This document shows positions 1 to 64,000 of a DNA stretch of 64,000 nucleotides, in pieces. Source of the stretch: an uncultured Bacteroidota bacterium. Its GTDB lineage: Bacteria > Bacteroidota > Bacteroidia > AKYH767-A > OLB10. The position numbers and the translations under genes are program-made. The notes under the pieces are model-generated. The model was not told the DNA's origin and did not search any database. It saw only the letters and a program-made list of their open reading frames with translations. The stretch spans positions 1 through 64,000 of the forward strand of contig CAADHD010000034.1 in assembly GCA_900696575.1 (NCBI GenBank), in the 5' to 3' direction. Position 1 is the first letter of the stretch. Every line of letters starts with the position of its first letter.

Positions 1-62
1 AGGCAGCCGGAAACACTGTTGTTTTGAATTGGCGATGGAAAATTATTCGCTGCCGGTGTAAT

Positions 63-112
63 AAAAAATCCCGTTTCGTTAAAAAAGAAACGAGACAGGA
101 TTTTATTTTTTT
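63..112 (+). terminator. Rho-independent terminator
   Basis: Arms at 67-80 and 89-102 pair over 14 positions with one C-A mismatch and one G-U pair, and A-T pairs extend the stem outward. A T-rich tract follows (101-112). It probably ends a + strand gene lying left of the window. Confidence 0.65.
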
Positions 113-303
113 CGGTTTGGGTTTTTAAGGTGTCATCACACACACACACTACAAGAACCGTGCAGTGGGGGATTGGTGTTTTCAGGGCGGGTCATTATCA
201 AATCGGGAATACAAATGTAAATAAATATTGGAAAATCAAAACGGGGGAGAGAAAATTCCGGCTGCTGTATGCGGTTAGTGTATCATCATCACCCCGAAAA
301 TAT

Positions 304-331
304 TCCGGTTGGTGAAATAACACCAACCGGA
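304..331. repeat. Perfect 11-bp hairpin
   Basis: The arms TCCGGTTGGTG (304-314) and CACCAACCGGA (321-331) are exact complements around the loop AAATAA. Read on the minus strand the hairpin is followed by ATATTTTC, so it could be a weak distal terminator for lon, but no long U-tract supports this. Confidence 0.5.
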
Positions 332-492
332 GTGAAAGCTTTAAAAGTTAGTTTTAGAGATTCCTTTTTTCCATGCCTATCGGCAGACTGGCAAAGGAAT
401 GACACCGGAAGCAGGTAAGTGATCTTTTGTAGCACTTGGCTGCGGCAGTACAAAGCAACCTAATATTCTATTACGCTTAAACCGGCACGAAT

Positions 493-553
493 GCTGTTAT
501 TCCTGTAAAAGCAGAAATATCAACTTGGTTTCAACTATTTCAGGAATAACAGC
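493..553. repeat. 13-bp perfect inverted repeat with 35-base spacer
   Basis: GCTGTTATTCCTG (493-505) is exactly complementary to CAGGAATAACAGC (541-553). There is no U-tract on either side, so it is not a standard terminator. It could be an RNA stem or a binding site; function unknown. Confidence 0.5.
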
Positions 554-582
554 GGCAGTGATCTATTTTATATTAAAGAAGT

Positions 583-602
583 AATAAAAAACCCAAATGG
601 GT
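583..602 (-). terminator. Weak terminator of lon
   Basis: On the minus strand, ACCC-ATTT-GGGT is followed by TTTTTTATTA, about 45 bases after the lon stop codon. The stem is only 4-5 bp, so the call is tentative. Confidence 0.4.
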
Positions 603-644
603 AAAGGAACTCCTCCGGGGATAATTAGGTGATAAAAAATTAAG

Positions 645-3152
645 CTATCTGCTTTTTGTTTCAGGTTGCTTATCCACCGGAACAGAAATACTCAATGGGT
701 TCTTCACTTTTTCATTCAGCAAAGCAACATCAAGCACATCAGCCATTGTTTCCACATAAACAAACTTCAGCCCTTTAAGGTAATCTTCTTTTATTTCTTC
801 AATGTCTTTGCGGTTATCAGCGCTGAGCATTATTTCTTCAATACCTGCACGTTTGGCCGCCAGAATTTTTTCTTTAATGCCGCCCACCGGAAGAACTTTA
901 CCACGCAGTGTAATTTCACCGGTCATGGCTAATTTCTTTTTCACCTTGCGCTGAGTAAACGCAGAGGCTAACGATGTCAGCATGGTGATACCGGCAGATG
1001 GCCCGTCTTTAGGGGTAGCACCTTCCGGAACGTGAATATGTACATCCCAATGTTCAAACACTTTCGGATCAAGATTTAAATCAGAGGCATGAGCTTTAAG
1101 GAAAGCATAAGCAATGCTGGCAGATTCTTTCATTACATCACCGAGGTTTCCTGTCAGGGTCAACTTCCCCTTACCCGCGTTTAGGCTGGTTTCAATAAAC
1201 AGAATATCCCCACCGTTGGCAGTCCATGCCAGCCCGGTTACTACACCGGCAAATTTGTTATCAAGCCATTTGTCTTTGATAAACTTAGGCGCACCCAGGA
1301 TTTTATAAACCTGCTTGCGCGAAATTTTTGAATCATACTTTTCTTCCGAAGCCACTGATTTGGCAACAGAACGCACTACTGCTGCTATGTTTCTTTCCAG
1401 ATTACGCACGCCCGATTCGTAGGTATATTCATCAATGATGGTTTCAATGGCATCGTTAGTAAACTGAACATCCTGCTTCTTCAAACCGTGTGCTTCAATC
1501 TGTTTGAGAATAAGATGGCGGGTGGCAATCTGAATTTTTTCTTCGACCGTGTATCCGCTCAGTTCAATAATCTCCATGCGGTCGCGCAGGGCGGGTTGTA
1601 TGGTGCTGAGCTGATTGGCAGTAGCAATGAAAAGTACATTAGACAAGTCATACTCAATTTCAACAAAGTTGTCGTAAAAAGCATTGTTCTGTTCCGGATC
1701 CAATACTTCAAGCAAAGCGGAAGACGGGTCGCCATGAAAATCGCTGGTGAGTTTGTCAATCTCATCCAAAACAAAAACCGGATTGGATGATTTTGCTTTT
1801 TTCAGGTTCTGAATAATTCTGCCGGGCATAGCGCCAATGTAGGTTTTGCGGTGACCACGTATTTCGGCTTCATCGCGCAATCCGCCCAGCGACATGCGGA
1901 CATACTTTCTGCCCAATGCTGTGGCAATAGACTTTCCGAGTGAAGTTTTTCCGACTCCGGGCGGGCCTACCAGACACATGATGGGCGATTTCATATTGCC
2001 CTTCAGTTTAAGAACAGCGAGGTATTCAAGAATGCGGTCTTTAATTTTATCAAGCCCGAAATGGTCTTTATCTAACACTTTACGAGCATGCTTCAAATCA
2101 AAGTTATCAAGCGTTCTTTCATCCCACGGAAGTTCAAGCAATAAGTCAAGATAGTTAAGCGTAACGCTGTATTCGGCAGCAGCCGGATTGATTCGTCCAA
2201 GCCTTTCAATTTCCTTATCAAATACTTCGGCAACGGCTTTCGACCACTTCTTTTTAGTGGCGCGCTCTTTCATTTCGCTTATTTCTTTGTCAAACGCATT
2301 GCCGCCCAATTCTTCCTGAATAGTTTTTAATTGCTGGTTAAGGAAAAACTCGCGCTGCTGTTTGTCAATATCGCCTTTCACTTTATTCTGAATCTGATTT
2401 TTCAGTTCGAGCATCTGCAAATCTTTGCTGAGAAGCTCCAGTACTTTTTGAGCACGCTGTTTTACATCCACCATTTCGAGCAGCGATTGTTTGGTCGTTA
2501 CATCAGCATTCATATTGGATGAAACAAAGTTGATAAGGAAAGCCGGGCTTTCGATGTTTCGGATAGCAAAACCGGCTTCGGAAGGAATGTTGGGAGAATG
2601 CTGAATTATCTGGTAGCTGACATCCTTCAATGAATCAACCAGTGCAATGAACTCTTTTTCATTAACCGGAGGTTTTTTATCGGGCAGCGGAATAATCTTC
2701 GCTCTGATGTATGGTTCTGATTGAACCTCTTCGGCAATTTCGAATCGTCTTTTACCCTGAATGATGATGGTGGTGTTACCATCGGGCATGCGCAGCATTT
2801 TTAATATAAAAGCAACTGTGCCGATTTTGTTCAGGTCAACAAATTTCGGATCTTCAATGGTTACATCCTTTTGCGAAACAACGCCAACTATTTTATCACC
2901 TTTATAAGCTTCCTTTATCAGCGTTATGGATTTATCACGCCCAACTGTTATGGGTATTACTACTCCGGGAAAGAGTACAGTATTTCTCAGGGGAAGGATA
3001 GGAAGGTCTTCAGGAAATTTTTCTGAATTGATTTGTTCTTCGTCTTCAAGCGACAAAATCGGGATCAGTTCGGGTTCATCATCAGATATAACATTGAATC
3101 TGATATCATGGGGATTTTTCTTTTCTTCAAACATGGCAACAAAATAAGACAA
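645..3152 (-). CDS. lon: Endopeptidase La, ATP-dependent protease Lon
   Basis: Cytoplasmic AAA+ protease that degrades misfolded and selected regulatory proteins. Of 835 residues, the N-terminal substrate-binding domain covers about 50-250 ([12 protein letters not shown] at its start). A coiled linker follows, then the AAA+ module with Walker A GPPGVGKT (396-403) and Walker B VFVLDEID (459-466). The C-terminal protease domain carries the catalytic dyad S719 (in PKDGPSAG) and K762 (in GGIKEK). It is slightly longer than E. coli Lon (784) because of an acidic N-terminal extension, as is common in Bacteroidota. An in-frame ATG six codons downstream (3134) is an alternative start. It lies 84 bases downstream of the GlmU-like gene on the same strand and may be cotranscribed. 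All catalytic residues are intact. Confidence 0.97.
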
Positions 3153-3236
3153 AATGGCTGTTTTTAACAGTCAATAAACTTAAATGAGGGGTTTTCAATA
3201 GTAATGCCAGCCGGTTTTCAGGACAAAAATGTCACG

Positions 3237-4391
3237 TCAGCAGTCAGACATGGCGTAAATAGCTGCTAAAATAGATTTATCGGCAGCCGTAAATTCAAGA
3301 TTTCTCCGGCTGTACATGGCAGCAGCGGCTTCCAAGGCTTTATCAAAATCAAACTTTACAAATCCTTTTGCTCCGCCCCATGAGAATGAAGGAATAAACT
3401 TAGGCGGAAAATCTCCTCCAAAAATGTTGGTTGATACCCCGGCAACCGTTCCGGTATTAAACATGGTATTGATGCCGCTTTTGCTGTAATCACCCATAAA
3501 CAATCCGCAGAATTGACGACTGGTGCTTACCATCTTTTTCTGCTCATAGTTCCAGACTTTAACTATTCCGTAATTATTCTTCAGATTTGAATTGTTGGTA
3601 TCAGCGCCCAGGTTGCACCATTCTCCGATGACAGAATTTCCGAGAAAGCCATCGTGGGCTTTGTTGCTGTAACCGAGCATTACAGAATTATTGACTTCTC
3701 CGCCTGCTTTGCAGTGCGGGCCGAGAGTGGTAGCACCATAAATTTTTGTACCCATCTTCAAACCTGCATGTTCACATAAAGCAAAAGGGCCTCTGACCAT
3801 ACAGCCTTCCATCACCTCAGCATGAGGACCAATATAAACCGGGCCGTGTTGGGTATTGATAAATGAATCGGCAACCGTAGCGCTTTCTTCTATAAAAAGA
3901 TTCTCTGTTTTATTCCATTTGGAATTGCCGGAAGATTTTCTTCCTGTCGTAATCAGGCTGAAATCTTTGCGGAGTTCAGCATCGTTCAATAAAAAAATAT
4001 CCCAGAGATTTCTGATAATGCCAATTTCCCCTGAAAATGCTATTGCATCAAGTTTAGATTCAGTTTCAGCAGTAAGAGAATCACCTCCGGTATGGCAGGC
4101 AATAAGCGTATTTTTGTTGATTAATTTCTGGCCTTGCCGAAGCTTTTCAATTGCACTAATAAGCGCTTCATCTGGAAGACATGAACCATTAATATACAAA
4201 CTATTACCATTTTTATTAAAACCGAATTTTATTCTTAAATGATCTGCTGCCAGCCATGACGTTTCGCATTTAAGCCAATGCTGCCATTTTTCGCGTATGG
4301 TCATAATTCCAACTCTTAATTCGGAAGCCGGGCGGGTTAGCGTAAACGGATATAAAGCGATGGGATTAGGGTCAAAAAAGATGAGATTCAT
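3237..4391 (-). CDS. GlmU-like sugar nucleotidyltransferase/acetyltransferase
   Basis: The N-terminal motif LTRPASELRVG followed by TIREKW matches the nucleotide-binding end of the alternative GlmU family of Bacteroidota. That family is predicted to make UDP-N-acetylglucosamine from glucosamine-1-phosphate for peptidoglycan and LPS. The C-terminal half (about 170-340) is rich in hexapeptide repeats of a left-handed beta-helix (stretches such as GPVYIGPHAEV and GATTLGPHCKAGGEV). The 384 residues are shorter than E. coli GlmU (456). The N-terminal domain lacks the classical LAAGxGTRM loop, so specificity is inferred from the family and not shown by the sequence. It sits between the L31 terminator and lon. 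Confidence 0.8.
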   Translation of the reverse strand: MNLIFFDPNPIALYPFTLTRPASELRVGIMTIREKWQHWLKCETSWLAADHLRIKFGFNKNGNSLYINGSCLPDEALISAIEKLRQGQKLINKNTLIACHTGGDSLTAETESKLDAIAFSGEIGIIRNLWDIFLLNDAELRKDFSLITTGRKSSGNSKWNKTENLFIEESATVADSFINTQHGPVYIGPHAEVMEGCMVRGPFALCEHAGLKMGTKIYGATTLGPHCKAGGEVNNSVMLGYSNKAHDGFLGNSVIGEWCNLGADTNNSNLKNNYGIVKVWNYEQKKMVSTSRQFCGLFMGDYSKSGINTMFNTGTVAGVSTNIFGGDFPPKFIPSFSWGGAKGFVKFDFDKALEAAAAMYSRRNLEFTAADKSILAAIYAMSDC

Positions 4392-4426
4392 GTTTAACGG
4401 GGTTGAAGTTAATCAGGCATTTTTAA

Positions 4427-4457
4427 TAAAAAAAACAGCTCCTTAACCCAGGAGCTG
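4427..4457 (-). terminator. Terminator of rpmE2
   Basis: The arms CAGCTCC (4436-4442) and GGAGCTG (4451-4457) form a 7-bp stem. On the minus strand it is followed directly by eight U residues, 23 bases after the L31 stop codon. Confidence 0.85.
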
Positions 4458-4479
4458 AAACATGAAAAGCCATGAAAAC

Positions 4480-4746
4480 TTATTTTTTAGGCTCGGCCTG
4501 CTTTTTAGCATAGCGGCTGCGGAATTTATCAACGCGGCCGGCCGTGTCAACCAATTTCATTTTGCCGGTATAGAAAGGGTGAGAAGCTGAGGAAATCTCA
4601 AGCTTAACTAAAGGATATTCCTTGCCATCAGTCCAGATTGTTTTTTCTCTGGTTTCTGCGCACGAGCGGCTAAGAAAGGCAAAATCGGTTGATATGTCTT
4701 TAAAAACAACGAATCGGTAATTTTTAGGATGAATGTCCTTTTTCAT
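4480..4746 (-). CDS. rpmE2: 50S ribosomal protein L31 type B
   Basis: Small subunit protein of the 50S ribosome. The 88 residues begin [11 protein letters not shown] and contain [10 protein letters not shown] and RVDKFRSRY, the hallmarks of L31. There is no CxxC pair, so this is the zinc-independent type B form (the only cysteine is C29 in SRSCAE). In bacteria with both types, type B is usually made under zinc limitation; this window cannot show whether a type A copy exists. The gene has its own promoter-like elements (4765-4797) and a strong terminator, so it is probably monocistronic. Confidence 0.95.
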
Positions 4747-4764
4747 TTTTAATTAATCAGGGGG

Positions 4765-4797
4765 CAAATATAAAAAAAGCGAAAGAGTTTAAACAAA
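4765..4797 (-). promoter_or_regulatory. Bacteroidota-type promoter of rpmE2
   Basis: On the minus strand TTTG (4797-4794) is separated by 21 bases from TATATTTG (4772-4765), matching the sigma-ABfr consensus TTTG/TAnnTTTG. The -7 element ends 18 bases before the start codon. Confidence 0.6.
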
Positions 4798-4819
4798 AGT
4801 CAGGCAGAAAAAGAAAAAA

Positions 4820-5713
4820 TTATGCCCTTGGGTGAAACTGCAGTATGTTGCTTTTAAGGTATTCTCTGTCGAGATGGGTATAAATTTCGGTGGTAGTAAT
4901 GCTTTCATGGCCCAGCATAGCCTGGACAGCCCTGAGGTCGGCCCCGCCTTCAATAAGATGAGTAGCAAAAGAATGGCGTAAGGTATGAGGGCTCACTGCC
5001 TTCTTAATTCCAGAACTTTTTATCTGGTTTTTAATAATGTAGAAAATCATCACCCGGCTTATAGCGGCTCCGCGATTATTGAGAAATAAAACATCATCAA
5101 ATCCGCTTTTAATTTTTACTTTATTACGCCAGTGGTCAAGGTAAATGCGAATGTGTTTAACAGCGCTTCCACCAAGAGGAACCAGCCTTTCCTTATTTCC
5201 TTTACCTGTAATTTTAAGAAGTCCGATATCTAAAAAAGTCTGGGAGAGTTTTAGACCGGTCAACTCTGAAACACGCAGCCCGCTGCTGTAAAGAGTTTCG
5301 AGAATGGCTTTGTTTCTGATGCCTTCGGGTTTGCTCAGGTCAATACTGTCAATCAGTTTATTCACTTCGTCAACAGTTAAAAAGACAGGTAACTTTCTGC
5401 CGATTTTTGGGTTTTCAATAAGTTCAGTCGGGTCTTTCTGTACCAGATTTTCGAGCAATAGGTATTTATAAAAGGCACGGATACCCGAAAGGATTCGGGC
5501 CTGAGAATAAGCGCTGATGCCAAGACTGTTTATCCATTTCAGAAAGGCTCTTAAATCTTCTGTCGTTATGTCTTCAGGGTTTTTGGAATGAATTGTTCCA
5601 TACTGAGACAGCTTTTCCGAATCGTCTTTATAAGCCTCAAGGCTGTTGAGCGAAAGTGAACGCTCCAGTTTCAGGTAATTGGTGAATCCTTTGATGGTAC
5701 TTTCCCATTTCAT
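4820..5713 (-). CDS. xerD: Site-specific tyrosine recombinase XerD-like
   Basis: Tyrosine recombinase of 297 residues, the normal Xer length, which resolves chromosome dimers at dif during division. The N-terminal SAM-like core-binding domain spans about 1-100. The catalytic set is complete: R147 (SSGLRVSEL), K171 (ITGKGNK), H243 and R246 (SPHTLRHSF), H269 (LGHES) and nucleophile Y278 (EIYTH). It is most like the XerC/XerD housekeeping group and not phage integrases: no att repeats, tRNA target or cargo are nearby. XerC and XerD cannot be told apart with certainty by eye. Divergent from aroQ. Confidence 0.88.
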   Translation of the reverse strand: MKWESTIKGFTNYLKLERSLSLNSLEAYKDDSEKLSQYGTIHSKNPEDITTEDLRAFLKWINSLGISAYSQARILSGIRAFYKYLLLENLVQKDPTELIENPKIGRKLPVFLTVDEVNKLIDSIDLSKPEGIRNKAILETLYSSGLRVSELTGLKLSQTFLDIGLLKITGKGNKERLVPLGGSAVKHIRIYLDHWRNKVKIKSGFDDVLFLNNRGAAISRVMIFYIIKNQIKSSGIKKAVSPHTLRHSFATHLIEGGADLRAVQAMLGHESITTTEIYTHLDREYLKSNILQFHPRA

Positions 5714-5822
5714 GCGATGTAAAGTTGAGTTAACCGGGATTGAGAAACAAATGAGATTTAAAATTTTTATTAACGTAATAGACTTAAAAATCTAATTTCA
5801 CAGCCTTGAAATATCATTAATC

Positions 5823-6254
5823 TTGAATAAGAAAAAAATAGTCATCATCAATGGCCCCAATCTGAATCTGCTGGGAAAGCGTGAGCCTGAAATTTACGGT
5901 AACATATCATTTGAAGATTATTTCAAAAAACTTCAGGTCCTTTTTCCTGATGCAGACTTGAAATACCAGCATAGTAATGTAGAAGGAGAATTGATAAACA
6001 TGATACAGGAAAACGGGTTCAGTGCTTATGGTATTATTCTGAATGCAGGAGGTTATTCGCATACCTCAGTTGCTATTGCCGATGCTATTGCAGCCATTAA
6101 AGCGCCAGTAGTAGAAGTTCACATTTCCAATATCTACTCTCGGGAAGAATACAGACATCAGTCATTAACTGCATCAAAATGTTTAGGCAGCATAACCGGA
6201 CTTGGACTTACCGGCTACGCGTTAGCAATAAAATTTTTTCTTGATAAAAACTGA
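5823..6254 (+). CDS. aroQ: 3-dehydroquinate dehydratase, type II
   Basis: Third step of the shikimate pathway: dehydrates 3-dehydroquinate to 3-dehydroshikimate in the cytoplasm. The 143 residues fit the dodecameric type II family. Visible motifs are NGPNLNLLGKREPEIYG with R20 and catalytic Y25, YQHSNVEGELI, ILNAGGYSHTS, and EVHISNIYSREEYR with catalytic H100. The start is TTG: no ATG or GTG lies upstream in frame at a sensible position, and the family motif begins only nine residues in. The TGA stop (6252-6254) directly abuts the stop codon of the convergent next gene. Confidence 0.95.
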   Translation: MNKKKIVIINGPNLNLLGKREPEIYGNISFEDYFKKLQVLFPDADLKYQHSNVEGELINMIQENGFSAYGIILNAGGYSHTSVAIADAIAAIKAPVVEVHISNIYSREEYRHQSLTASKCLGSITGLGLTGYALAIKFFLDKN

Positions 6255-7256
6255 TTATTCAATGGGGTAATAAACATCGGTTTGCCATTTGGCAGTATCA
6301 GGCTCTGCCTTGGGGTCTGTGATGTAATGTTCACGAGGCGGCCCGGATACTTTTAGTTCGTTTTTATGGATATATCTGGAAATGGCCTGATGTGCTTCAG
6401 GAGTTTTTTCATAAGCACCGAAAAAATGGGCTACAACATGTTTACCTGCAGGAAGAATTCCGGCTTTTATTTTTCCGGCATCCTTTCCGGGCTTATCCGT
6501 TGCCAGTGCAATATCTAAATCGAATTCTGTTTCCGAATCGGAATAATAAATTGCAAATGGCGCACCGGCCATCTGTAGTTTCTGTTTGGCCATCTCCTGC
6601 TGTATCATTCCGTAGCCTTGTCCGAGTTTTATGCCGATTGTTTCAATATTGGCAGTATCGCGAAAACTCAAGTAAAAAACAGGATCTGAATTCACCTCTT
6701 CAATAACTATAGGTTCACTTGTTTCGGGTGCGGGCATACTTTCAACAATCTGCTTTACATCATTAAGTCCCTGCTCAAATTGGTGTCCTAACATGCCTTT
6801 AACCATTAGGTTCATGTATCTGCCAAAAGGATTCCATCCAGCATCGGAATCAAAATACCAGGTAACTTTTGTTTTACTTTCGGATTCTTCAAAATTGAAA
6901 CCGGGATTAACCTTCTGCCCACGCATTTCCAATTCAGTAATAATAGAAGTGTAAGGATTACTTTCTGTGATGGTAAGTTTTCCTTCACCTGTTTTCTCGC
7001 CTTTCCATGTGTAACCTGAGCCAACACCGGAGCCTGAACCGAAATACTCTCTTTCAGACTGCGGGTCCATCTTTATCCATGGCGACCATTGCTCCCAGTT
7101 TTGAAGTGTATTGAATTGCTCGAATACAGCAGCAGCCGGTGCATTGATTTCGATGGATTTTTCAATGTGTAGTTTTGAAGGAAGGAAGAAAGAAAGAACT
7201 ATCAGAATACCCAATAGTACTCCTATAGCCAGCAAGATTTTTTTAAGCGCTTTCAT
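6255..7256 (-). CDS. Membrane-anchored SRPBCC and GyrI-like domain protein
   Basis: 333 residues. One N-terminal membrane segment (about 5-26) is followed by a SRPBCC/polyketide-cyclase-like domain (about 28-170; begins EKSIEINAPAAAVFEQFNTL). A C-terminal GyrI-like/AraC effector-binding domain follows (about 185-333; FYLSFRDTANIETIG, HFFGAYEKTPEAHQAI). Both domains form pockets that bind small hydrophobic or amphipathic ligands, so a role in ligand sensing or sequestration at the membrane is plausible but unproven. No DNA-binding domain is present. It has its own promoter-like element at 7297-7304 and ends exactly at the aroQ stop codon from the other side. Confidence 0.8.
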   Translation of the reverse strand: MKALKKILLAIGVLLGILIVLSFFLPSKLHIEKSIEINAPAAAVFEQFNTLQNWEQWSPWIKMDPQSEREYFGSGSGVGSGYTWKGEKTGEGKLTITESNPYTSIITELEMRGQKVNPGFNFEESESKTKVTWYFDSDAGWNPFGRYMNLMVKGMLGHQFEQGLNDVKQIVESMPAPETSEPIVIEEVNSDPVFYLSFRDTANIETIGIKLGQGYGMIQQEMAKQKLQMAGAPFAIYYSDSETEFDLDIALATDKPGKDAGKIKAGILPAGKHVVAHFFGAYEKTPEAHQAISRYIHKNELKVSGPPREHYITDPKAEPDTAKWQTDVYYPIE

Positions 7257-7296
7257 ACTTTTTTGATTTAATGGTTATGTTTGATTTTTGGTTGCT

Positions 7297-7328
7297 CAAA
7301 AGTAGGTAATAAAATAAAAAAGGCTCAA
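7297..7328 (-). promoter_or_regulatory. Promoter of the SRPBCC protein gene
   Basis: TACTTTTG (7304-7297, minus) matches TAnnTTTG, and a TTG (7328-7326) lies 21 bases upstream. It overlaps the downstream side of the tRNA-Gln terminator. Confidence 0.45.
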
Positions 7329-7343
7329 TAAAATGAGCCTTTT
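7305..7343 (-). terminator. Terminator of tRNA-Gln
   Basis: The arms 7318-7327 and 7334-7343 (core GGCTCA/TGAGCC) form a 10-bp stem with a 6-base loop. On the minus strand it is followed by a U-rich tract. It begins three bases after the tRNA 3' end. Confidence 0.8.
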
Positions 7344-7345
7344 AG

Positions 7346-7416
7346 TTGTCCGACCAGGATTCGAACCTGGAAAGGCAGAACCAAAATCTGCAGTGTTACC
7401 ATTACACCATCGGACA
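7346..7416 (-). tRNA. tRNA-Gln (anticodon TTG)
   Basis: The minus strand folds as a 71-base cloverleaf. The acceptor stem pairs TGTCCGA with TCGGACA and has discriminator A. The D-arm region carries GGTGTAATGGTAAC. The anticodon stem GCAGA/TCTGC encloses loop TTTTGGT with anticodon TTG (7384-7382), which reads CAA/CAG. The T-arm is CCAGG-TTCGAAT-CCTGG. The CCA end is not encoded. A terminator follows immediately. Confidence 0.95.
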
Positions 7417-7624
7417 AAAGCGGTGCAAACCTACATTATTCATAAAAATTTTCAAGCTACACCAAACAATAAATTTAGTCAGCAAACCAAAAGCTGCATT
7501 TGATATTAGTGACAGAACAAGACCGGCTGTTTGCATAAAAAGCAAGCAAAGCAGTATTGAATGATCCGGCCCATGACCCGCTTTTTAATTTTCTATTTTC
7601 GCACGCTTACTTTTCAACCTCTCA

Positions 7625-10600
7625 ATGAATCCATTCAAAAAAATCAACAACATTACCGGTTGGTTGGTATTTGCCATTGCTGCTTTTGTTTTTTTAAAGA
7701 CCATGGAAGAGACCGGAAGCTTTTGGGATTGCGGAGAATTTATTGCCGCTGCTTACAAACTTCAGGTTGGCCATCCTCCGGGTGCTTCTCTCTTTTTAAT
7801 GGCCGCACGCGTAGCTACATTATTCGCTTTCGGAAATGTTGAAAAAGTGGCATTAATGGTTAATGCCATGTCAGCCATTTTTAGCGCATTTGCCGTTTTG
7901 TTTTTATTCTGGACTATATCTCTTTTGCTTAGAAAGTTTATTACTCCTGACAAGGAAGGCAGATATTCTATGGAGCAAACGGTTGCCATTCTCGGCAGCA
8001 GCGCTGTTGGGGCTTTGGCTTATGCCTTTTCCGATTCCTTTTGGTTTTCGGCTGTAGAAGGTGAAGTGTATGCCACCTCACAGTTTTTTACAGCTATTGT
8101 TTTCTGGGCCATGTTGAAGTGGGATAGTGTAGCTGATGAACCTCATGCGGACAGATGGATTATTCTGATTGCTTACCTGATGGGTTTAAGCATTGGTGTA
8201 CACTTGCTGAATCTGCTTTGCATTCCTGCACTTGCACTCATTTATTATTACCGGAAATACAAACCCACACGAGGCGGTGTATTCATGGCGCTGGTTATCG
8301 GGGCAGGCATTCTTGCTTTGGTTCAATACGGAATCATTGCAGGTTTTGTAAAAATCGGTGCGCAATTCGATTTGCTTTTTGTAAACACCATCGGCTTGCC
8401 GCTTTGGTCGGGATTTTTGTTTTTTATTTTTCTTTTAATATCCGGAATTGTTTATGGATTGAATTACACCAAAAAGAAAAATAAACCCGTGCTTAACACA
8501 GCCATTCTTTGTTTTTCTTTTATTCTGATTGGCTATTCATCTTACACCATGACAGTGGTTCGAAGCCTTGCCAATCCACCAATGGATGAAAATGATCCGG
8601 AACATGCCTTCAACCTGTTAGGATACATCAATCGTGAACAGTATGGAGACCGCCCGCTTGGCTATGGACAATACTACAACGCTCGTGTAATTGATCAGAA
8701 GAAGGGACCCATGAGCTACACCGTGGTTAATGGCAAGTACAAACCTACAGGCAATAAAATTATTCCTGTTTATGAACCGGACAAATGCACTGTGTTTCCA
8801 CGTATGTACAGCAGCCAGTCAAACCATGTAAGTGCTTATAAGGAATGGGCAGAAATAACAGGCGATGCAACACCTACCATGGGGCAAAACATGAAATTCT
8901 TTTTCAGCTATCAGGTAGGATTTATGTTTTGGAGGTATTTCATGTGGAATTTTGCCGGTCGTCAGAACGATATACAGGGCCATGGCGGCATATTAAAAGG
9001 AAATTGGATAAGTGGAATAAAAGGCATTGATGCCATGCGCTTAGGTCCGCAGGAAAAGTTGCCCTACAGCATGACCTGGAATAAAGCCTATAATAGATTT
9101 TATTTTCTGCCTCTCATTCTTGGTTTAATTGGCATGTTCTATCATTTTAAAAATGATAAACACGATGCGTCTATAGTGATGTTATTATTCATCATGACCG
9201 GGCTGGCCATTGTTATTTACCTGAATCAAACTCCTTATCAGCCTCGTGAACGTGATTACGCTTATGCCGGAGCTACATATGCTTTTACGATATGGATTGG
9301 AATGGCAGTGGCTGCCATCGGCAATTGGTTAGGGAAGAAAACAAACAGACAGGCTGCAATGTCAATTTCCCTTATCACCTGTTTGCTGGCAGGCCCGGTA
9401 CTAATGGCAAAAGAAGGTTGGGATGACCATGACCGTTCGCATCGCTTTACATCGCGTGATTTTGCAAGCAACTACCTGAACACCATTGCCCCCAACGGAA
9501 CCATTTTTACCAATGGTGATAATGACACTTTCCCGCTTTGGTATGCTCAGGATGTGGAAGGAATTAGAACCGATGTACGCGTTATTAATTTAAGCCTATT
9601 AAATACCGATTGGTATATTGATCAGATGAAACGCAAAGCATACGATTCACCACCTGTTCCGTTTACCTGGAGGCATGATCAGTATGTTCAGGGTACAAGA
9701 GATTACATTCCTTTTGTTGACCGTAAACTCGATGGGTTTAAAGACCTGAGAGGAGTAATGGATTTTGTACTCAGCGATAATCCTTCTGCCAAGGTTTCCT
9801 TAGGCGGAGATCAGGTAAATTATTATCCGACCAAGAAATTTTTTATTCCGGTAGATAAAGCAGCGGTCATCCGAAACGGTGTGGTTAAGCCAGAAGATGA
9901 ATCAAAAATTGTGGACACCATTTTCTTTGAAATAGGTAAAAATTATCTGATGAAAGCCGATCTTATGATTCTTGACCTGATTGCAAATAACGACTGGTCC
10001 AGGCCTATCTATTTTGCTGTTACTGTTGGCAACGACAGTTATATGAATCTTGAAGAATATTTTCAGCTTGAAGGTTTGGCATATCGTTTTGTTCCCATCA
10101 AAGGCCCCAAAAGAAGTGATGGCCAAACCGGTATGGTAAACAGCACAGCCATGTACGATAACATGATGAACAAATTTAAATGGGGAAACATGAACGATGA
10201 ACGTGTTTATCTCGATCAGAATAACCTGAACATGACCATGAATTTCAGAAACAATTTTGCACGCTTAGCCGAAACACTGATTGAAGAAGGCAAAAAAGAT
10301 TCAGCCTTCAATGTTCTGGAACGGTGTATTGAAGTAATGCCTGACAAAACGGTTCCTTACAATGTATTTATGCTTCGAATTATTGACGGATTCTATGCAG
10401 TGGGTGATGAACAGAATGCCGGAACCATGGCTGAAACAAGCCAAGCTTCGTCAGAAAAAAAATCAAATAGCAAATTAGCCGTTGAATACGCTAACAACAT
10501 CATCAAACGCCTGGCTGACATTCAGGAAAATGATCTGGAATACTATTTTACATTGAAAGGTACTCCATACTTTAAAAATGTGGAAAGAGATATGAACCAG

Positions 10601-10714
10601 GCAATGGCTGTAATGAATGAACTCTCCAGGCAGGCAAGAGTAAACGGCAAGCTACAACTTTCCGATTCTCTTCAGGCAAGATTTAAATCGCTCGAAAAAC
10701 GTTTTTATAATTAA
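7625..10714 (+). CDS. DUF2723 polytopic membrane protein, GT117-like
   Basis: 1029 residues. The N-terminal half has about a dozen hydrophobic segments and begins with the DUF2723 signature FWDCGEFIAAAYKLQVGHPP (D35, E38). The C-terminal half is soluble and probably periplasmic, with helical repeats near the end (LIEEGKKDSAFNVLERC). DUF2723 is shared with human TMEM260, a protein O-mannosyltransferase of family GT117. Transfer of a lipid-linked sugar to exported proteins is therefore the best inference; Bacteroidota are known to O-glycosylate secreted proteins. A TATTTTCG element (7594-7601) lies 23 bases before the ATG. The following deacetylase starts 26 bases after the stop and is probably cotranscribed. 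Confidence 0.85.
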   Translation: MNPFKKINNITGWLVFAIAAFVFLKTMEETGSFWDCGEFIAAAYKLQVGHPPGASLFLMAARVATLFAFGNVEKVALMVNAMSAIFSAFAVLFLFWTISLLLRKFITPDKEGRYSMEQTVAILGSSAVGALAYAFSDSFWFSAVEGEVYATSQFFTAIVFWAMLKWDSVADEPHADRWIILIAYLMGLSIGVHLLNLLCIPALALIYYYRKYKPTRGGVFMALVIGAGILALVQYGIIAGFVKIGAQFDLLFVNTIGLPLWSGFLFFIFLLISGIVYGLNYTKKKNKPVLNTAILCFSFILIGYSSYTMTVVRSLANPPMDENDPEHAFNLLGYINREQYGDRPLGYGQYYNARVIDQKKGPMSYTVVNGKYKPTGNKIIPVYEPDKCTVFPRMYSSQSNHVSAYKEWAEITGDATPTMGQNMKFFFSYQVGFMFWRYFMWNFAGRQNDIQGHGGILKGNWISGIKGIDAMRLGPQEKLPYSMTWNKAYNRFYFLPLILGLIGMFYHFKNDKHDASIVMLLFIMTGLAIVIYLNQTPYQPRERDYAYAGATYAFTIWIGMAVAAIGNWLGKKTNRQAAMSISLITCLLAGPVLMAKEGWDDHDRSHRFTSRDFASNYLNTIAPNGTIFTNGDNDTFPLWYAQDVEGIRTDVRVINLSLLNTDWYIDQMKRKAYDSPPVPFTWRHDQYVQGTRDYIPFVDRKLDGFKDLRGVMDFVLSDNPSAKVSLGGDQVNYYPTKKFFIPVDKAAVIRNGVVKPEDESKIVDTIFFEIGKNYLMKADLMILDLIANNDWSRPIYFAVTVGNDSYMNLEEYFQLEGLAYRFVPIKGPKRSDGQTGMVNSTAMYDNMMNKFKWGNMNDERVYLDQNNLNMTMNFRNNFARLAETLIEEGKKDSAFNVLERCIEVMPDKTVPYNVFMLRIIDGFYAVGDEQNAGTMAETSQASSEKKSNSKLAVEYANNIIKRLADIQENDLEYYFTLKGTPYFKNVERDMNQAMAVMNELSRQARVNGKLQLSDSLQARFKSLEKRFYN

Positions 10715-10740
10715 TCTTCTACTATACATTTTAATACAAA

Positions 10741-11355
10741 ATGTACTCTTCGCTTTATAGCAGAATTCTTCCTTTCCTCTACCCGTCATTAACATGGAAA
10801 ATAAAAACAGAAGAAAAAATTGTCCATCTGACTTTTGATGATGGCCCAAATCCTGAAGCTACCCCATTTGTTCTGGATGAATTGAAAAAATTTGGAGCAA
10901 AGGCAACCTTTTTCTGTGTCGGAAAAAATCTACAGCAATACCCTGAAATTACAGGCAGAATTATTTCAGAAGGTCATCAATTAGGGAATCATACATTTCA
11001 TCATTTAAACGGATGGACAACCAATGACAGGCTTTACCAGGAAAGCATTGAACAGACCCGATCTCTCACCGGAGGATCAAATCTTTTCCGTCCGCCTTAT
11101 GGCAAAATCAGGAAATCTCAGATCAGGAAAATTCAGGCGCGTTACAGAATCATTATGTGGAACGTTCTCAGCTTTGATTTTGACAGGAATACTTCTCCTG
11201 AAAAATGTCTTCAAAATGTAATTTCTCAGATTGGGCCGGGAAGCATTGTTGTTTTCCATGATAGTGCTAAAGCTTTGAACAATCTAAAGTATGCACTTGC
11301 CGGAACCCTGAAATTTTTAAAAGAAAAGGAGTTCAGGATTGAACTTTTTAATTGA
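10741..11355 (+). CDS. Polysaccharide deacetylase, NodB homology (CE4)
   Basis: 204 residues, almost entirely the NodB domain. Motif 1 is TFDDGPNPEATP with D33 and metal-binding D34. Motif 2 is the HxxxH pair GNHTFHH (H84, H88). Motif 3 is RPPYG (117-121). Motif 4 is MWNVLSFDFD and motif 5 is VFHDS. Such enzymes remove N- or O-acetyl groups from GlcNAc polymers such as peptidoglycan, chitin oligomers or exopolysaccharide. There is no clear signal peptide, so the location is uncertain. It follows the DUF2723 gene and is closed by a strong hairpin terminator. Confidence 0.92.
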   Translation: MYSSLYSRILPFLYPSLTWKIKTEEKIVHLTFDDGPNPEATPFVLDELKKFGAKATFFCVGKNLQQYPEITGRIISEGHQLGNHTFHHLNGWTTNDRLYQESIEQTRSLTGGSNLFRPPYGKIRKSQIRKIQARYRIIMWNVLSFDFDRNTSPEKCLQNVISQIGPGSIVVFHDSAKALNNLKYALAGTLKFLKEKEFRIELFN

Positions 11356-11363
11356 AACATGAT

Positions 11364-11412
11364 TAAAAAAAAAGATGGCGCTTTTCTATACTGAATAGCG
11401 CCATCGGTTTTT
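11364..11412. terminator. Bidirectional terminator
   Basis: The arms GATGGCGCT (11374-11382) and AGCGCCATC (11397-11405) are perfect complements. On the minus strand ten U residues follow; on the plus strand GG and then five U residues follow. It serves the convergent deacetylase (+) and T9SS protein (-) genes. Confidence 0.9.
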
Positions 11413-11426
11413 AATACTCAATCGTT

Positions 11427-14153
11427 TTACTTCTGTTCAAAAATCAGCCTGCGCTGAAATACTTTTTCTGAAGCTTTTACAGAAACAAAATAAATACCGG
11501 GGATCAGTGACTCCCGTTGAAATACCATCTTATTAATGCCTGTGCGAACCGGAATCAACTCCTTTCTGATAGTTTTACCTAACATATCAGTAATGGAAAC
11601 TTCAATCAACTCATCGTAATCGCTGTTCAAACTGATATAGAATTTATCTTTTGCAGGATTTGGATAAACCTCAAGCCTGGTATCCGCATCTGCCTGTTCT
11701 GGCTGAAGCCTGCATGAAAGATTAACCGAATAGGTGGTAGTACCACTTTGACCGCAATCGTTAAACGCTTTTACTCCAACTTTTCCATTATTGCTTCCCA
11801 GATTCACTGTGATAGAAGTTGTTCCTTGTCCGCTGACTATAACTGAACCCGATGGAACAGTCCATTGGTATGAATTGGTATTCGGTACAGTAGAACAACT
11901 GAAAGTTACCCCTGTTTGATTTGCACATAACACAGGTGAGCTGCAATTAATTGATGCAGGTGCCTGTTGACTTCTTAAAAACAAACAACGAGAGCCCCCG
12001 GTTGTACAGTTGCCCACTCCGGCAACACAGATATTTCCCTGAATCGGTCCACTGAAACTGACATCAACAGAATTGCCGGAGGGATTTCCGATTATCGAAG
12101 CCCCTGCAGGCAAATTCCAAGAATAGGAATTAGCACCGTTTGCAGCTGGAACACTAAAGGTTGCTACTGTATTGCAGAGATTATTTACAGGGCCTGTAAT
12201 ATTTCCTGGAGTTGAAGGTACATCATGCTTAATAGTTTTACAACGATCGGCAGAAGTGAAGCAGGGAGAGGATGCGTTTACGCAAATCTGACCTTCCGAA
12301 AAATTTTGATCGAAATCCACTTCAAGCTGGCTGGTTCCTTGCCCGCTGCGATATAAAATTCCACTTCCTAATGTCCAGTTATAACTTATCTGTCCAACTT
12401 CTGAAGCGGTATAACTAACATACTGTTGGTTTTGGCATACCAAACCGGGTCCGGATAGAATTTGAGGTATCGAAACCTTGTAACGCAACCATGTTTTGCT
12501 GGTATCCTTACTTGTTCCGCAGGAATTAACACCAACTACGGTAATGGTGTAACCCGAAAGATTGGTGGGTAATAGATCAACACTTATTTCATGAGTATTC
12601 TGACCACTGGTTAGATCAACATCTGCACCTGTAATCCACTGATGATAGTCTGTGTTATAGCCACCCGGTAAAACCGATAATTGTACTCCTGTATTTCCCG
12701 GACAGCCGTAAACCGGTGCAGTAATGGGGCTCGGTACGGGAGGTCTCATTTTTACCCCAAAACTGGCCTGATCAGATGTAACTGAAGCAGCACAGGTACT
12801 CGATATTACCACATAATAATCTCCTTCATGTAAAGAATCTACATCCATAAAAGAAAGAGTCTCTGTTTGGGTTCCATTTCTTTGGGCATCATCCGTTAAT
12901 GCCACACCATCCTGATACCATTGATAGGAAAGATTAACGCCCGGAACACTCACCACTAAATTTGAGGTTGCATCTTCACATGCAATGTGAGTTAATGGTT
13001 GATCGGCAATAATTATACTGCCTGTAACTGCCAGACTGCGGGGCGCACTTACTCCACAATTATTAACCGAAGAAACAGAAACATTTCCGCTCACTGAAGA
13101 AGGGAATGTAACCGAAATAGAAGTAGTTCCTTGTCCTGAGTTAATAGTAGCTCCTGTTGGTACTGTCCATTGATAAGACATAACTCCGTTTACAGGCGAA
13201 ACAGAATAACTGGTAGTTCCATTACAGATACCTGAAGCAAAGCCATTGATCAAACCCGGACGCACCACCCTTCCATAAACACTTTTTGAAGTATTCGGGG
13301 AAGTACCGCAATTATTAGTGTACTGACACCTTACCGAACCGCTTATAAAACCGGATGGGAAGGTAACATCAACATTGGGTGTTCCCTGTCCGGTAATAGT
13401 AGCTCCGGATGGAGCCGTCCATGTATAGGAATAACCAGGAATTGCATCCACAGAATAAGATTCTGTTGTATTAGGACATGCTATTTCATTTCCATAAATA
13501 GTAACTGGTGCTTGAGGAGGATTGGCTTTCTGTATGGTCTTTGTTCTTTGACTGCCGAGTCCGCAACCATAATTAGCTGCAACAGTTATAGTACCATTTC
13601 CGCTAAAACCGGGCAAAAATAAAACGGAAATACCGGTTGTTCCCTGTCCTGATTGAATGGACATGGTTCCGGGTACAGTCCATGTGTAAGAAACAACATC
13701 GCTCATAGGATTGATCGAATAGTTAACCACATCGCCTGCACAGGCCGTACTATTGCCCGATATGGATGAAGGTAAGCCCGGATAATAGGCATTAAGAGTT
13801 TTTGAACGATTAGCACTGCTGCCACAGGCATTGTTTGCCTTTACCATAATAGTACCGGGAGCTGAATAACTAATTCCAAACACAATGGATACTGATGTTT
13901 CTGTACCTGTGTATGGATTTGAGCCATTGATGGTTGCTCCTGATGGCAAGGTCCATGTGTAACTTGTTGCACCGCTTACCGAATTGATGCTGTAAGTCTT
14001 TGTTTGACCCGGGCAAGCATTACCTGATCCCGAAATTACAGAAGGCATTCCCGGAACCGGGCATTGCGAAAAACTACTGGTTGATGCTCCCGCGATTAAA
14101 AGAAACGCTATCCACAGATACGTGAATACATTTGAAATGGTAGTTGTTTTCAT
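11427..14153 (-). CDS. Secreted T9SS cargo with Ig/PKD-like repeats
   Basis: About 908 residues from the chosen start. A signal peptide (MKTTTISNVFTYLWIAFLLI then an Ala/Ser-rich end at SFSQ) is followed by roughly nine Ig/PKD-like modules. Each has a cysteine-bearing opening (SGSGNACPG, SGNSTACAG, YGNEIACPN), a YTW/YQW core and a closing SGQGTTSISVTF-type strand. The last ~80 residues are a type A T9SS sorting domain (VYPNPAKDKFYISL, IPGIYFVSVKA). It is therefore exported by Sec and then by T9SS to the surface or medium. No enzymatic domain is visible; adhesion or a structural role is inferred. An upstream in-frame ATG (14222) would add 23 residues before the signal peptide and is less likely. 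Confidence 0.88.
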   Translation of the reverse strand: MKTTTISNVFTYLWIAFLLIAGASTSSFSQCPVPGMPSVISGSGNACPGQTKTYSINSVSGATSYTWTLPSGATINGSNPYTGTETSVSIVFGISYSAPGTIMVKANNACGSSANRSKTLNAYYPGLPSSISGNSTACAGDVVNYSINPMSDVVSYTWTVPGTMSIQSGQGTTGISVLFLPGFSGNGTITVAANYGCGLGSQRTKTIQKANPPQAPVTIYGNEIACPNTTESYSVDAIPGYSYTWTAPSGATITGQGTPNVDVTFPSGFISGSVRCQYTNNCGTSPNTSKSVYGRVVRPGLINGFASGICNGTTSYSVSPVNGVMSYQWTVPTGATINSGQGTTSISVTFPSSVSGNVSVSSVNNCGVSAPRSLAVTGSIIIADQPLTHIACEDATSNLVVSVPGVNLSYQWYQDGVALTDDAQRNGTQTETLSFMDVDSLHEGDYYVVISSTCAASVTSDQASFGVKMRPPVPSPITAPVYGCPGNTGVQLSVLPGGYNTDYHQWITGADVDLTSGQNTHEISVDLLPTNLSGYTITVVGVNSCGTSKDTSKTWLRYKVSIPQILSGPGLVCQNQQYVSYTASEVGQISYNWTLGSGILYRSGQGTSQLEVDFDQNFSEGQICVNASSPCFTSADRCKTIKHDVPSTPGNITGPVNNLCNTVATFSVPAANGANSYSWNLPAGASIIGNPSGNSVDVSFSGPIQGNICVAGVGNCTTGGSRCLFLRSQQAPASINCSSPVLCANQTGVTFSCSTVPNTNSYQWTVPSGSVIVSGQGTTSITVNLGSNNGKVGVKAFNDCGQSGTTTYSVNLSCRLQPEQADADTRLEVYPNPAKDKFYISLNSDYDELIEVSITDMLGKTIRKELIPVRTGINKMVFQRESLIPGIYFVSVKASEKVFQRRLIFEQK

Positions 14154-14403
14154 ATTATTATTTTTTATGCTGTTAATACTTTTTCTGAACAATTCAAGTT
14201 TCATATTTCGTGGCAATTTCATTCTATAAAAAAGATTTTTCTAAACATCCTTACATAAATCTTTCAAACTCCGGTTTTCTGAAAGGTTATCATGGTGAAA
14301 TAAGGCCGGTAAATGGGCGTTGTCCACATTGATATGTTGATTAACGATGAAAGTAATTACCCGGCATCATTCTCCTGTTTTTACCTTTAGCCGGTATGGA
14401 TTC

Positions 14404-16938
14404 ATGCCAAAACCTATGAGTAACGAGAAAGAAAAGCGAAACAAAATCAGGGAAAAGAAGGAACCTAAATCAAAAAACAAGACTTCATCAAGCAGACCAA
14501 AAATCACAGCCATGTTTCAGCAAATGAATGTGCATAAGCTGCGGCTTATACTTGCATTCACTTTGGCAATAACGGCAGTCGTGATATTTATTTCCATTTT
14601 TTCGTACCTGTTTACCTGGCAGTCCGATTTTGATAAAGTTTCAGGTTCGTGGTTCAGTTTATTGAGTAATCCGGATATTATAGTAGATAACTGGTTTGGG
14701 AAGTTGGGTGCATTTCTTGCTCATTCAATGGTCAGAAACACTTTCGGAATTGCCGCTCTGATTTTGCCCTTCCTGATACTGCTTGTTGCAGCACGGCTTG
14801 GAACCGGAAAATGGTTTCTGCCTCCCGGTCGGACTTTTGGCATCTCTCTCTTCTTACTCTTATTTGTATCTGCAGCACTTGGCTACTTCTTTCAATCATC
14901 TATTTTTTTTCCGGGCGGAAGCTATGGATTGGTCATCAATAAATGGCTTACAAGTTTGTTTGGAAATGCAGGAACTCCTTTAGTGTTACTGTGTACTTTG
15001 ACAGTATTTATTCTTTTAACCTTTAACATTAAATTCAATCTTTCAAAGCAAGAAACCGACCCGGCATTTGAAACCTTACATGATGAAATTCCTTCTGTAA
15101 ACCGTTTGAAAAACGATGCCCCGCATCCTGAAATTGTTATTAATAATCTTGAAATCAGCGATCCGGAAGATTTATTGTCAGACCAAGTAGAAAACGATGC
15201 TGACTGTCAGCAAGAAGATGATCGCATAATTGAAGAAGAATTTTTACCTCTTGAAACCATTGCGGAATCAGCAGACCCTGCTGAATCATTAAGTGAGCTT
15301 GAGGTTCACATTCCGGAAACTCCACCAACTCCGGAACTTTCAATTGAAGAACCTAAACCGGAACTTACCAATGATGATCCTGAACTAATCAGCGAAAAAC
15401 TTTTAAAGGAATTTGGCGAGTTTGATCCGAAACTGGAACTTGGTTCTTATCAGCCCCCAACTTTAGATTTACTGGAAAACCATGCAAACAAAAACCCGCT
15501 CAGCAGAGAAGAACTGATGACCGAATTAGAAGCCAATAAAAACCGTATTGTTGAAACTTTAGGTCATTATAATATCGGAATAGAAAAAATTAAAGCAACG
15601 GTTGGTCCTACCGTAACCCTTTTTGAAATTGTGCCAAAAGCCGGCATCAGAATTTCAAAAATTAAGAATCTGGAAGATGATATTGCTTTGAGCTTAGCCG
15701 CGCTTGGAATCCGCATCATAGCTCCTATACCGGGTAAGGGAACTATAGGTATTGAAGTTCCAAACCAACGGAGGGAAACTGTTTCCATGAAATCTATACT
15801 GGCCAGTGAAAAATTCCAGCAAACAAACTTTGAGCTTCCGATTGCATTAGGAAAAACCATATCAAACGATGTATTCATTACAGATCTGGCCAAAATGCCG
15901 CATCTATTGATGGCCGGAGCTACCGGACAGGGAAAGTCAGTCGGGTTAAATGCAGTATTGGTTTCACTTCTCTATAAAAAACATCCTGCTGAAGTTAAAT
16001 TTGTTTTGATTGACCCCAAAAAGGTTGAGTTGACGCTTTTTAAAACTATTGAAAGACATTTTCTTGCCAAACTTCCGGGCGAAGAAGAATCAATAATTAC
16101 CGATACGCGCAAAGTGGTAAACACTTTAAATTCATTATGTGTGGAGATGGATAAAAGGTATGACCTTCTTAAAGATGCGCAGGTAAGAAACATCAAAGAA
16201 TACAATGCAAAATTTGTAATGCGGAAACTTAATCCGAATAACGGACATGCCTACCTTCCTTACATTGTTCTGGTTATTGATGAGTTTGCCGATCTGATAA
16301 TGACAGCCGGAAAAGAAATTGAAACTCCTATTGCACGTATTGCTCAGCTTGCACGTGCGGTAGGTATTCACTTAATAATTGCAACCCAGCGTCCGTCTGT
16401 AAACATTATCACCGGAACAATCAAAGCTAATTTTCCTGCACGAATGGCCTTTAAGGTTTCTTCAAAAATAGATTCAAGAACAATTCTTGATACCGGTGGC
16501 GCTGATCAGCTTATTGGCAGCGGTGATATGTTGCTGTCGTTAGGCTCTGACCTGATCCGCCTTCAATGTGCTTATGTTGATACTAGCGAAGTTGATAAAA
16601 TCACTGAGTTTATCGGAAGCCAGCGTGGGTATTCCAGTGCGTTTTTATTACCTGAATATGTAGGCGAAGGCGAGGAAGGCGGCTTAAATGCACTGGATGC
16701 CTCAGAGCGCGACCCGATGTTTGAAGATGCTGCCCGAATTATTGTGCAGCACCAGCAGGGCAGCGCTTCACTGCTTCAAAGAAAACTGAAACTCGGATAT
16801 AACCGTGCCGGAAGGATTATTGATCAATTAGAAGTTGCCGGAATTATCGGACCGTTTGAAGGCAGCAAAGCCCGCGAAGTAAAAATTAAAGACTTAATGG
16901 CGCTTGAACAGCAGTTGAATGCCATGCACCAGGGTTGA
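14404..16938 (+). CDS. ftsK: DNA translocase FtsK
   Basis: Divisome-associated motor that pumps DNA across the septum and activates Xer recombination. About 844 residues from the chosen start. The N-terminal membrane domain has four or five hydrophobic segments (about 45-215), followed by a Pro/Glu-rich acidic linker. The motor has Walker A GATGQGKS (505-512) and Walker B VLVIDEF (about 622-628). The C-terminal winged-helix gamma domain (LLQRKLKLGYNRAGRIIDQL) recognises polar KOPS-like sites. An ATG at 14347 would add 19 residues of unconserved sequence, and a TACCTTTA element at 14382 lies between the two, so I take 14404. lolA follows after 93 bases. Confidence 0.95.
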   Translation: MPKPMSNEKEKRNKIREKKEPKSKNKTSSSRPKITAMFQQMNVHKLRLILAFTLAITAVVIFISIFSYLFTWQSDFDKVSGSWFSLLSNPDIIVDNWFGKLGAFLAHSMVRNTFGIAALILPFLILLVAARLGTGKWFLPPGRTFGISLFLLLFVSAALGYFFQSSIFFPGGSYGLVINKWLTSLFGNAGTPLVLLCTLTVFILLTFNIKFNLSKQETDPAFETLHDEIPSVNRLKNDAPHPEIVINNLEISDPEDLLSDQVENDADCQQEDDRIIEEEFLPLETIAESADPAESLSELEVHIPETPPTPELSIEEPKPELTNDDPELISEKLLKEFGEFDPKLELGSYQPPTLDLLENHANKNPLSREELMTELEANKNRIVETLGHYNIGIEKIKATVGPTVTLFEIVPKAGIRISKIKNLEDDIALSLAALGIRIIAPIPGKGTIGIEVPNQRRETVSMKSILASEKFQQTNFELPIALGKTISNDVFITDLAKMPHLLMAGATGQGKSVGLNAVLVSLLYKKHPAEVKFVLIDPKKVELTLFKTIERHFLAKLPGEEESIITDTRKVVNTLNSLCVEMDKRYDLLKDAQVRNIKEYNAKFVMRKLNPNNGHAYLPYIVLVIDEFADLIMTAGKEIETPIARIAQLARAVGIHLIIATQRPSVNIITGTIKANFPARMAFKVSSKIDSRTILDTGGADQLIGSGDMLLSLGSDLIRLQCAYVDTSEVDKITEFIGSQRGYSSAFLLPEYVGEGEEGGLNALDASERDPMFEDAARIIVQHQQGSASLLQRKLKLGYNRAGRIIDQLEVAGIIGPFEGSKAREVKIKDLMALEQQLNAMHQG

Positions 16939-16943
16939 TTCCC

Positions 16944-16951
16944 TATTTTTG
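16944..16951 (+). promoter_or_regulatory. -7 element before lolA
   Basis: TATTTTTG matches TAnnTTTG and is followed by CAC. It lies 80 bases before the lolA start, right after the ftsK stop. No TTTG is found at the -33 spacing. Confidence 0.4.
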
Positions 16952-17031
16952 CACTGAATTTTTAGTGATGCCGGGCTACTTTCTGAAATGCAGGACTGAC
17001 TTTTGATAAACGATTTTAATCCAAAAAAAAC

Positions 17032-17676
17032 ATGCGATACATTTCTCTATTCTTTTTTCTATTTTCTGTTCCGATGACGCTTTCGGCACAGAAGGATGCT
17101 AAAGCAACGGAACTGCTTAATGCTGTCAGCAGCAATTACAAATCTTTTAAAACAATGCAGGCAACCTTCACCATCATTATTGAAAACCAAAAAGAAAAAA
17201 CTACCGACAAACAGAAAGGAACTCTTACTGTAAAAGGCGATAAGTACAAAGTGGAATTAGGGAGCCAGGACATAATTTCTGATGGGCAAATTGTATGGAC
17301 TCATCTTAAAGAAGAGAAAGAAGTTCAAATTAACTCTAATGACAAATCAAAAGAAGATCAACTGACCCCCAACCGTATTTTCAGTATTGGCCAGAGTGGT
17401 TTTAAATCAAGATTGGGGGATAGTAAAAAAGAAGGTAGTAAAACCATCCAAACCGTTGAACTTACACCGGAAGATGCCAAAAAGCCTTATTTCAAAATTG
17501 TACTTCAAATTGATAAAAGCAAAAACCTCCTAACCTCCTTAAAGGTGCTGAATAAAAGCGGCATTAACATAACCTATTCCATTGATAAATTCCTTCAGAA
17601 TGTGGAAGCACCTGATGTCTATTTCAGTTTTGATACTGTCAAACACAAAGATGTTGAGGTAATTGATTTGCGCTGA
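17032..17676 (+). CDS. lolA: Outer-membrane lipoprotein carrier LolA family
   Basis: 214 residues. A signal peptide (MRYISLFFFLFSVPMTLSAQ) is followed by a LolA-type half-barrel domain. Typical elements are LLNAVSSNYKSFKTMQATF, GTLTVKGDKYKVE, ISDGQIVWTH and the later FKIVLQIDKSKNLLTSLKV. LolA ferries lipoproteins across the periplasm from the LolCDE complex. Location after ftsK is a common arrangement in this phylum. The gene ends six bases from the convergent ribBA stop codon, with no terminator between them. Confidence 0.88.
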   Translation: MRYISLFFFLFSVPMTLSAQKDAKATELLNAVSSNYKSFKTMQATFTIIIENQKEKTTDKQKGTLTVKGDKYKVELGSQDIISDGQIVWTHLKEEKEVQINSNDKSKEDQLTPNRIFSIGQSGFKSRLGDSKKEGSKTIQTVELTPEDAKKPYFKIVLQIDKSKNLLTSLKVLNKSGINITYSIDKFLQNVEAPDVYFSFDTVKHKDVEVIDLR

Positions 17677-17682
17677 AACAGC

Positions 17683-18912
17683 TTAATTCACTTCAATCAA
17701 ATGCCCCATTTTGTTTTTCTTGGTTAGCAGGTAATTTTTGTTATGCTTGTTAGGTTTTATACGAATGGGAATGTTCTCCACAATTTCCAATCCGTAACCA
17801 ATTAATCCTGCGCGCTTGGTGGGATTATTAGTTAATAATTTCATTTTACTCACACCGATATGCCGCAATATCTGTGCTCCGATCCCATAATCCCTTTCAT
17901 CCATTTTAAAGCCTAATTTCTGATTGGCCTCTACAGTATCGTAACCGTTCTCCTGAAGCTTGTATGCTTTCAGTTTGTTAAGCAACCCTATCCCCCTGCC
18001 CTCCTGATTCATATATACAATTACCCCTTTGCCCTCTTTCTCTATCATCTTCATGGCTTCATGTAACTGGGGTCCGCAATCGCAGCGACAAGAACCAAAA
18101 ATATCACCGGTAAGACAAGAAGAATGCACCCGCGTTAATACCGGTTCGTTTTTTCTCCATTTACCTTTTATCAATGCAAGATGCTCCTGCCCGTTATTAA
18201 TTTGCTTGTAGGCTCTTAACCTGAAATCGCCATAAACCGTTGGGAGCATTACCTCTACTTCCTGTTTAACCAATGAATCTTTTGATAACCGATAAGCAAT
18301 GAGATCTTCAATCGAAATAATTTTAAGATTGAACTCTTCGGATAATTTCAGCAACTCATTTAACCGGGCCATGCTTCCATCACGATTCATAATTTCTACC
18401 AATACTCCGGCAGGTTCAAATCCTGCAAGCGTTGATAAATCAATAGCGGCTTCTGTATGCCCCGACCTGCGAAGAACACCTCCCTCCTGAGCACGTAATG
18501 GAAAAATATGACCGGGTCTTCCTAATTCCTCCGGCTTTGTGAGGGGATTGATTAATGCCTTAATAGTTTTTGAACGGTCAGATGCTGAGATGCCTGTAGT
18601 ACATCCATGTCCTAATAAATCAACAGAAACGGTAAATGCAGTTTCATGCGAGGAAGTGTTCCGGGCAACCATCATAGGCAACTTCAATTCTTCACATCGG
18701 GTACCGGTTAAAGCAACACAGATTAGTCCCCGCCCATGGGTTGCCATGAAATTTACAACCTGCGGAGAAGCAAATCGTGCCGGAATTATAAAATCACCTT
18801 CATTCTCCCGCGAAGCATCATCAACTACAATAACCATTTTTCCCTTTCTTATGTCGCGGATTGCTGATTCGATGGAATGGAGGATTATTTTCTTTTTTTT
18901 CACTCTGTACAT
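17683..18912 (-). CDS. ribBA: Bifunctional DHBP synthase / GTP cyclohydrolase II
   Basis: Cytoplasmic riboflavin enzyme that supplies both precursors of lumazine. The N-terminal RibB domain (about 10-210) makes 3,4-dihydroxy-2-butanone 4-phosphate from ribulose 5-phosphate and shows [11 protein letters not shown] (31-41) and the GHTEAA motif (151-156). The C-terminal RibA domain (about 215-409) opens GTP. It keeps the zinc cysteines C266, C277 and C279 in [17 protein letters not shown], and NQEGRGIGL. Length (409) is normal and both active sites look intact. Its -7 element is only 9 bases from the start codon. No FMN riboswitch is recognisable upstream. Confidence 0.96.
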
Positions 18913-18921
18913 TTAATGCTG

Positions 18922-18929
18922 CAAATTTA
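18922..18929 (-). promoter_or_regulatory. -7 element of ribBA
   Basis: TAAATTTG on the minus strand matches TAnnTTTG, 9 bases before the start codon. This predicts a very short leader. Confidence 0.45.
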
Positions 18930-19120
18930 GGTCAAGCCGTAAGCAAAACCGTTTTCTTATCAAACTTATCCAATAGCTTACAGAAATCTTGCATTCTGCA
19001 ACCTTTTGCGGAAAATGTATAACCTAACGACATTCTCTCCGTTAAACTTGCTAAATCAATCAGCAATAAATAGTTAGCTGAGAGTTCTTAAAAATGTGAT
19101 GAGTTTAGGTTGGGACAGGG

Positions 19121-19142
19121 AGGGCAGCCCCGTAAGGCTGCC
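19121..19142. repeat. CCGTAA-loop hairpin 1
   Basis: The arms GGGCAGCC (19121-19128) and GGCTGCCC (19135-19142) pair perfectly over 8 bp around the loop CCGTAA. It is the first of three related hairpins in this gap. Confidence 0.8.
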
Positions 19143-19206
19143 CGGTTTTCCCTGGAAAATCTAAAAGAAATACCAAGAGAAAGTTTTTGGGTTGATTCAG
19201 GTAGAA

Positions 19207-19228
19207 GGGCTGCCCCGTAAGGCAGCCC
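19207..19228. repeat. CCGTAA-loop hairpin 2
   Basis: The arms GGGCTGCC (19207-19214) and GGCAGCCC (19221-19228) enclose the same CCGTAA loop. Relative to hairpin 1 the central A-T pair is exchanged for T-A on both arms, a compensatory change. Confidence 0.8.
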
Positions 19229-19265
19229 GGACATCTGACCTGCTGAAAAATTTATGCGTTCGTTT

Positions 19266-19295
19266 AAAAATGCTGCCCCGTAAGGCGGCATTTTT
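19266..19295. repeat. CCGTAA-loop hairpin 3, terminator-like
   Basis: A 12-bp stem (19266-19277 with 19284-19295, one G-U pair) carries the same CCGTAA loop. It is flanked by A and T tracts, so it resembles a rho-independent terminator in both directions, although no gene ends here. Confidence 0.75.
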
Positions 19296-19315
19296 TATTT
19301 CTGCATGTTTGCAGC

Positions 19316-19909
19316 ATGGCATACAAACCAAATGATTTTTATGCCCGAAAGGCCAAATCGGAAAACTTCGCAGCGCGCTCTGTTTACAAACTTGAAGAGA
19401 TTGATAAAAAATACAGGATATTCAAAAAAGGACAACAGATTTTAGATTTAGGCGCAGCACCCGGTTCCTGGTCTCAATATGCTTCCACAGCTATAGGTGA
19501 AAGCGGAAAAATCCTTGGTATTGACTTAAAGCCTGTTGCCATCAAGCTGAGTAATGCTGTATTCATAACAAGTAATATTCAGGAATTTGATATTCAGCTT
19601 CTCGTAACTGCACATGGCTTTAAAGAAAAGTTTGATGTGGTAATCTCTGACATGGCTCCTTCTACTTCTTCCAATCGCTTTACCGACCAGGCGCGCTCCT
19701 ATGATTTATCCATAACCGCATTACAAACTGCCATCCGGGTTCTGAAAACCGGAGGCTCATTCATTTGTAAAATTTTTGATGGACCTGATGCCAAATCTTT
19801 TGGTGATGAATTGAAAACCTATTTTAAGCTTGTCCATTCATTCAAGCCGAAAAGCACACGGAAAAGCAGCAAAGAATTTTTTTTTATCGGCCTCGGTTCC
19901 TGTTTCTGA
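19316..19909 (+). CDS. rlmE: 23S rRNA 2'-O-ribose methyltransferase RlmE (FtsJ/RrmJ)
   Basis: Methylates U2552 (E. coli numbering) of the A-loop of 23S rRNA with SAM, late in 50S assembly. The 197 residues are the family length. The SAM-binding loop is LDLGAAPGSWSQYA (43-56). The K-D-K-E tetrad is visible as K25, D112 (SDMAPS), K152 (ICKIFDG) and E187 (SSKEFFFIG). Residues 1-25 (KPNDFYARKAKSENFAARS) are typical. The ATG lies 20 bases after hairpin 3. Confidence 0.94.
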   Translation: MAYKPNDFYARKAKSENFAARSVYKLEEIDKKYRIFKKGQQILDLGAAPGSWSQYASTAIGESGKILGIDLKPVAIKLSNAVFITSNIQEFDIQLLVTAHGFKEKFDVVISDMAPSTSSNRFTDQARSYDLSITALQTAIRVLKTGGSFICKIFDGPDAKSFGDELKTYFKLVHSFKPKSTRKSSKEFFFIGLGSCF

Positions 19910-19938
19910 ATTTTCATATTTATAAAACTATCTGCACT

Positions 19939-19946
19939 TAGTTTTG
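19939..19946 (+). promoter_or_regulatory. -7 element at the YwqK-like gene
   Basis: TAGTTTTG matches TAnnTTTG and ends only four bases before the ATG at 19951. If used, the transcript would be leaderless or nearly so. Confidence 0.35.
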
Positions 19947-19950
19947 CAAA

Positions 19951-20667
19951 ATGAAAAACTCAATTTTAATCTTTTTCGGCATTCTATTCTTCACTGCAGC
20001 AAACGCACAAAAGTTTTCTGTTTTTAAAGGCGATACCATCAATCGAACGGATGAAAAAGGCCGGAAACAAGGTGTATGGAAGCGCTACTACACTACCGAT
20101 ACTCTTTTCTCCGTGACTACTTTTAAAGACGATAAACAGGTAAATGAGTCATTTCTTTACTATCCGGATGGCAAATTGAAAATGCAGGTAACATTTACTT
20201 CATCGGGCAAGCGCTGCCCTGTAATGATGTTCCATAAAAACGGAAAAAAAATGGCCACAGGATTTTATTCGGATGAGAAGAAAGACAGCACATGGAATTA
20301 TTTCAACGAACTGGAAAAACCAACTTCAACCGAACGATACAGGAATGGATTAAAGCATGGCCGATGGCTGATCTATTTTGAAAACGGAAAACCTTCTGAA
20401 GAAACAAATTATAAAAATGATAAAAAAGACGGGAAACATGTTAAGTATTTTCCTGATGGGAAAATAAAATTTCAATGCAACTATGTAAACAACCTGATGG
20501 AAGGAAAAGCAACAGGCTTTTATCCTGACGGGAAGATTCATTACACAGGTAATTACAAAAAGGGAAATTCAGAAGGTGACTGGACGTATTACCAAGAAGA
20601 CGGCACTGTAGAGTATGTAGAAAAATTTAAAAACGGAATTTCTCTTAATCCACGCCCGGTGGAATAA
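19951..20667 (+). CDS. Exported MORN-repeat protein, YwqK-like
   Basis: 238 residues. A signal peptide (MKNSILIFFGILFFTAANAQ) precedes about seven MORN-type repeats built on a G-x-W-x-x-Y/Y-x-D/N-G-K pattern (KQGVWKRYYTTD, KHGRWLIYFENGK, KDGKHVKYFPDGK, SEGDWTYYQEDG). Databases often name such proteins 'antitoxin component YwqK', but no toxin partner is adjacent and the signal peptide argues for an envelope role. MORN repeats generally bind membranes or proteins. The gene ends 4 bases from the convergent GH31 stop. Confidence 0.8.
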   Translation: MKNSILIFFGILFFTAANAQKFSVFKGDTINRTDEKGRKQGVWKRYYTTDTLFSVTTFKDDKQVNESFLYYPDGKLKMQVTFTSSGKRCPVMMFHKNGKKMATGFYSDEKKDSTWNYFNELEKPTSTERYRNGLKHGRWLIYFENGKPSEETNYKNDKKDGKHVKYFPDGKIKFQCNYVNNLMEGKATGFYPDGKIHYTGNYKKGNSEGDWTYYQEDGTVEYVEKFKNGISLNPRPVE

Positions 20668-20671
20668 TTGT

Positions 20672-23047
20672 TCAGAGAATTTCAATCCGTTTGAAATCAG
20701 CAGGCGCTTTAAAGGAAAGAGATTTATCACGGCTCCGCATGGCAAGCTTCAGGGTTTGGCCATCAATAATTACTCTTCTGGGTTTTGTAGGTAATCCGTG
20801 AACAATGATTTGATATTCCTTGTAAGCAGTTTTAAAATTGCCGAATTTATTCTGAAGTATCCTCATCTGTTTCTTATTTCCGAAAACAGAAAACCGTTTT
20901 ACCGAAAATTCTCCTCTACTGTAACCATAACCTTCGCCATCATCTTCATAAAACTCTGAATGACATCTTGATTCAGAAAAATAAGCATGAAGCTGCATTT
21001 CCTTTTTATCAATGGTTGCTGTGCTCTGTGCAACCAAAGCCATAGGAATAACAGCACCTGCTTTTACAAAAAGAGGAAAAGTATCAGATTGAACATCCAC
21101 CCATATTTCATTCCCTCCGGTTAATTCTTCATGCGTGAAAAAGTTGAACCATCTACCTTTTGGGAGATACATTTTTCTTCCGGTAACATCGGGTTTGCTG
21201 ATGGGGCAAACAAGCAGGTTATCGCCAAATCCGAACTCTTCATTTCTCAGTAAGGTATTCTTATCCTGCTGGTCAAGAAAGGCAAGCGGACGAATTACGG
21301 GTGTTCCGCGGAAAACATACTGCCAGAACGTGCTGTAGATATACGGCAATAACTGATACCTAAGTTCAATTGCCTTTCTGATTAATGACTCATTCACTTT
21401 TCCGAATGCCCATGGCTCTTTGTCGCCTTGATCTGCAGAAGAATGTCCTCTGAAAAACGGATGAAACACGGCCATTTGAATATAACGGACAAACAATTCA
21501 CCATCGGGTTCGCCAATAAATCCTCCAATATCAGTACCAATAAAGGAGACTCCTGAAACACTCATTCGCTGGCATTGAATATTGCCAATCCAGAGGTGTT
21601 CCCAACTGGCAACATTATCGCCAGTCCAGATAGAAGCATAACGCTGAACCCCGCTGTAACCGCTTCGGGTAATGATGAAGGGTCTTTTTTCAGGATGATG
21701 CCTTTTCATTCCTTCAAATGAAGCGCGCGCCATAAGCATTCCGTAAACATTATGGGCACGCCTGTGCGAAACATCCAATCCTTCGTAAAAATGCCTTACA
21801 TCGTCAGGAAAAGTTCCTGCTTCAAATACTGAAGGTTCATTCATATCATTCCATATTCCATGAACGCCATGCTTAGTTAAGTGAACACATAAATCACTCC
21901 ACCATTTTCTTACATCAGGATGGGTAAAGTCAGGAAAGTGGCAATCGCCCGGCCAAACTTTACCTCTCATTAAATCGCCATCCTGTCTGCGGCAAAACAT
22001 CCCTTTTTCTACCCCTTCGAGATAAACAAAATATTCTTTGTCAATTTTTATTCCCGGATCAATGATGGTAACAATTTTAAATCCATCTTTTTCCAGATCA
22101 TGAATCAATCGTGCCGGGTCAGGAAAGCGCTCGCTGTCCCATGTGAAGCATCGGTATCCATGCATGTAATCAATATCGAGATGAATGACATCGCATGGAA
22201 TTTTCCGGCTTCTGAATTCGGAAGCTATTTCCCTGACTTTTGAATCAGGATAATAACTCCATTTACTTTGCTGGTATCCTAATGACCATAATGGCGGCAT
22301 TTCGGGTTTGCCTGTAAGCAACACATACTGCTCAGCAACGGTAAGCAATTCAGGACCATAAATAAAATAGTAATTCATTTCACCTCCTTCTGCCCAAAAA
22401 CTTAATACCTGTTGATTTTCAAATCCGAAGTCAAAAAAAGTTTGAAAAGAATTATCAAATAAAATCCCGTAGGCATTTCCTCCGGTAATACCGAAATAGA
22501 ATGGAATGTTCCGGTAAAGCGGATCCTGCTCTTTGGCGAAACCGTAAGTATCTGTTCCCCAGTTTAAGAACCTTCTTCCGCGCAGATTCAGATTGCTTGA
22601 TTTATCACCAAGCCCGTAAAAACATTCATCGTCCTGAATTTTTTTACTGCTGTAAACATAATAACCGCCATACCCTTTGTTCTGTTCAAAATGGTATCCA
22701 CCGTCATCCTCACAGAGCAAATTTCCTTCTGCATCTTCAATGGTCAGTTCAAGTGTACTCTTTCTGACTTTAATTTTTATCAGACGGGTAATAATAATTT
22801 GAAATTCACCTGCATCCTTAATTTCAAAAGCTACAGGCTGCGGTTTGAACCGAGGATCAATAGCATAAGAAAAATCTTTCTGAAATAAATCGGGTGTAAA
22901 GCGAAATCTTACAATTCGTTCAGTCAGTAAATGCACCTGCATAATCGCATTTTCTGCTGTAAACTGTATGATATTATTATTAGCACTAACCTGCTTTAAC
23001 GCACCCGGATAGTCTTTAGCCGGCATTAAATGCACCTGTACATCCAT
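20672..23047 (-). CDS. Glycoside hydrolase family 31 alpha-glucosidase
   Basis: 791 residues, no signal peptide, so probably cytoplasmic. It releases glucose (or a related alpha-linked sugar) from non-reducing ends with retention. An N-terminal mutarotase-like beta domain (about 25-240) precedes the catalytic barrel. The nucleophile motif is GIWNDMNEPSVF with D401; the acid/base motif is WTGDN with D477. HPFFRGHS (529-536) is also typical. C-terminal beta domains include the DUF5110-like end. A glycogen-synthase-like gene is transcribed divergently 166 bases away, which suggests intracellular glucan turnover. Confidence 0.93.
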   Translation of the reverse strand: MDVQVHLMPAKDYPGALKQVSANNNIIQFTAENAIMQVHLLTERIVRFRFTPDLFQKDFSYAIDPRFKPQPVAFEIKDAGEFQIIITRLIKIKVRKSTLELTIEDAEGNLLCEDDGGYHFEQNKGYGGYYVYSSKKIQDDECFYGLGDKSSNLNLRGRRFLNWGTDTYGFAKEQDPLYRNIPFYFGITGGNAYGILFDNSFQTFFDFGFENQQVLSFWAEGGEMNYYFIYGPELLTVAEQYVLLTGKPEMPPLWSLGYQQSKWSYYPDSKVREIASEFRSRKIPCDVIHLDIDYMHGYRCFTWDSERFPDPARLIHDLEKDGFKIVTIIDPGIKIDKEYFVYLEGVEKGMFCRRQDGDLMRGKVWPGDCHFPDFTHPDVRKWWSDLCVHLTKHGVHGIWNDMNEPSVFEAGTFPDDVRHFYEGLDVSHRRAHNVYGMLMARASFEGMKRHHPEKRPFIITRSGYSGVQRYASIWTGDNVASWEHLWIGNIQCQRMSVSGVSFIGTDIGGFIGEPDGELFVRYIQMAVFHPFFRGHSSADQGDKEPWAFGKVNESLIRKAIELRYQLLPYIYSTFWQYVFRGTPVIRPLAFLDQQDKNTLLRNEEFGFGDNLLVCPISKPDVTGRKMYLPKGRWFNFFTHEELTGGNEIWVDVQSDTFPLFVKAGAVIPMALVAQSTATIDKKEMQLHAYFSESRCHSEFYEDDGEGYGYSRGEFSVKRFSVFGNKKQMRILQNKFGNFKTAYKEYQIIVHGLPTKPRRVIIDGQTLKLAMRSRDKSLSFKAPADFKRIEIL

Positions 23048-23170
23048 ACTTGCTTTTACTTATGGTCTGATAATTTTGTTCTGTCAATTTCAATGTTAAG
23101 AAATCTGAATACAGAGAGAATTTTTTGTTGTAAGGGTAATTAACGGGCGCAAATATGAAGTAAATGTAAG

Positions 23171-23178
23171 TACCTTTG
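23171..23178 (+). promoter_or_regulatory. -7 element of the glycosyltransferase gene
   Basis: TACCTTTG matches TAnnTTTG, 35 bases before the ATG at 23214. Confidence 0.4.
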
Positions 23179-23213
23179 TCCGCGATTTTTGAATTACGAT
23201 TAACAACTTTTTA

Positions 23214-24527
23214 ATGAAAAATAAACCGCGTGTGCTGATGTTGGGATGGGAATTTCCTCCGGTTATTAACGGGGGCCTGGGAGTAGCCTGCCATGATTTA
23301 TGTATGGCCATGTCGGAATATGCCCGTGTTACCATGATCATTCCGAAATCAAACCCTGATTTTAAAGTCAGAAATCTGGAATTGATCGGCATTGATACCA
23401 TTGATACGCGCACACTCAAGTACATAAATCACATCAAAGAGTACAGCAAATTAGAAAATGTCCATTTTGTTGACAGCAATCTTGATCCTTACTATTCTTC
23501 TCCCGAGCCGGGTACCATTCATGGAGAAGAAATTAAAAGCAAGTACATACGCGAAGTTGAAATTGAAGGCCAGTATTTCAGCGTTTTCAGTATTGACGAT
23601 TTGTATGGCGGTGATGTGATTGAAAAAGTTCAGGTGTTTGGAAAAATTGCTTCAAGAATTGCCACCAATATGGAGTTTGATGTGATCCATGCCCATGACT
23701 GGATGACCATGATAGCCGGAATGGAAATCAAGGCAAAAACGGGTAAGCCTCTGGTCATGCATATTCATTCGCTTGAAATAGACCGCGGAGGCGCTGCCAG
23801 CAAAGGATGGGTGTATCAATTAGAGAAAAAAGGAATGGAAACAGCCGAGGTGCTTATGCCCGTCAGCCACTTTACCGCTCAGGTTATTAAAGAGCATTAT
23901 CACATTCCTGAAAATAAAATATGGCCGGTGCATAACGGAATCCGCCCGGTAGAGGCTTACCGTTCCAAAAAGCCATATGACGAAAAGATGGTGCTTTTTG
24001 TAGGCCGGCTTACCCGGCAGAAAGGCCCGGAATTTTTCCTTGAAATAGCTGCCAGAGTACTTGAAAGATATCCGGAGGTACGTTTTGTAATGGCCGGACA
24101 AGGCGATAGTTTTCAGCAACTGCTTGAAAAGAGCGCGTTTAAAAATATAGGTCATCGCTTCCATCTTACCGGATTTCTCTCCATGGACAAAGTACATCAA
24201 ATGCTTTCCATGGCCGATGTATATTGTATGCCCTCGGTTAGTGAGCCTTTTGGTTTGTCTGCCGTGGAAGCTGCCCAGTTCGGAGTACCGGTGGTTATTT
24301 CAAAACAATCAGGAGTGGCTGAGGTGCTTAAACATGCATTGAAGTTTGATTTTTGGGATATTGACCGAGCAGCACAATACATCGTTTCCCTGCTGTTTGA
24401 TGAAGTGCTTTGCAAAAAGGTGGTGGAAGACACTAACAAGGATGTGGCAAACATTAACTGGGATAACTCAGCTCAGAAGGTTATTGAAGGTTATGCTCAT
24501 TTTTATCTCTACAACAAGGAAGAATAA
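23214..24527 (+). CDS. GT-B glycosyltransferase, glycogen/starch synthase-like
   Basis: 437 residues with the GT-B two-domain fold. The N-terminal loop MLGWEFPPVINGGLGVACHD resembles the KTGGL-type donor loop of glycogen synthases (here NGGLG). DVIHAHDWMT (about 160-169) is also typical. The C-terminal domain has LFVGRLTRQKGPE and the acidic donor-binding motif SVSEPFGLSAVEAAQFG. Likely reaction: transfer of glucose from ADP- or UDP-glucose to an alpha-glucan in the cytoplasm. Classification between GT4 and GT5 is uncertain. The GH31 gene is divergent, and both may act on the same polymer. Confidence 0.85.
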   Translation: MKNKPRVLMLGWEFPPVINGGLGVACHDLCMAMSEYARVTMIIPKSNPDFKVRNLELIGIDTIDTRTLKYINHIKEYSKLENVHFVDSNLDPYYSSPEPGTIHGEEIKSKYIREVEIEGQYFSVFSIDDLYGGDVIEKVQVFGKIASRIATNMEFDVIHAHDWMTMIAGMEIKAKTGKPLVMHIHSLEIDRGGAASKGWVYQLEKKGMETAEVLMPVSHFTAQVIKEHYHIPENKIWPVHNGIRPVEAYRSKKPYDEKMVLFVGRLTRQKGPEFFLEIAARVLERYPEVRFVMAGQGDSFQQLLEKSAFKNIGHRFHLTGFLSMDKVHQMLSMADVYCMPSVSEPFGLSAVEAAQFGVPVVISKQSGVAEVLKHALKFDFWDIDRAAQYIVSLLFDEVLCKKVVEDTNKDVANINWDNSAQKVIEGYAHFYLYNKEE

Positions 24528-24601
24528 GTTTCTTGCGTCTGATTCCGGTTTTATTTATTTAAATTTAACAAGACTTCCCAAAGCCGGCTGAGAGAATAAA
24601 A

Positions 24602-26524
24602 TCAAATTGCATAGTCAACAAAATACATATCAATCTCACCTTTGTTCTTTGCTTTTACTTTTCCGCGATGCGTACAGGCAAATTTGTTTTTCACCAATTC
24701 AAAAGTAGCCCCGCTTATATTCACTCTTCCTACTTCGCCTGATGATTCCATTCGTGAAGCAGTGTTAACCGTATCGCCCCAGATATCATAAGCAAATTTT
24801 TTTGTTCCAACTACTCCGGCTACTACAGGTCCGGTGTGTATTCCACATCGTAGTTCAAAATAGGGTTTTCCCTGGCTGATTCGATGCTGCTTGTTCTTCT
24901 CAATAAAATCAACCATCGCCAAACCGGCAGAAACTATGTCAATCGGATGTGTATTACTGGCTGCAGGCAATCCTCCGGCACACATATAAGCATCGCCTAT
25001 GGTTTTAATTTTTTCAAGTTTATGTGAAGTAATGATTTTATCAAACTCACTGTAGCAATAGTTAATTTCTGCCACTAACTCTTCGGGTGATAAAATTTCG
25101 CTGGCTTGTGTAAAATTCTTGAAGTCTGTAAAAAGAACACTTACCGAATCAAAACTCTTTGCTTTGGCTGAACCGGTAGCTTTTAATTCTTCGGCAGTTT
25201 CTTCCGGCAGAATATTCAGCAGTAACTCATCACTGCGTTTCTTTTCTTTTGATATACGGTTGCGCTGCATGAAAAATATGCCTGCAAAAACCATCACAAC
25301 AGTAAAGCCGCCAATGAATCCGTTTCTGACTAACTTCTGCTTTTGAATGATTTGTTCTTTGATTTCCTGATCTTTAGTCAACAGGTTAATCTGCGATTCT
25401 TTCTTTTCAATTTCGTAGTTGAAAGAAAGGGTTCCGAGTTTCTTATCGGTGTCAATGTTGTAAATCGTGTCTTTCAGGGCAATCAATAATGATTGGTATT
25501 TGAAAGCATTTCCGAAATCTTTTAACTCGGAATATGCTAAAGCCATTCCCTGATAAATATCTTTTAACTGATACGTGGCATTGGTTTCCGAAGCCAGATC
25601 ACGTGCTTTTATGTAGTTCTCCAAAGATTTTTTTACATCGCCTTTCTTCTCCAATGTCTGTGCAATACCAAGATAAATCAGTGCCATGTCGTTTTTAGAC
25701 TCAAGCTTGGTAGCGGCCTCTAAAGCTTCTTCGTGGTATTTAATTGCATCGTCATAGCGTCCCATTTCAGCATACACCTTTCCGATGTTATTTAAACTGT
25801 ATGGAGTATTTTCTGAACCTGCAAATGCCCGAACGGATTGATTGAAAAAATCAAGTGCCCTTTCATAATTCTTTTTCTCAAAATAAATTTCTCCAAGGTT
25901 AACGGTTACCATTCCAATGGCTTCCTTGTCTTCAATAGCAATGCATAACGGAAGCGCACGTTCATAATACTCAAGCGCGCGCTGGTGGGTAGCCGGTTTG
26001 TTGAAATAAACCGCTCCTATGTTAATCAGTGCAGTAACAATCCGAAGCGTATCCTTTATTTCCTCAGCCGGTTTTAAAGATTTCAGATAATACTCCAAAG
26101 CCTTTGCATCATCACCCTGATTAAAGTAGATAGCACCCATATTACTCAGGATATTTGCTACTCCTGCCTTATCATTTATGGATTCATAAATGGACAAGGA
26201 GTTCTGCCAGTTATTTAATGTTTCGACATACTTGCTTTGGTTGTAATATGCAATTCCCAAGTTTTTATAAGCAAGCGCTCTTCCTTTCTTAAATTGAATA
26301 CGAGATGATATTTCCAAAGCTTCATTGGCAATCTGAATTGCCTTATCAGGGTCAGAGCTGAAATAAAATTTACTCAGCGCTAACATTTCATTTACTTTAG
26401 CAGAATCGTTAGTGGCTTTATGAATGAGTTGCTGAATGCTGTCAGAGAAATTATTACTGGACAAGCTACTGACCGTACCAATTAATACAGCCAAAAAACT
26501 AAAAGCAATCCTGCTAAAATTCAT
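24602..26524 (-). CDS. TPR-containing class III adenylate cyclase
   Basis: 640 residues. A signal/anchor (1-20) is followed by about eight tetratricopeptide repeats (40-350, predicted periplasmic), a coiled segment, a membrane helix (about 402-420) and a class III cyclase domain (about 455-640). Metal-binding aspartates are D467 (LFTDFKNFT) and D511 (TIGDAYM). Substrate-selecting residues are K507 and D580, the adenine-type pair, so ATP and not GTP is predicted. N587 and R591 complete the transition-state set. TPR ligand or partner binding outside could control cAMP synthesis inside. A TATTTTCG element lies 11 bases before the start. Confidence 0.9.
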   Translation of the reverse strand: MNFSRIAFSFLAVLIGTVSSLSSNNFSDSIQQLIHKATNDSAKVNEMLALSKFYFSSDPDKAIQIANEALEISSRIQFKKGRALAYKNLGIAYYNQSKYVETLNNWQNSLSIYESINDKAGVANILSNMGAIYFNQGDDAKALEYYLKSLKPAEEIKDTLRIVTALINIGAVYFNKPATHQRALEYYERALPLCIAIEDKEAIGMVTVNLGEIYFEKKNYERALDFFNQSVRAFAGSENTPYSLNNIGKVYAEMGRYDDAIKYHEEALEAATKLESKNDMALIYLGIAQTLEKKGDVKKSLENYIKARDLASETNATYQLKDIYQGMALAYSELKDFGNAFKYQSLLIALKDTIYNIDTDKKLGTLSFNYEIEKKESQINLLTKDQEIKEQIIQKQKLVRNGFIGGFTVVMVFAGIFFMQRNRISKEKKRSDELLLNILPEETAEELKATGSAKAKSFDSVSVLFTDFKNFTQASEILSPEELVAEINYCYSEFDKIITSHKLEKIKTIGDAYMCAGGLPAASNTHPIDIVSAGLAMVDFIEKNKQHRISQGKPYFELRCGIHTGPVVAGVVGTKKFAYDIWGDTVNTASRMESSGEVGRVNISGATFELVKNKFACTHRGKVKAKNKGEIDMYFVDYAI

Positions 26525-26561
26525 ATCCTGATGGGCGAAAATAGCTTTTTCTCTATTTCAG

Positions 26562-26586
26562 AAAAAAAAAGGGAGCCTCTGCTCCC
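26562..26586 (-). terminator. Terminator of the giant T9SS gene
   Basis: The arms GGGAGC and GCTCCC (26571-26576, 26581-26586) enclose a 4-base loop. Nine U residues follow on the minus strand, 22 bases after the stop codon. Confidence 0.88.
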
Positions 26587-26608
26587 TGAAATATATTTCA
26601 CTGTTGAT

Positions 26609-29600
26609 TTATCTAACGACTACCAACCTTGCCGTTACCGATTCGCCATTATTGCTGAGCTTTATCAGATAAATACCCGGTGTGAGTTCTGAAGTATTAA
26701 GTTCTACTGATTCATAACCCGGCCATTCACCGTAAAACAGACCGGCAATTCTTCTTCCTTGTAAATCAAACAATGCAATTTCTGTTTGGCCGGAAAACTC
26801 CGTAGGGAATGTTAAAACAGCATACTCGTCAGATGGATTAGGATGAACGGATAGATGAAGCATATTGTTTGTTAACTCCTCAGGTTCATTCTCTATAAGC
26901 CTTAAGCCGGATGAACTGTTAGAAAAACCGACAAAAATTCGGCATTGCTCAAACGCTGCAATGATGTTACAAACCGCAGTATTGATTTGAGACAACGTAG
27001 GACTGCTTCCGCTGTAGGTGCATCCCAGAGCAGCATTGGCCAGGTTGAGCAGATCAGTGATACGATTATTTACACCGAGATAATTAACCACAGCCGAAGG
27101 AATGTTTTTAACTTGTTTGGTACCGGTTACTGCTGTACCATTTACACAGGAGGAGGCAGCATAAGTTGTAATGTAAGTGCCGGTTATTCTCACATTACCT
27201 AATGATGGATTTAACCGGATGGCTAATGATAAGGCTATGGTTTGGCCCAATAAGTTATTCTTGAACTTACCGTTCTGAAGATAGGAAGTACCGGTTGCCT
27301 GAGCACATGTTTTATTTCCAGATGGCAATGCCGCCACAGTACCTCCGGCCGGAAGTTTTGATTGAAGGCAGGATGATTCAGTAGTTCCAAAAGTTATTGT
27401 TCGAGTACCTGCACCCGTAACCAGAGGGGTCGTTAGCAAGGTTGGCAACAGGCTGCAGCTTGTTCCCATTCCACAAGAAGAAGAACCGGGATTTCCCCAG
27501 AAACCCTGCGAGTAGGCACAGTATTCTTCGCAACGGTTACCGAAGGAAACCGTACAGGTGCTGTTGGGACCTGTACCTACAACTAAAGTAAATGTACCGG
27601 TTGTGCCGCTGTTTCCGGCTTTGTAAGTAATGGAAGAAGTTCCCTGCCCTGAAGTAATCTGCCAGCCGGTTCCTGTTACACTCCAACTGTAACTTGCTGC
27701 ATTACCGCTTACTGATGCGGTAAGGGTATTATTACCTAAACCACAAACCGGAAGCAGACTTGGTTCAGTAAGGGTACATGATGCAGAAGGAAGTACCGTA
27801 AGAGTTCCGCTTAAATAATTTACAGTGTAATTAGCAGGAGAATTAAGAACCAGATTACCCGGAACGATAGAATAAGTGCCTGGTCCCGGGTTGCCGGTAA
27901 CAAGATTATTCATGTTATCATAGATGAAGTATGATGGGCCGCTTTCAATAATAGAAGCATCATCATCGTACCAGTACCCGGTTATATTAGAAGTAAAGGC
28001 AAGTGATTGTCCTTCCGTAATTGTAAGATTATTGGCAGTAACAGTTAGCTGTGCAGGCAGAATGGTTAAATCTCCAAGTTCGTATGAAATGTCGAAGTTG
28101 TTTGACATAAATGCTGCCGGAACAATAGCCCATGTACCCACTGTAGTACCGGTAACCATATTAATCGGAAGGAAAGATGACAATACATCGCCCGGAGGCG
28201 CATTAGCATCCTCTTCATCAATAATGACAATGACATTATCATTACTTGATCCTTCAGTTGTTGAGCTATTCACAATTGGGCTGCCGTTTACAAGAACACG
28301 ACCGTTAACTATGGCATTTCCGTTAACTAATGCCCGTGCATTTACCAATGCTCGTGCATTTACCAGCACACGGGCACTTACCAAAGGTGCCTCGCTGGGA
28401 TTGTCTTCATAATTAAAAACAGAAGCAACTGCAACATCTACCAATTCCGCCTCACCTATCTGATAATTGCCATTCACAAGTACACGTGCATTGACAAGTA
28501 CACGTGCATTGACCAATGCTCTGGCGCTGGTAAGAGCGGCCATGTTGGCAAGATCAGAATTTACAAGCGCTCTGCCATTGACAAGAACCCGTGCATCAAC
28601 CATTGCTATTTCATTGGCAATATCATTTTCATAGGCTGATTGTAATGAAGAAAGATATGCAGGCTGATCAGCAATTTCAATGTTACTATCATCATAGATA
28701 TAATCATATTGAATACCTTCCATTTTATCGCCATAGGTAAATGTTGCATTCTGCGGTTTAATAACCAACGGCATTTTTTCTATAGTCAGCAATCCGTTTA
28801 TCAATGTGTAATTGAATAATTCGGTTTGCCCGATATCGGGAGGTAACATGGTTGGCTGTATAAAATAGATACCTGCATTGCTTGAACTGGTAGCCGGGGT
28901 GTTAAAACCCATCGGCACCAAACCTAACTGTGCAAGTGTAAAGCCTGCGGCAGCAAAATCAACTCCGTCAACAGTTACGGTTGCAGTAAAGACAGGAAGT
29001 TTTTCACCGAATTTTTTTGTTTTATTATCTGCCGTAATAACTACCTCTTTCTTTATGGGCGAGAAGAAGTAAAGCACATTGGAACATCCGCCATCATCGC
29101 CACCGGGAGTAATGGAAGGAGTGCATACTCTTATGGGAGGATTACCTGTAAACGATGAAATTAAAGCCGACAAATGGTTCCCGTCAATAAATGTAGTTGG
29201 CAAGGTATCTTCCCTGAAAATAATTCTTGATTGGGTAGTGATGAAATCAGCAGTAACGGTTAAGGTGAAAGGCACGGTACCCGGAGTTATCCCCGGAGGA
29301 ACATCCAAAGAAATCAAAACAGGGGTTGGTGCAGCCATAGTACGCAAGGCCGCATCGGCATCGGCTAATCCGTTTCCGGAGAGTACATCAAACCCGGGAG
29401 TGTACATTTCAACGGAGGTAGAATTCAGAATAGATTTTATTTGTGCCGGTGAAAGTCCATCGGAATAAAATTTCTGTTTTGCACTTTGCAATAAAGCTCC
29501 AATACCGGCAACATGAGGTGCAGCAGCAGAGGTTCCGAAAAAATTGGGAAACGCATCCCCATCAATATTGGGCCCGCCAAGGTCAACGGTAGTGTTAACT

Positions 29601-32584
29601 CCATTGGGTCCGCATAAATCAGGTTTGGGTCTTACCACACCATTTGTCATTGTACCTCCAAGGGATGAAAATGATTCACTAACAGGAGGGGAAACTCCGT
29701 ATGCTGGTGTATTGGAATATCTGACAGCCCCGGTAGTAATAGCTCCTGAAGCATTAGCCTGTCCTACAATTGTTGAATTACCTTGATTGAATTCATTTAT
29801 CACAAAACCGTTGGCGGGAACCCGGAAGACCACATATTTAAATTGAACATTTGTACCGGTTCCCGATTCGCGGGTAATGAGGATATTGGTAGATGTATTT
29901 TGAGTTACCGTAAAAGGTAATACTTCAAACGGATCTCCTCCAATGTTGTAACGGTTAAAACCGAATAAGGTAATGCCGTTATCATAGGTAAGATAAATAT
30001 CCAGGTCATTGGCCGTTCCAACAGGCTGAGCTTCTATGCTGTAAAAATCGTCTTGCCATTGCAATACTAACAGATAGCTTCCCGGGGTAAGCGAAACATT
30101 TTGAAAACGGTCTCCACCGCCAAAATCATGAGCAGTACCGATAATGCTGCCGGGTGCTGCAGTAGGGTTGTAAACTCCGGTGTATGATTTGTCTCCAAAA
30201 TTACCGGCTGAAGTAAAGTAAGCAGAGCCTAATGCAACAACATCCTCTACTGCTTTGGCAATCATTCCATCAGTAAAAAAAGGTTCGGTAATGTAGGTTA
30301 CATCATCACAAATGATACTGCAACCGGCCTGTTGCAATTCGCGGATTCCCTGGGCCATATTTCCCGCACTGATAAAACCGGTGCGAAAGGCCAGTTCGGC
30401 TTTTGGCGCTACGTCATGAATTATCTGAAGCATGGCACGACCTTCATCGTTTTGAATTCCATAAGGATAATCCTGCAGAACATGGACAGGTGTATTATTT
30501 CCATTCGGATTGCCGATACCCGGCAAATCGCCATTTACAACATTGGTCTGTGCCGGATTTCCGATAATGGTGTTAAAACTATTGGAAAGTACTCCTGCTT
30601 TAGTACCTTCTCCATATACTTTAAAGCCGTTTCTTGCTATATCCGATTTCTGTGCAGCATCTCCCTGCGAATTTGCAACCCCGGATGCAACCAGCGGAGG
30701 AAATACAGGCCTTACATAATTGATTAAATTGATACCGGTAGTCAGGTTCAGATTATTCAGATTCTGAAGCTGGTTAATATCAATCTGCGTAGTTATAATT
30801 CTGTTTCCGGTTCCATTATCAATAAATACAGTACAGTTAAAAGGGGGGCTTGTAATGATACCCAACAGTTGCTGATAAAACCCTTCATTATAGATGATTT
30901 CAACGAACACTAACCCGTTATCAATTCTGAAAACATCTTCGTTGGGATTTGAACCCTGATAATTGAAATAAAGCGATGTTAACTCTGCCCCGATTATTTT
31001 ATCAGATTTACCACCATCCGGAGGGGGATATCCCGGAAAAATACATGGATCGAAAGTCACTTCTGCAGTATCGCTTGCCGAACAGCCTGTTGAATTTACG
31101 GTAACGGTCAATGTAAATGTGCCAAATTGATTAACAGTAGGTGTGGCTGTTCCGGCTCCGGAGAATATGTTTCCGCCATTAGAAGGAAACCATGAATAAG
31201 TTACTCCGGTTGATGGTATGCTTGATCCATTTAACTGAACGGTAGGCGTAGAGCAATCCATTTGTAAATCGGGGCCGGCATTTACCGTAGGTAATGAATG
31301 AACCGTTACGGTTACCGAAGAAGTGGCCGTGCAATTACCTGAAGTAACAGTAACGGTGTAGATGAAAGTGCCCGATGTATTCAGTGTAACTGTAGGGTTA
31401 GCAATGTTAGCATCACTTAAGCCGGTGGCAGGCGACCAACTGTAGGTATTTCCTGAAACGGGAGCAACCCCAAGTTGTGCTGTTCCACCTGAACAAAAGC
31501 TCACATTGTTTCCTGCATTGGCTGATGGCGGTGTGCACTCATTAAACGGAAAATACTGAAGCGTAGCTCCTGAATTGATATAAACCTGGGTTCTGCTGAA
31601 AAATGCTCCTTTTAACAAACTGGAACCAGTTCCCGATCCGATATTAATGGCCGCTTTGGTAGCATATATGGTTCCCAGGAATTTAACACTGCCGCTTCCG
31701 CCTGATGAGCCATTCAAAATAGTAAATGAACTTTTGCCATTAGATGATGTTGAACCACTGCCCTGCACTTCGTAATAAATACGGGTTTCACTTCCGCCAT
31801 TTATCATTGATGCATTCAGCTTACCCATGAGTGCATCACCATGAACATAAACTTTAAATACCCCCGTTGGCTGATTCTGAAAATTGTAAACAAAATTTAC
31901 ATTACCGCTGTTGCAAATTGCTTTAAAAACATAAACACCCGGACCATTAAATGTGAGTGTTTTACTACTACCAAGACTAACGGTTCCATAACTTCCGGGG
32001 GTAATAGTAGTATTATTGGATATGGTTCCAGTACCGGCAGCCGGAAATACTGCAGGTGTTGGTAAAGCAGGAAGAACAGGCAAAGAAGGGGTGGAATAGG
32101 TAACCCCATTGGAAGGAACAGGACCAGAATATGTTCCTGAGGTGATGACAGGTCCTGCTACCGTGCCGCCTCCTATTACTATGTTGCCTTTAACTTTAAT
32201 GGAACCTGATAAGGTTTGATTCGTTCCTGCCGAAAAAATGGTGCCTGTAAGATTGGAAGTATTGGCTGCTGTAATCTGACCGTTTACTGAATTACTGTTG
32301 GCTAGTATTACTTTTCCGTTACTATGAATGTTTGAAGAAATGGTTGCCGTGCCTAAGCTTTTTACAATAGCATAACTTCCGACAGAGCCATTCTGAAGAT
32401 TCGTAGAAGAGCACATAAACACACCATATCCCGGTGAAGCAGGGGCTGTTGATCCCGACCCACCATTGCCCGAAAACAAAAGAAAATCTTTAATAGAAAG
32501 ATTTTGACTGAAAGACAAATTGGTGATTAATACTAAGCTGGTGCTTAAAATTACTAAGCACTTGAATAATGAAATTTTACTCAT
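26609..32584 (-). CDS. Giant T9SS protein with degenerate subtilase domain
   Basis: 1991 residues. Order: signal peptide (1-26); Gly/Ser/Thr-rich, probably beta-helical region (about 30-350); two PKD-like modules (about 355-515); S8-like peptidase domain (about 540-1070); Ig-like segment; MBG-type domains (about 1175-1560) interrupted by eleven (A/G)R(V/A)LVN-like hexads (1329-1439); PKD-like module; a cysteine-rich region starting CAYSQGFWGNPG (about 1680-1900); and a T9SS sorting domain (HPNPSDEYAVLTF, last ~80). The serine motif GTSAAAPHVAG is intact (S1019). However, the usual aspartate position reads SNSF (N668) and the histidine region reads DEGRAM (E714). Proteolysis is therefore uncertain. 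Surface adhesion or matrix function is an equally good guess. Confidence 0.85.
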   Translation of the reverse strand: MSKISLFKCLVILSTSLVLITNLSFSQNLSIKDFLLFSGNGGSGSTAPASPGYGVFMCSSTNLQNGSVGSYAIVKSLGTATISSNIHSNGKVILANSNSVNGQITAANTSNLTGTIFSAGTNQTLSGSIKVKGNIVIGGGTVAGPVITSGTYSGPVPSNGVTYSTPSLPVLPALPTPAVFPAAGTGTISNNTTITPGSYGTVSLGSSKTLTFNGPGVYVFKAICNSGNVNFVYNFQNQPTGVFKVYVHGDALMGKLNASMINGGSETRIYYEVQGSGSTSSNGKSSFTILNGSSGGSGSVKFLGTIYATKAAINIGSGTGSSLLKGAFFSRTQVYINSGATLQYFPFNECTPPSANAGNNVSFCSGGTAQLGVAPVSGNTYSWSPATGLSDANIANPTVTLNTSGTFIYTVTVTSGNCTATSSVTVTVHSLPTVNAGPDLQMDCSTPTVQLNGSSIPSTGVTYSWFPSNGGNIFSGAGTATPTVNQFGTFTLTVTVNSTGCSASDTAEVTFDPCIFPGYPPPDGGKSDKIIGAELTSLYFNYQGSNPNEDVFRIDNGLVFVEIIYNEGFYQQLLGIITSPPFNCTVFIDNGTGNRIITTQIDINQLQNLNNLNLTTGINLINYVRPVFPPLVASGVANSQGDAAQKSDIARNGFKVYGEGTKAGVLSNSFNTIIGNPAQTNVVNGDLPGIGNPNGNNTPVHVLQDYPYGIQNDEGRAMLQIIHDVAPKAELAFRTGFISAGNMAQGIRELQQAGCSIICDDVTYITEPFFTDGMIAKAVEDVVALGSAYFTSAGNFGDKSYTGVYNPTAAPGSIIGTAHDFGGGDRFQNVSLTPGSYLLVLQWQDDFYSIEAQPVGTANDLDIYLTYDNGITLFGFNRYNIGGDPFEVLPFTVTQNTSTNILITRESGTGTNVQFKYVVFRVPANGFVINEFNQGNSTIVGQANASGAITTGAVRYSNTPAYGVSPPVSESFSSLGGTMTNGVVRPKPDLCGPNGVNTTVDLGGPNIDGDAFPNFFGTSAAAPHVAGIGALLQSAKQKFYSDGLSPAQIKSILNSTSVEMYTPGFDVLSGNGLADADAALRTMAAPTPVLISLDVPPGITPGTVPFTLTVTADFITTQSRIIFREDTLPTTFIDGNHLSALISSFTGNPPIRVCTPSITPGGDDGGCSNVLYFFSPIKKEVVITADNKTKKFGEKLPVFTATVTVDGVDFAAAGFTLAQLGLVPMGFNTPATSSSNAGIYFIQPTMLPPDIGQTELFNYTLINGLLTIEKMPLVIKPQNATFTYGDKMEGIQYDYIYDDSNIEIADQPAYLSSLQSAYENDIANEIAMVDARVLVNGRALVNSDLANMAALTSARALVNARVLVNARVLVNGNYQIGEAELVDVAVASVFNYEDNPSEAPLVSARVLVNARALVNARALVNGNAIVNGRVLVNGSPIVNSSTTEGSSNDNVIVIIDEEDANAPPGDVLSSFLPINMVTGTTVGTWAIVPAAFMSNNFDISYELGDLTILPAQLTVTANNLTITEGQSLAFTSNITGYWYDDDASIIESGPSYFIYDNMNNLVTGNPGPGTYSIVPGNLVLNSPANYTVNYLSGTLTVLPSASCTLTEPSLLPVCGLGNNTLTASVSGNAASYSWSVTGTGWQITSGQGTSSITYKAGNSGTTGTFTLVVGTGPNSTCTVSFGNRCEEYCAYSQGFWGNPGSSSCGMGTSCSLLPTLLTTPLVTGAGTRTITFGTTESSCLQSKLPAGGTVAALPSGNKTCAQATGTSYLQNGKFKNNLLGQTIALSLAIRLNPSLGNVRITGTYITTYAASSCVNGTAVTGTKQVKNIPSAVVNYLGVNNRITDLLNLANAALGCTYSGSSPTLSQINTAVCNIIAAFEQCRIFVGFSNSSSGLRLIENEPEELTNNMLHLSVHPNPSDEYAVLTFPTEFSGQTEIALFDLQGRRIAGLFYGEWPGYESVELNTSELTPGIYLIKLSNNGESVTARLVVVR
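28268..28598 (-). repeat. Coding hexapeptide repeat (A/G)R(V/A)LVN
   Basis: Two blocks (28467-28598 and 28268-28383) encode five and six copies of a six-residue unit: ARVLVN, ARALVN, GRALVN, GRVLVN, GNAIVN, GSPIVN. Codons differ between most copies, so selection appears to act on the protein. Two neighbouring copies in the first block are nearly identical in DNA, suggesting a recent duplication. The pattern resembles hexads of left-handed beta-helices. Confidence 0.75.
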
Positions 32585-32881
32585 TTTATTATGATTTAAG
32601 GGTTTAAAGTCAGAGTTCGGTTGAACTCATTTATTAATGCATCAAAAGTATGCGAAAAATAAAATGCAAAGCAAATCTTTAAACAAATAAAATCTTAAGG
32701 TAACACAATAACTGCCAGTACATTAACAGAATTGAACGGGATAAGCAGAATTCAACCCGGTTGTTCTATTGCTTTCAGGCAAGTTTTAATGGTTAAGAGC
32801 CTGAAAATTTAATGCAGCATTAAAAAACTAAAACAAAAAAACAAACTGAATCAGCACAATATTAATCCGGAAAGAGATTGC
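32585..32881. other. Gap between giant gene and usp gene
   Basis: 297 bases holding the promoter of the giant gene (32643-32675). It also holds an 8-bp inverted repeat, TTTCAGGC/GCCTGAAA (32773-32780, 32799-32806), without a U-tract. Nothing else is recognisable. Confidence 0.5.
32643..32675 (-). promoter_or_regulatory. Promoter of the giant T9SS gene
   Basis: On the minus strand TTTG (32675-32672), 21 bases, then TACTTTTG (32650-32643): a full match to the Bacteroidota consensus. The leader is about 58 bases. Confidence 0.6.
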
Positions 32882-33718
32882 TCAATGTCCCTCAGGCAAA
32901 GCAATTAAAGGAAGTTTAATTTTCAATGCAGTCTTTGCTGTAACACTGGCTCCGGTAATTTTTCCGAACAATCCGTGATGCCTTGAATACATTGCCAGAC
33001 AGGCAGGTTTAGTTTGCTTCACAAAATCCTGAATTCCGTTTACCACATTTAACTGAGTGCTTACATAACCTGAAACTTTGGAATACTTAACGGCTGATGA
33101 GATTTTCTTTTTCATTTTCTGATAATCCTTTTCATTATTCATCAGCAAACGATTATCAATATTCAGAAACAAAATTTCACTTCCAAACTTTTTCGCAAGC
33201 GGAACCAGTGTGTTGGCTGCATTCAGGTTATCTTCCTGCAGATCTGTGGCATAAACAATTTTTTTAATTGTCTTAAATTTCGATCCCTTCGGAATTGTCA
33301 TAACAGGACAAGGCGCATTTCTCAGAACTCTTAAAGCATTGCTGCCCATAAGCAATCTTGCAACTCCTGAAGTTCCTGTTGCGCCCATTATAATCCAATC
33401 AGATTTTTTCTCAAGTGCTGTTTCAATTGTACGGGCAGAAGCAAGCCCCTGCATAATGACCATTTCTGTCTGAACAATTTTTGATGACGCAATCTTTACT
33501 CCTGCAACAAATTTTTTAAGCCGTTTCTGAGCATTATCAAAAAGTTCTTTAGCATTAACCGGAACAGCTCCCAGTGGTAACTCGGTAAAAATTACCGGAG
33601 TTTCATAACAATGCAGCAGAATAATCCTGGCATTGAAAATTCTGGCCAACTCAAGGGCATACACATAAGCATCGCGCGAATTGCGCGAGAAATCAACGGG
33701 GCAAAGGATGGTTTTCAT
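32882..33718 (-). CDS. Universal stress protein, tandem UspA domains
   Basis: 278 residues with two Usp domains (about 1-145 and 150-278). The first carries the complete ATP-binding motif G-2x-G-9x-G-S: G112, G115, G125, S126. The second is divergent (a HHGLFGKITGAS segment) and probably does not bind nucleotide in the same way. Cytoplasmic; Usp proteins support survival under starvation, oxidative and respiratory stress. It is the last gene of the run 35904-32882, following the CDF gene by 11 bases. Confidence 0.92.
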   Translation of the reverse strand: MKTILCPVDFSRNSRDAYVYALELARIFNARIILLHCYETPVIFTELPLGAVPVNAKELFDNAQKRLKKFVAGVKIASSKIVQTEMVIMQGLASARTIETALEKKSDWIIMGATGTSGVARLLMGSNALRVLRNAPCPVMTIPKGSKFKTIKKIVYATDLQEDNLNAANTLVPLAKKFGSEILFLNIDNRLLMNNEKDYQKMKKKISSAVKYSKVSGYVSTQLNVVNGIQDFVKQTKPACLAMYSRHHGLFGKITGASVTAKTALKIKLPLIALPEGH

Positions 33719-33729
33719 AATTGTTTGAT

Positions 33730-34749
33730 TTAAGTATTATCAGCATTAGCATGTATAGAATGTTTTCTGTTTGCAACAAGGTTTGACGGATTCCAAGTAA
33801 TATGTTTTGAAAACTCTTCAAGCCTGAAAGAACAATCAGCAACATGACACAACGCACAAGACTTCTGCATGCACGGATCCGTATGAACGGAAATTTCAAC
33901 TCTATGCCTAAAGTGCATGTTAAATGTCTTTTCAAGATTTTTAATTTCATCATGAACTTCTTCCAAAGTAAGGTAAAACGGCATTGTAACATGACAATCT
34001 ACGTGTAAACTTGAACCATATTTCTGAACTTTCAGGTGATGCATATCAATCCAACGGCTGTTTCTTTCCTTCTCAAGTGCTGAAGCTATTCTTTCAATCA
34101 ATTCGGGATCTGCTTTGTCCATTAAGTCATCCAGCGACTTACGTAACAAACTATATCCGCTGAAAATGATATGTAAAGCCAGTGCTAAAGCCAATGTACT
34201 ATCAATCCATGCATAACCTGTAAGCTTAAATAACACGAGACCAGCAATGAGGGCAAGACTGGTTAACACATCTGTTTGCAAATGTTTACCGTCAGCAAGC
34301 AGCACATCGCTCCTTAGTTTCTCCCCTTTCCTTTTCAACATAATACTCATACCGGCTAACAAAATAGCAGAAAATGCAGTGATGAAAATACCTAAATCCA
34401 CCTCACGTATCATACTGCCTGTTGCAAGGCTGATAATGGATTTGATAATGATGAAAATACCGGTTAGCAATATCATGGCTCCTTCAAAACCTACTGCTAC
34501 AGTTTCCATTTTGCCATGCCCGTATGGATGATTGCTATCCTTTAAACGTGAAGCATAAATTACACTGAATAGAGCAAAGCCGCTGGCAGCTATGTTGATG
34601 AGCGATTCGAGTGCATCAGATAAAATAGCATTGCTTCCGGTAAACGCATAAGCCGTAAACTTCACCAACAGCACAAAAACGCCCAAAATCAGAACAAGAC
34701 GTAATGCCCCGATTTTTTGCCTTAAGGGTGAATTTTTATTTTTAGCCAT
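33730..34749 (-). CDS. Cation diffusion facilitator with Cys-rich tail
   Basis: 339 residues with six predicted membrane helices and a cytoplasmic C-terminal domain; exports divalent metals in exchange for protons. The transport site can be read as E48/N52 (SDALESLIN) and H156/D160 (GKHLQTD), not the D-D-H-D of zinc exporters such as YiiP, so metal choice is uncertain. HPYGHGK (74-80) is typical. After the cytoplasmic domain a tail carries C-x4-C-x2-C-x4-C (PCMQKSCALCHVADC), a probable metal-binding knot. The start overlaps the stop of the TauE-like gene by 8 bases, indicating translational coupling. Confidence 0.9.
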   Translation of the reverse strand: MAKNKNSPLRQKIGALRLVLILGVFVLLVKFTAYAFTGSNAILSDALESLINIAASGFALFSVIYASRLKDSNHPYGHGKMETVAVGFEGAMILLTGIFIIIKSIISLATGSMIREVDLGIFITAFSAILLAGMSIMLKRKGEKLRSDVLLADGKHLQTDVLTSLALIAGLVLFKLTGYAWIDSTLALALALHIIFSGYSLLRKSLDDLMDKADPELIERIASALEKERNSRWIDMHHLKVQKYGSSLHVDCHVTMPFYLTLEEVHDEIKNLEKTFNMHFRHRVEISVHTDPCMQKSCALCHVADCSFRLEEFSKHITWNPSNLVANRKHSIHANADNT

Positions 34750-35479
34750 GTACCGGTAAATTCATTGCTTTAATAAGGGTGATAATGCCGGTTATAAAAA
34801 TAAGAAAGAGTACGAACTTTTTAAATGACTCTTGCGAAATACCGTCAAGAACCTGCTTCCCTATCCATGAACCAACAAAAGAAACAACCATCAATAAAGG
34901 AATAATAGGAAGATGACCGGTATTCAAAAAATCGTTTTTCACATAAATCACTGAACGGGTCATATCCACTCCCATGTCAATAGTCGCTGAAGTAGCAACA
35001 AAGATATTTTTCGGCAGGTTGAATGCGGTCATGGCAGCGCCCCTGACAGCACCTCCTGTACCGATTAGCCCTGCAAAAAATCCTGCCATGCCACCACCGG
35101 CAACAGCATACGCATTTCCCTCTGGTGCTTTCCATTCGCGGTTAAAAAAAAAGAAAACACTGAACAGTAAAAGAAAAGCCGCTAAAAAAAATTCTCCAAA
35201 AACAATATCAAATGATGAAACCAGAATTGCTCCGATGGCCACCGCAAAAATACCGGGTATTCCGAACAGTAAGGAAACTTTCCAGTCAATGTATTTTCTG
35301 AACAAAATGATTTTGGCAAGATTGCCTGAAACATGAAACAGCGCAGTTAATCCAAGCACCACATGTAAATCGTAAATCAATCCTGCCAGCGGAACAAAAA
35401 AAACAGATGACCCGAAGCCGCCTACTGTTCCTATCACTTCACAAAACAGAGCCAGCAGTGAAATGAGTATAATTTTCAA
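34742..35479 (-). CDS. TauE/SafE-family sulfite/anion exporter
   Basis: 245 residues with about eight hydrophobic helices and the family's glycine-rich start VGGFGSSVFFVPL and internal GLIGTGGAVRGAAM. TauE/SafE proteins move sulfite, sulfoacetate or related small anions across the inner membrane; the substrate here is not evident. It starts 2 bases after the DoxX-like stop and overlaps the CDF gene, so it belongs to one operon with them. Confidence 0.88.
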   Translation of the reverse strand: MKIILISLLALFCEVIGTVGGFGSSVFFVPLAGLIYDLHVVLGLTALFHVSGNLAKIILFRKYIDWKVSLLFGIPGIFAVAIGAILVSSFDIVFGEFFLAAFLLLFSVFFFFNREWKAPEGNAYAVAGGGMAGFFAGLIGTGGAVRGAAMTAFNLPKNIFVATSATIDMGVDMTRSVIYVKNDFLNTGHLPIIPLLMVVSFVGSWIGKQVLDGISQESFKKFVLFLIFITGIITLIKAMNLPVHG

Positions 35480-35481
35480 GA

Positions 35482-35904
35482 CTACAGCGATTTCAGAAAG
35501 TAAGACAAACTGAGCACATCGTACTCATCAGGAAAAAGAAGGATAAAAAGCAGAAGTAGAAACCGAGGGAATATCAGTTTCATATCCCAAACAGGATTTA
35601 CCAGCGACATTGCTGCGGAAACCAGCAGCATGTTTAATCCGAGTAAACTTAAAGATACATATTTAAGCAGACCCATCAGCAGAAATAAACCGCAGGCAAA
35701 TTCAATAAATGCATTTAACCAAATACCCGTTTGAAAGAGGCTTCGGGAAATACCGAATTTCTGAAAGGAAGGATAAAGCGATTTAGCCACTTCTTCAGGT
35801 CCGATTCTGAAAAGCTTATCATATCCCTGAAAAATAAAAAGTACGGCAAGCAATGTACGTGCAAAAAGCAGTGCAACCGATTCGGGATTAAAAAGACTAT
35901 TCAT
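35482..35904 (-). CDS. DoxX-family membrane protein
   Basis: 140 residues with four predicted membrane helices. RTLLAVLFIFQGYDKLF is the usual DoxX opening, followed by a middle helix with NAFIEFACGLFLLMGLL. DoxX-like proteins are linked to quinone or thiosulfate chemistry and to thiol stress in some bacteria; no specific substrate can be read here. It is the first gene of the operon DoxX-TauE-CDF-Usp. Its -7 element lies inside the U-tract of the hsp20 terminator. Confidence 0.85.
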   Translation of the reverse strand: MNSLFNPESVALLFARTLLAVLFIFQGYDKLFRIGPEEVAKSLYPSFQKFGISRSLFQTGIWLNAFIEFACGLFLLMGLLKYVSLSLLGLNMLLVSAAMSLVNPVWDMKLIFPRFLLLLFILLFPDEYDVLSLSYFLKSL

Positions 35905-35914
35905 AAATCGTTGC

Positions 35915-35922
35915 CAAAATTA
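35915..35922 (-). promoter_or_regulatory. -7 element of the DoxX operon
   Basis: TAATTTTG on the minus strand matches TAnnTTTG, 10 bases before the start codon. It overlaps the tail of the hsp20 terminator. Confidence 0.45.
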
Positions 35923-35954
35923 AAACAAAACCGGCCTGCTTATGAGCAAGCCGG
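35916..35954 (-). terminator. Terminator of hsp20
   Basis: A 10-bp stem (35945-35954 with 35931-35940, one G-U pair, loop CATA on the minus strand) is followed by TTTTGTTTTAATTTT. It lies about 20 bases after the hsp20 stop. Confidence 0.88.
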
Positions 35955-35974
35955 CATAACCAATAAATCAAGCA

Positions 35975-36421
35975 TTACGAAACTGCAATTTGTTTCGTCT
36001 GCGCTGTTTGAGCGATTTCCTTCTTGGGAATCGTCAGTTTCAATAAGCCATCAGCATACTTTGCTTCTATGTTGCCAATGTTTGCTGTTTCAGGCAAGGT
36101 AAATGAGCGGGAGAATGAACTGTAATTGTACTCTCTGCGAGTGAAATTTTTTCCTTCCTCTTTCTTTTCTTCCTCTTTTTCCGAAGCAATGGTCATTACA
36201 TCACCCTCAACACTTACTTTAAAATCTTCTTTTTTTAAACCCGGAGCGGCCATTTCTATTAAGAAACGGTCTTTCTCCTCGCTGATGTTTACGGCAGGAA
36301 TAGTTTCCTGAAAATCATTTGAAAAATAATCACGAAAACCATCACGAAACATTCGGTCGAAGATATTTTGATATCCCCCCGGCCTTAACGACCTTACCGG
36401 GCTTTTCGTTAAGATTGACAT
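35975..36421 (-). CDS. Small heat-shock protein Hsp20/alpha-crystallin
   Basis: 148 residues. A short N-terminal arm (IFDRMFRDGFRDYFSND) is followed by the alpha-crystallin domain (about 40-135): AAPGLKKEDFKVSVEGDVMT, a charged loop, FSRSFTLPE and YADGLLKLTIPKK. The C-terminal extension is short. ATP-independent holdase that keeps unfolding proteins soluble for DnaK/DnaJ. Monocistronic: its own -7 element (36449-36456) and terminator. Confidence 0.95.
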   Translation of the reverse strand: MSILTKSPVRSLRPGGYQNIFDRMFRDGFRDYFSNDFQETIPAVNISEEKDRFLIEMAAPGLKKEDFKVSVEGDVMTIASEKEEEKKEEGKNFTRREYNYSSFSRSFTLPETANIGNIEAKYADGLLKLTIPKKEIAQTAQTKQIAVS

Positions 36422-36448
36422 GGCTGTTGGTTTTTAAGTTTTGCGATT

Positions 36449-36456
36449 CAAAATTA
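36449..36456 (-). promoter_or_regulatory. -7 element of hsp20
   Basis: TAATTTTG on the minus strand matches TAnnTTTG, 27 bases before the start codon. Confidence 0.45.
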
Positions 36457-36541
36457 TACCTGAATTTTAAAATAACTCATGACCGCTACCATGTTTGCTC
36501 ATGATTTTAATCAAATGACATCAAGCATTTAATATTGCCTG

Positions 36542-37363
36542 ATGGTTGAGATTACTGATCAAACCAGTGTTCATCTGGCGCTTAAGGAGCCGGCACTCAG
36601 AATTGTGTCATTAGTTCCGTCCATTACTGAACTTTTGTCTGAACTTGAATTAGATAACGAGGTTAAAGGCATTACCCGGTTCTGCATACATCCCGGTCAT
36701 TGGAAGTATTGCAAAACCAGAATTGGAGGAACAAAAAAGATTAAGCATGACATGATTGAAAACCTTCAACCCGATTTGATTCTTGCCAATAAAGAAGAAA
36801 ATACAAAAGAAGATGTTGAAAAACTGAGAGAAAAATTTCCGGTTTATACTTCGGATGTAAAAAATCTGACTGACGCCATAGAAATGATACAACATACCGG
36901 TTTACTAACCGGAAGGGAGAAGCAAAGTCATGAATTAATTTTTTCTATCCGTAATCGGTTTGAAAGATTAAGAAAAATAATTTCAGGAATACCTGAAAAA
37001 AAAGCATTGTATTTACTATGGCAAAATCCATACATGAGCACAGGAGGAGATACTTTCATACATCATATTATGCAATCAGCAGGATTCAAAAATGCTTTCT
37101 GTCATTTCACCCGTTACCCTGAACTTACGGAACAACAAATAAAAGAATCGGGTGCTGAGATAGTTCTTCTCTCTTCAGAGCCTTTTCCTTTTAACGAGAA
37201 ACATGTTACGAAACTCAAAAATATCCTTCCCAGGGCTAAAGTGATATTGGTTGACGGTACATTTTTCTCATGGTATGGTTCAAGGCTTGCCAAAGCACCT
37301 GATTACTTTCTAAAATTGCGGACAAGAATAGGCATAATGAGTAGTTTTGACCCGCAGAGTTGA
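36542..37363 (+). CDS. BtuF-like helical-backbone metal receptor
   Basis: 273 residues resembling vitamin B12/siderophore-binding proteins of ABC importers: RIVSLVPSITELLSELELD, then GITRFCIHP, NLQPDLILANKEENTKEDV, TGLLTGR and TGGDTFIHHIMQSAGF. There is no signal peptide or lipobox, so unlike BtuF it is probably cytoplasmic. No permease or ATPase is adjacent, so an ordinary import role is doubtful; cytoplasmic cobalamin or metal binding is an open possibility. The patatin gene follows after 13 bases and may be cotranscribed. Confidence 0.8.
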   Translation: MVEITDQTSVHLALKEPALRIVSLVPSITELLSELELDNEVKGITRFCIHPGHWKYCKTRIGGTKKIKHDMIENLQPDLILANKEENTKEDVEKLREKFPVYTSDVKNLTDAIEMIQHTGLLTGREKQSHELIFSIRNRFERLRKIISGIPEKKALYLLWQNPYMSTGGDTFIHHIMQSAGFKNAFCHFTRYPELTEQQIKESGAEIVLLSSEPFPFNEKHVTKLKNILPRAKVILVDGTFFSWYGSRLAKAPDYFLKLRTRIGIMSSFDPQS

Positions 37364-37376
37364 TTCCTGAATCTTT

Positions 37377-39659
37377 ATGAGAATTTCCATTTTTCTAGCT
37401 GCATTTTTATGTGGAATGCCATTGGTTTTCTTTGCACAAAGCGTAGGAGTGGTTTTGAGCGGAGGCGGAGTGCGTGGTTTTGCACATATCGGAGTATTAA
37501 AAGCACTGGAAGAAAACGGCATCCCGGTAGATTATATTACCGGAACATCGGCTGGCGCTTTGGTCGGCAGCTCTTATGTAATAGGTCGCTCCCCTTCAGA
37601 GATTGAAAAAATTTTTACCAACGAAGAATTTATCCGATACGGCAAAGGAATCATCAGTGAAGAAGATTTGTTCTTTTTTCTTTCAAAAGAAAAAGACCCC
37701 TCGTGGTTTACTATCAAGTTTGGGATTGATTCGGTTTTACGCGCCAAACTGCCCCGAAGCGCCATCAACTCTGCTCCTGCTGATTTTACGCTTCTTGAAA
37801 GCACTGCGCAGGCCAGCGCAAAAGCCGGCTACAATTTTGACAGGTTCATGATCCCTTTCCGGTGTGTGGCCTCTGACATTAAATCAAAAAAGCAAATTAT
37901 TTATAAAGAAGGCGATCTTGGTTTTGCGGTCCGTGCTTCCATGGCATTCCCTCTTTACCTGCCTCCGCTTACTATCAATAATCAAATTCTTTTTGACGGA
38001 GGTATTTATAACAATTTCCCGATTGATGTGATGCTCAATGATTTTAATCCTGATATCATCATTGCTGTTAATGCGGCCGGTGATCCCGAAATTCCATCGG
38101 ATGACAATGTTCTCTCACAGGTTAAGAACATTCTTGTTGCTATGGAAGATTCAAAATTGCTGCGCAAACAGGATCTTTTAATTGAGCCTCACATCAACAA
38201 CATCAGTGTATTTGCTTTTGAAAACGCCCAAGCTGCCATTGACAGCGGTTATGCTGCTGTCATGAAGCTTATGCCTGAAATTAAATCCAGGATAGAAAGA
38301 AGAGTGTCAGTGCAAGAAATGAAAATGAAGCGTGATGAATTCCTAAAAGGTCAAAATGCAATTGAAGTTGACAGAATACATGCTTATGGCTTGCGGCCAT
38401 CGCAGAAATTGTATCTGCAAAAAGTGCTCAATCCTACCAACGACTGCATCTCTGTTCGTGATCTTAAAAAGAAATTTTTCAGGCTGGTACAGGACGAACA
38501 GTTCCTTTACATTTTCCCTCAGTTGGTTTTTGATTCCATTTCCGGATATTACGATTTGCATATATATGCCAAACGAGAAAAGGATTTATTGATGAACATC
38601 GGAGGCAATTTTTCTTCAAAACCAATCAATACTGCGTTTTTAAACCTTCAGTATAATTTACTTGGAAGACAATCTTTAAAACTGTTTGCCAACAGTTATT
38701 ACGGAAAGCTTTATAACTCTGGCCTTGCAAAATTGCGAATGGACATACCGGGAACCTTCAACTTTTATGTTGAACCGCTGTTCAGCCGCAGTCAATTTGA
38801 CTATTTCAACAGCAGTTCCACTTTTTTTGAAGATGTTAAACCTTCTTACCTGATATTAACCGAAACGAATACAGCATTTAATACTGGAATTCCGGTACGC
38901 AGCCGTGGTAAGTTAATTGCTTCTGCCTCGTATTTCATCAATGATTACTCTTACTATCAAACACAGGCGTTTTCAAAAACAGACACTGCAGACCGGAGTA
39001 AGCTTACGGCTTTTAGCCCGTCTATTGAGTACGAACGATCAACACTTGATAAAAAACAATTCGCTTCTTCAGGAGCTTATTTTTCAATCATAGGAAGATT
39101 GGTTACAGGCAAGCTTAATTTTTATCCCGGTTCGCTGGCACTATCAGCTGATTCCTCAAGCAGCACCAAGCGCTGGTTTCAAACAAGAATGATATACGAT
39201 AATTACTTCACCTCATTCGGAAGATGGAAATTTGGTGTTTATGGTGATCTTTTTCTGTCAAGTCAGCCTTTTTTTGATACATACCAATCCACCATTTTAT
39301 CAGTTCCACAGTTTGAGCCGACACCCGAATCATCAACCCTCTTTCTTCCGCAGTACAGAGCTCACAGTTTTGTTGGAATTGGAATAAAATCGGTTTTTCA
39401 ATTGTTCAGTAATCTTCAGTTGCGTGCCGAAGGGTATGCATTTCAACCCGTACAAGAAATTGTGGAGAATAGACTCGGAAGGGCACGCTATGGCGAAGCA
39501 TTGAACAAAAGATATTTTATTGGAACCTCAGCCCTTGTATTTCAAAACCCTATCGGGCCTGCAAGTTTACAGGTGAGTTATTACCAGGGAAGAGTAAAGC
39601 CGGTAAGTGTTATATTCAATTTTGGATATATTTTATTTAACAGGCGAACACTGAAATAA
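37377..39659 (+). CDS. Patatin-like phospholipase, type Vd autotransporter-like
   Basis: 760 residues. A signal peptide (1-20) leads into the patatin domain (about 22-310) with oxyanion loop GGGVRG (29-34), nucleophile S58 in GTSAG and dyad partner D207 in DGG. A POTRA-like segment (about 340-410; RIHAYGLRPSQKLYLQKVL) then precedes a beta-rich C-terminal half ending in an aromatic/basic strand, like an Omp85-type barrel. This order is that of PlpD/FplA type Vd autotransporters, which place a lipase at the outer membrane. Possible roles are lipid remodelling, predation or nutrient use. The catalytic dyad is intact. Confidence 0.9.
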   Translation: MRISIFLAAFLCGMPLVFFAQSVGVVLSGGGVRGFAHIGVLKALEENGIPVDYITGTSAGALVGSSYVIGRSPSEIEKIFTNEEFIRYGKGIISEEDLFFFLSKEKDPSWFTIKFGIDSVLRAKLPRSAINSAPADFTLLESTAQASAKAGYNFDRFMIPFRCVASDIKSKKQIIYKEGDLGFAVRASMAFPLYLPPLTINNQILFDGGIYNNFPIDVMLNDFNPDIIIAVNAAGDPEIPSDDNVLSQVKNILVAMEDSKLLRKQDLLIEPHINNISVFAFENAQAAIDSGYAAVMKLMPEIKSRIERRVSVQEMKMKRDEFLKGQNAIEVDRIHAYGLRPSQKLYLQKVLNPTNDCISVRDLKKKFFRLVQDEQFLYIFPQLVFDSISGYYDLHIYAKREKDLLMNIGGNFSSKPINTAFLNLQYNLLGRQSLKLFANSYYGKLYNSGLAKLRMDIPGTFNFYVEPLFSRSQFDYFNSSSTFFEDVKPSYLILTETNTAFNTGIPVRSRGKLIASASYFINDYSYYQTQAFSKTDTADRSKLTAFSPSIEYERSTLDKKQFASSGAYFSIIGRLVTGKLNFYPGSLALSADSSSSTKRWFQTRMIYDNYFTSFGRWKFGVYGDLFLSSQPFFDTYQSTILSVPQFEPTPESSTLFLPQYRAHSFVGIGIKSVFQLFSNLQLRAEGYAFQPVQEIVENRLGRARYGEALNKRYFIGTSALVFQNPIGPASLQVSYYQGRVKPVSVIFNFGYILFNRRTLK

Positions 39660-39680
39660 GAAAAGGCCGCACAAGCGGCC
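39655..39680. terminator. Bidirectional terminator
   Basis: GGCCGC (39665-39670) pairs with GCGGCC (39675-39680) around ACAA. Minus-strand flank TTTTCTTATT serves the lipoprotein gene; on the plus strand CTGC and then five U residues could end the patatin transcript. Confidence 0.75.
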
Positions 39681-39706
39681 CTGCTTTTTGTACCAGACCA
39701 ACAAAC

Positions 39707-40123
39707 TTAATTTGCGCTCAGCTCTATTTTAAGATCTATCTGTCCGGTATCCTGTTCTGTAACTAAAGACATACCCCCGGAATATGTTTTTCCGGTAGAA
39801 GTTTCTGTTCTTACTACCCTGAAGTAAAAAATTCCGCAGCTCATATTATTGCATGAAATCCAGTTTTCATTATTTCTGGCTTTTATAATGCGATCGTAGC
39901 TGTCAGGATTATCTCCTTTTGACTCTGTGATATCATATCCAATCATCACCTTTACAGGATTAGATTCACTGGAATAAACATCGCCTCCGTTTATCATCGG
40001 AATAACTTTAACCATAAGATCGCCTTGTTTACTGGAATAGCAAGTAACTTCATCTTTCTTAGCGCAACTGCTGAGAAAGGCAACTACTGCGAATGGGAGC
40101 AAATAATTTTTCATCTGTTTCAT
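39707..40123 (-). CDS. Small lipoprotein of unknown family (paralogue A)
   Basis: 138 residues (135 if the second Met is used). A lipoprotein signal peptide ends in FLSSC (C20). The mature part has KKDEVTC, a region rich in short beta strands, then WISCNNMSCGIFYFRV and TGKTYSGG. I do not recognise the family. It is clearly paralogous to the next gene upstream (40221-40628): both share KKDEVxC, NNxxCGIxxF and a TGxxYSG segment in the same order. It is probably periplasmic or on the outer membrane. No partner is evident. Confidence 0.75.
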   Translation of the reverse strand: MKQMKNYLLPFAVVAFLSSCAKKDEVTCYSSKQGDLMVKVIPMINGGDVYSSESNPVKVMIGYDITESKGDNPDSYDRIIKARNNENWISCNNMSCGIFYFRVVRTETSTGKTYSGGMSLVTEQDTGQIDLKIELSAN

Positions 40124-40220
40124 TTGGGTATTGAAACGAGATGATTGAACTGCAGGTTATTTCAATCTGCTTCTGTTTTAAAAAATTCTTACAGTGTATC
40201 TTACTAAAGCCATTTATCTT

Positions 40221-40628
40221 CTACTGAAGAGTCATATCAATCACTGCATCGGCTGCAGGCAAATCTGCATCAATGGTAATGATGCGCGAGCCGGAATAGC
40301 TTATTCCCGTGATCGGATCAATTACTCTGGCTTTACAAAAATAAATACCGCAGGTGAGATTATTAAAGCGGATGAAATCGTCATTTTCATCAGCAACTTT
40401 AACCAGATCGAAACTGGAATCGTTAAAGCCGGAGACGTCAAACTGCTCGAAAGCTACATAAGCCTTCGCCTTAGCCATAGCAGTACTGAAGTAGGGATTA
40501 CCTTCTTTCAATAGCTTTAGGGTAAGAATTCGGTCGCCCCCGTTATCAGCAATGCAAACTACTTCGTCTTTCTTCTTACATGCGCCAAAAAAGCCAATGG
40601 TTGCAGCCAGTAGTAACAACTTTTTCAT
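40221..40628 (-). CDS. Small lipoprotein of unknown family (paralogue B)
   Basis: 135 residues. Signal peptide with lipobox FFGAC (C17), then KKDEVVC, FIRFNNLTCGIYFCKARV and TGISYSGS near the end. The order and spacing match paralogue A, so the two arose by tandem duplication and diverged widely. The two shared cysteines (KKDEVxC and NNxTCGI) may form a disulfide. It has the best promoter match in the window (40653-40685). Function unknown. Confidence 0.75.
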   Translation of the reverse strand: MKKLLLLAATIGFFGACKKKDEVVCIADNGGDRILTLKLLKEGNPYFSTAMAKAKAYVAFEQFDVSGFNDSSFDLVKVADENDDFIRFNNLTCGIYFCKARVIDPITGISYSGSRIITIDADLPAADAVIDMTLQ

Positions 40629-40652
40629 TCAATTCAATTTTATTTGAATGAG

Positions 40653-40685
40653 CAAAGCTATGTAAACGGCAAGGCTTCTTTCAAA
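40653..40685 (-). promoter_or_regulatory. Promoter of the lipoprotein pair
   Basis: On the minus strand TTTG (40685-40682), 21 bases, then TAGCTTTG (40660-40653), 24 bases before the start: a full match to TTTG/TAnnTTTG. Confidence 0.6.
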
Positions 40686-40740
40686 CAGATTAAAAAATAA
40701 TTGCTGTATTGTTTGGTATTTTCGGCCACCTTTAACAAAA

Positions 40741-41321
40741 TGAACAGAATTCAACTCCTTATCAATGCCCTGCTTATTGCAGCTGTAAGTTTTCTGACTT
40801 ACCAGCTTTACGAATGTAAAAAAGACTGTAAAAATCCTGCCGGGATGCCTTCTATCCCATCCTCCGGTTCGCCTCCGGCTATTGTTTACCTAAGTACTGA
40901 TTCACTTCTCGAACAATATCCTTATTATGATCAATTGAAAAAGGACTTTGAGAAAAAGCATGACAGTTTAGATAAAATGATGAGCGGTAAAATGAAAAGT
41001 TTGGAGAATGAAATAAAAGCATATCAGGATAAAGCGCCAAACATGACAGATGAGCAAAGACAAAAGGAAGAAGAGCGCCTTTACCGAAAACAACAGGATT
41101 TCGGAAAGATGAGGCAATCACTACTGGATGAATTGGGTGAAGAGGAAGATAAAATCATGAACAGCATTTACAAGGACCTTTCGGAGGTTCTTAAAGAATA
41201 CAATAAAACCCGTGGTTATCATTTTATACTCGGCTACCAGAAGGGAAGCGGAATTTTATTGGCAAATGATTCGCTCAACATCACCAAAGAAATTATTGAT
41301 GCAGTGAATGCAAAAAAATAA
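40741..41321 (+). CDS. OmpH/Skp-family periplasmic chaperone-like protein
   Basis: 193 residues from the chosen ATG. One N-terminal membrane segment (about 5-22) leads into AIVYLSTDSLLEQYPYYDQL, the typical OmpH start. A long charged coiled coil follows (about 70-150; YRKQQDFGKMRQSLLDEL). The end, YHFILGYQKGSGILLANDSL, is also an OmpH hallmark. Skp-like trimers hold unfolded outer-membrane proteins. A start at 40701 (TTG) would add 13 residues but contains a TATTTTCG element, so 40741 is preferred. Convergent with argS, 17 bases apart. Confidence 0.85.
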
Positions 41322-41338
41322 TCCGGATGCATTACGGA

Positions 41339-43138
41339 TTACATTCTTTCCGGTGCATGAATACCCATCATCTGCAATGCTGAACGGATAACTTTTCCCG
41401 TAAAGGCAGTAAGTTTTAATCTGAATGCGGACGTATCTGAATTTTCAATATCAGCAATTGAATGATGATGATAAAAATGATTAAACAACCGGGCTGTTGA
41501 AAATGCATAATGGGCAATCAGTGCCGGGCTTAATTTCTCTGCTGCCTCATGCACTACATAAGGAAACTGAAGCAGGTGGATAATCAATTCGCGCTCTTCT
41601 TTATTGATTACATGTTGATTGCTGAACTGTCTGTTTTCATATTCACACAGTGCCTCTGTCATTCTCGCTTTCCGAAGTACAGATTGAATGCGCGCAAAGG
41701 TGTACTGAATAAACGGGCCGGTGTCGCCATTAAAGTCAATACTTTCAGCAGGATTGAACAACATTCTCTTTTCCGGGTCAACTCGCAGCAGGAAATACTT
41801 CAATGCCCCTAATCCTATGCTGCGGTAAAGTTGTTTTGCTTCTTCCGAACCGAAATCATCAATCTTACCAAGTTCTTTAGTTATCCTTTCCGATTCGGCA
41901 AACAGGTCATTCAGCAATTCATCGGCATCTACTACTGTTCCTTCACGTGATTTCATTTTACCGGATGGCAGATCAATCATGCCATAACTCAGGTGATAAA
42001 TAGCATCGCTCCAATCATAGCCCAACTTCTTAGTAATTAATTTCAAAACCTTGAAGTGGTAATCCTGTTCATTGCCAACTACATAAATCATTTTTGAAAA
42101 TCGGTAATCATCAAACCGCAATCTGGCAGTGCCGATATCCTGCGTTATGTAAACAGCCGTGCCATCGCTGCGAAGCACAACCTTTTCATCCAATCCATCC
42201 TCCGTCAGATCAATCCTGACCGAGCCATCCGGTTTTTTCTGAAAGACCTTTTTCTTTATTCCTTCCTCCACAATTTTTTTTCCAAGCAAATAGGTTTCTG
42301 ATTCATAATAAATTTTATCAAAATCAACACCCAGGTTTCTGTAAGTAACATCAAAACCTTCATAAACCCATCCGTTCATGGTTTTCCAGAGGCTGATAAT
42401 GTCTTTATCCCCATTTTCCCATTGGCGAAGCATTTCACGTGCCTCTTCCATCAAGGTTGACTTTTTTTCTGCTTCGTCTTCACTCAATCCCTGTTCCATC
42501 AGTAGCTGTTTCTCTTCCCTGAGCATTCTGTCAAACTCCACATAGTATTTTCCAACAAGATGATCGCCTTTCAACCCTGTTGATTGCGGAGTTTCACCAT
42601 TGCCACTCTTCAACCATGCTAACATGCTTTTACAGATGTGAATGCCGCGGTCATTTACCAGATTAACTTTTTTTACTTCATTGCCATCGGCTTTCAGAAT
42701 TTCAGCTACGCTCCAGCCTAGCAAGTTATTACGGATATGGCCAAGGTGTAACGGTTTGTTGGTGTTGGGCGATGAATACTCAACCACTACGGTTCCGGGT
42801 TTTTTCGAAACGGCAAATCCAAAATGGGCATGCTGCTGCGCTTTTTTAAGTTGATGCAGCCATGCTTCGTCTTTTATAACCAGATTCAGAAAGCCCTTTA
42901 CCGTGTTAAATGATTGAATGATTTCTGAGTGATTAAGGAGGTAATGGCCAAGGAGACTTCCGGTTTCTTCCGGTGATTTTTTTGAAATTTTGGTTAGCGA
43001 AAACACAACTAGTGTAATATCCCCTTCAAATTCGGCTTTTGTTCTCTGGAGCTGAATCCGCTCCGTATCAACCTTTACATTGAACAGTTTTTGCACTGCC
43101 TCAAAAGCAACATTAAAAATGTCTGTTTCAAATTGCAT
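41339..43138 (-). CDS. argS: Arginyl-tRNA synthetase
   Basis: 599 residues. Class I synthetase with the ArgRS-specific N-terminal domain (about 1-110), HIGH-type motif HLGH (131-134) in YSSPNTNKPLHLGH, a Rossmann fold, the KMSKS equivalent KMKSR (about residue 395) and a C-terminal DALR anticodon-binding domain ending ALQMMGIHAPERM. It charges tRNA-Arg with arginine. It starts 18 bases after the arginase stop, so the two are probably one transcript. Confidence 0.96.
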   Translation of the reverse strand: MQFETDIFNVAFEAVQKLFNVKVDTERIQLQRTKAEFEGDITLVVFSLTKISKKSPEETGSLLGHYLLNHSEIIQSFNTVKGFLNLVIKDEAWLHQLKKAQQHAHFGFAVSKKPGTVVVEYSSPNTNKPLHLGHIRNNLLGWSVAEILKADGNEVKKVNLVNDRGIHICKSMLAWLKSGNGETPQSTGLKGDHLVGKYYVEFDRMLREEKQLLMEQGLSEDEAEKKSTLMEEAREMLRQWENGDKDIISLWKTMNGWVYEGFDVTYRNLGVDFDKIYYESETYLLGKKIVEEGIKKKVFQKKPDGSVRIDLTEDGLDEKVVLRSDGTAVYITQDIGTARLRFDDYRFSKMIYVVGNEQDYHFKVLKLITKKLGYDWSDAIYHLSYGMIDLPSGKMKSREGTVVDADELLNDLFAESERITKELGKIDDFGSEEAKQLYRSIGLGALKYFLLRVDPEKRMLFNPAESIDFNGDTGPFIQYTFARIQSVLRKARMTEALCEYENRQFSNQHVINKEERELIIHLLQFPYVVHEAAEKLSPALIAHYAFSTARLFNHFYHHHSIADIENSDTSAFRLKLTAFTGKVIRSALQMMGIHAPERM

Positions 43139-43156
43139 TTTATATTATCTTTCTTC

Positions 43157-44101
43157 CTAAAAATAAATCTGACTGACCACCCTCTGAAGGATCTCAAAAG
43201 TATTTTCGGCCATCAGGTTTTCTTTATCGAGTGTCGGATTCACTTCAGCAATTTCGAAACAAATCACCTTGTCATTCTGCACTAACCTCACACATAAGCT
43301 GCCGGCTTCTTTCTCGGTAATTCCGTTTCGTACCGGGGTTCCTGTTCCTTTTGAAATGGAAGAATCCATGCTGTCAACATCAAAAGAAATGTAAATGGCA
43401 TTACAGTGAGCAAGATATGCCAGTGCATCGCGGGCTATTTTTTCTACTCCGTTACGCTTTACTTCTGCCGTGGTAAACACTTTTACTTTATGCTTTTTAA
43501 GCAGGTAGGTTTCTTCCGGCTCAACATCTCTTAATCCGATATAAACCAAATCGCGGTAAGAAATCTTCGGAGAAATATTGCCAATCTTTTTAAAGCGGAT
43601 CCACCAGTCTATGGTTTCCTTATCAGGTTTGTTAAGGCGGTTGGCATAATTGTCTTCGGCCAGGGCAGCAGCAATAGGCATTCCGTGCATGTTGCCTGTG
43701 GGCGTTGTAAAAGGGGAATGCAGGTCAGCATGGGCATCAATCCAAATGACTCCAAGTTTATACTTTGAACTGGCCATTCTGATTCCGGAAATAGTTCCAT
43801 AGGCTGTACTGTGATCACCTGCAAGAACAATTGGGAATTCTTTACGCTTTAACGAATCACTCACTTCCTTAGCCACTCTTTCGCAAATAGTATTCAATCC
43901 TTTTATCCTCTTCGCATAAGGGCTTCCTGCCTGCTCGAATAATAGACTGTTTTCATTCTTCACTTCCGTTGATTCAATTTTATGGAAAAGGGAACTTCCA
44001 TAATCCAATGCTGCTATTTTAAGAGCATCTATTCCGAGGCTTGCACCACGAGTACCTGCCCCAATTTCCGACTTCACTTCAATAAACCTGATTTTAGCCA
44101 T
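43157..44101 (-). CDS. Ureohydrolase, arginase-like
   Basis: 314 residues. Manganese ligands of the arginase/agmatinase fold are all present: H97 (GDHST), D122, H124 and D126 (WIDAHADLHSP), D241 and D243 (SFDVDSMD). The GTGTPV segment (252-257), with V instead of the E usual in agmatinases, favours arginase (arginine to ornithine and urea). The divergent arginine decarboxylase gene would favour agmatinase by context. I lean to arginase from the residue. It precedes argS in the same direction. Confidence 0.88.
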   Translation of the reverse strand: MAKIRFIEVKSEIGAGTRGASLGIDALKIAALDYGSSLFHKIESTEVKNENSLLFEQAGSPYAKRIKGLNTICERVAKEVSDSLKRKEFPIVLAGDHSTAYGTISGIRMASSKYKLGVIWIDAHADLHSPFTTPTGNMHGMPIAAALAEDNYANRLNKPDKETIDWWIRFKKIGNISPKISYRDLVYIGLRDVEPEETYLLKKHKVKVFTTAEVKRNGVEKIARDALAYLAHCNAIYISFDVDSMDSSISKGTGTPVRNGITEKEAGSLCVRLVQNDKVICFEIAEVNPTLDKENLMAENTFEILQRVVSQIYF

Positions 44102-44185
44102 ATTAACTCCTTTACATGTTTTCTTTTTTGTTAATCCATGATACTTACATTCGCACTCATTTAATCATCCGGCTTAATCACTGCT

Positions 44186-45583
44186 ATGAAAAACCGATAC
44201 ATTGACCTTATTCAACAGACTTACGATTTCCCGCAGGAGGATTTCGAAGTAATTGACAACCTGCTGCACTTCAATGGTATTCCGCTGATGGATATTATTT
44301 CTCAATACGGAACTCCGTTGAAGATTACTTACCTGCCTAAAATCAGTTCTCAGATTCAGAAAGCCAATCGGATTTTCAACGTTGCAATGGCCAAAGCCGA
44401 TTACAAGGGCAAATATACTTACTGCTACTGCACCAAGAGTTCACACTTCTCTTTTGTACTTGATGAGGTGCTTAAAAACGATGTTCATCTCGAAACTTCA
44501 TCTGCTTATGATATACCTATTATCAAGTCATTAGCACAACAGCGAAAAATCAATGAGGAAACATTTATTTTATGCAATGGTTATAAACGCCAGCCATATA
44601 TTAACAACATTGCCGATCTGATAAAAAATGGTTTCCAAAATGTTATCCCCATACTTGATAACATGGATGAATTGCCACAGTTGGAAAAAGCATTGGGGTC
44701 AAGAAAATTTAAAATCGGCATCCGTATAGCCAGTGAAGAAGAACCGAATTTCGAATTTTATACATCAAGGCTTGGCATCCGCACACGCGACATCATTGAC
44801 TACTATAAAAACAGCATCCGGAAAAATCCGAAAGTGGAACTCAAGATGCTTCACTTCTTTATCAATACCGGAATACGTGATACAGCTTATTACTGGAGTG
44901 AGTTGAGTAAATGCATTAATGTTTATTGCGATTTGAAACGTATTTGCCCTGAGCTTGATTCATTGGATATTGGCGGAGGATTTCCTATCCGTACAAAACT
45001 GAGTTCTGATTTTGACTATCAATACATGGCTGATGAAATCATTCGTCAAATCAAGACATCCTGTCAGCAGCGAAAAGTTAAAGAACCTAACATATTTACT
45101 GAATTCGGAAGTTTTACAGTTGGCGAAAGCGGAGCTATTCTTTATCAGGTGGTAGATAAAAAGATTCAGAATGATAAGGAAATATGGTACATGATTGACA
45201 GCTCTTTTATAACCACTTTGCCTGATACATGGGGAATAAAACAACGGTTTATTCTGCTTGCTGTTAATGGTTGGGAGCGTGAATACCAACGGGTGAATCT
45301 TGGCGGAATGACTTGCGACAGTGAAGATTATTACACGATGGAGTCAGTGAAGAACCGGGTTTTCCTGCCAACTTATGACCAAGAAAAAGATCCGCTTTAC
45401 ATTGGTTTTTTTCATACCGGTGCCTACCAGGAATCTTTAGGCGGATATGGCGGAATTCAGCATTGTTTGATTCCTGCCCCGAAACATGTACTGATTGACC
45501 GAAATGAAAACGGAGAAATCACAACCCGCCTATTTGCTAAAGAGCAAAGCGCCAAAAGCATGATGAAAATTTTGGGTTATTGA
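44186..45583 (+). CDS. speA: Arginine decarboxylase, fold III PLP enzyme
   Basis: 465 residues. The PLP-binding barrel domain has the Schiff-base lysine K84 in YCYCTKSSHFSF. SLDIGGGFPIRTKL binds phosphate. The C-terminal beta domain contains TCDSEDY and GAYQESLGGYGGIQHC at the active site. Predicted reaction: arginine to agmatine, the first step of one polyamine route. It is shorter than E. coli SpeA (about 650) and matches the compact form I associate with Bacteroidota. A TACATTCG element lies 32 bases before the ATG. Confidence 0.87.
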   Translation: MKNRYIDLIQQTYDFPQEDFEVIDNLLHFNGIPLMDIISQYGTPLKITYLPKISSQIQKANRIFNVAMAKADYKGKYTYCYCTKSSHFSFVLDEVLKNDVHLETSSAYDIPIIKSLAQQRKINEETFILCNGYKRQPYINNIADLIKNGFQNVIPILDNMDELPQLEKALGSRKFKIGIRIASEEEPNFEFYTSRLGIRTRDIIDYYKNSIRKNPKVELKMLHFFINTGIRDTAYYWSELSKCINVYCDLKRICPELDSLDIGGGFPIRTKLSSDFDYQYMADEIIRQIKTSCQQRKVKEPNIFTEFGSFTVGESGAILYQVVDKKIQNDKEIWYMIDSSFITTLPDTWGIKQRFILLAVNGWEREYQRVNLGGMTCDSEDYYTMESVKNRVFLPTYDQEKDPLYIGFFHTGAYQESLGGYGGIQHCLIPAPKHVLIDRNENGEITTRLFAKEQSAKSMMKILGY

Positions 45584-45615
45584 TCCGGCCGGTCTTAAAC
45601 AAAATTAAAGTTCCG

Positions 45616-47291
<1,676 letters not shown>

Positions 47292-47367
47292 AAATCGTTA
47301 TAAAATCATGATAATGGGATGGGTTTCAAACTGTTTGCCAACGGATTTTTCGGGTCAATTTGGCAGG

Positions 47368-47375
47368 CAAAAGTA
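47368..47375 (-). promoter_or_regulatory. -7 element of grpE-dnaJ
   Basis: TACTTTTG on the minus strand matches TAnnTTTG, 76 bases before the grpE start. Confidence 0.4.
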
Positions 47376-47381
47376 GGTTAT

Positions 47382-47416
47382 AAAAAAGCCCCGCTTGAAC
47401 GAGCGGGGCCTTTTTT
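47382..47416. terminator. Terminator of the TlpA-like gene
   Basis: The arms GCCCCGCT (47388-47395) and AGCGGGGC (47402-47409) form an 8-bp GC-rich stem with six U residues on each side. On the minus strand it starts 15 bases after the TlpA-like stop. Confidence 0.9.
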
Positions 47417-47430
47417 AAAAGTTTATCTGG

Positions 47431-47976
47431 TTATTTTTTTTCGGCAAGAAGGCTTTCAAGCGCTGCTTCAAGTGCAGGGCCTCTGAGATTCTTTGCTATG
47501 ATTACGCCATTTTCATCAAGCAGATAGCTCATCGGAATAGAATTGACGCCATAGATGGCTGCCGGTCTTGAATTCCATCCGCCTAAATCGCTTACATGGT
47601 TCCTCCAAACCAGTTTATCCTTTTCAATTGCTTTAAGCCAGGCTTCACGGTTTTGATCCAGTGATACACTGTAAACGGTAAAGCCTTTTGCTTTTTTAAA
47701 TTTTGCATCTTTGTATTTGTTGTAAGCAGCAACAATGTTCGGATTTTCAAAGCGGCAGGGGCCGCACCAAGATGCCCAAAAGTCGAGCAGCACAATCTGC
47801 CCTTTCAATGATGACAGCGCCAGTGTTTTTCCATCAGGTGTACTGAATGCGAGTTCTATGGCTTTGTCGCCAATGTTAGTTCCGGGCTTTTGGCCTTGAT
47901 AGATAAATCCGAATGCTAAGGTTGATAGTCCTGTGATTAGCAGGATGATGTTGAGTTTTTTAAACATTTGTTTCAT
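47431..47976 (-). CDS. TlpA-like thiol-disulfide oxidoreductase
   Basis: About 181 residues from the chosen start. A signal/anchor (about 8-28) precedes an AhpC/TSA-TlpA domain with the redox motif WASWCGPC and the cis-proline loop NSIPMSYLLDENG. It lies in the periplasm and probably reduces or oxidises cysteines of exported proteins or cytochrome c maturation substrates. ATGs at 48000 and 47967 are alternatives; 47976 gives a normal charged start MKQMFKKLN before the hydrophobic core. Monocistronic with a strong terminator. Confidence 0.9.
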   Translation of the reverse strand: MKQMFKKLNIILLITGLSTLAFGFIYQGQKPGTNIGDKAIELAFSTPDGKTLALSSLKGQIVLLDFWASWCGPCRFENPNIVAAYNKYKDAKFKKAKGFTVYSVSLDQNREAWLKAIEKDKLVWRNHVSDLGGWNSRPAAIYGVNSIPMSYLLDENGVIIAKNLRGPALEAALESLLAEKK

Positions 47977-48045
47977 TTTGTGTTGCGCAATGCCTGACAA
48001 ATATAGTACCAGTAAACTTTTCAGGTTGAAATAATTATGAACACA

Positions 48046-48819
48046 CTATTTTCTCAATTCGATACGGATTCCATCGCCTTCATTTATGCCGAAGAAAGAA
48101 GAGGCATAACCCCGATTGATGGCAATCTCCAAAAAGCCTGAGGCATTGAATCGTGCGAGAGCTTCACCTTCTGAAACCTCACTGTAACTGCCTGAAATCC
48201 GGTCAATGCGATGGTTGCCTTTCGGCCTTAGCAGAATTTCAAAATCATTTTCCTTAACAGCATTGATGAAAAACTCGCGGGTTATGTTTGTTATTGCATT
48301 TTCATAACGGTCTATCATTATCACTTTCCCCCTGATAAAATACTCTTCAGAAACCGGCTTGAACTGATTCTTTTTTTCAGCCACAGGCAAGGCTTTGCCG
48401 GTTCGGTCAATAGGTATTCCGTTAACAATATCAACTGCAGTAGCTGCCATAAGCTGCATCATTGCTCCGAAATCATTCCCTGAGGCTAATTCATAAACCG
48501 GAAACGGAACTGCATCAAAAATCAAGGCAAACAAACCATCGTTAAAACCAATAAAATAATGACCATCCTTTTCAAGCGAAATCATCTGCATTTTACCATT
48601 TAGCGGAAGTCCGAAACAAATAAGATGAACCGTGCCTTTTGGAAAATAATGCCATGCACTTGAAATGATATAAGAAGCTTTTACCTGGTCAAATGGTGGT
48701 ATATCATGGCTTATGTCAACTATTGAAATGCGGTCATTTCTGCTCAGTATTCTCGCTTTCATTACGGCAGCAGAACCATCGCTTAGGCCCCAATCGCTTG
48801 AAAGTGTTATTACAGGCAT
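48046..48819 (-). CDS. SAM hydroxide adenosyltransferase (DUF62)
   Basis: 257 residues of the SAM hydrolase/fluorinase-like family. N-terminal motifs are ITLSSDWGLSD and SIVDISHDIPPFD; the middle has IIDR-like MIDRYENAITNI; the end has EIAINRGYASSFFGIN. Most bacterial members split SAM with water into adenosine and methionine, and only rare actinobacterial ones use halides. Nothing here suggests a halogenase. Cytoplasmic, single gene. Confidence 0.88.
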   Translation of the reverse strand: MPVITLSSDWGLSDGSAAVMKARILSRNDRISIVDISHDIPPFDQVKASYIISSAWHYFPKGTVHLICFGLPLNGKMQMISLEKDGHYFIGFNDGLFALIFDAVPFPVYELASGNDFGAMMQLMAATAVDIVNGIPIDRTGKALPVAEKKNQFKPVSEEYFIRGKVIMIDRYENAITNITREFFINAVKENDFEILLRPKGNHRIDRISGSYSEVSEGEALARFNASGFLEIAINRGYASSFFGINEGDGIRIELRK

Positions 48820-48947
48820 TTAAAAAAAATATTTCAAGGCGTAAAGTTATTTGACGGTAAGTGCTTGCGGCCTATTTGCCGGGTTTTTAACGACTTCTTT
48901 TTAACATTCTGTTTTTGATAAAGAGAACTGAAGAAAACTCCGAGGAT

Positions 48948-48955
48948 TACCTTTG
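48948..48955 (+). promoter_or_regulatory. -7 element of the PhoH-like gene
   Basis: TACCTTTG matches TAnnTTTG, followed by CACC, 55 bases before the start codon. Confidence 0.4.
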
Positions 48956-49010
48956 CACCCTAAACCAAAACATTAAATAAATCGTATTAATCAATAACTG
49001 AATTTTAGAA

Positions 49011-49940
49011 TTGAAAGAAGTTTTTATTCCCATCGAATTGGCTAATGCTGTTGACTTTTACGGTATAAACGACAGCAATCTTGAATTGATCAGAAACAAG
49101 TTTCCGGGTCTTAAAATTGTGCCGCGTGGCAATGAATTGAAGATTATTGGCGATGAAATTCAGATTGAATTGCTATACGAAAAGTTAAACCTGTTAATTA
49201 ACCATTTTGATCGAACCGGCCACCTTACCAATGAGGAGGTAAAGAAAATGTTGAATGGCAGTGTAACTGCTGCCGAACCCTCTGTTCACGGGGAGGTGAT
49301 TGTTTATGGCACGCATGGAAATGCGGTAAAAGCTCGTACACATAATCAAAAGCGAATGGTGGAAAGCGTGGTGAAGAATGATATTGTTTTTGCAATCGGT
49401 CCTGCCGGCACCGGAAAAACTTATACTGCTGTTGCCCTGGCCGTAAGGGCACTTAAGAATAAAGAGATCAAGCGCATCATCTTAACCCGTCCGGCTGTTG
49501 AAGCTGGAGAAAACCTTGGTTTCCTGCCCGGAGATCTTAAAGAGAAAATTGATCCGTACTTGCGTCCGCTATATGATGCACTTTATGATATGATACCGGG
49601 CGAAAAACTCCGATCTCTTATTGAAAATAATGTGATTGAAGTAGCACCTTTGGCATTCATGCGGGGGCGAACCCTTGATAATGCCTTTGTGATTCTTGAT
49701 GAAGCACAGAATGCCACCTCGCTTCAGCTAAAAATGTTTCTCACCCGTATGGGGCCTTCAGCAAAATTTATTTTAACAGGCGATATTACCCAAATTGACC
49801 TTCCTTCGCGCCAGCCTTCAGGGCTTACTCATGCACTCAGTGTATTAAAAGGTATTGATGGCATCGGCTTTATCTGGCTTGATGAATCGGATGTGGTAAG
49901 ACATAAAATTGTTAAGGATATTATTAAGGCCTATCAGTAA
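49011..49940 (+). CDS. PhoH-family ATPase
   Basis: 309 residues. A short N-terminal KH-like region (about 1-85) precedes the PhoH AAA-like domain: Walker A GPAGTGKT (130-137), Walker B FVILDEAQN, GDITQIDLP and a conserved RPAVEAGENLGFLPGD loop. PhoH-like proteins probably act as RNA helicases or ATPases in ribosome biogenesis or RNA turnover. The start is TTG: no other start codon fits, and family similarity begins at KEVFIPIE. Convergent with bshA. Confidence 0.92.
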   Translation: MKEVFIPIELANAVDFYGINDSNLELIRNKFPGLKIVPRGNELKIIGDEIQIELLYEKLNLLINHFDRTGHLTNEEVKKMLNGSVTAAEPSVHGEVIVYGTHGNAVKARTHNQKRMVESVVKNDIVFAIGPAGTGKTYTAVALAVRALKNKEIKRIILTRPAVEAGENLGFLPGDLKEKIDPYLRPLYDALYDMIPGEKLRSLIENNVIEVAPLAFMRGRTLDNAFVILDEAQNATSLQLKMFLTRMGPSAKFILTGDITQIDLPSRQPSGLTHALSVLKGIDGIGFIWLDESDVVRHKIVKDIIKAYQ

Positions 49941-49974
49941 ATGGCGATTTGATCTGCCATACCTTTTTGAAAGG

Positions 49975-51114
49975 CTACGACTTTACCATCTGATCCTCTA
50001 CTATTCTGGCGTAGTAGCTTTCATAAAGAGGCAGTATCTTATGAATGTCAAATTCTTTAGCTCTCATTAAAGCATTTTGTTTAAACTGCTGAAGGACATT
50101 ATTGTCCTTTAAAATTTTAAGCGCATTGGCAGACATATCTTCCGTATCGCCCACATTGCTCATATAACCGGTAACACCATTAATATTTAATTCGGGAAGC
50201 CCTCCTGTATTAGTAGATATAACCGGAACCTGGCATGCCATAGCTTCTAAAGCTGCCAACCCAAAACTTTCTGATTCGGAAGGCATGATAAATAAATCGC
50301 AAACCGAAAGGATTTCTTCAATGGCTTCCTGCTTTCCGAGAAATCGTACTTCATCACAAAGATGTATTTCGCGGCACAGCCTTTCAATACCGGCACGTTC
50401 AGGCCCGTCACCAATCAACAAAAGTTTTGAAGGAATGACTGCATTCACTTTCTTAAAAACTTCAACTACATCCTGCACACGTTTCACTTTTCTGAAGTTT
50501 GAAGTGTGTACTATCAACCTTTCACCAAAAGGAGCAATGGCCTTTTTAAAATGGTCTTTCGGCTTTTTGGAGAAGCGTCTGAGGTCAATAAAATTAGGAA
50601 TAACTTCAATAGGTTTTTTGATTTTAAAGTTGGCGAAGGTGTCTTTCCGCAATGAGTCGGAAACTGTAGTAATGCCATCGGAATGATTGATGGCAAAAGT
50701 TACAACAGGTTCAAAACTTGCATCCCGCCCAACCAAAGTAATATCCGTTCCATGCAAGGTGGTGATGATAGGAATTTGAATGCCATGTTCAGCAAGAATA
50801 AGTTTAGCCAGATAAGCTGCCGAAGCATGCGGAATGGCATAATGAACATGGAGTAAATCAAGCTGCTCATAGCGCACCACATCAACCAGTTTGCTTGTAA
50901 GTGCTGATTCATAAGGAACATAATCAAAAAGCGGATAGTTGGCTACTTCCACTTCGTGATACGAAATGTTTTCTGAAAAGAAGTCAAGCCTTACCGGCTG
51001 GCTGTAAGTAATAAAATGAATGTGATGGCCTTTACCTGCGAGAGCTTTTCCGAGTTCAGTGGCTACGACTCCGCTTCCGCCAAAGGTGGGATAACAAACG
51101 ATACCGATTTTCAT
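49975..51114 (-). CDS. bshA: N-acetylglucosaminyl-L-malate synthase BshA
   Basis: 379 residues, GT4 family, GT-B fold. It joins UDP-GlcNAc and L-malate in the first step of bacillithiol synthesis. Typical elements are MKIGIVCYPTFGGSGVVATE, YEQLDLLHVHYAIPHASAAY, TTLHGTDITLVG, the C-terminal LIGDGPE and the donor motif SESESFGLAALEAMAC. bshB/bshC are not in the window. It implies bacillithiol as a cytoplasmic thiol, in keeping with the phylum. Confidence 0.94.
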   Translation of the reverse strand: MKIGIVCYPTFGGSGVVATELGKALAGKGHHIHFITYSQPVRLDFFSENISYHEVEVANYPLFDYVPYESALTSKLVDVVRYEQLDLLHVHYAIPHASAAYLAKLILAEHGIQIPIITTLHGTDITLVGRDASFEPVVTFAINHSDGITTVSDSLRKDTFANFKIKKPIEVIPNFIDLRRFSKKPKDHFKKAIAPFGERLIVHTSNFRKVKRVQDVVEVFKKVNAVIPSKLLLIGDGPERAGIERLCREIHLCDEVRFLGKQEAIEEILSVCDLFIMPSESESFGLAALEAMACQVPVISTNTGGLPELNINGVTGYMSNVGDTEDMSANALKILKDNNVLQQFKQNALMRAKEFDIHKILPLYESYYARIVEDQMVKS

Positions 51115-51177
51115 GAAAATAACTTTTCACAAAGAACGGAATTCGAAAAGGAAAGTTTAATTAAGGATTTGCTGGGG

Positions 51178-51726
51178 TTATTTAACGTGCCCCCAGTTTT
51201 CGCCTCGCTTAATGCGATATAACTGCATTTCGGAAATGCGGAATTTTCTGGCGATGGCTTTCATTGTCAGATTTCCGGGGTTACGAAGCAGCTTTTTGAT
51301 TTCTTTAACCTTGGCAATGTTCAGCTTATGTCCTTCAGCCAAATGCAGTTTTCTGCTGCGGATAACTGCAGGATTGTTTTGTGCATGCTTTTCTGTTTCC
51401 TTCTGATTAGCCCACTTGAGATTGGAAACAACGTTATCTGTCTTTTTAAAATTTTTGTGAATTACAAACACCCTGTCTTTGGCTGGTTTGGGAAGAAAAG
51501 CTTCGGCCACTAAGCGGTGAACCATTAATTGTATGTCATGGCCTCCGGGTTTTATTTTCAGGGAGGAATATCCATTGTTCATGGTGCCCGCCAATAATTG
51601 CCCGTCCTCCAGATTTTCTTTAAATACTGCAATCCGTCCGAGATTAGAAACAGCATAACGGCTGCGAAGATTTTTTACATTGAAAAGAATTTCTCTCCAT
51701 TGTTCGCGGGGCAGGGATTTAATCAT
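51178..51726 (-). CDS. NUMOD4/HNH homing-endonuclease-like protein
   Basis: 182 residues. A NUMOD4 motif (about 8-55; EQWREILF, YAVSNLGRI) is followed by an HNH-like region (about 68-107; VHRLVAEAFLP, then VIHKNFKKTDN and NLKWANQKE). A C-terminal helix-turn-helix (about 135-175; LTMKAIARKFRISEMQLYRI) follows. In active relatives the core reads like NHIDGNKxNN; here the flanking N, D, G and N are changed while H90 stays, so cleavage is uncertain. It is free-standing, not inside an intron or intein as far as can be seen. Its role might be nuclease or DNA-binding regulator. Confidence 0.8.
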   Translation of the reverse strand: MIKSLPREQWREILFNVKNLRSRYAVSNLGRIAVFKENLEDGQLLAGTMNNGYSSLKIKPGGHDIQLMVHRLVAEAFLPKPAKDRVFVIHKNFKKTDNVVSNLKWANQKETEKHAQNNPAVIRSRKLHLAEGHKLNIAKVKEIKKLLRNPGNLTMKAIARKFRISEMQLYRIKRGENWGHVK

Positions 51727-51799
51727 AGTTTGTTGGTCAGTAGTACTGCAAAGAAGTAGAACATTTTTTTACTGTGCAAATCAAACCGAAAAAAAATTT

Positions 51800-54712
51800 T
51801 TAATGCCTGATGATGCCATCATATACTGCCTGCATCAGATTTGGCCTTATATTTTTCCGCGTAATTAAAGTATTGGTTGCCGAAGGATGAACTCTGTTGG
51901 AAAGAAAAATAAAGATAATTCCTGTTTCCGGATCAGCCCATGAGCAGGTACCGGTAAAACCCTGATGGCCGAATGTGGAGGAAGAGGCAGAAAGCGCAAC
52001 AGGATTTTTTTCAGCATCCTCATCCGGCCTGTCGAATATCAATGCTCTTCGGTGAGTAGGTGATTGCCGAGATGTAAACAATTCAATTGTTTCTTCCTTA
52101 AAAAATTGCACACCGCCATAAGTGCCTTTATTCATCAGCATTTGCATAATTACGGATACCGAGTAAGCATCGGCAAACAATCCTGCATGACTGGCTACAC
52201 CACCCATCATGGCGGCTGCAGGATCATGGACAAACCCATGAATCTGTTGCATTCGGAATGCTGTATCCGTTTCGGTCGGAACAATTTCGTTTTTCTGAAA
52301 ACGATTGAGCGGATTGTAAAGAATACGATGTAATCCTAATGGTTCATAGAAAGAAGCCGTTACATATTCGTCCAATTTTTGACCGGTTATTTTTTCAATC
52401 ACTCTTTGCAAGATGATAATTCCCAAATCAGAATACACATAAGAGCCGGGAGGATTAACCGGAGAGTGGATGATTTCTTTCCAGACAACATCCATGTATT
52501 TCATATCCATCCATAAACTGTCGGCTATGGCAATTTGAAACGTATCCGAAGGGATGCGGCTGAATACATTTCCTTTCTGCAACGCTTTTTTATAAAAGGG
52601 AATCCATGCCTGTAATCCGGCTGTATGCGTCATAAGGCTGCGGATGGTGAGGTTCTCCTTGTTGGTGCCTTTTAATTCGGGCAGGTAACGCGAGGCCTTC
52701 TTATCCAAATCAAGTTTATCATCCTCATAAAGTTTCATACAGGCCAAGGCAGTTGAAAGAATTTTAGTTACCGAAGCAATGTCATACAAATCCGTTGTTT
52801 TAACGGGCCTGGTCTTATCAAAAGAATGATACCCGAATGCCTTTTCATAAACTACAGTTCCATTTTTGGCGGCCAACACCTGGCAACCGGGAAAAGCTTT
52901 TTCTGATATGGCATTCTGAACTATGCTGTCAATTCGTTCCAGCATGAGAGTTGACAAACCTTCTGATTCAGGATAATCGAAACGGAAACGCCAGCGGTAA
53001 TCGCGCATAATGTCGCCTGCCCCGCATTCAAAATCATTAGTTGTAACAGGCAGTGTTCCAAAAGAGCTTCGGGCACCGAAAACAGTCTGCGCTGTTGCCC
53101 ATTGAGGCGCCCAGGTATCTTCATAAGACAGGATGAGTGCATTTGATTTATCGGCTGCCGGAAGAAAATTGAGGCAATAAGCATTTCCGAAAATAACAAT
53201 GATGGTTTTTGTCTTACTGTTGAGCCGTGAAATAATGTCATTCATCTGCGAAGTAATACCAAAGCTATTTCCGCTGCGTGTATTGGTATTATGAATGCTG
53301 ATGATAACTTCATCGTAAATAGTTAACGCCTCCGTCAGGCTAATCAGTGTTTTTGAATCAGCATCTTTACTCATCCTGTAACATGTTACCGGTGCATAAC
53401 GCGACAGATAAAATTGAAACGGATTGTTTAAGGTGTCATTGATAACCAGTGATGCAATTTTATTCCTGTTTAATTTTGACAGGGGAAGAATTTCTTTTTT
53501 GTTTTTCAGCAGGGTAATGGCATTTGCATACATTCCTGAAATAGCCCTGACACTTTCAGGCAGATTGATATCAGCATATAAACTTTCAAGTGCTACAGGC
53601 CGGTAATTATTCAATCCGCACCAGTGTTTCACCATCAGTATTTTTCTTACGCGGTTATTCAGTTCAAGCGAATCAAAAGCTCCGTTTAAAATTGCATTTC
53701 TGATAGAATCAAAAGCAACCGGAATGTTATCGCTGTAAAGAAGCATGTCATTACCGGCAGCAAGAGCAAGCCATTCCAGTTCTCCGGGTTTGTAGTAATC
53801 GCTTACGCCTTTCATGTTGAGGGCATCGGTAAACACCAGTCCGCGGAAAGCCAGACTGTCTTTTAACAGTTTCTGAACAATGAGTGGCGATAAAGTTGAA
53901 GCGCGGTTGGTTGTGGAATCAAAGGCCGGAATAAAAAGATGGGCAACCATAGTACTGCCTAATCCATTCTTAAAAAGTTGGACAAACGGAAATAGTTCCA
54001 TAGTATCTATTTCTGTTCGCGACTGGTTAATGACCGGCAGGGCATAATGAGAATCTGTATCGGTGTTGCCATGCCCGGGAAAATGTTTTCCGCAGGCAAG
54101 CACTCCGTTATGCTGGAGGCCATTCATATAAAGCAATCCTAACCGGGAAACCAACTCTTTCGATTCGCCAAACGAACGTGTATTAATAACAGGATTGAGA
54201 GCATTGTTATTAATGTCAATTACCGGAGCAAAATTGATATGAATACCCATGCGTTTGCATTGCCGCGCAATTTCACCGGCCATATAATACACCGATGAAT
54301 CATAAGGCATGGCACCAATGGTCATTTGTCTAGGAAAGCGTTGTGTGGAGTCTAAACGCATCTGCAAACCCCATTCGGCATCCATGGCAATCAGCATTTT
54401 ATGTTTTGCATTTTCCTGAAAAAAGTTGGTGAGTTCGGCCTGTCTGAGCGGACTACCTTTCAGAAACATAACACCTCCGATATGGTATTGGCGGATTATG
54501 GCTGCCAGCGAATCGGGTTTAGCCTCTTTGTCGCTTCGAGAATAAGCCATAAACAACTGACCAATTCGCTCTTCAAGCGTCATGGTTCTCAGAACCGAAT
54601 CAGCCCATTGTTCAGCCTGCGGATTGTAAAACGGAATCTGTGCTGTGGTTGCCTGCCAGTAAATTGCCAAGACAGCAAGTACTCTGACCCTGAATGAAAA
54701 AAAAACACTCAT
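51800..54712 (-). CDS. GH3 N-acetylglucosaminidase fused to serine hydrolase
   Basis: 970 residues. Signal peptide (1-25), then a NagZ-type GH3 barrel with KHFPGHGNTDTDSH (209-222) and nucleophile D296 (FTDALNMKGV). A GH3 C-terminal domain (about 395-560) follows, then a class C beta-lactamase-like domain (about 585-970) with S647-x-x-K650, Y760-S-D and GHQG (915-918). Likely periplasmic: it trims GlcNAc from peptidoglycan or chitin-type sugars, while the second domain could be a D-Ala peptidase or esterase. The fusion implies coupled cell-wall recycling. All key residues are present. Confidence 0.93.
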   Translation of the reverse strand: MSVFFSFRVRVLAVLAIYWQATTAQIPFYNPQAEQWADSVLRTMTLEERIGQLFMAYSRSDKEAKPDSLAAIIRQYHIGGVMFLKGSPLRQAELTNFFQENAKHKMLIAMDAEWGLQMRLDSTQRFPRQMTIGAMPYDSSVYYMAGEIARQCKRMGIHINFAPVIDINNNALNPVINTRSFGESKELVSRLGLLYMNGLQHNGVLACGKHFPGHGNTDTDSHYALPVINQSRTEIDTMELFPFVQLFKNGLGSTMVAHLFIPAFDSTTNRASTLSPLIVQKLLKDSLAFRGLVFTDALNMKGVSDYYKPGELEWLALAAGNDMLLYSDNIPVAFDSIRNAILNGAFDSLELNNRVRKILMVKHWCGLNNYRPVALESLYADINLPESVRAISGMYANAITLLKNKKEILPLSKLNRNKIASLVINDTLNNPFQFYLSRYAPVTCYRMSKDADSKTLISLTEALTIYDEVIISIHNTNTRSGNSFGITSQMNDIISRLNSKTKTIIVIFGNAYCLNFLPAADKSNALILSYEDTWAPQWATAQTVFGARSSFGTLPVTTNDFECGAGDIMRDYRWRFRFDYPESEGLSTLMLERIDSIVQNAISEKAFPGCQVLAAKNGTVVYEKAFGYHSFDKTRPVKTTDLYDIASVTKILSTALACMKLYEDDKLDLDKKASRYLPELKGTNKENLTIRSLMTHTAGLQAWIPFYKKALQKGNVFSRIPSDTFQIAIADSLWMDMKYMDVVWKEIIHSPVNPPGSYVYSDLGIIILQRVIEKITGQKLDEYVTASFYEPLGLHRILYNPLNRFQKNEIVPTETDTAFRMQQIHGFVHDPAAAMMGGVASHAGLFADAYSVSVIMQMLMNKGTYGGVQFFKEETIELFTSRQSPTHRRALIFDRPDEDAEKNPVALSASSSTFGHQGFTGTCSWADPETGIIFIFLSNRVHPSATNTLITRKNIRPNLMQAVYDGIIRH

Positions 54713-54734
54713 TACTTTGCTGAAAATTTTTTCT

Positions 54735-54742
54735 CAAAAGTA
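54735..54742 (-). promoter_or_regulatory. -7 element of the GH3 fusion gene
   Basis: TACTTTTG on the minus strand matches TAnnTTTG, 22 bases before the start codon. Confidence 0.45.
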
Positions 54743-54852
54743 GAAGCCGCAATGTGAATGAAAGCAGAAGAATGCAGGAAGTTTTCAATCAGTTATTCAG
54801 AAAACCGTAATGAATAATTCGAAGAAGGTGAAGCCGGGAACGAGGTTCATCC

Positions 54853-56010
54853 CTACTTGCCGGCATACTGCTTTACATCTTTTCCGTCAATAGTTTTATC
54901 GCAAAGAATGAGCAGGCGTTCCATCACATTTCTCAATTCGCGTATGTTGCCAGTCCAGTTGGTTTCTTTCAGGGCATCATAAGCCGAGGGAGTGATTGTT
55001 TTAACGGGCATCTGGTAGTCAGCACAAATTTCCTTTATGAAGTAATCAGCTAACAGTGGTACATCTTCTCTTCTTTCGTTCAGTGAAGGCACATGAATCA
55101 CAATAACGCTCAGGCGATGGTAAAGGTCTTCGCGGAAGTTACCTTTTTCAATTTCCTTTCTCAGGTCTTTATTGGTGGCCGCCACAATTCTTACATCTAC
55201 AGAAATTTCTTTCTCACCTCCTACTCTTGTAATTTTATTTTCCTGTAATGCACGCAATACTTTGGCCTGGGCAGGTAGGCTCATATCTCCGATTTCATCC
55301 ATGAAAAGAGTGCCTTTATTAGCCAGTTCAAACTTTCCCAATCGCTGTTTTATGGCTGAAGTAAAAGAGCCTTTTTCATGTCCGAACAATTCACTTTCTA
55401 TCAGCTCTGACGGAATTGCCGCACAGTTCACCTCAACAATAGGCGTAGAATTTCGGTTGCTTTTTTCATGAATCCAACGTGCTACCAATTCCTTTCCGGT
55501 TCCGTTTTCACCGGTAACCAACACGCGTGCTTCGGTTGGCGCTACCTTTTCAATCATCTCGCGTACTTTAACAATACCCGGACTTTGACCTATCATTTCG
55601 GCAGTGCGGTAGATTTTCCGTTTCAATGTTTTCGTTTCTGTAACCAGCGATTGGCGGTCTAATGCATTGCGAATGGTAATTAGCAACCTGTTAAGGTCAG
55701 GAGGTTTTGAGATGTAATCAAAAGCACCTTTCTTGATGGCATCAACGGCAGTATCTATTGTTCCATGTCCTGAAATCATCACTACAGGAATATCAGGACA
55801 AATCTCCATGAGCTTATCCAATACTTCCATGCCATCCATTTTCGGCATTTTAATGTCGCAGAGAATGACATCATACTTTTCCTTTTCAGCCATTTTAATT
55901 CCTTCAATGCCGTCAATGGCTTCATCAACATCATGCTTCTCATAAACCAGAATATCCTTCAGGGTATTCCTGATGCTTTTTTCATCATCAATAATTAAAA
56001 TCTTCGACAT
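54853..56010 (-). CDS. NtrC-like response regulator lacking DNA-binding domain
   Basis: 385 residues. Receiver domain (1-120) with phospho-acceptor D52 and K102. AAA+ domain (about 135-370) with Walker A GENGTGKE (167-174), Walker B TLFMDEIGD (234-242) and GNIRELRN (354-361). The sigma-54-contacting loop reads GSFTSA (214-219) instead of GAFTGA. The protein stops at QYAGK, without the Fis-type helix-turn-helix that normally follows. The stop is a simple TAG with no frameshifted HTH visible downstream. It may act without DNA binding, or not through sigma-54 at all. No histidine kinase is adjacent. Confidence 0.9.
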   Translation of the reverse strand: MSKILIIDDEKSIRNTLKDILVYEKHDVDEAIDGIEGIKMAEKEKYDVILCDIKMPKMDGMEVLDKLMEICPDIPVVMISGHGTIDTAVDAIKKGAFDYISKPPDLNRLLITIRNALDRQSLVTETKTLKRKIYRTAEMIGQSPGIVKVREMIEKVAPTEARVLVTGENGTGKELVARWIHEKSNRNSTPIVEVNCAAIPSELIESELFGHEKGSFTSAIKQRLGKFELANKGTLFMDEIGDMSLPAQAKVLRALQENKITRVGGEKEISVDVRIVAATNKDLRKEIEKGNFREDLYHRLSVIVIHVPSLNERREDVPLLADYFIKEICADYQMPVKTITPSAYDALKETNWTGNIRELRNVMERLLILCDKTIDGKDVKQYAGK

Positions 56011-56073
56011 GGTGCGAATATGCTAAAATTGAAAAATAAGTTGAATAAACAGGAAGAACCTCTGCCGAAGTTT

Positions 56074-56937
56074 CTAACCTCTTACCGCTTCTTTGAGGCT
56101 GAGAGCTGAATCGGCAATCGTTAAATAGGCGCCAATGGCTGCTGCCTTTATGGCACTGTTTTTTTTCTTGTAAAAGATAAGGTCGCGTTTAAAAACATCC
56201 CAGTTGTAATGCGTAAGCAAATCCTGCGCAATGGAAATGGTTGGCTCCAGCGATTTGGCAGTATGCCAGTATCCTTTCGGAACAAAAATAGTTTCACCGG
56301 GATGCACCACATCACTGATGGGTGTTGCTTTTGCAAACAATGGGAATTTATTCAAATCAGGCTTCCAGTAATGTTCAATAGTTGACATCCATGGATGCTC
56401 AGGGTCCGGATACATATACTTTACATCATCTGGATGATATACAGTAAATTGTTTTCGGCCATACACCTGTGTTACTATGGCATACAAACCATACAAATCA
56501 TAATGCAGGTAAGGAAACCAGCCTGATGGGCCCCTGAAAAATATTTCAAGTGTGGAAGCATAAGGCATAATGCGCCTGTTGAGCAGTCTGCTTTTAAGAC
56601 GATTAAGCTTCAATACTTCAAATCCCGGCTGCAAATACTGTTTCAGTTCCTGAAACTTAATATCAATATCAAGCTTGAATGGGTAAGGGGCAGGATTATC
56701 TTCTGTAGCTGCCAGCATCATGTCCACATACTGACCTAACGAGTACTTAACTTCTTTAATGCTTCCTGTTTTATCAGGAAAATTCTTCTTGAAATACTCA
56801 GGCGTAAAAAGTTTCATGGCTTCCCAGTCTTTGGCCTGGTCAGTAAGTATAACCGGCTTGTTAGGAATTACATATTCCTGCATGAATTGCTTTGAAGAAA
56901 GCTCTGATCTTCTTTCAATTGAATTTTTTGTTTCCAT
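56074..56937 (-). CDS. Cupin/JmjC-like Fe(II) dioxygenase
   Basis: 287 residues of the cupin_8 family. The opening EYVIPNKPVILTDQAKDWEA is typical. Iron ligands are H145 and D147 (YLHYDLYG) and H225 (KGYWHT), the HxD...H facial triad of 2-oxoglutarate oxygenases. TIFVPKGYWH marks the last cupin strands. Relatives hydroxylate proteins or RNA-associated factors; the target is unknown here. It lies 63 bases upstream of the NtrC-like gene on the same strand. Confidence 0.85.
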   Translation of the reverse strand: METKNSIERRSELSSKQFMQEYVIPNKPVILTDQAKDWEAMKLFTPEYFKKNFPDKTGSIKEVKYSLGQYVDMMLAATEDNPAPYPFKLDIDIKFQELKQYLQPGFEVLKLNRLKSRLLNRRIMPYASTLEIFFRGPSGWFPYLHYDLYGLYAIVTQVYGRKQFTVYHPDDVKYMYPDPEHPWMSTIEHYWKPDLNKFPLFAKATPISDVVHPGETIFVPKGYWHTAKSLEPTISIAQDLLTHYNWDVFKRDLIFYKKKNSAIKAAAIGAYLTIADSALSLKEAVRG

Positions 56938-57015
56938 GATACTTACACTTATGATCGGTTATAATTCTGATAATGGTTTAACGACTAATAAAATGAAAAG
57001 GTTCAGTCATGAAAT

Positions 57016-57420
57016 TCAATCCTCTGTCAGCCAATGACGCGCTTCATCCACATCGTGAAAATAAGCCACTGTAAAGAATCTTTCCGCTTTGGCCTCCGAC
57101 ATGATTTTACTCACCGCCAGATTATTGAAAACATCCTGAGAATGAACAATGGCCATCTTCTTCAAGTTTGTTTTATAAAGCTGAGGAAACCATTCTTCAT
57201 TAGTCCAACTGCGGTCAGCATCCTTGATAACACTCATGTTTTTAAGGTTTGCAAGCCAGCGTTCTATTTTAAACTCCATTACAAATTTTAATCCTGCATT
57301 TAATCCTTCCCGAAACTCTTCTGTTGTGGCAAAGCGTTTCCACCTGAGGTGTATCAGGCGGTTTTCCTTCTCATGGGAAATAAGAAGAAATTCTTTGTCG
57401 AAAAGAACCTGTTCTTCCAT
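57016..57420 (-). CDS. SpoIIAA/STAS-like small protein
   Basis: 134 residues, cytoplasmic. The pattern EENRLIHLRWKRFATTEEFR (with K for the second E) opens a small alpha/beta fold with a central WLANLKNMSVIKDADRSW and MAIVHSQDVFNN. This resembles the SpoIIAA-like (STAS/Sec14-type) family common in Bacteroidota. No specific function is known; such proteins may bind lipids or act as switches. Divergent from the RsmI-like gene. Confidence 0.65.
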   Translation of the reverse strand: MEEQVLFDKEFLLISHEKENRLIHLRWKRFATTEEFREGLNAGLKFVMEFKIERWLANLKNMSVIKDADRSWTNEEWFPQLYKTNLKKMAIVHSQDVFNNLAVSKIMSEAKAERFFTVAYFHDVDEARHWLTED

Positions 57421-57486
57421 GATTTTGTGCTAAGGTAATGATTCTGTGAAATTGGTCATGCCGCGCAGATTAAATTTATTTGCACA

Positions 57487-58200
57487 ATGTCTTCTTCCAC
57501 TCTTTTTCTCATTCCGTCTCTTTTGGGAAATGATGATGCCGGCCAGATTCCTGAGAGTACAAAAACGGAAGTACAAAAACTGAAATACTTCATCGTTGAG
57601 AATTCGAAAGAAGCACGAAAGTTTCTGAAAATCATTTTTCCGCAAATGATTCAGCAGGAAATTGCAGTGATTGAATTTGATAAACATGATAAAAATCCTG
57701 ACTGGAAAACTTTTCTGTCCCCCCTCGAGGCAGGAAATGATGCAGGCCTGATTTCCGATTGCGGTTGCCCTGCCGTTGCCGACCCCGGCAGCGGGTTAAT
57801 TGCTGCAGCACACAGAGAGGGAATCAAAATAAAGCCGCTTATAGGCCCGTCAAGCATACTGCTTGCGCTTATGGCTTCCGGTTTTAACGGCCAGTCATTT
57901 ATTTTTCATGGCTACCTGCCGGTCGAAAAAAAATTACTGGTTAAGAAATTAAAGCAAATGGAACAGGAATCACGAAAGCTGAATCAAACGCAGATTTTTA
58001 TGGAAACCCCTTATCGTAATCTATCGTTGCTTAATTCCTTGTTGTCAACTTTAAACAGTCAGACTTATTTATCCATCTCCTGCAATCTCACCTGTGATGA
58101 TGAATGGATAAAAACTCTTCCTGTAAGCAAATGGAAAAACCTGGGCGAAATTCCCATTCTAAAAAAGCCTTGCATCTTTCTTATTTATTCAATCCATTAA
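57487..58200 (+). CDS. RsmI-like tetrapyrrole-methylase-fold methyltransferase
   Basis: 237 residues. The SAM-binding fold shows LFLIPSLLGND, ISDCGCPAVADPGSGLI, LIGPSSILLALMASGF and IFHGYLPVEKK, very like RsmI (16S rRNA C1402 2'-O-methyltransferase). However, the start is divergent and the C-terminal helix-turn domain of RsmI is missing. In Bacteroidota this is a common RsmI paralogue, so the substrate is uncertain. It ends 12 bases before the convergent FKBP gene. Confidence 0.82.
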   Translation: MSSSTLFLIPSLLGNDDAGQIPESTKTEVQKLKYFIVENSKEARKFLKIIFPQMIQQEIAVIEFDKHDKNPDWKTFLSPLEAGNDAGLISDCGCPAVADPGSGLIAAAHREGIKIKPLIGPSSILLALMASGFNGQSFIFHGYLPVEKKLLVKKLKQMEQESRKLNQTQIFMETPYRNLSLLNSLLSTLNSQTYLSISCNLTCDDEWIKTLPVSKWKNLGEIPILKKPCIFLIYSIH

Positions 58201-58212
58201 ATCTTTTGTCAT

Positions 58213-58776
58213 TCAATTTTTGACTTTGTTCTCACCTCCCATCACCCTCTCCAGACTCACTGTCATCACCAGTGCTGCATTAGGCGGAATACAATCGCCA
58301 TCTCCCGAAAGCCCGAAAGCGAGATAAGAAGGAATAATAAACAATGCTTTATCGCCTTCATGCATCATCAAAACTCCTTCTCTCAAGCCTGCCGGCATAT
58401 CATCCCTGGTTAAATGATATTCGCGGTACAAGGCACTGTCGGCTGTATAGCATTCGCGGCCATCCAGCAGTTTTAATTTATAACGTATTCCGGCAATGTT
58501 ATCCGGTGCGGCAGCAACGGTATCAGTATTTTCACTTCTTTTAATCTGATACTGCAATCCGGTTTTGGTCGAATCCATTTTATATCCATGCCTTTCGATG
58601 TAACCCTGAATATCATCCAACTGATTTTTTACAAACTGTCTGTTTGCCCTTATCAACTGCTCTTTCATTTCGGCAGCACCTATTTTCTTATGCTCATGCT
58701 GCTCACCTGTTGTGCAGGCATAAACCAAAAGCAAGGCCATTATTAAAAATAGATTACGGGCAGCGAAGCAACTCAT
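58213..58776 (-). CDS. FKBP-type peptidyl-prolyl isomerase lipoprotein
   Basis: About 187 residues from the chosen Met, the one before SCFAARNLFLIMALLLVYAC. The lipobox cysteine lies in LVYAC. A short helical dimerisation region (about 35-65) precedes the FKBP domain (TKTGLQYQIKRS, GLREGVLMMHEGDKALFIIP, LAFGLSGDG). It folds proline-containing exported proteins on the outer face of a membrane. It resembles GldI, an FKBP lipoprotein needed for gliding/T9SS in flavobacteria; that identity is only possible. A start at 58803 is the alternative. It overlaps the DHH gene by 23 bases. Confidence 0.85.
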   Translation of the reverse strand: MSCFAARNLFLIMALLLVYACTTGEQHEHKKIGAAEMKEQLIRANRQFVKNQLDDIQGYIERHGYKMDSTKTGLQYQIKRSENTDTVAAAPDNIAGIRYKLKLLDGRECYTADSALYREYHLTRDDMPAGLREGVLMMHEGDKALFIIPSYLAFGLSGDGDCIPPNAALVMTVSLERVMGGENKVKN

Positions 58777-59782
58777 CCTTATATAACGGCAACAGTTTCT
58801 CAAATTGTTTAACCGTTTCGCTCAGCGATAATGTGGAACGGCCTCCGGCAGCATTCATGTGTCCGCCTCCGTTAAAATGACGGGCTGCCAGATCTTTAAC
58901 TGAAAACAAATCTTTTGAACGGAAAGAAATTTTTATTATGTCATCCTTCTCGCAAAAGAAAGCGCTCAATACAATTCCTTTAATGGCCAGCCCGTAATTC
59001 ACAATGCCTTCCGTATCTCCGCTTTGATGATGAAAACGCACCAGTTCTTCTTTGGTAACATGAAAATAAGCAGCCCTGAATTCCGGCAGTACCATTAACT
59101 TATTACTAAGGCAGTATCCAAGAAAACGCGTCCGATCCAACGAAAAATTATCATACACATTCTCATGAATTCTGTAATTCAAGGCACCGGCTTCCATTAA
59201 ATCGGCAATGACTCGGTGCGTCTCCGCTTTCATGGAAGGAAATCGGAACGAGCCGCTGTCAGTCATTATACCCGCATAAAGACACTCTGCCACCTGTGCA
59301 TTGATAAGATGCTTAAACCCCGCCTGGCAAATGAAATGATACACCAACTCACTCGTAGCACAGGCTTCGGGAAAAGAAAATGTAAAATCGCAGAATGGCT
59401 GAGGAGCAAGATGATGGTCAATCAGAATTTTCTTTGCGGGCGACTGCAGCAGCAAATCTCTCATCTTTTCCGTTCGCGCTGGCTCATTAAAATCGAGGCA
59501 GAAGATCAGTTCGGCATTGTTAAGCGCATCATCAGCCGCTTTCTGAGTATTCAGAAAATCAATTACGTTACTGCTTCCCGGCATCCAGCGCAGGAAATCA
59601 GGAAAATCGCTTGGACTTACCACTTTCACACTATGATTTAGCTGCACTAAAAACTGATACAAAGCCAGCGAAGCTCCCAGCGCATCGCCATCAGGTTTAT
59701 GGTGCGGAACAATGCAAATCTTCTTCGCTTTGGTAAGCAAAGCCACAATTTCTTTAAGCTGCGCAGCATTAAATAGATACAT
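58754..59782 (-). CDS. DHH-family phosphoesterase, NrnA-like
   Basis: 342 residues. DHH domain: H27/H28, D31 and D33 (HHKPDGDALG), LCLDFNEP-type motif at FCLDFNEP, and the DHH triad at 122-124 (IDHH). The DHHA1 domain ends with GGGHMNAAGG. It degrades short RNA oligomers (nanoRNA) and pAp in the cytoplasm. It overlaps the FKBP lipoprotein gene, so the two are translationally coupled, an arrangement seen near gldI in flavobacteria (from memory). Confidence 0.93.
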   Translation of the reverse strand: MYLFNAAQLKEIVALLTKAKKICIVPHHKPDGDALGASLALYQFLVQLNHSVKVVSPSDFPDFLRWMPGSSNVIDFLNTQKAADDALNNAELIFCLDFNEPARTEKMRDLLLQSPAKKILIDHHLAPQPFCDFTFSFPEACATSELVYHFICQAGFKHLINAQVAECLYAGIMTDSGSFRFPSMKAETHRVIADLMEAGALNYRIHENVYDNFSLDRTRFLGYCLSNKLMVLPEFRAAYFHVTKEELVRFHHQSGDTEGIVNYGLAIKGIVLSAFFCEKDDIIKISFRSKDLFSVKDLAARHFNGGGHMNAAGGRSTLSLSETVKQFEKLLPLYKDELLRCP

Positions 59783-59858
59783 GGGGCGAAGATGGTAAAA
59801 TTTGAACGCAGAGACACCATGAGCCGGTTGGCAATGTAGTTATCCGCGCCTTGCTTCC

Positions 59859-59866
59859 TATTTTTG
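59859..59866 (+). promoter_or_regulatory. -7 element of the two-domain oxidoreductase gene
   Basis: TATTTTTG matches TAnnTTTG, 16 bases before the ATG at 59883. Confidence 0.45.
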
Positions 59867-59882
59867 GCCTTTGAAAGAAACA

Positions 59883-62009
59883 ATGCAACAATTAACACAA
59901 TTGCTTAAAGACGGAACCATGAAGATTACCGAGGTTCCGTTTCCGGCTTTGCAGCCCGGATGGATAATGGTACGGAATCATTTTTCGGTCATCAGTGCCG
60001 GTACCGAAGGCAAAACCGTAAAAGATGCGCGGCTTGGCTACATTGGCAAAGCACGCGCCCGTAAAGCCGAAGTAAAAAAAGTAATGGATGCAATGCGCAC
60101 ATACGGCATTCGCGATACTTACCGCATGGTGATGAACAAGCTCGATGCACCTTCTGCCTTGGGTTACAGTTCAGCCGGTGAAATAATTGCTGTGGCTCAT
60201 GATGTAACCGGCCTAAAAGTAGGCGACTATGTAGCTTGTGGGGGCGCTTCAGCCTGTCATGCTGAAGTAATTTCCGTACCGGTAAATCTTTGTGTGAAAA
60301 TAAACAAACAGATTCCTCTTGATGAAGCCGCCTTTGTTACCATTGGCTCTATAGCTATGCAGGGCGTTAGGCAGGCAGGGTTGCAATTAGGCGAAAGCTG
60401 TGCCGTTATCGGGCTCGGTTTAATTGGCAGGATTACCATGCAGCTTTTACAGGTAGCCGGAGTAAATGCCATAGGCATTGATGTAAGCGCAACCGCTGTT
60501 GAAGAAACCAACAGTATGTTACCGGGCTCCTCTTTTAACCGCAACGATGAATCGCTTGAAAAAACCATTCAACATTTAACCCGGGGTATAGGCTGCGATG
60601 CCGTTATCATCACTGCCGGAAGCAATTCCGAGGATCCCGTCAATTTAGCCGGTGCCCTGTGTAGGCAAAAAGGTAAAGTAGTGATTGTGGGCTCTGTACC
60701 TACAGGCTTTGAGCGTAAAAATTATTATGTGAAAGAACTTGAACTGCGTATGTCATGCAGCTACGGACCGGGCAGATATGACGATGAGTACGAACTCCAT
60801 GGTGTGGACTATCCTGCAGGTTATGTACGCTGGACTGAAAACCGTAACATGGAAGCATTTGCTCAGTTGCTTAATCAAAAGAAAATTGACATGAAGCCTC
60901 TTATTTCTCACCGCTTCAGATTTGAAAATGCTGCCGATGCCTACCAGATGATTCTTGATCGAAAAGAATCATTCAGCGGAATTGTGCTTGAATATGACCT
61001 CAAACGGGAAATAAAAACTTCTGTTAAGATTGAAAGTCATTCGTCTTCTCCCTCTCCCGTTAAAGCAGGATTGATTGGTGCCGGTTCCTTTGCTCAGAAT
61101 TTCTTATTACCTGCTCTGGATGGCCTGGCTCATTTTGAAGCAGTAGCCACCGCCCGCTCTAATAATGCCATCAACATTGCAACCAAATACGGATTTGCCA
61201 AAGCTACCGGCAATGCTGATGAAGTTATTTCCGATAAAAATGTAAATACGGTATTTATTGTAACCCGGCACGACACCCATGCCGGATATGTAAGGCAATG
61301 CCTTGCTGAAAATAAAAATGTGTATGTCGAGAAGCCACTATGCCTCAGCGAACATGAACTGGAAGAAATAAAAAATCTCTATATCAATTCCTCTTCTTCG
61401 CTCATGCTCGGCTTTAACCGCAGGTTTGCCCCTATGACTGAACTAATAAAATCAAAACTCAATCCTGCTGTCCCGGTTTCCATTCTTTATCGTATCAATG
61501 CCGGGCAGGTTTCTCCTGAGCATTGGATTCATAACCCCCAGATCGGAGGCGGCAGAATTATTGGCGAGGTATGCCATTTTATTGACCTGTGCACTTTTCT
61601 TGCCGGCTCCCCAATAACATCAATTTCTGCTCAGGCCATTCAGGATCCGTTTCAGCTTAACGATACACTCAATGTAAGTCTTTACTTCAAAAACGGAAGT
61701 ATTGCAACTATTGCCTATTTCTCAAACGGAAATAAAGAAGTAAGTAAAGAATACCTTGAAGTTTATTCACAGGGATGGGTGGCTGTGATGGACGATTTCA
61801 GAGAACTTACTTTATACGGCAAGAAAAAAACCAATGAAAAAGGCAATCAGGATAAAGGTCATAAAAACCAGATAAAACAATTTATCAAATCCATTGAAAA
61901 AGGAAAACCCTCCCCCATTCCGTTCGAAGAAATTTATCACAGCACCCTGGCCACCTTTAAAGTACTTGAATCCATTAAGCTTAATGGTGCGCTGGTTGAA
62001 CTATCCTAA
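59883..62009 (+). CDS. Two-domain oxidoreductase: MDR + Gfo/Idh/MocA
   Basis: 708 residues from the chosen ATG (a TTG at 59871 is an alternative). The first half (about 1-355) is a medium-chain dehydrogenase-like domain (FSVISAGTEGKTV, LGYSSAGEI, CAVIGLGLIGRI). The second (about 390-708) is a Gfo/Idh/MocA domain with NAD-binding LIGAGSFAQN, EKPLC and LGFNRRFAPM. Such fusions sit in polysaccharide biosynthesis loci and probably modify a nucleotide sugar or a sugar-linked intermediate by oxidation/reduction. It leads a run with the toroid protein and sugar transferase. Confidence 0.88.
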   Translation: MQQLTQLLKDGTMKITEVPFPALQPGWIMVRNHFSVISAGTEGKTVKDARLGYIGKARARKAEVKKVMDAMRTYGIRDTYRMVMNKLDAPSALGYSSAGEIIAVAHDVTGLKVGDYVACGGASACHAEVISVPVNLCVKINKQIPLDEAAFVTIGSIAMQGVRQAGLQLGESCAVIGLGLIGRITMQLLQVAGVNAIGIDVSATAVEETNSMLPGSSFNRNDESLEKTIQHLTRGIGCDAVIITAGSNSEDPVNLAGALCRQKGKVVIVGSVPTGFERKNYYVKELELRMSCSYGPGRYDDEYELHGVDYPAGYVRWTENRNMEAFAQLLNQKKIDMKPLISHRFRFENAADAYQMILDRKESFSGIVLEYDLKREIKTSVKIESHSSSPSPVKAGLIGAGSFAQNFLLPALDGLAHFEAVATARSNNAINIATKYGFAKATGNADEVISDKNVNTVFIVTRHDTHAGYVRQCLAENKNVYVEKPLCLSEHELEEIKNLYINSSSSLMLGFNRRFAPMTELIKSKLNPAVPVSILYRINAGQVSPEHWIHNPQIGGGRIIGEVCHFIDLCTFLAGSPITSISAQAIQDPFQLNDTLNVSLYFKNGSIATIAYFSNGNKEVSKEYLEVYSQGWVAVMDDFRELTLYGKKKTNEKGNQDKGHKNQIKQFIKSIEKGKPSPIPFEEIYHSTLATFKVLESIKLNGALVELS

Positions 62010-62030
62010 TGAATTAATACTACCGTTTAA

Positions 62031-63191
62031 ATGAATGCTAATCCTGAATTGCGGATCTCGCTCGAAAAATTAGTTAGCTACATTGAAAAAGAAAATTACC
62101 GTGGTTATGATCCTTATGACGGATTAATGTCGCCTCTGTTTAAACTTCCCGTTCTCCGCTCCAATAAAAAAATAAGATTTCTTGCCCAGCAATTTATCAA
62201 ACGCTTTCCGCTCAACCTGCGACCGGTTCTGTCTATTAAAAAGGGGTTAAACCCCGTTACGCTTGGCCTATGCCTTCAAGGATATACCTCCATGCTGAAA
62301 GTCTATCCTGAAAGACAAAAAGAAATTCATGAAAAGACCAAAATGTTGATTGAACTGCTTGATCAGCTAATACCTGAAGGTTTTCACGGTGCTTGTTGGG
62401 GTTACGACTTCGAATGGGAAGCCCGCTATGCATCTATTCCTTCCTATAAGCCTACTATAGTGGCTACCGGAATAGTTACTAATGCGTTGTTTCAATATTA
62501 TCAGGCAACAAAAAATCAAAAAGCATTTGAACTCTGCCAAAGTGCAGCTCAATTTGTCTTGAAAGATTTGAACAGAACCTATGGCTCTGATAATACAGAT
62601 TTCTGCTTTTCCTATTCTCCATTCGACAGGCAGGCGGTTTTTAATGCCAGCATGAAAGCAGTGCGTTTGCTGGCACAGGTTTACTCGGTTACAAAAAACG
62701 AATTACTTAAAGACACAGCGCGTCAGGCAGCAGCCTTTGTAATGAAGCATCAACGCGATAATGGATCATGGATTTACTCAACTTCCAAAGCCGGCAAGTG
62801 GATTGACAATTACCATACAGGCTATGTGCTTGTTTGTTTGAAAGACTATCAAAACTATTGCAATGATTATTCATTTGAAAAAAATCTTGAACAAGGATTT
62901 GAATTTTATCAGCGAAACTTTTTTTTACCTAACGGGCATCCAAAGTTCTATGACGGCAACCCATATCCGGTTGACTGTACAGCCGCAGCCCAGTCATTAT
63001 TAACATTAACTCAGTTTGGAGAGAAGATCATGGCTGAGCGCACTGCAAGATTTATGATTCAAAACATGCAGAGTAATAATGGGGCTTTTTATTTTAGAAA
63101 ATACAAAACACATACTAATAAAACCTCCTTTATGCGCTGGAGTAATGCCTGGATGATGACCGGAATGGCTGCTTTGGCTCAATTCAGATAA
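62031..63191 (+). CDS. Alpha/alpha-toroid protein from polysaccharide locus
   Basis: 386 residues, no signal peptide. Helical repeats with conserved aromatic/acidic residues (GACWGYDFEWEARYASIPSY, QRDNGSWIYSTSKAG, WIDNYHTGYVLVCL, NGAFYFRKY) indicate an (alpha/alpha)6 toroid like that of glycan lyases, GH88-type hydrolases or terpene cyclases. Databases sometimes give relatives the unlikely name delta-aminolevulinate dehydratase; nothing here supports that. It starts 21 bases after the oxidoreductase. It probably acts on a glycan or lipid-linked sugar in the cytoplasm; unproven. Confidence 0.75.
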   Translation: MNANPELRISLEKLVSYIEKENYRGYDPYDGLMSPLFKLPVLRSNKKIRFLAQQFIKRFPLNLRPVLSIKKGLNPVTLGLCLQGYTSMLKVYPERQKEIHEKTKMLIELLDQLIPEGFHGACWGYDFEWEARYASIPSYKPTIVATGIVTNALFQYYQATKNQKAFELCQSAAQFVLKDLNRTYGSDNTDFCFSYSPFDRQAVFNASMKAVRLLAQVYSVTKNELLKDTARQAAAFVMKHQRDNGSWIYSTSKAGKWIDNYHTGYVLVCLKDYQNYCNDYSFEKNLEQGFEFYQRNFFLPNGHPKFYDGNPYPVDCTAAAQSLLTLTQFGEKIMAERTARFMIQNMQSNNGAFYFRKYKTHTNKTSFMRWSNAWMMTGMAALAQFR

Positions 63192-63213
63192 TACTTTTGT
63201 ATTAGCATGAGAG

Positions 63214-63236
63214 TAAGTTTTTATGTTAAAAACTTA
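63214..63236. repeat. AT-rich hairpin in the leader
   Basis: TAAGTTTTT (63214-63222) pairs with AAAAACTTA (63228-63236) around a 5-base loop. No U-tract follows. It overlaps a tiny 11-codon frame (63207-63242). Confidence 0.4.
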
Positions 63237-63247
63237 TCCTGATAATG

Positions 63248-63277
63248 TTGACTTTAAAGCCTTCTTTAATAAATTTG
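63248..63277 (+). promoter_or_regulatory. Promoter of the sugar transferase gene
   Basis: TTG (63248-63250), 19 bases, then TAAATTTG (63270-63277): a good fit to the Bacteroidota consensus, 58 bases before the ATG. A second -7 match, TACTTTTG (63192-63199), directly follows the previous stop codon and would give a longer leader. Confidence 0.5.
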
Positions 63278-63335
63278 TACCCGACCGATAACGACTCAAT
63301 ATCATTTATTTACTTAGTAACAATAAATTAACCCT

Positions 63336-64000
63336 ATGTTGAAGTATTTTACCATAAAGGCTGAACTCAGTAACATTAATAATTTTAAAGAAAAATTTGT
63401 TCTCAATCCAACGGTAATCTCCATTCAGAAAGCGTTTGGTGCGGAAGTTACAGAGTTTATAACAAAGTTTACTGCCATAAGCCATAGTTCATCCCTGGTT
63501 CTATTTACTAATAACACTTTCAATCTTCACGCACTCACTAATAAAAATACCAATGCAATAATTAATCTCGAAAAAGTGAATGATATTCTGCAACTAAATA
63601 ACTTTTTTGAGACTATCAATGAGAAACTGCCAGAGGGGGGTATTTTTATAGGGTGTGTTGAAACCAAAGGCAGCCGCAAAATCAGGATTCTGGCTAAATA
63701 TCCTCCAGCTATCAACTACATTGTTTATTACTGCGATTTTATTTTTAAAAGGGTTTTTCCAAGGTTACCAATTACAAGAAAGATTTATTTTAAAACAACT
63801 GCCGGCCGTAACCGTGTTCTTTCCAGAACAGAAACACTCGGACGACTATATGCCTGCGGTTTTAAAGTTTGTGAAGAACAGATCATCAACAACAAACTCT
63901 ACTTTGCCGCTGTAAAAGCCGGTACTCCTACTTATGAACCCGAACCAACCTATGGTCCTATTTATAAAATGAAACGGGTTGGAAAAGAAGGCAAAATCAT
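63336..64000 (+). CDS. Sugar transferase, N-terminal part (cut by window end)
   Basis: Open from the ATG at 63336 to the window edge (221 codons, no stop). The N-terminal ~100 residues are divergent. From about 110 on the pattern matches N-terminal regions of Bacteroidota sugar transferases: KIRILAKYPPAINYIVYYCD, GRNRVLSRTETLGRLYACGF, then TYGPIYKMKRVGKEGKI at the end. In family members this directly precedes the catalytic VYKFRTM-like sequence. Predicted role: moves a sugar phosphate to undecaprenyl phosphate, starting surface or exopolysaccharide assembly at the inner membrane. It extends beyond the window. Confidence 0.75.
   Translation, partial: MLKYFTIKAELSNINNFKEKFVLNPTVISIQKAFGAEVTEFITKFTAISHSSSLVLFTNNTFNLHALTNKNTNAIINLEKVNDILQLNNFFETINEKLPEGGIFIGCVETKGSRKIRILAKYPPAINYIVYYCDFIFKRVFPRLPITRKIYFKTTAGRNRVLSRTETLGRLYACGFKVCEEQIINNKLYFAAVKAGTPTYEPEPTYGPIYKMKRVGKEGKI

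Follow-up and report, generated by a model that had tools for sequence, protein, structure and literature searches.

The 64,000-nt stretch of DNA analyzed here (the window) carries what is, by all computational signs, an unnamed, structure-conserved RNA family. Its representative is a candidate noncoding RNA of approximately 280 nt on the plus strand, divergent from ribBA and closed by the last of three hairpins with a CCGTAA loop. That this is a real structured RNA of the plus strand is very probable. We estimate a probability of about 0.55 that the locus is one gene of a Bacteroidota noncoding RNA family with sponge or scaffold action; the sponge or scaffold mechanism, rated by itself, falls a little short of even odds.

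The three CCGTAA-loop hairpins described in the initial annotation are present (Table 1; hairpin 3 at 19266-19295), and their arms match that description; the A-T/T-A exchange that distinguishes hairpin 1 from hairpin 2 is there as well. The whole 2.87-Mb genome contains exactly three copies of the 12-mer GCCCCGTAAGGC, and all of them lie in the window at this locus. Thus, the local cluster is far beyond chance. A looser pattern, GCNGCCCCGTAAGGCNGC with two mismatches allowed, yielded a single additional match, a poor one. Among the seven hexaloop hairpins in the window (six Watson-Crick pairs, at least four GC), CCGTAA was the sole loop to occur twice. On either strand, folding z-scores ranged from −2.4 to −3.9 (hairpins 1 and 2) and from −2.1 to −3.3 (hairpin 3). 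Beyond what had been described, the first two hairpins have in common an outer helix (CAGG.../...CCTG) and the conserved leader RGGTTG, and so constitute a repeat unit of approximately 55 nt, UUUUAGGUUGAU-GUCAG-stem-CCGUAA-stem-CUGAC. Hairpin 3 ends in a T-run (GGCATTTTTTATTT).

Table 1. Features of the array region and its flanking genes in the window
Feature	Coordinates	Strand	Basis
ribBA, divergent neighbor	17683-18912	−	Pfam DHBP_synthase and GTP_cyclohydro2; upstream array conserved in the order
Possible promoter/operator region, equivalent of the TTACA/TGTAAG element, degenerate here	18976-18991	+	Inferred from aligned position in relatives; weak in this genome
AACCTAA block near the inferred RNA 5' region	19018-19029	+	AACCTTA/AACCTAA conserved in family f1
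5' stem-loop, TCAGC-loop-GCTGA; stem sequence varies among relatives	19060-19081	+	Pairing in 19 relatives
Conserved GTTCTT box after the stem-loop; (AT)CGTTCTT in relatives	19084-19089	+	Conservation; similar CGTTCTT box in family f49
Unit 1: leader GTTTAGGTTGGGA, outer helix CAGGG/CCCTG, inner stem GGGCAGCC/GGCTGCCC, loop CCGTAA	19103-19155	+	Inner hairpin 19122-19143
Unit 2: leader TTTTGGGTTGAT, outer helix TCAGGTAGA/TCTGACCTG, inner stem GGGCTGCC/GGCAGCCC, loop CCGTAA	19185-19242	+	Inner hairpin 19207-19228
Hairpin 3: AAAAATGCTGCC-CCGTAA-GGCGGCATTTTT, then T-rich tail; predicted intrinsic terminator	19266-19300	+	Terminator scan; equivalents in relatives
rlmE (FtsJ-like methyltransferase), downstream neighbor	19316-19909	+	Pfam FtsJ; linkage not kept beyond the genus

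The alignment of 32 units from family f1 followed the consensus UUUUAGGUUGAU(U)GUCAG-n-stem-CCGUAA-stem-n-CUGAC, and structure predictions made for f1 units one by one agreed with it and showed the outer helix. Covariance model R1 matched unit 1 at 19103-19154 (E = 1.1e-9) and unit 2 at 19185-19239 (E = 1.9e-11). In the inner stem of the 32 distinct f1 units, 95.7% of cells were paired, with 48 two-sided changes that touched seven of the eight pairs. The covariation score was 0.558 versus 0.201 after shuffling; none of 500 shuffles reached the observed score, and slid controls were 20-49% paired. Within each well-sampled family, arms paired far better with their own partner than with a shuffled one, as in f1 (0.903 versus 0.519), f49 (0.85 versus 0.53), and f62 (0.87 versus 0.55). 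Hexaloops closed by five Watson-Crick pairs in the arrays were CCGTAA (150), CTGTAA (13), CAACCC (11, f8 only), CCATAA (5), and others at three or fewer; the count assumed no loop, yet the array regions had themselves been chosen for CCGTAA. At the RNA level, CUGUAA and CCAUAA are rare variants. The annotation's view that pairing rather than linear sequence is kept holds up, and an RNA element and a protein-binding array were among the options it had listed. The lack of copies in relatives that it had named as a counter-argument is not what was found, as relatives retain the hairpins with altered stems.

The region ahead of the units is less uniform. The site of the 5' stem-loop had a mean of 5.6 Watson-Crick pairs in 19 relatives versus 3.9 in shuffles; in the window's genome alone it is weak, 22 of 100 shuffles being equally good. 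The AACCTAA block and the UUAGGUU leader of unit 1 are complementary, and long-range pairing between them is predicted. In f1, the order is a variable stem-loop, then (AT)CGTTCTT, then the first unit. Similarly, f49 has a CGTTCTT box near the inferred 5' end, behind a promoter-like box, TTTACTTTG.

Both strands of the region 19020-19302 (283 nt) fold similarly well, at −98.3 kcal/mol (z = −5.1) for plus and −90.6 kcal/mol (z = −4.8) for minus, so folding energy leaves the strand undecided. In relatives, T-runs follow the terminal CCGTAA hairpins on the CCGTAA strand. Inside the stems, that strand has 15 G-T pairs versus six A-C mismatches, and arrays in 3' UTRs are sense to their gene in the CCGUAA orientation. 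Hairpin 3 is GC-rich, is followed immediately by a U-run, and was scored as a terminator. The annotation had held that ordinary terminators are not expected here; hairpin 3 instead resembles the intrinsic terminator of a transcript divergent from ribBA, and the arrays of relatives close likewise. Transcription of the plus strand is suggested by these sequence features.

The hairpins lie between ribBA and rlmE, as annotated, and of the two genes ribBA is the linked one. At the rlmE loci L006-L018, hairpins were missing except in the same-genus locus L009, and an element of rlmE was rejected. Only one relative of the same genus was found, G001; it carries the same three hairpins in unchanged order, and in these the leaders are conserved and the stems altered. 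The motif was present in 33 of 42 genomes of the order. Genome-by-genome inspection of approximately 1 kb of sequence ahead of ribBA revealed CCGTAA hairpins in 22 of the 23 f1 genomes with ribBA, G019 being included through a covariance-model match and G003 being the exception. In f3, the corresponding figure was 9 of 10, eight from upstream inspection and G033 from a match at C105:307. In these 31 genomes of the order, the hairpins lie 200-550 nt upstream of ribBA, and CCGTAA is always on the strand opposite ribBA. No such hairpins were found upstream of ribBA in the f4, f5, and other-order genomes examined. A covariance model from f1 units had a best E value below 1e-10 in 22 of 24 f1 genomes, with all strong matches at the ribBA array; the units used to build the model match by construction, and the result mainly means that nothing else in those genomes resembles the array.

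Outside the order, arrays of 2-13 hairpins with the same loop occur at unrelated loci in several families of Bacteroidia and in another class. A promoter-like box and a terminator often accompany them, or they lie in 3' UTRs. A class-wide scan and its follow-up revealed clustered arrays in f8, f49, f62, f45, and f25. The neighbors differ by family: ribBA in f1 and f3, panB upstream in f8, and others in f49, f62, f45, and f25. The f62 arrays have 12-13 hairpins. The f8 arrays lie between panB and a 187-aa ORF whose first 70 residues had no Pfam match. In f8 (L315 3700-4180, L316-L318, L321, L326), CCGTAA hairpins alternate with CAACCC-loop hairpins, such as GGAGC-CAACCC-GCTCC, and the arrays close with a long hairpin, AAAAGTGTCGGGATTTAAATC-CCGTAA-.... 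Outside the class (f97, f121) and within it (f39), CCGTAA hairpins follow genes or end in terminators. A phylum-level scan with the strict pattern CCCGTAAG-N15-45-CCCGTAAG matched 9 of 395 genomes; this is a lower bound, as the pattern misses the window's own array, and some of its matches are not arrays. The arrays of distant families have little in common besides loop and architecture, which could have been acquired more than once and not by common descent. Such repeated acquisition would itself point to a shared partner.

Several genomes have arrays at further loci. Genomes of f3 contain a second array, of three CCGTAA hairpins; its neighbors are a TonB-dependent receptor gene and a DUF6580 gene, and in five genomes (L112, L113, L117, L120, L121/L122) it ends 30-40 nt from the latter. 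G003, the f1 genome lacking the ribBA array, has eight hairpins in a 63-nt repeat array elsewhere (L108), with two CCGTAA-type hairpins per repeat. Tandem 63-nt repeats, likewise with two such hairpins each, were also observed at L275 and L276 in G384, where they run to the contig ends. In G018 (L109 6250-6620), a small secreted-protein gene that lies upstream of a 2-oxoacid:ferredoxin oxidoreductase operon has 12 CCGTAA hairpins with differing stems in its 3' region; in G002 (L125), the same operon is preceded by a lone hairpin. In G522, from the other class, a gene with a predicted C-terminus of VVDEDDKK, a dnaK-like tail, is followed directly after its stop codon by six CCGTAA hairpins (L340 1428-1560, reverse strand).

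In the reading we favor, an RNA would be transcribed from the plus strand away from ribBA and would end at hairpin 3 as its intrinsic terminator. Its body would consist of tandem hairpins with a fixed CCGUAA hexaloop and stems free to change while paired. The RNA would act in trans, offering several identical loops to one RNA-binding factor. This factor would be a protein, or with lower probability an RNA containing UUACGG, and would be titrated or scaffolded as CsrB and RsmZ titrate CsrA. Action in trans is probable because the array persists while its genomic context changes; promoter-like boxes and terminators further argue for an RNA of this kind. Repetition of an invariant loop on freely changing stems within one molecule would mark the RNA as a multi-site ligand of the kind seen in RsmZ, a 127-nt RNA with four stem-loops plus a terminator and A(N)GGAX in each loop (PMC4005645). 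More tentatively, the CCGUAA arrays may be the RNA half of a Bacteroidota-wide system analogous to Csr/Rsm, in which a conserved RNA-binding protein would recognize the hexaloop and arrays, whether independent or derived from 3' UTRs, would titrate or assemble it. Against a sponge, the window's copy has only two full units and the terminator hairpin, which is few, and 3'-UTR arrays could instead be mRNA elements.

A pure loop sponge also leaves unexplained the single-stranded leader UUUUAGGUUGAU, which occurs in two to three copies per RNA and is conserved in f1 nearly as well as the loop. This leader could be the seed of a base-pairing sRNA that acts near the starts of target mRNAs, with the hairpins only stabilizing or presenting it. 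Indeed, the seed of Bacteroides FopS/GibS blocks susC translation (PMC11697453). We consider this explanation unlikely: the leader was not seen in the f3, f8, f49, f62, f45, and f25 arrays, which keep the loop and the array, and a seed would not account for a loop that stays invariant when the stem does not.

A different role would be that of a Bacteroidota-specific mRNA 3'-end element, both terminator and 3'-UTR stabilizer, read by a decay or termination factor and amplified in the standalone arrays. Lone CCGTAA terminator hairpins follow unrelated genes (L114, L116, L124, L127), and arrays follow panB, the VVDEDDKK-ending gene of G522, and small secreted-protein genes. The window's genome contains no other GCCCCGTAAGGC, so CCGTAA is not a general terminator loop there; moreover, many array hairpins lack a U-run, and no gene lies upstream of the f1 array on its strand. 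On balance, a 3'-end element is improbable. CCGTAA as a general terminator loop was also considered and set aside: it occurs in several terminators, but the loci had been fetched by that motif, which biases the count.

It is very unlikely that the array is a cis-acting, riboswitch-like leader or attenuator of ribBA, read on the minus strand with UUACGG loops. The position upstream of ribBA in 31 genomes and the UNCG-type tetraloop contained in UUACGG would fit such a leader, but the terminators and the G-U bias favor the opposite strand, arrays elsewhere are unlinked to ribBA, and several are located downstream of genes with CCGUAA in the sense orientation. A leader of this kind would need a conserved aptamer on the ribBA sense strand, and Rfam gave neither an FMN riboswitch nor any other family at the array. 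Finally, the annotation's suggestion of REP/BIME-like palindromes moved by a RAYT transposase has next to no chance of being correct and is refuted for this genome: the hairpins resemble REPs as GC-rich palindromes of approximately 20-30 nt in clusters, with GTAGAA before hairpin 2, but they number three at a single locus versus the more than 100 copies that are usual (PMC2817692), are arranged head-to-tail only, have neighboring stems that differ, and show compensatory evolution in place across many genera. The GTAG/GTGG head expected 5' of the palindrome was absent from hairpins 1 and 3 and from most relatives. An apparent dispersed REP-like burst in G004 (49 CCCCGTAAGG) proved, at the sites examined, to be coding-like sequence without hairpins.

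Returning to the sponge or scaffold RNA, its architecture matches that of CsrB/CsrC and RsmX/Y/Z, in which several hairpins presenting the same short loop and a Rho-independent terminator are carried on one RNA. There are two units and a terminator hairpin here and up to 13 hairpins elsewhere, presumably on one RNA. The arrays differ from the Csr/Rsm RNAs in having a CCGUAA loop rather than A(N)GGAX. The array RNA is thus CsrB/RsmZ-like in architecture and is not a Csr RNA. CsrA was rejected as the partner, as its gene (PF02599) was absent from all 14 genomes searched, the positive controls being detected. RRM proteins are also unlikely: RRM_1 (PF00076) was present in 11 of the 14 genomes and absent from the array-bearing G000, G004, and G018, the window's own genome among them. 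For an RNA partner, no UACGG occurred in a tRNA anticodon loop, as needed for kissing, among the 35 tRNAs in the loci examined, a number too small for a verdict. FopS/GibS of Bacteroides thetaiotaomicron are likewise sRNAs of Bacteroidota, and an RNA-binding protein, RbpB, binds and counteracts them; FopS differs in being approximately 65-70 nt long, with 14 dispersed paralogs, a 5' seed, and no tandem hairpins reported (PMC11697453). RbpB belongs to the RRM_1 proteins, of which none was found in the window's genome.

Classical RNA chaperones have no homologs in Bacteroidota (PMC11697453), and global post-transcriptional regulators of the phylum are only beginning to emerge. A fixed-loop, multi-hairpin RNA kept across genera, and found in several families and another class, is a ready bait for its partner. 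Because the loop is identical everywhere, a single pull-down could reveal that partner. Should it prove to be a protein, the arrays would belong to a Csr-like titration system of separate evolutionary origin.

Searches of Rfam 15 at the gathering cut-off with the window, seven array loci (sub-threshold matches only at E ≤ 1), and 20 further loci returned nothing but tRNA. The sole match in the window is a tRNA gene at 7346-7416 on the minus strand. No paper containing the word CCGUAA and no description of the motif was found in the literature, most subscription journals, preprints, and supplements being outside the search. The pan motif likewise consists of simple hairpins in tandem near panB genes, an arrangement that suggests binding by a dimeric protein; it differs in two conserved bulged A residues and its position upstream of pan genes (Weinberg 2010, PMC2864571). 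The GUCCY-hairpin appears in a table of the same study for Bacteroidetes and Proteobacteria, with no Rfam number in that table. What it shares with the arrays is being a hairpin listed for this phylum, and the family described here is, to judge by these searches, previously unnamed.

The putative promoter/operator region may also be viewed across relatives, in many of which the TTACA/TGTAAG element is an inverted or direct repeat, such as CTTACAGTTGTAAG in G006. A regulon of the CTTACANNTGTAAG palindrome was rejected: it occurred at four places in the window's own genome versus 12 for the reversed control, the site being clear only in relatives. A TTACANNTGTAAG-like palindrome was observed upstream of ribBA in G006, G031, G037, and G040 (L139, L136, L132, L045), and a TGTAAG direct repeat with a 12-nt period in the corresponding regions of G011, G015, and G018. 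The palindrome or repeat lies approximately 100-150 nt before the array.
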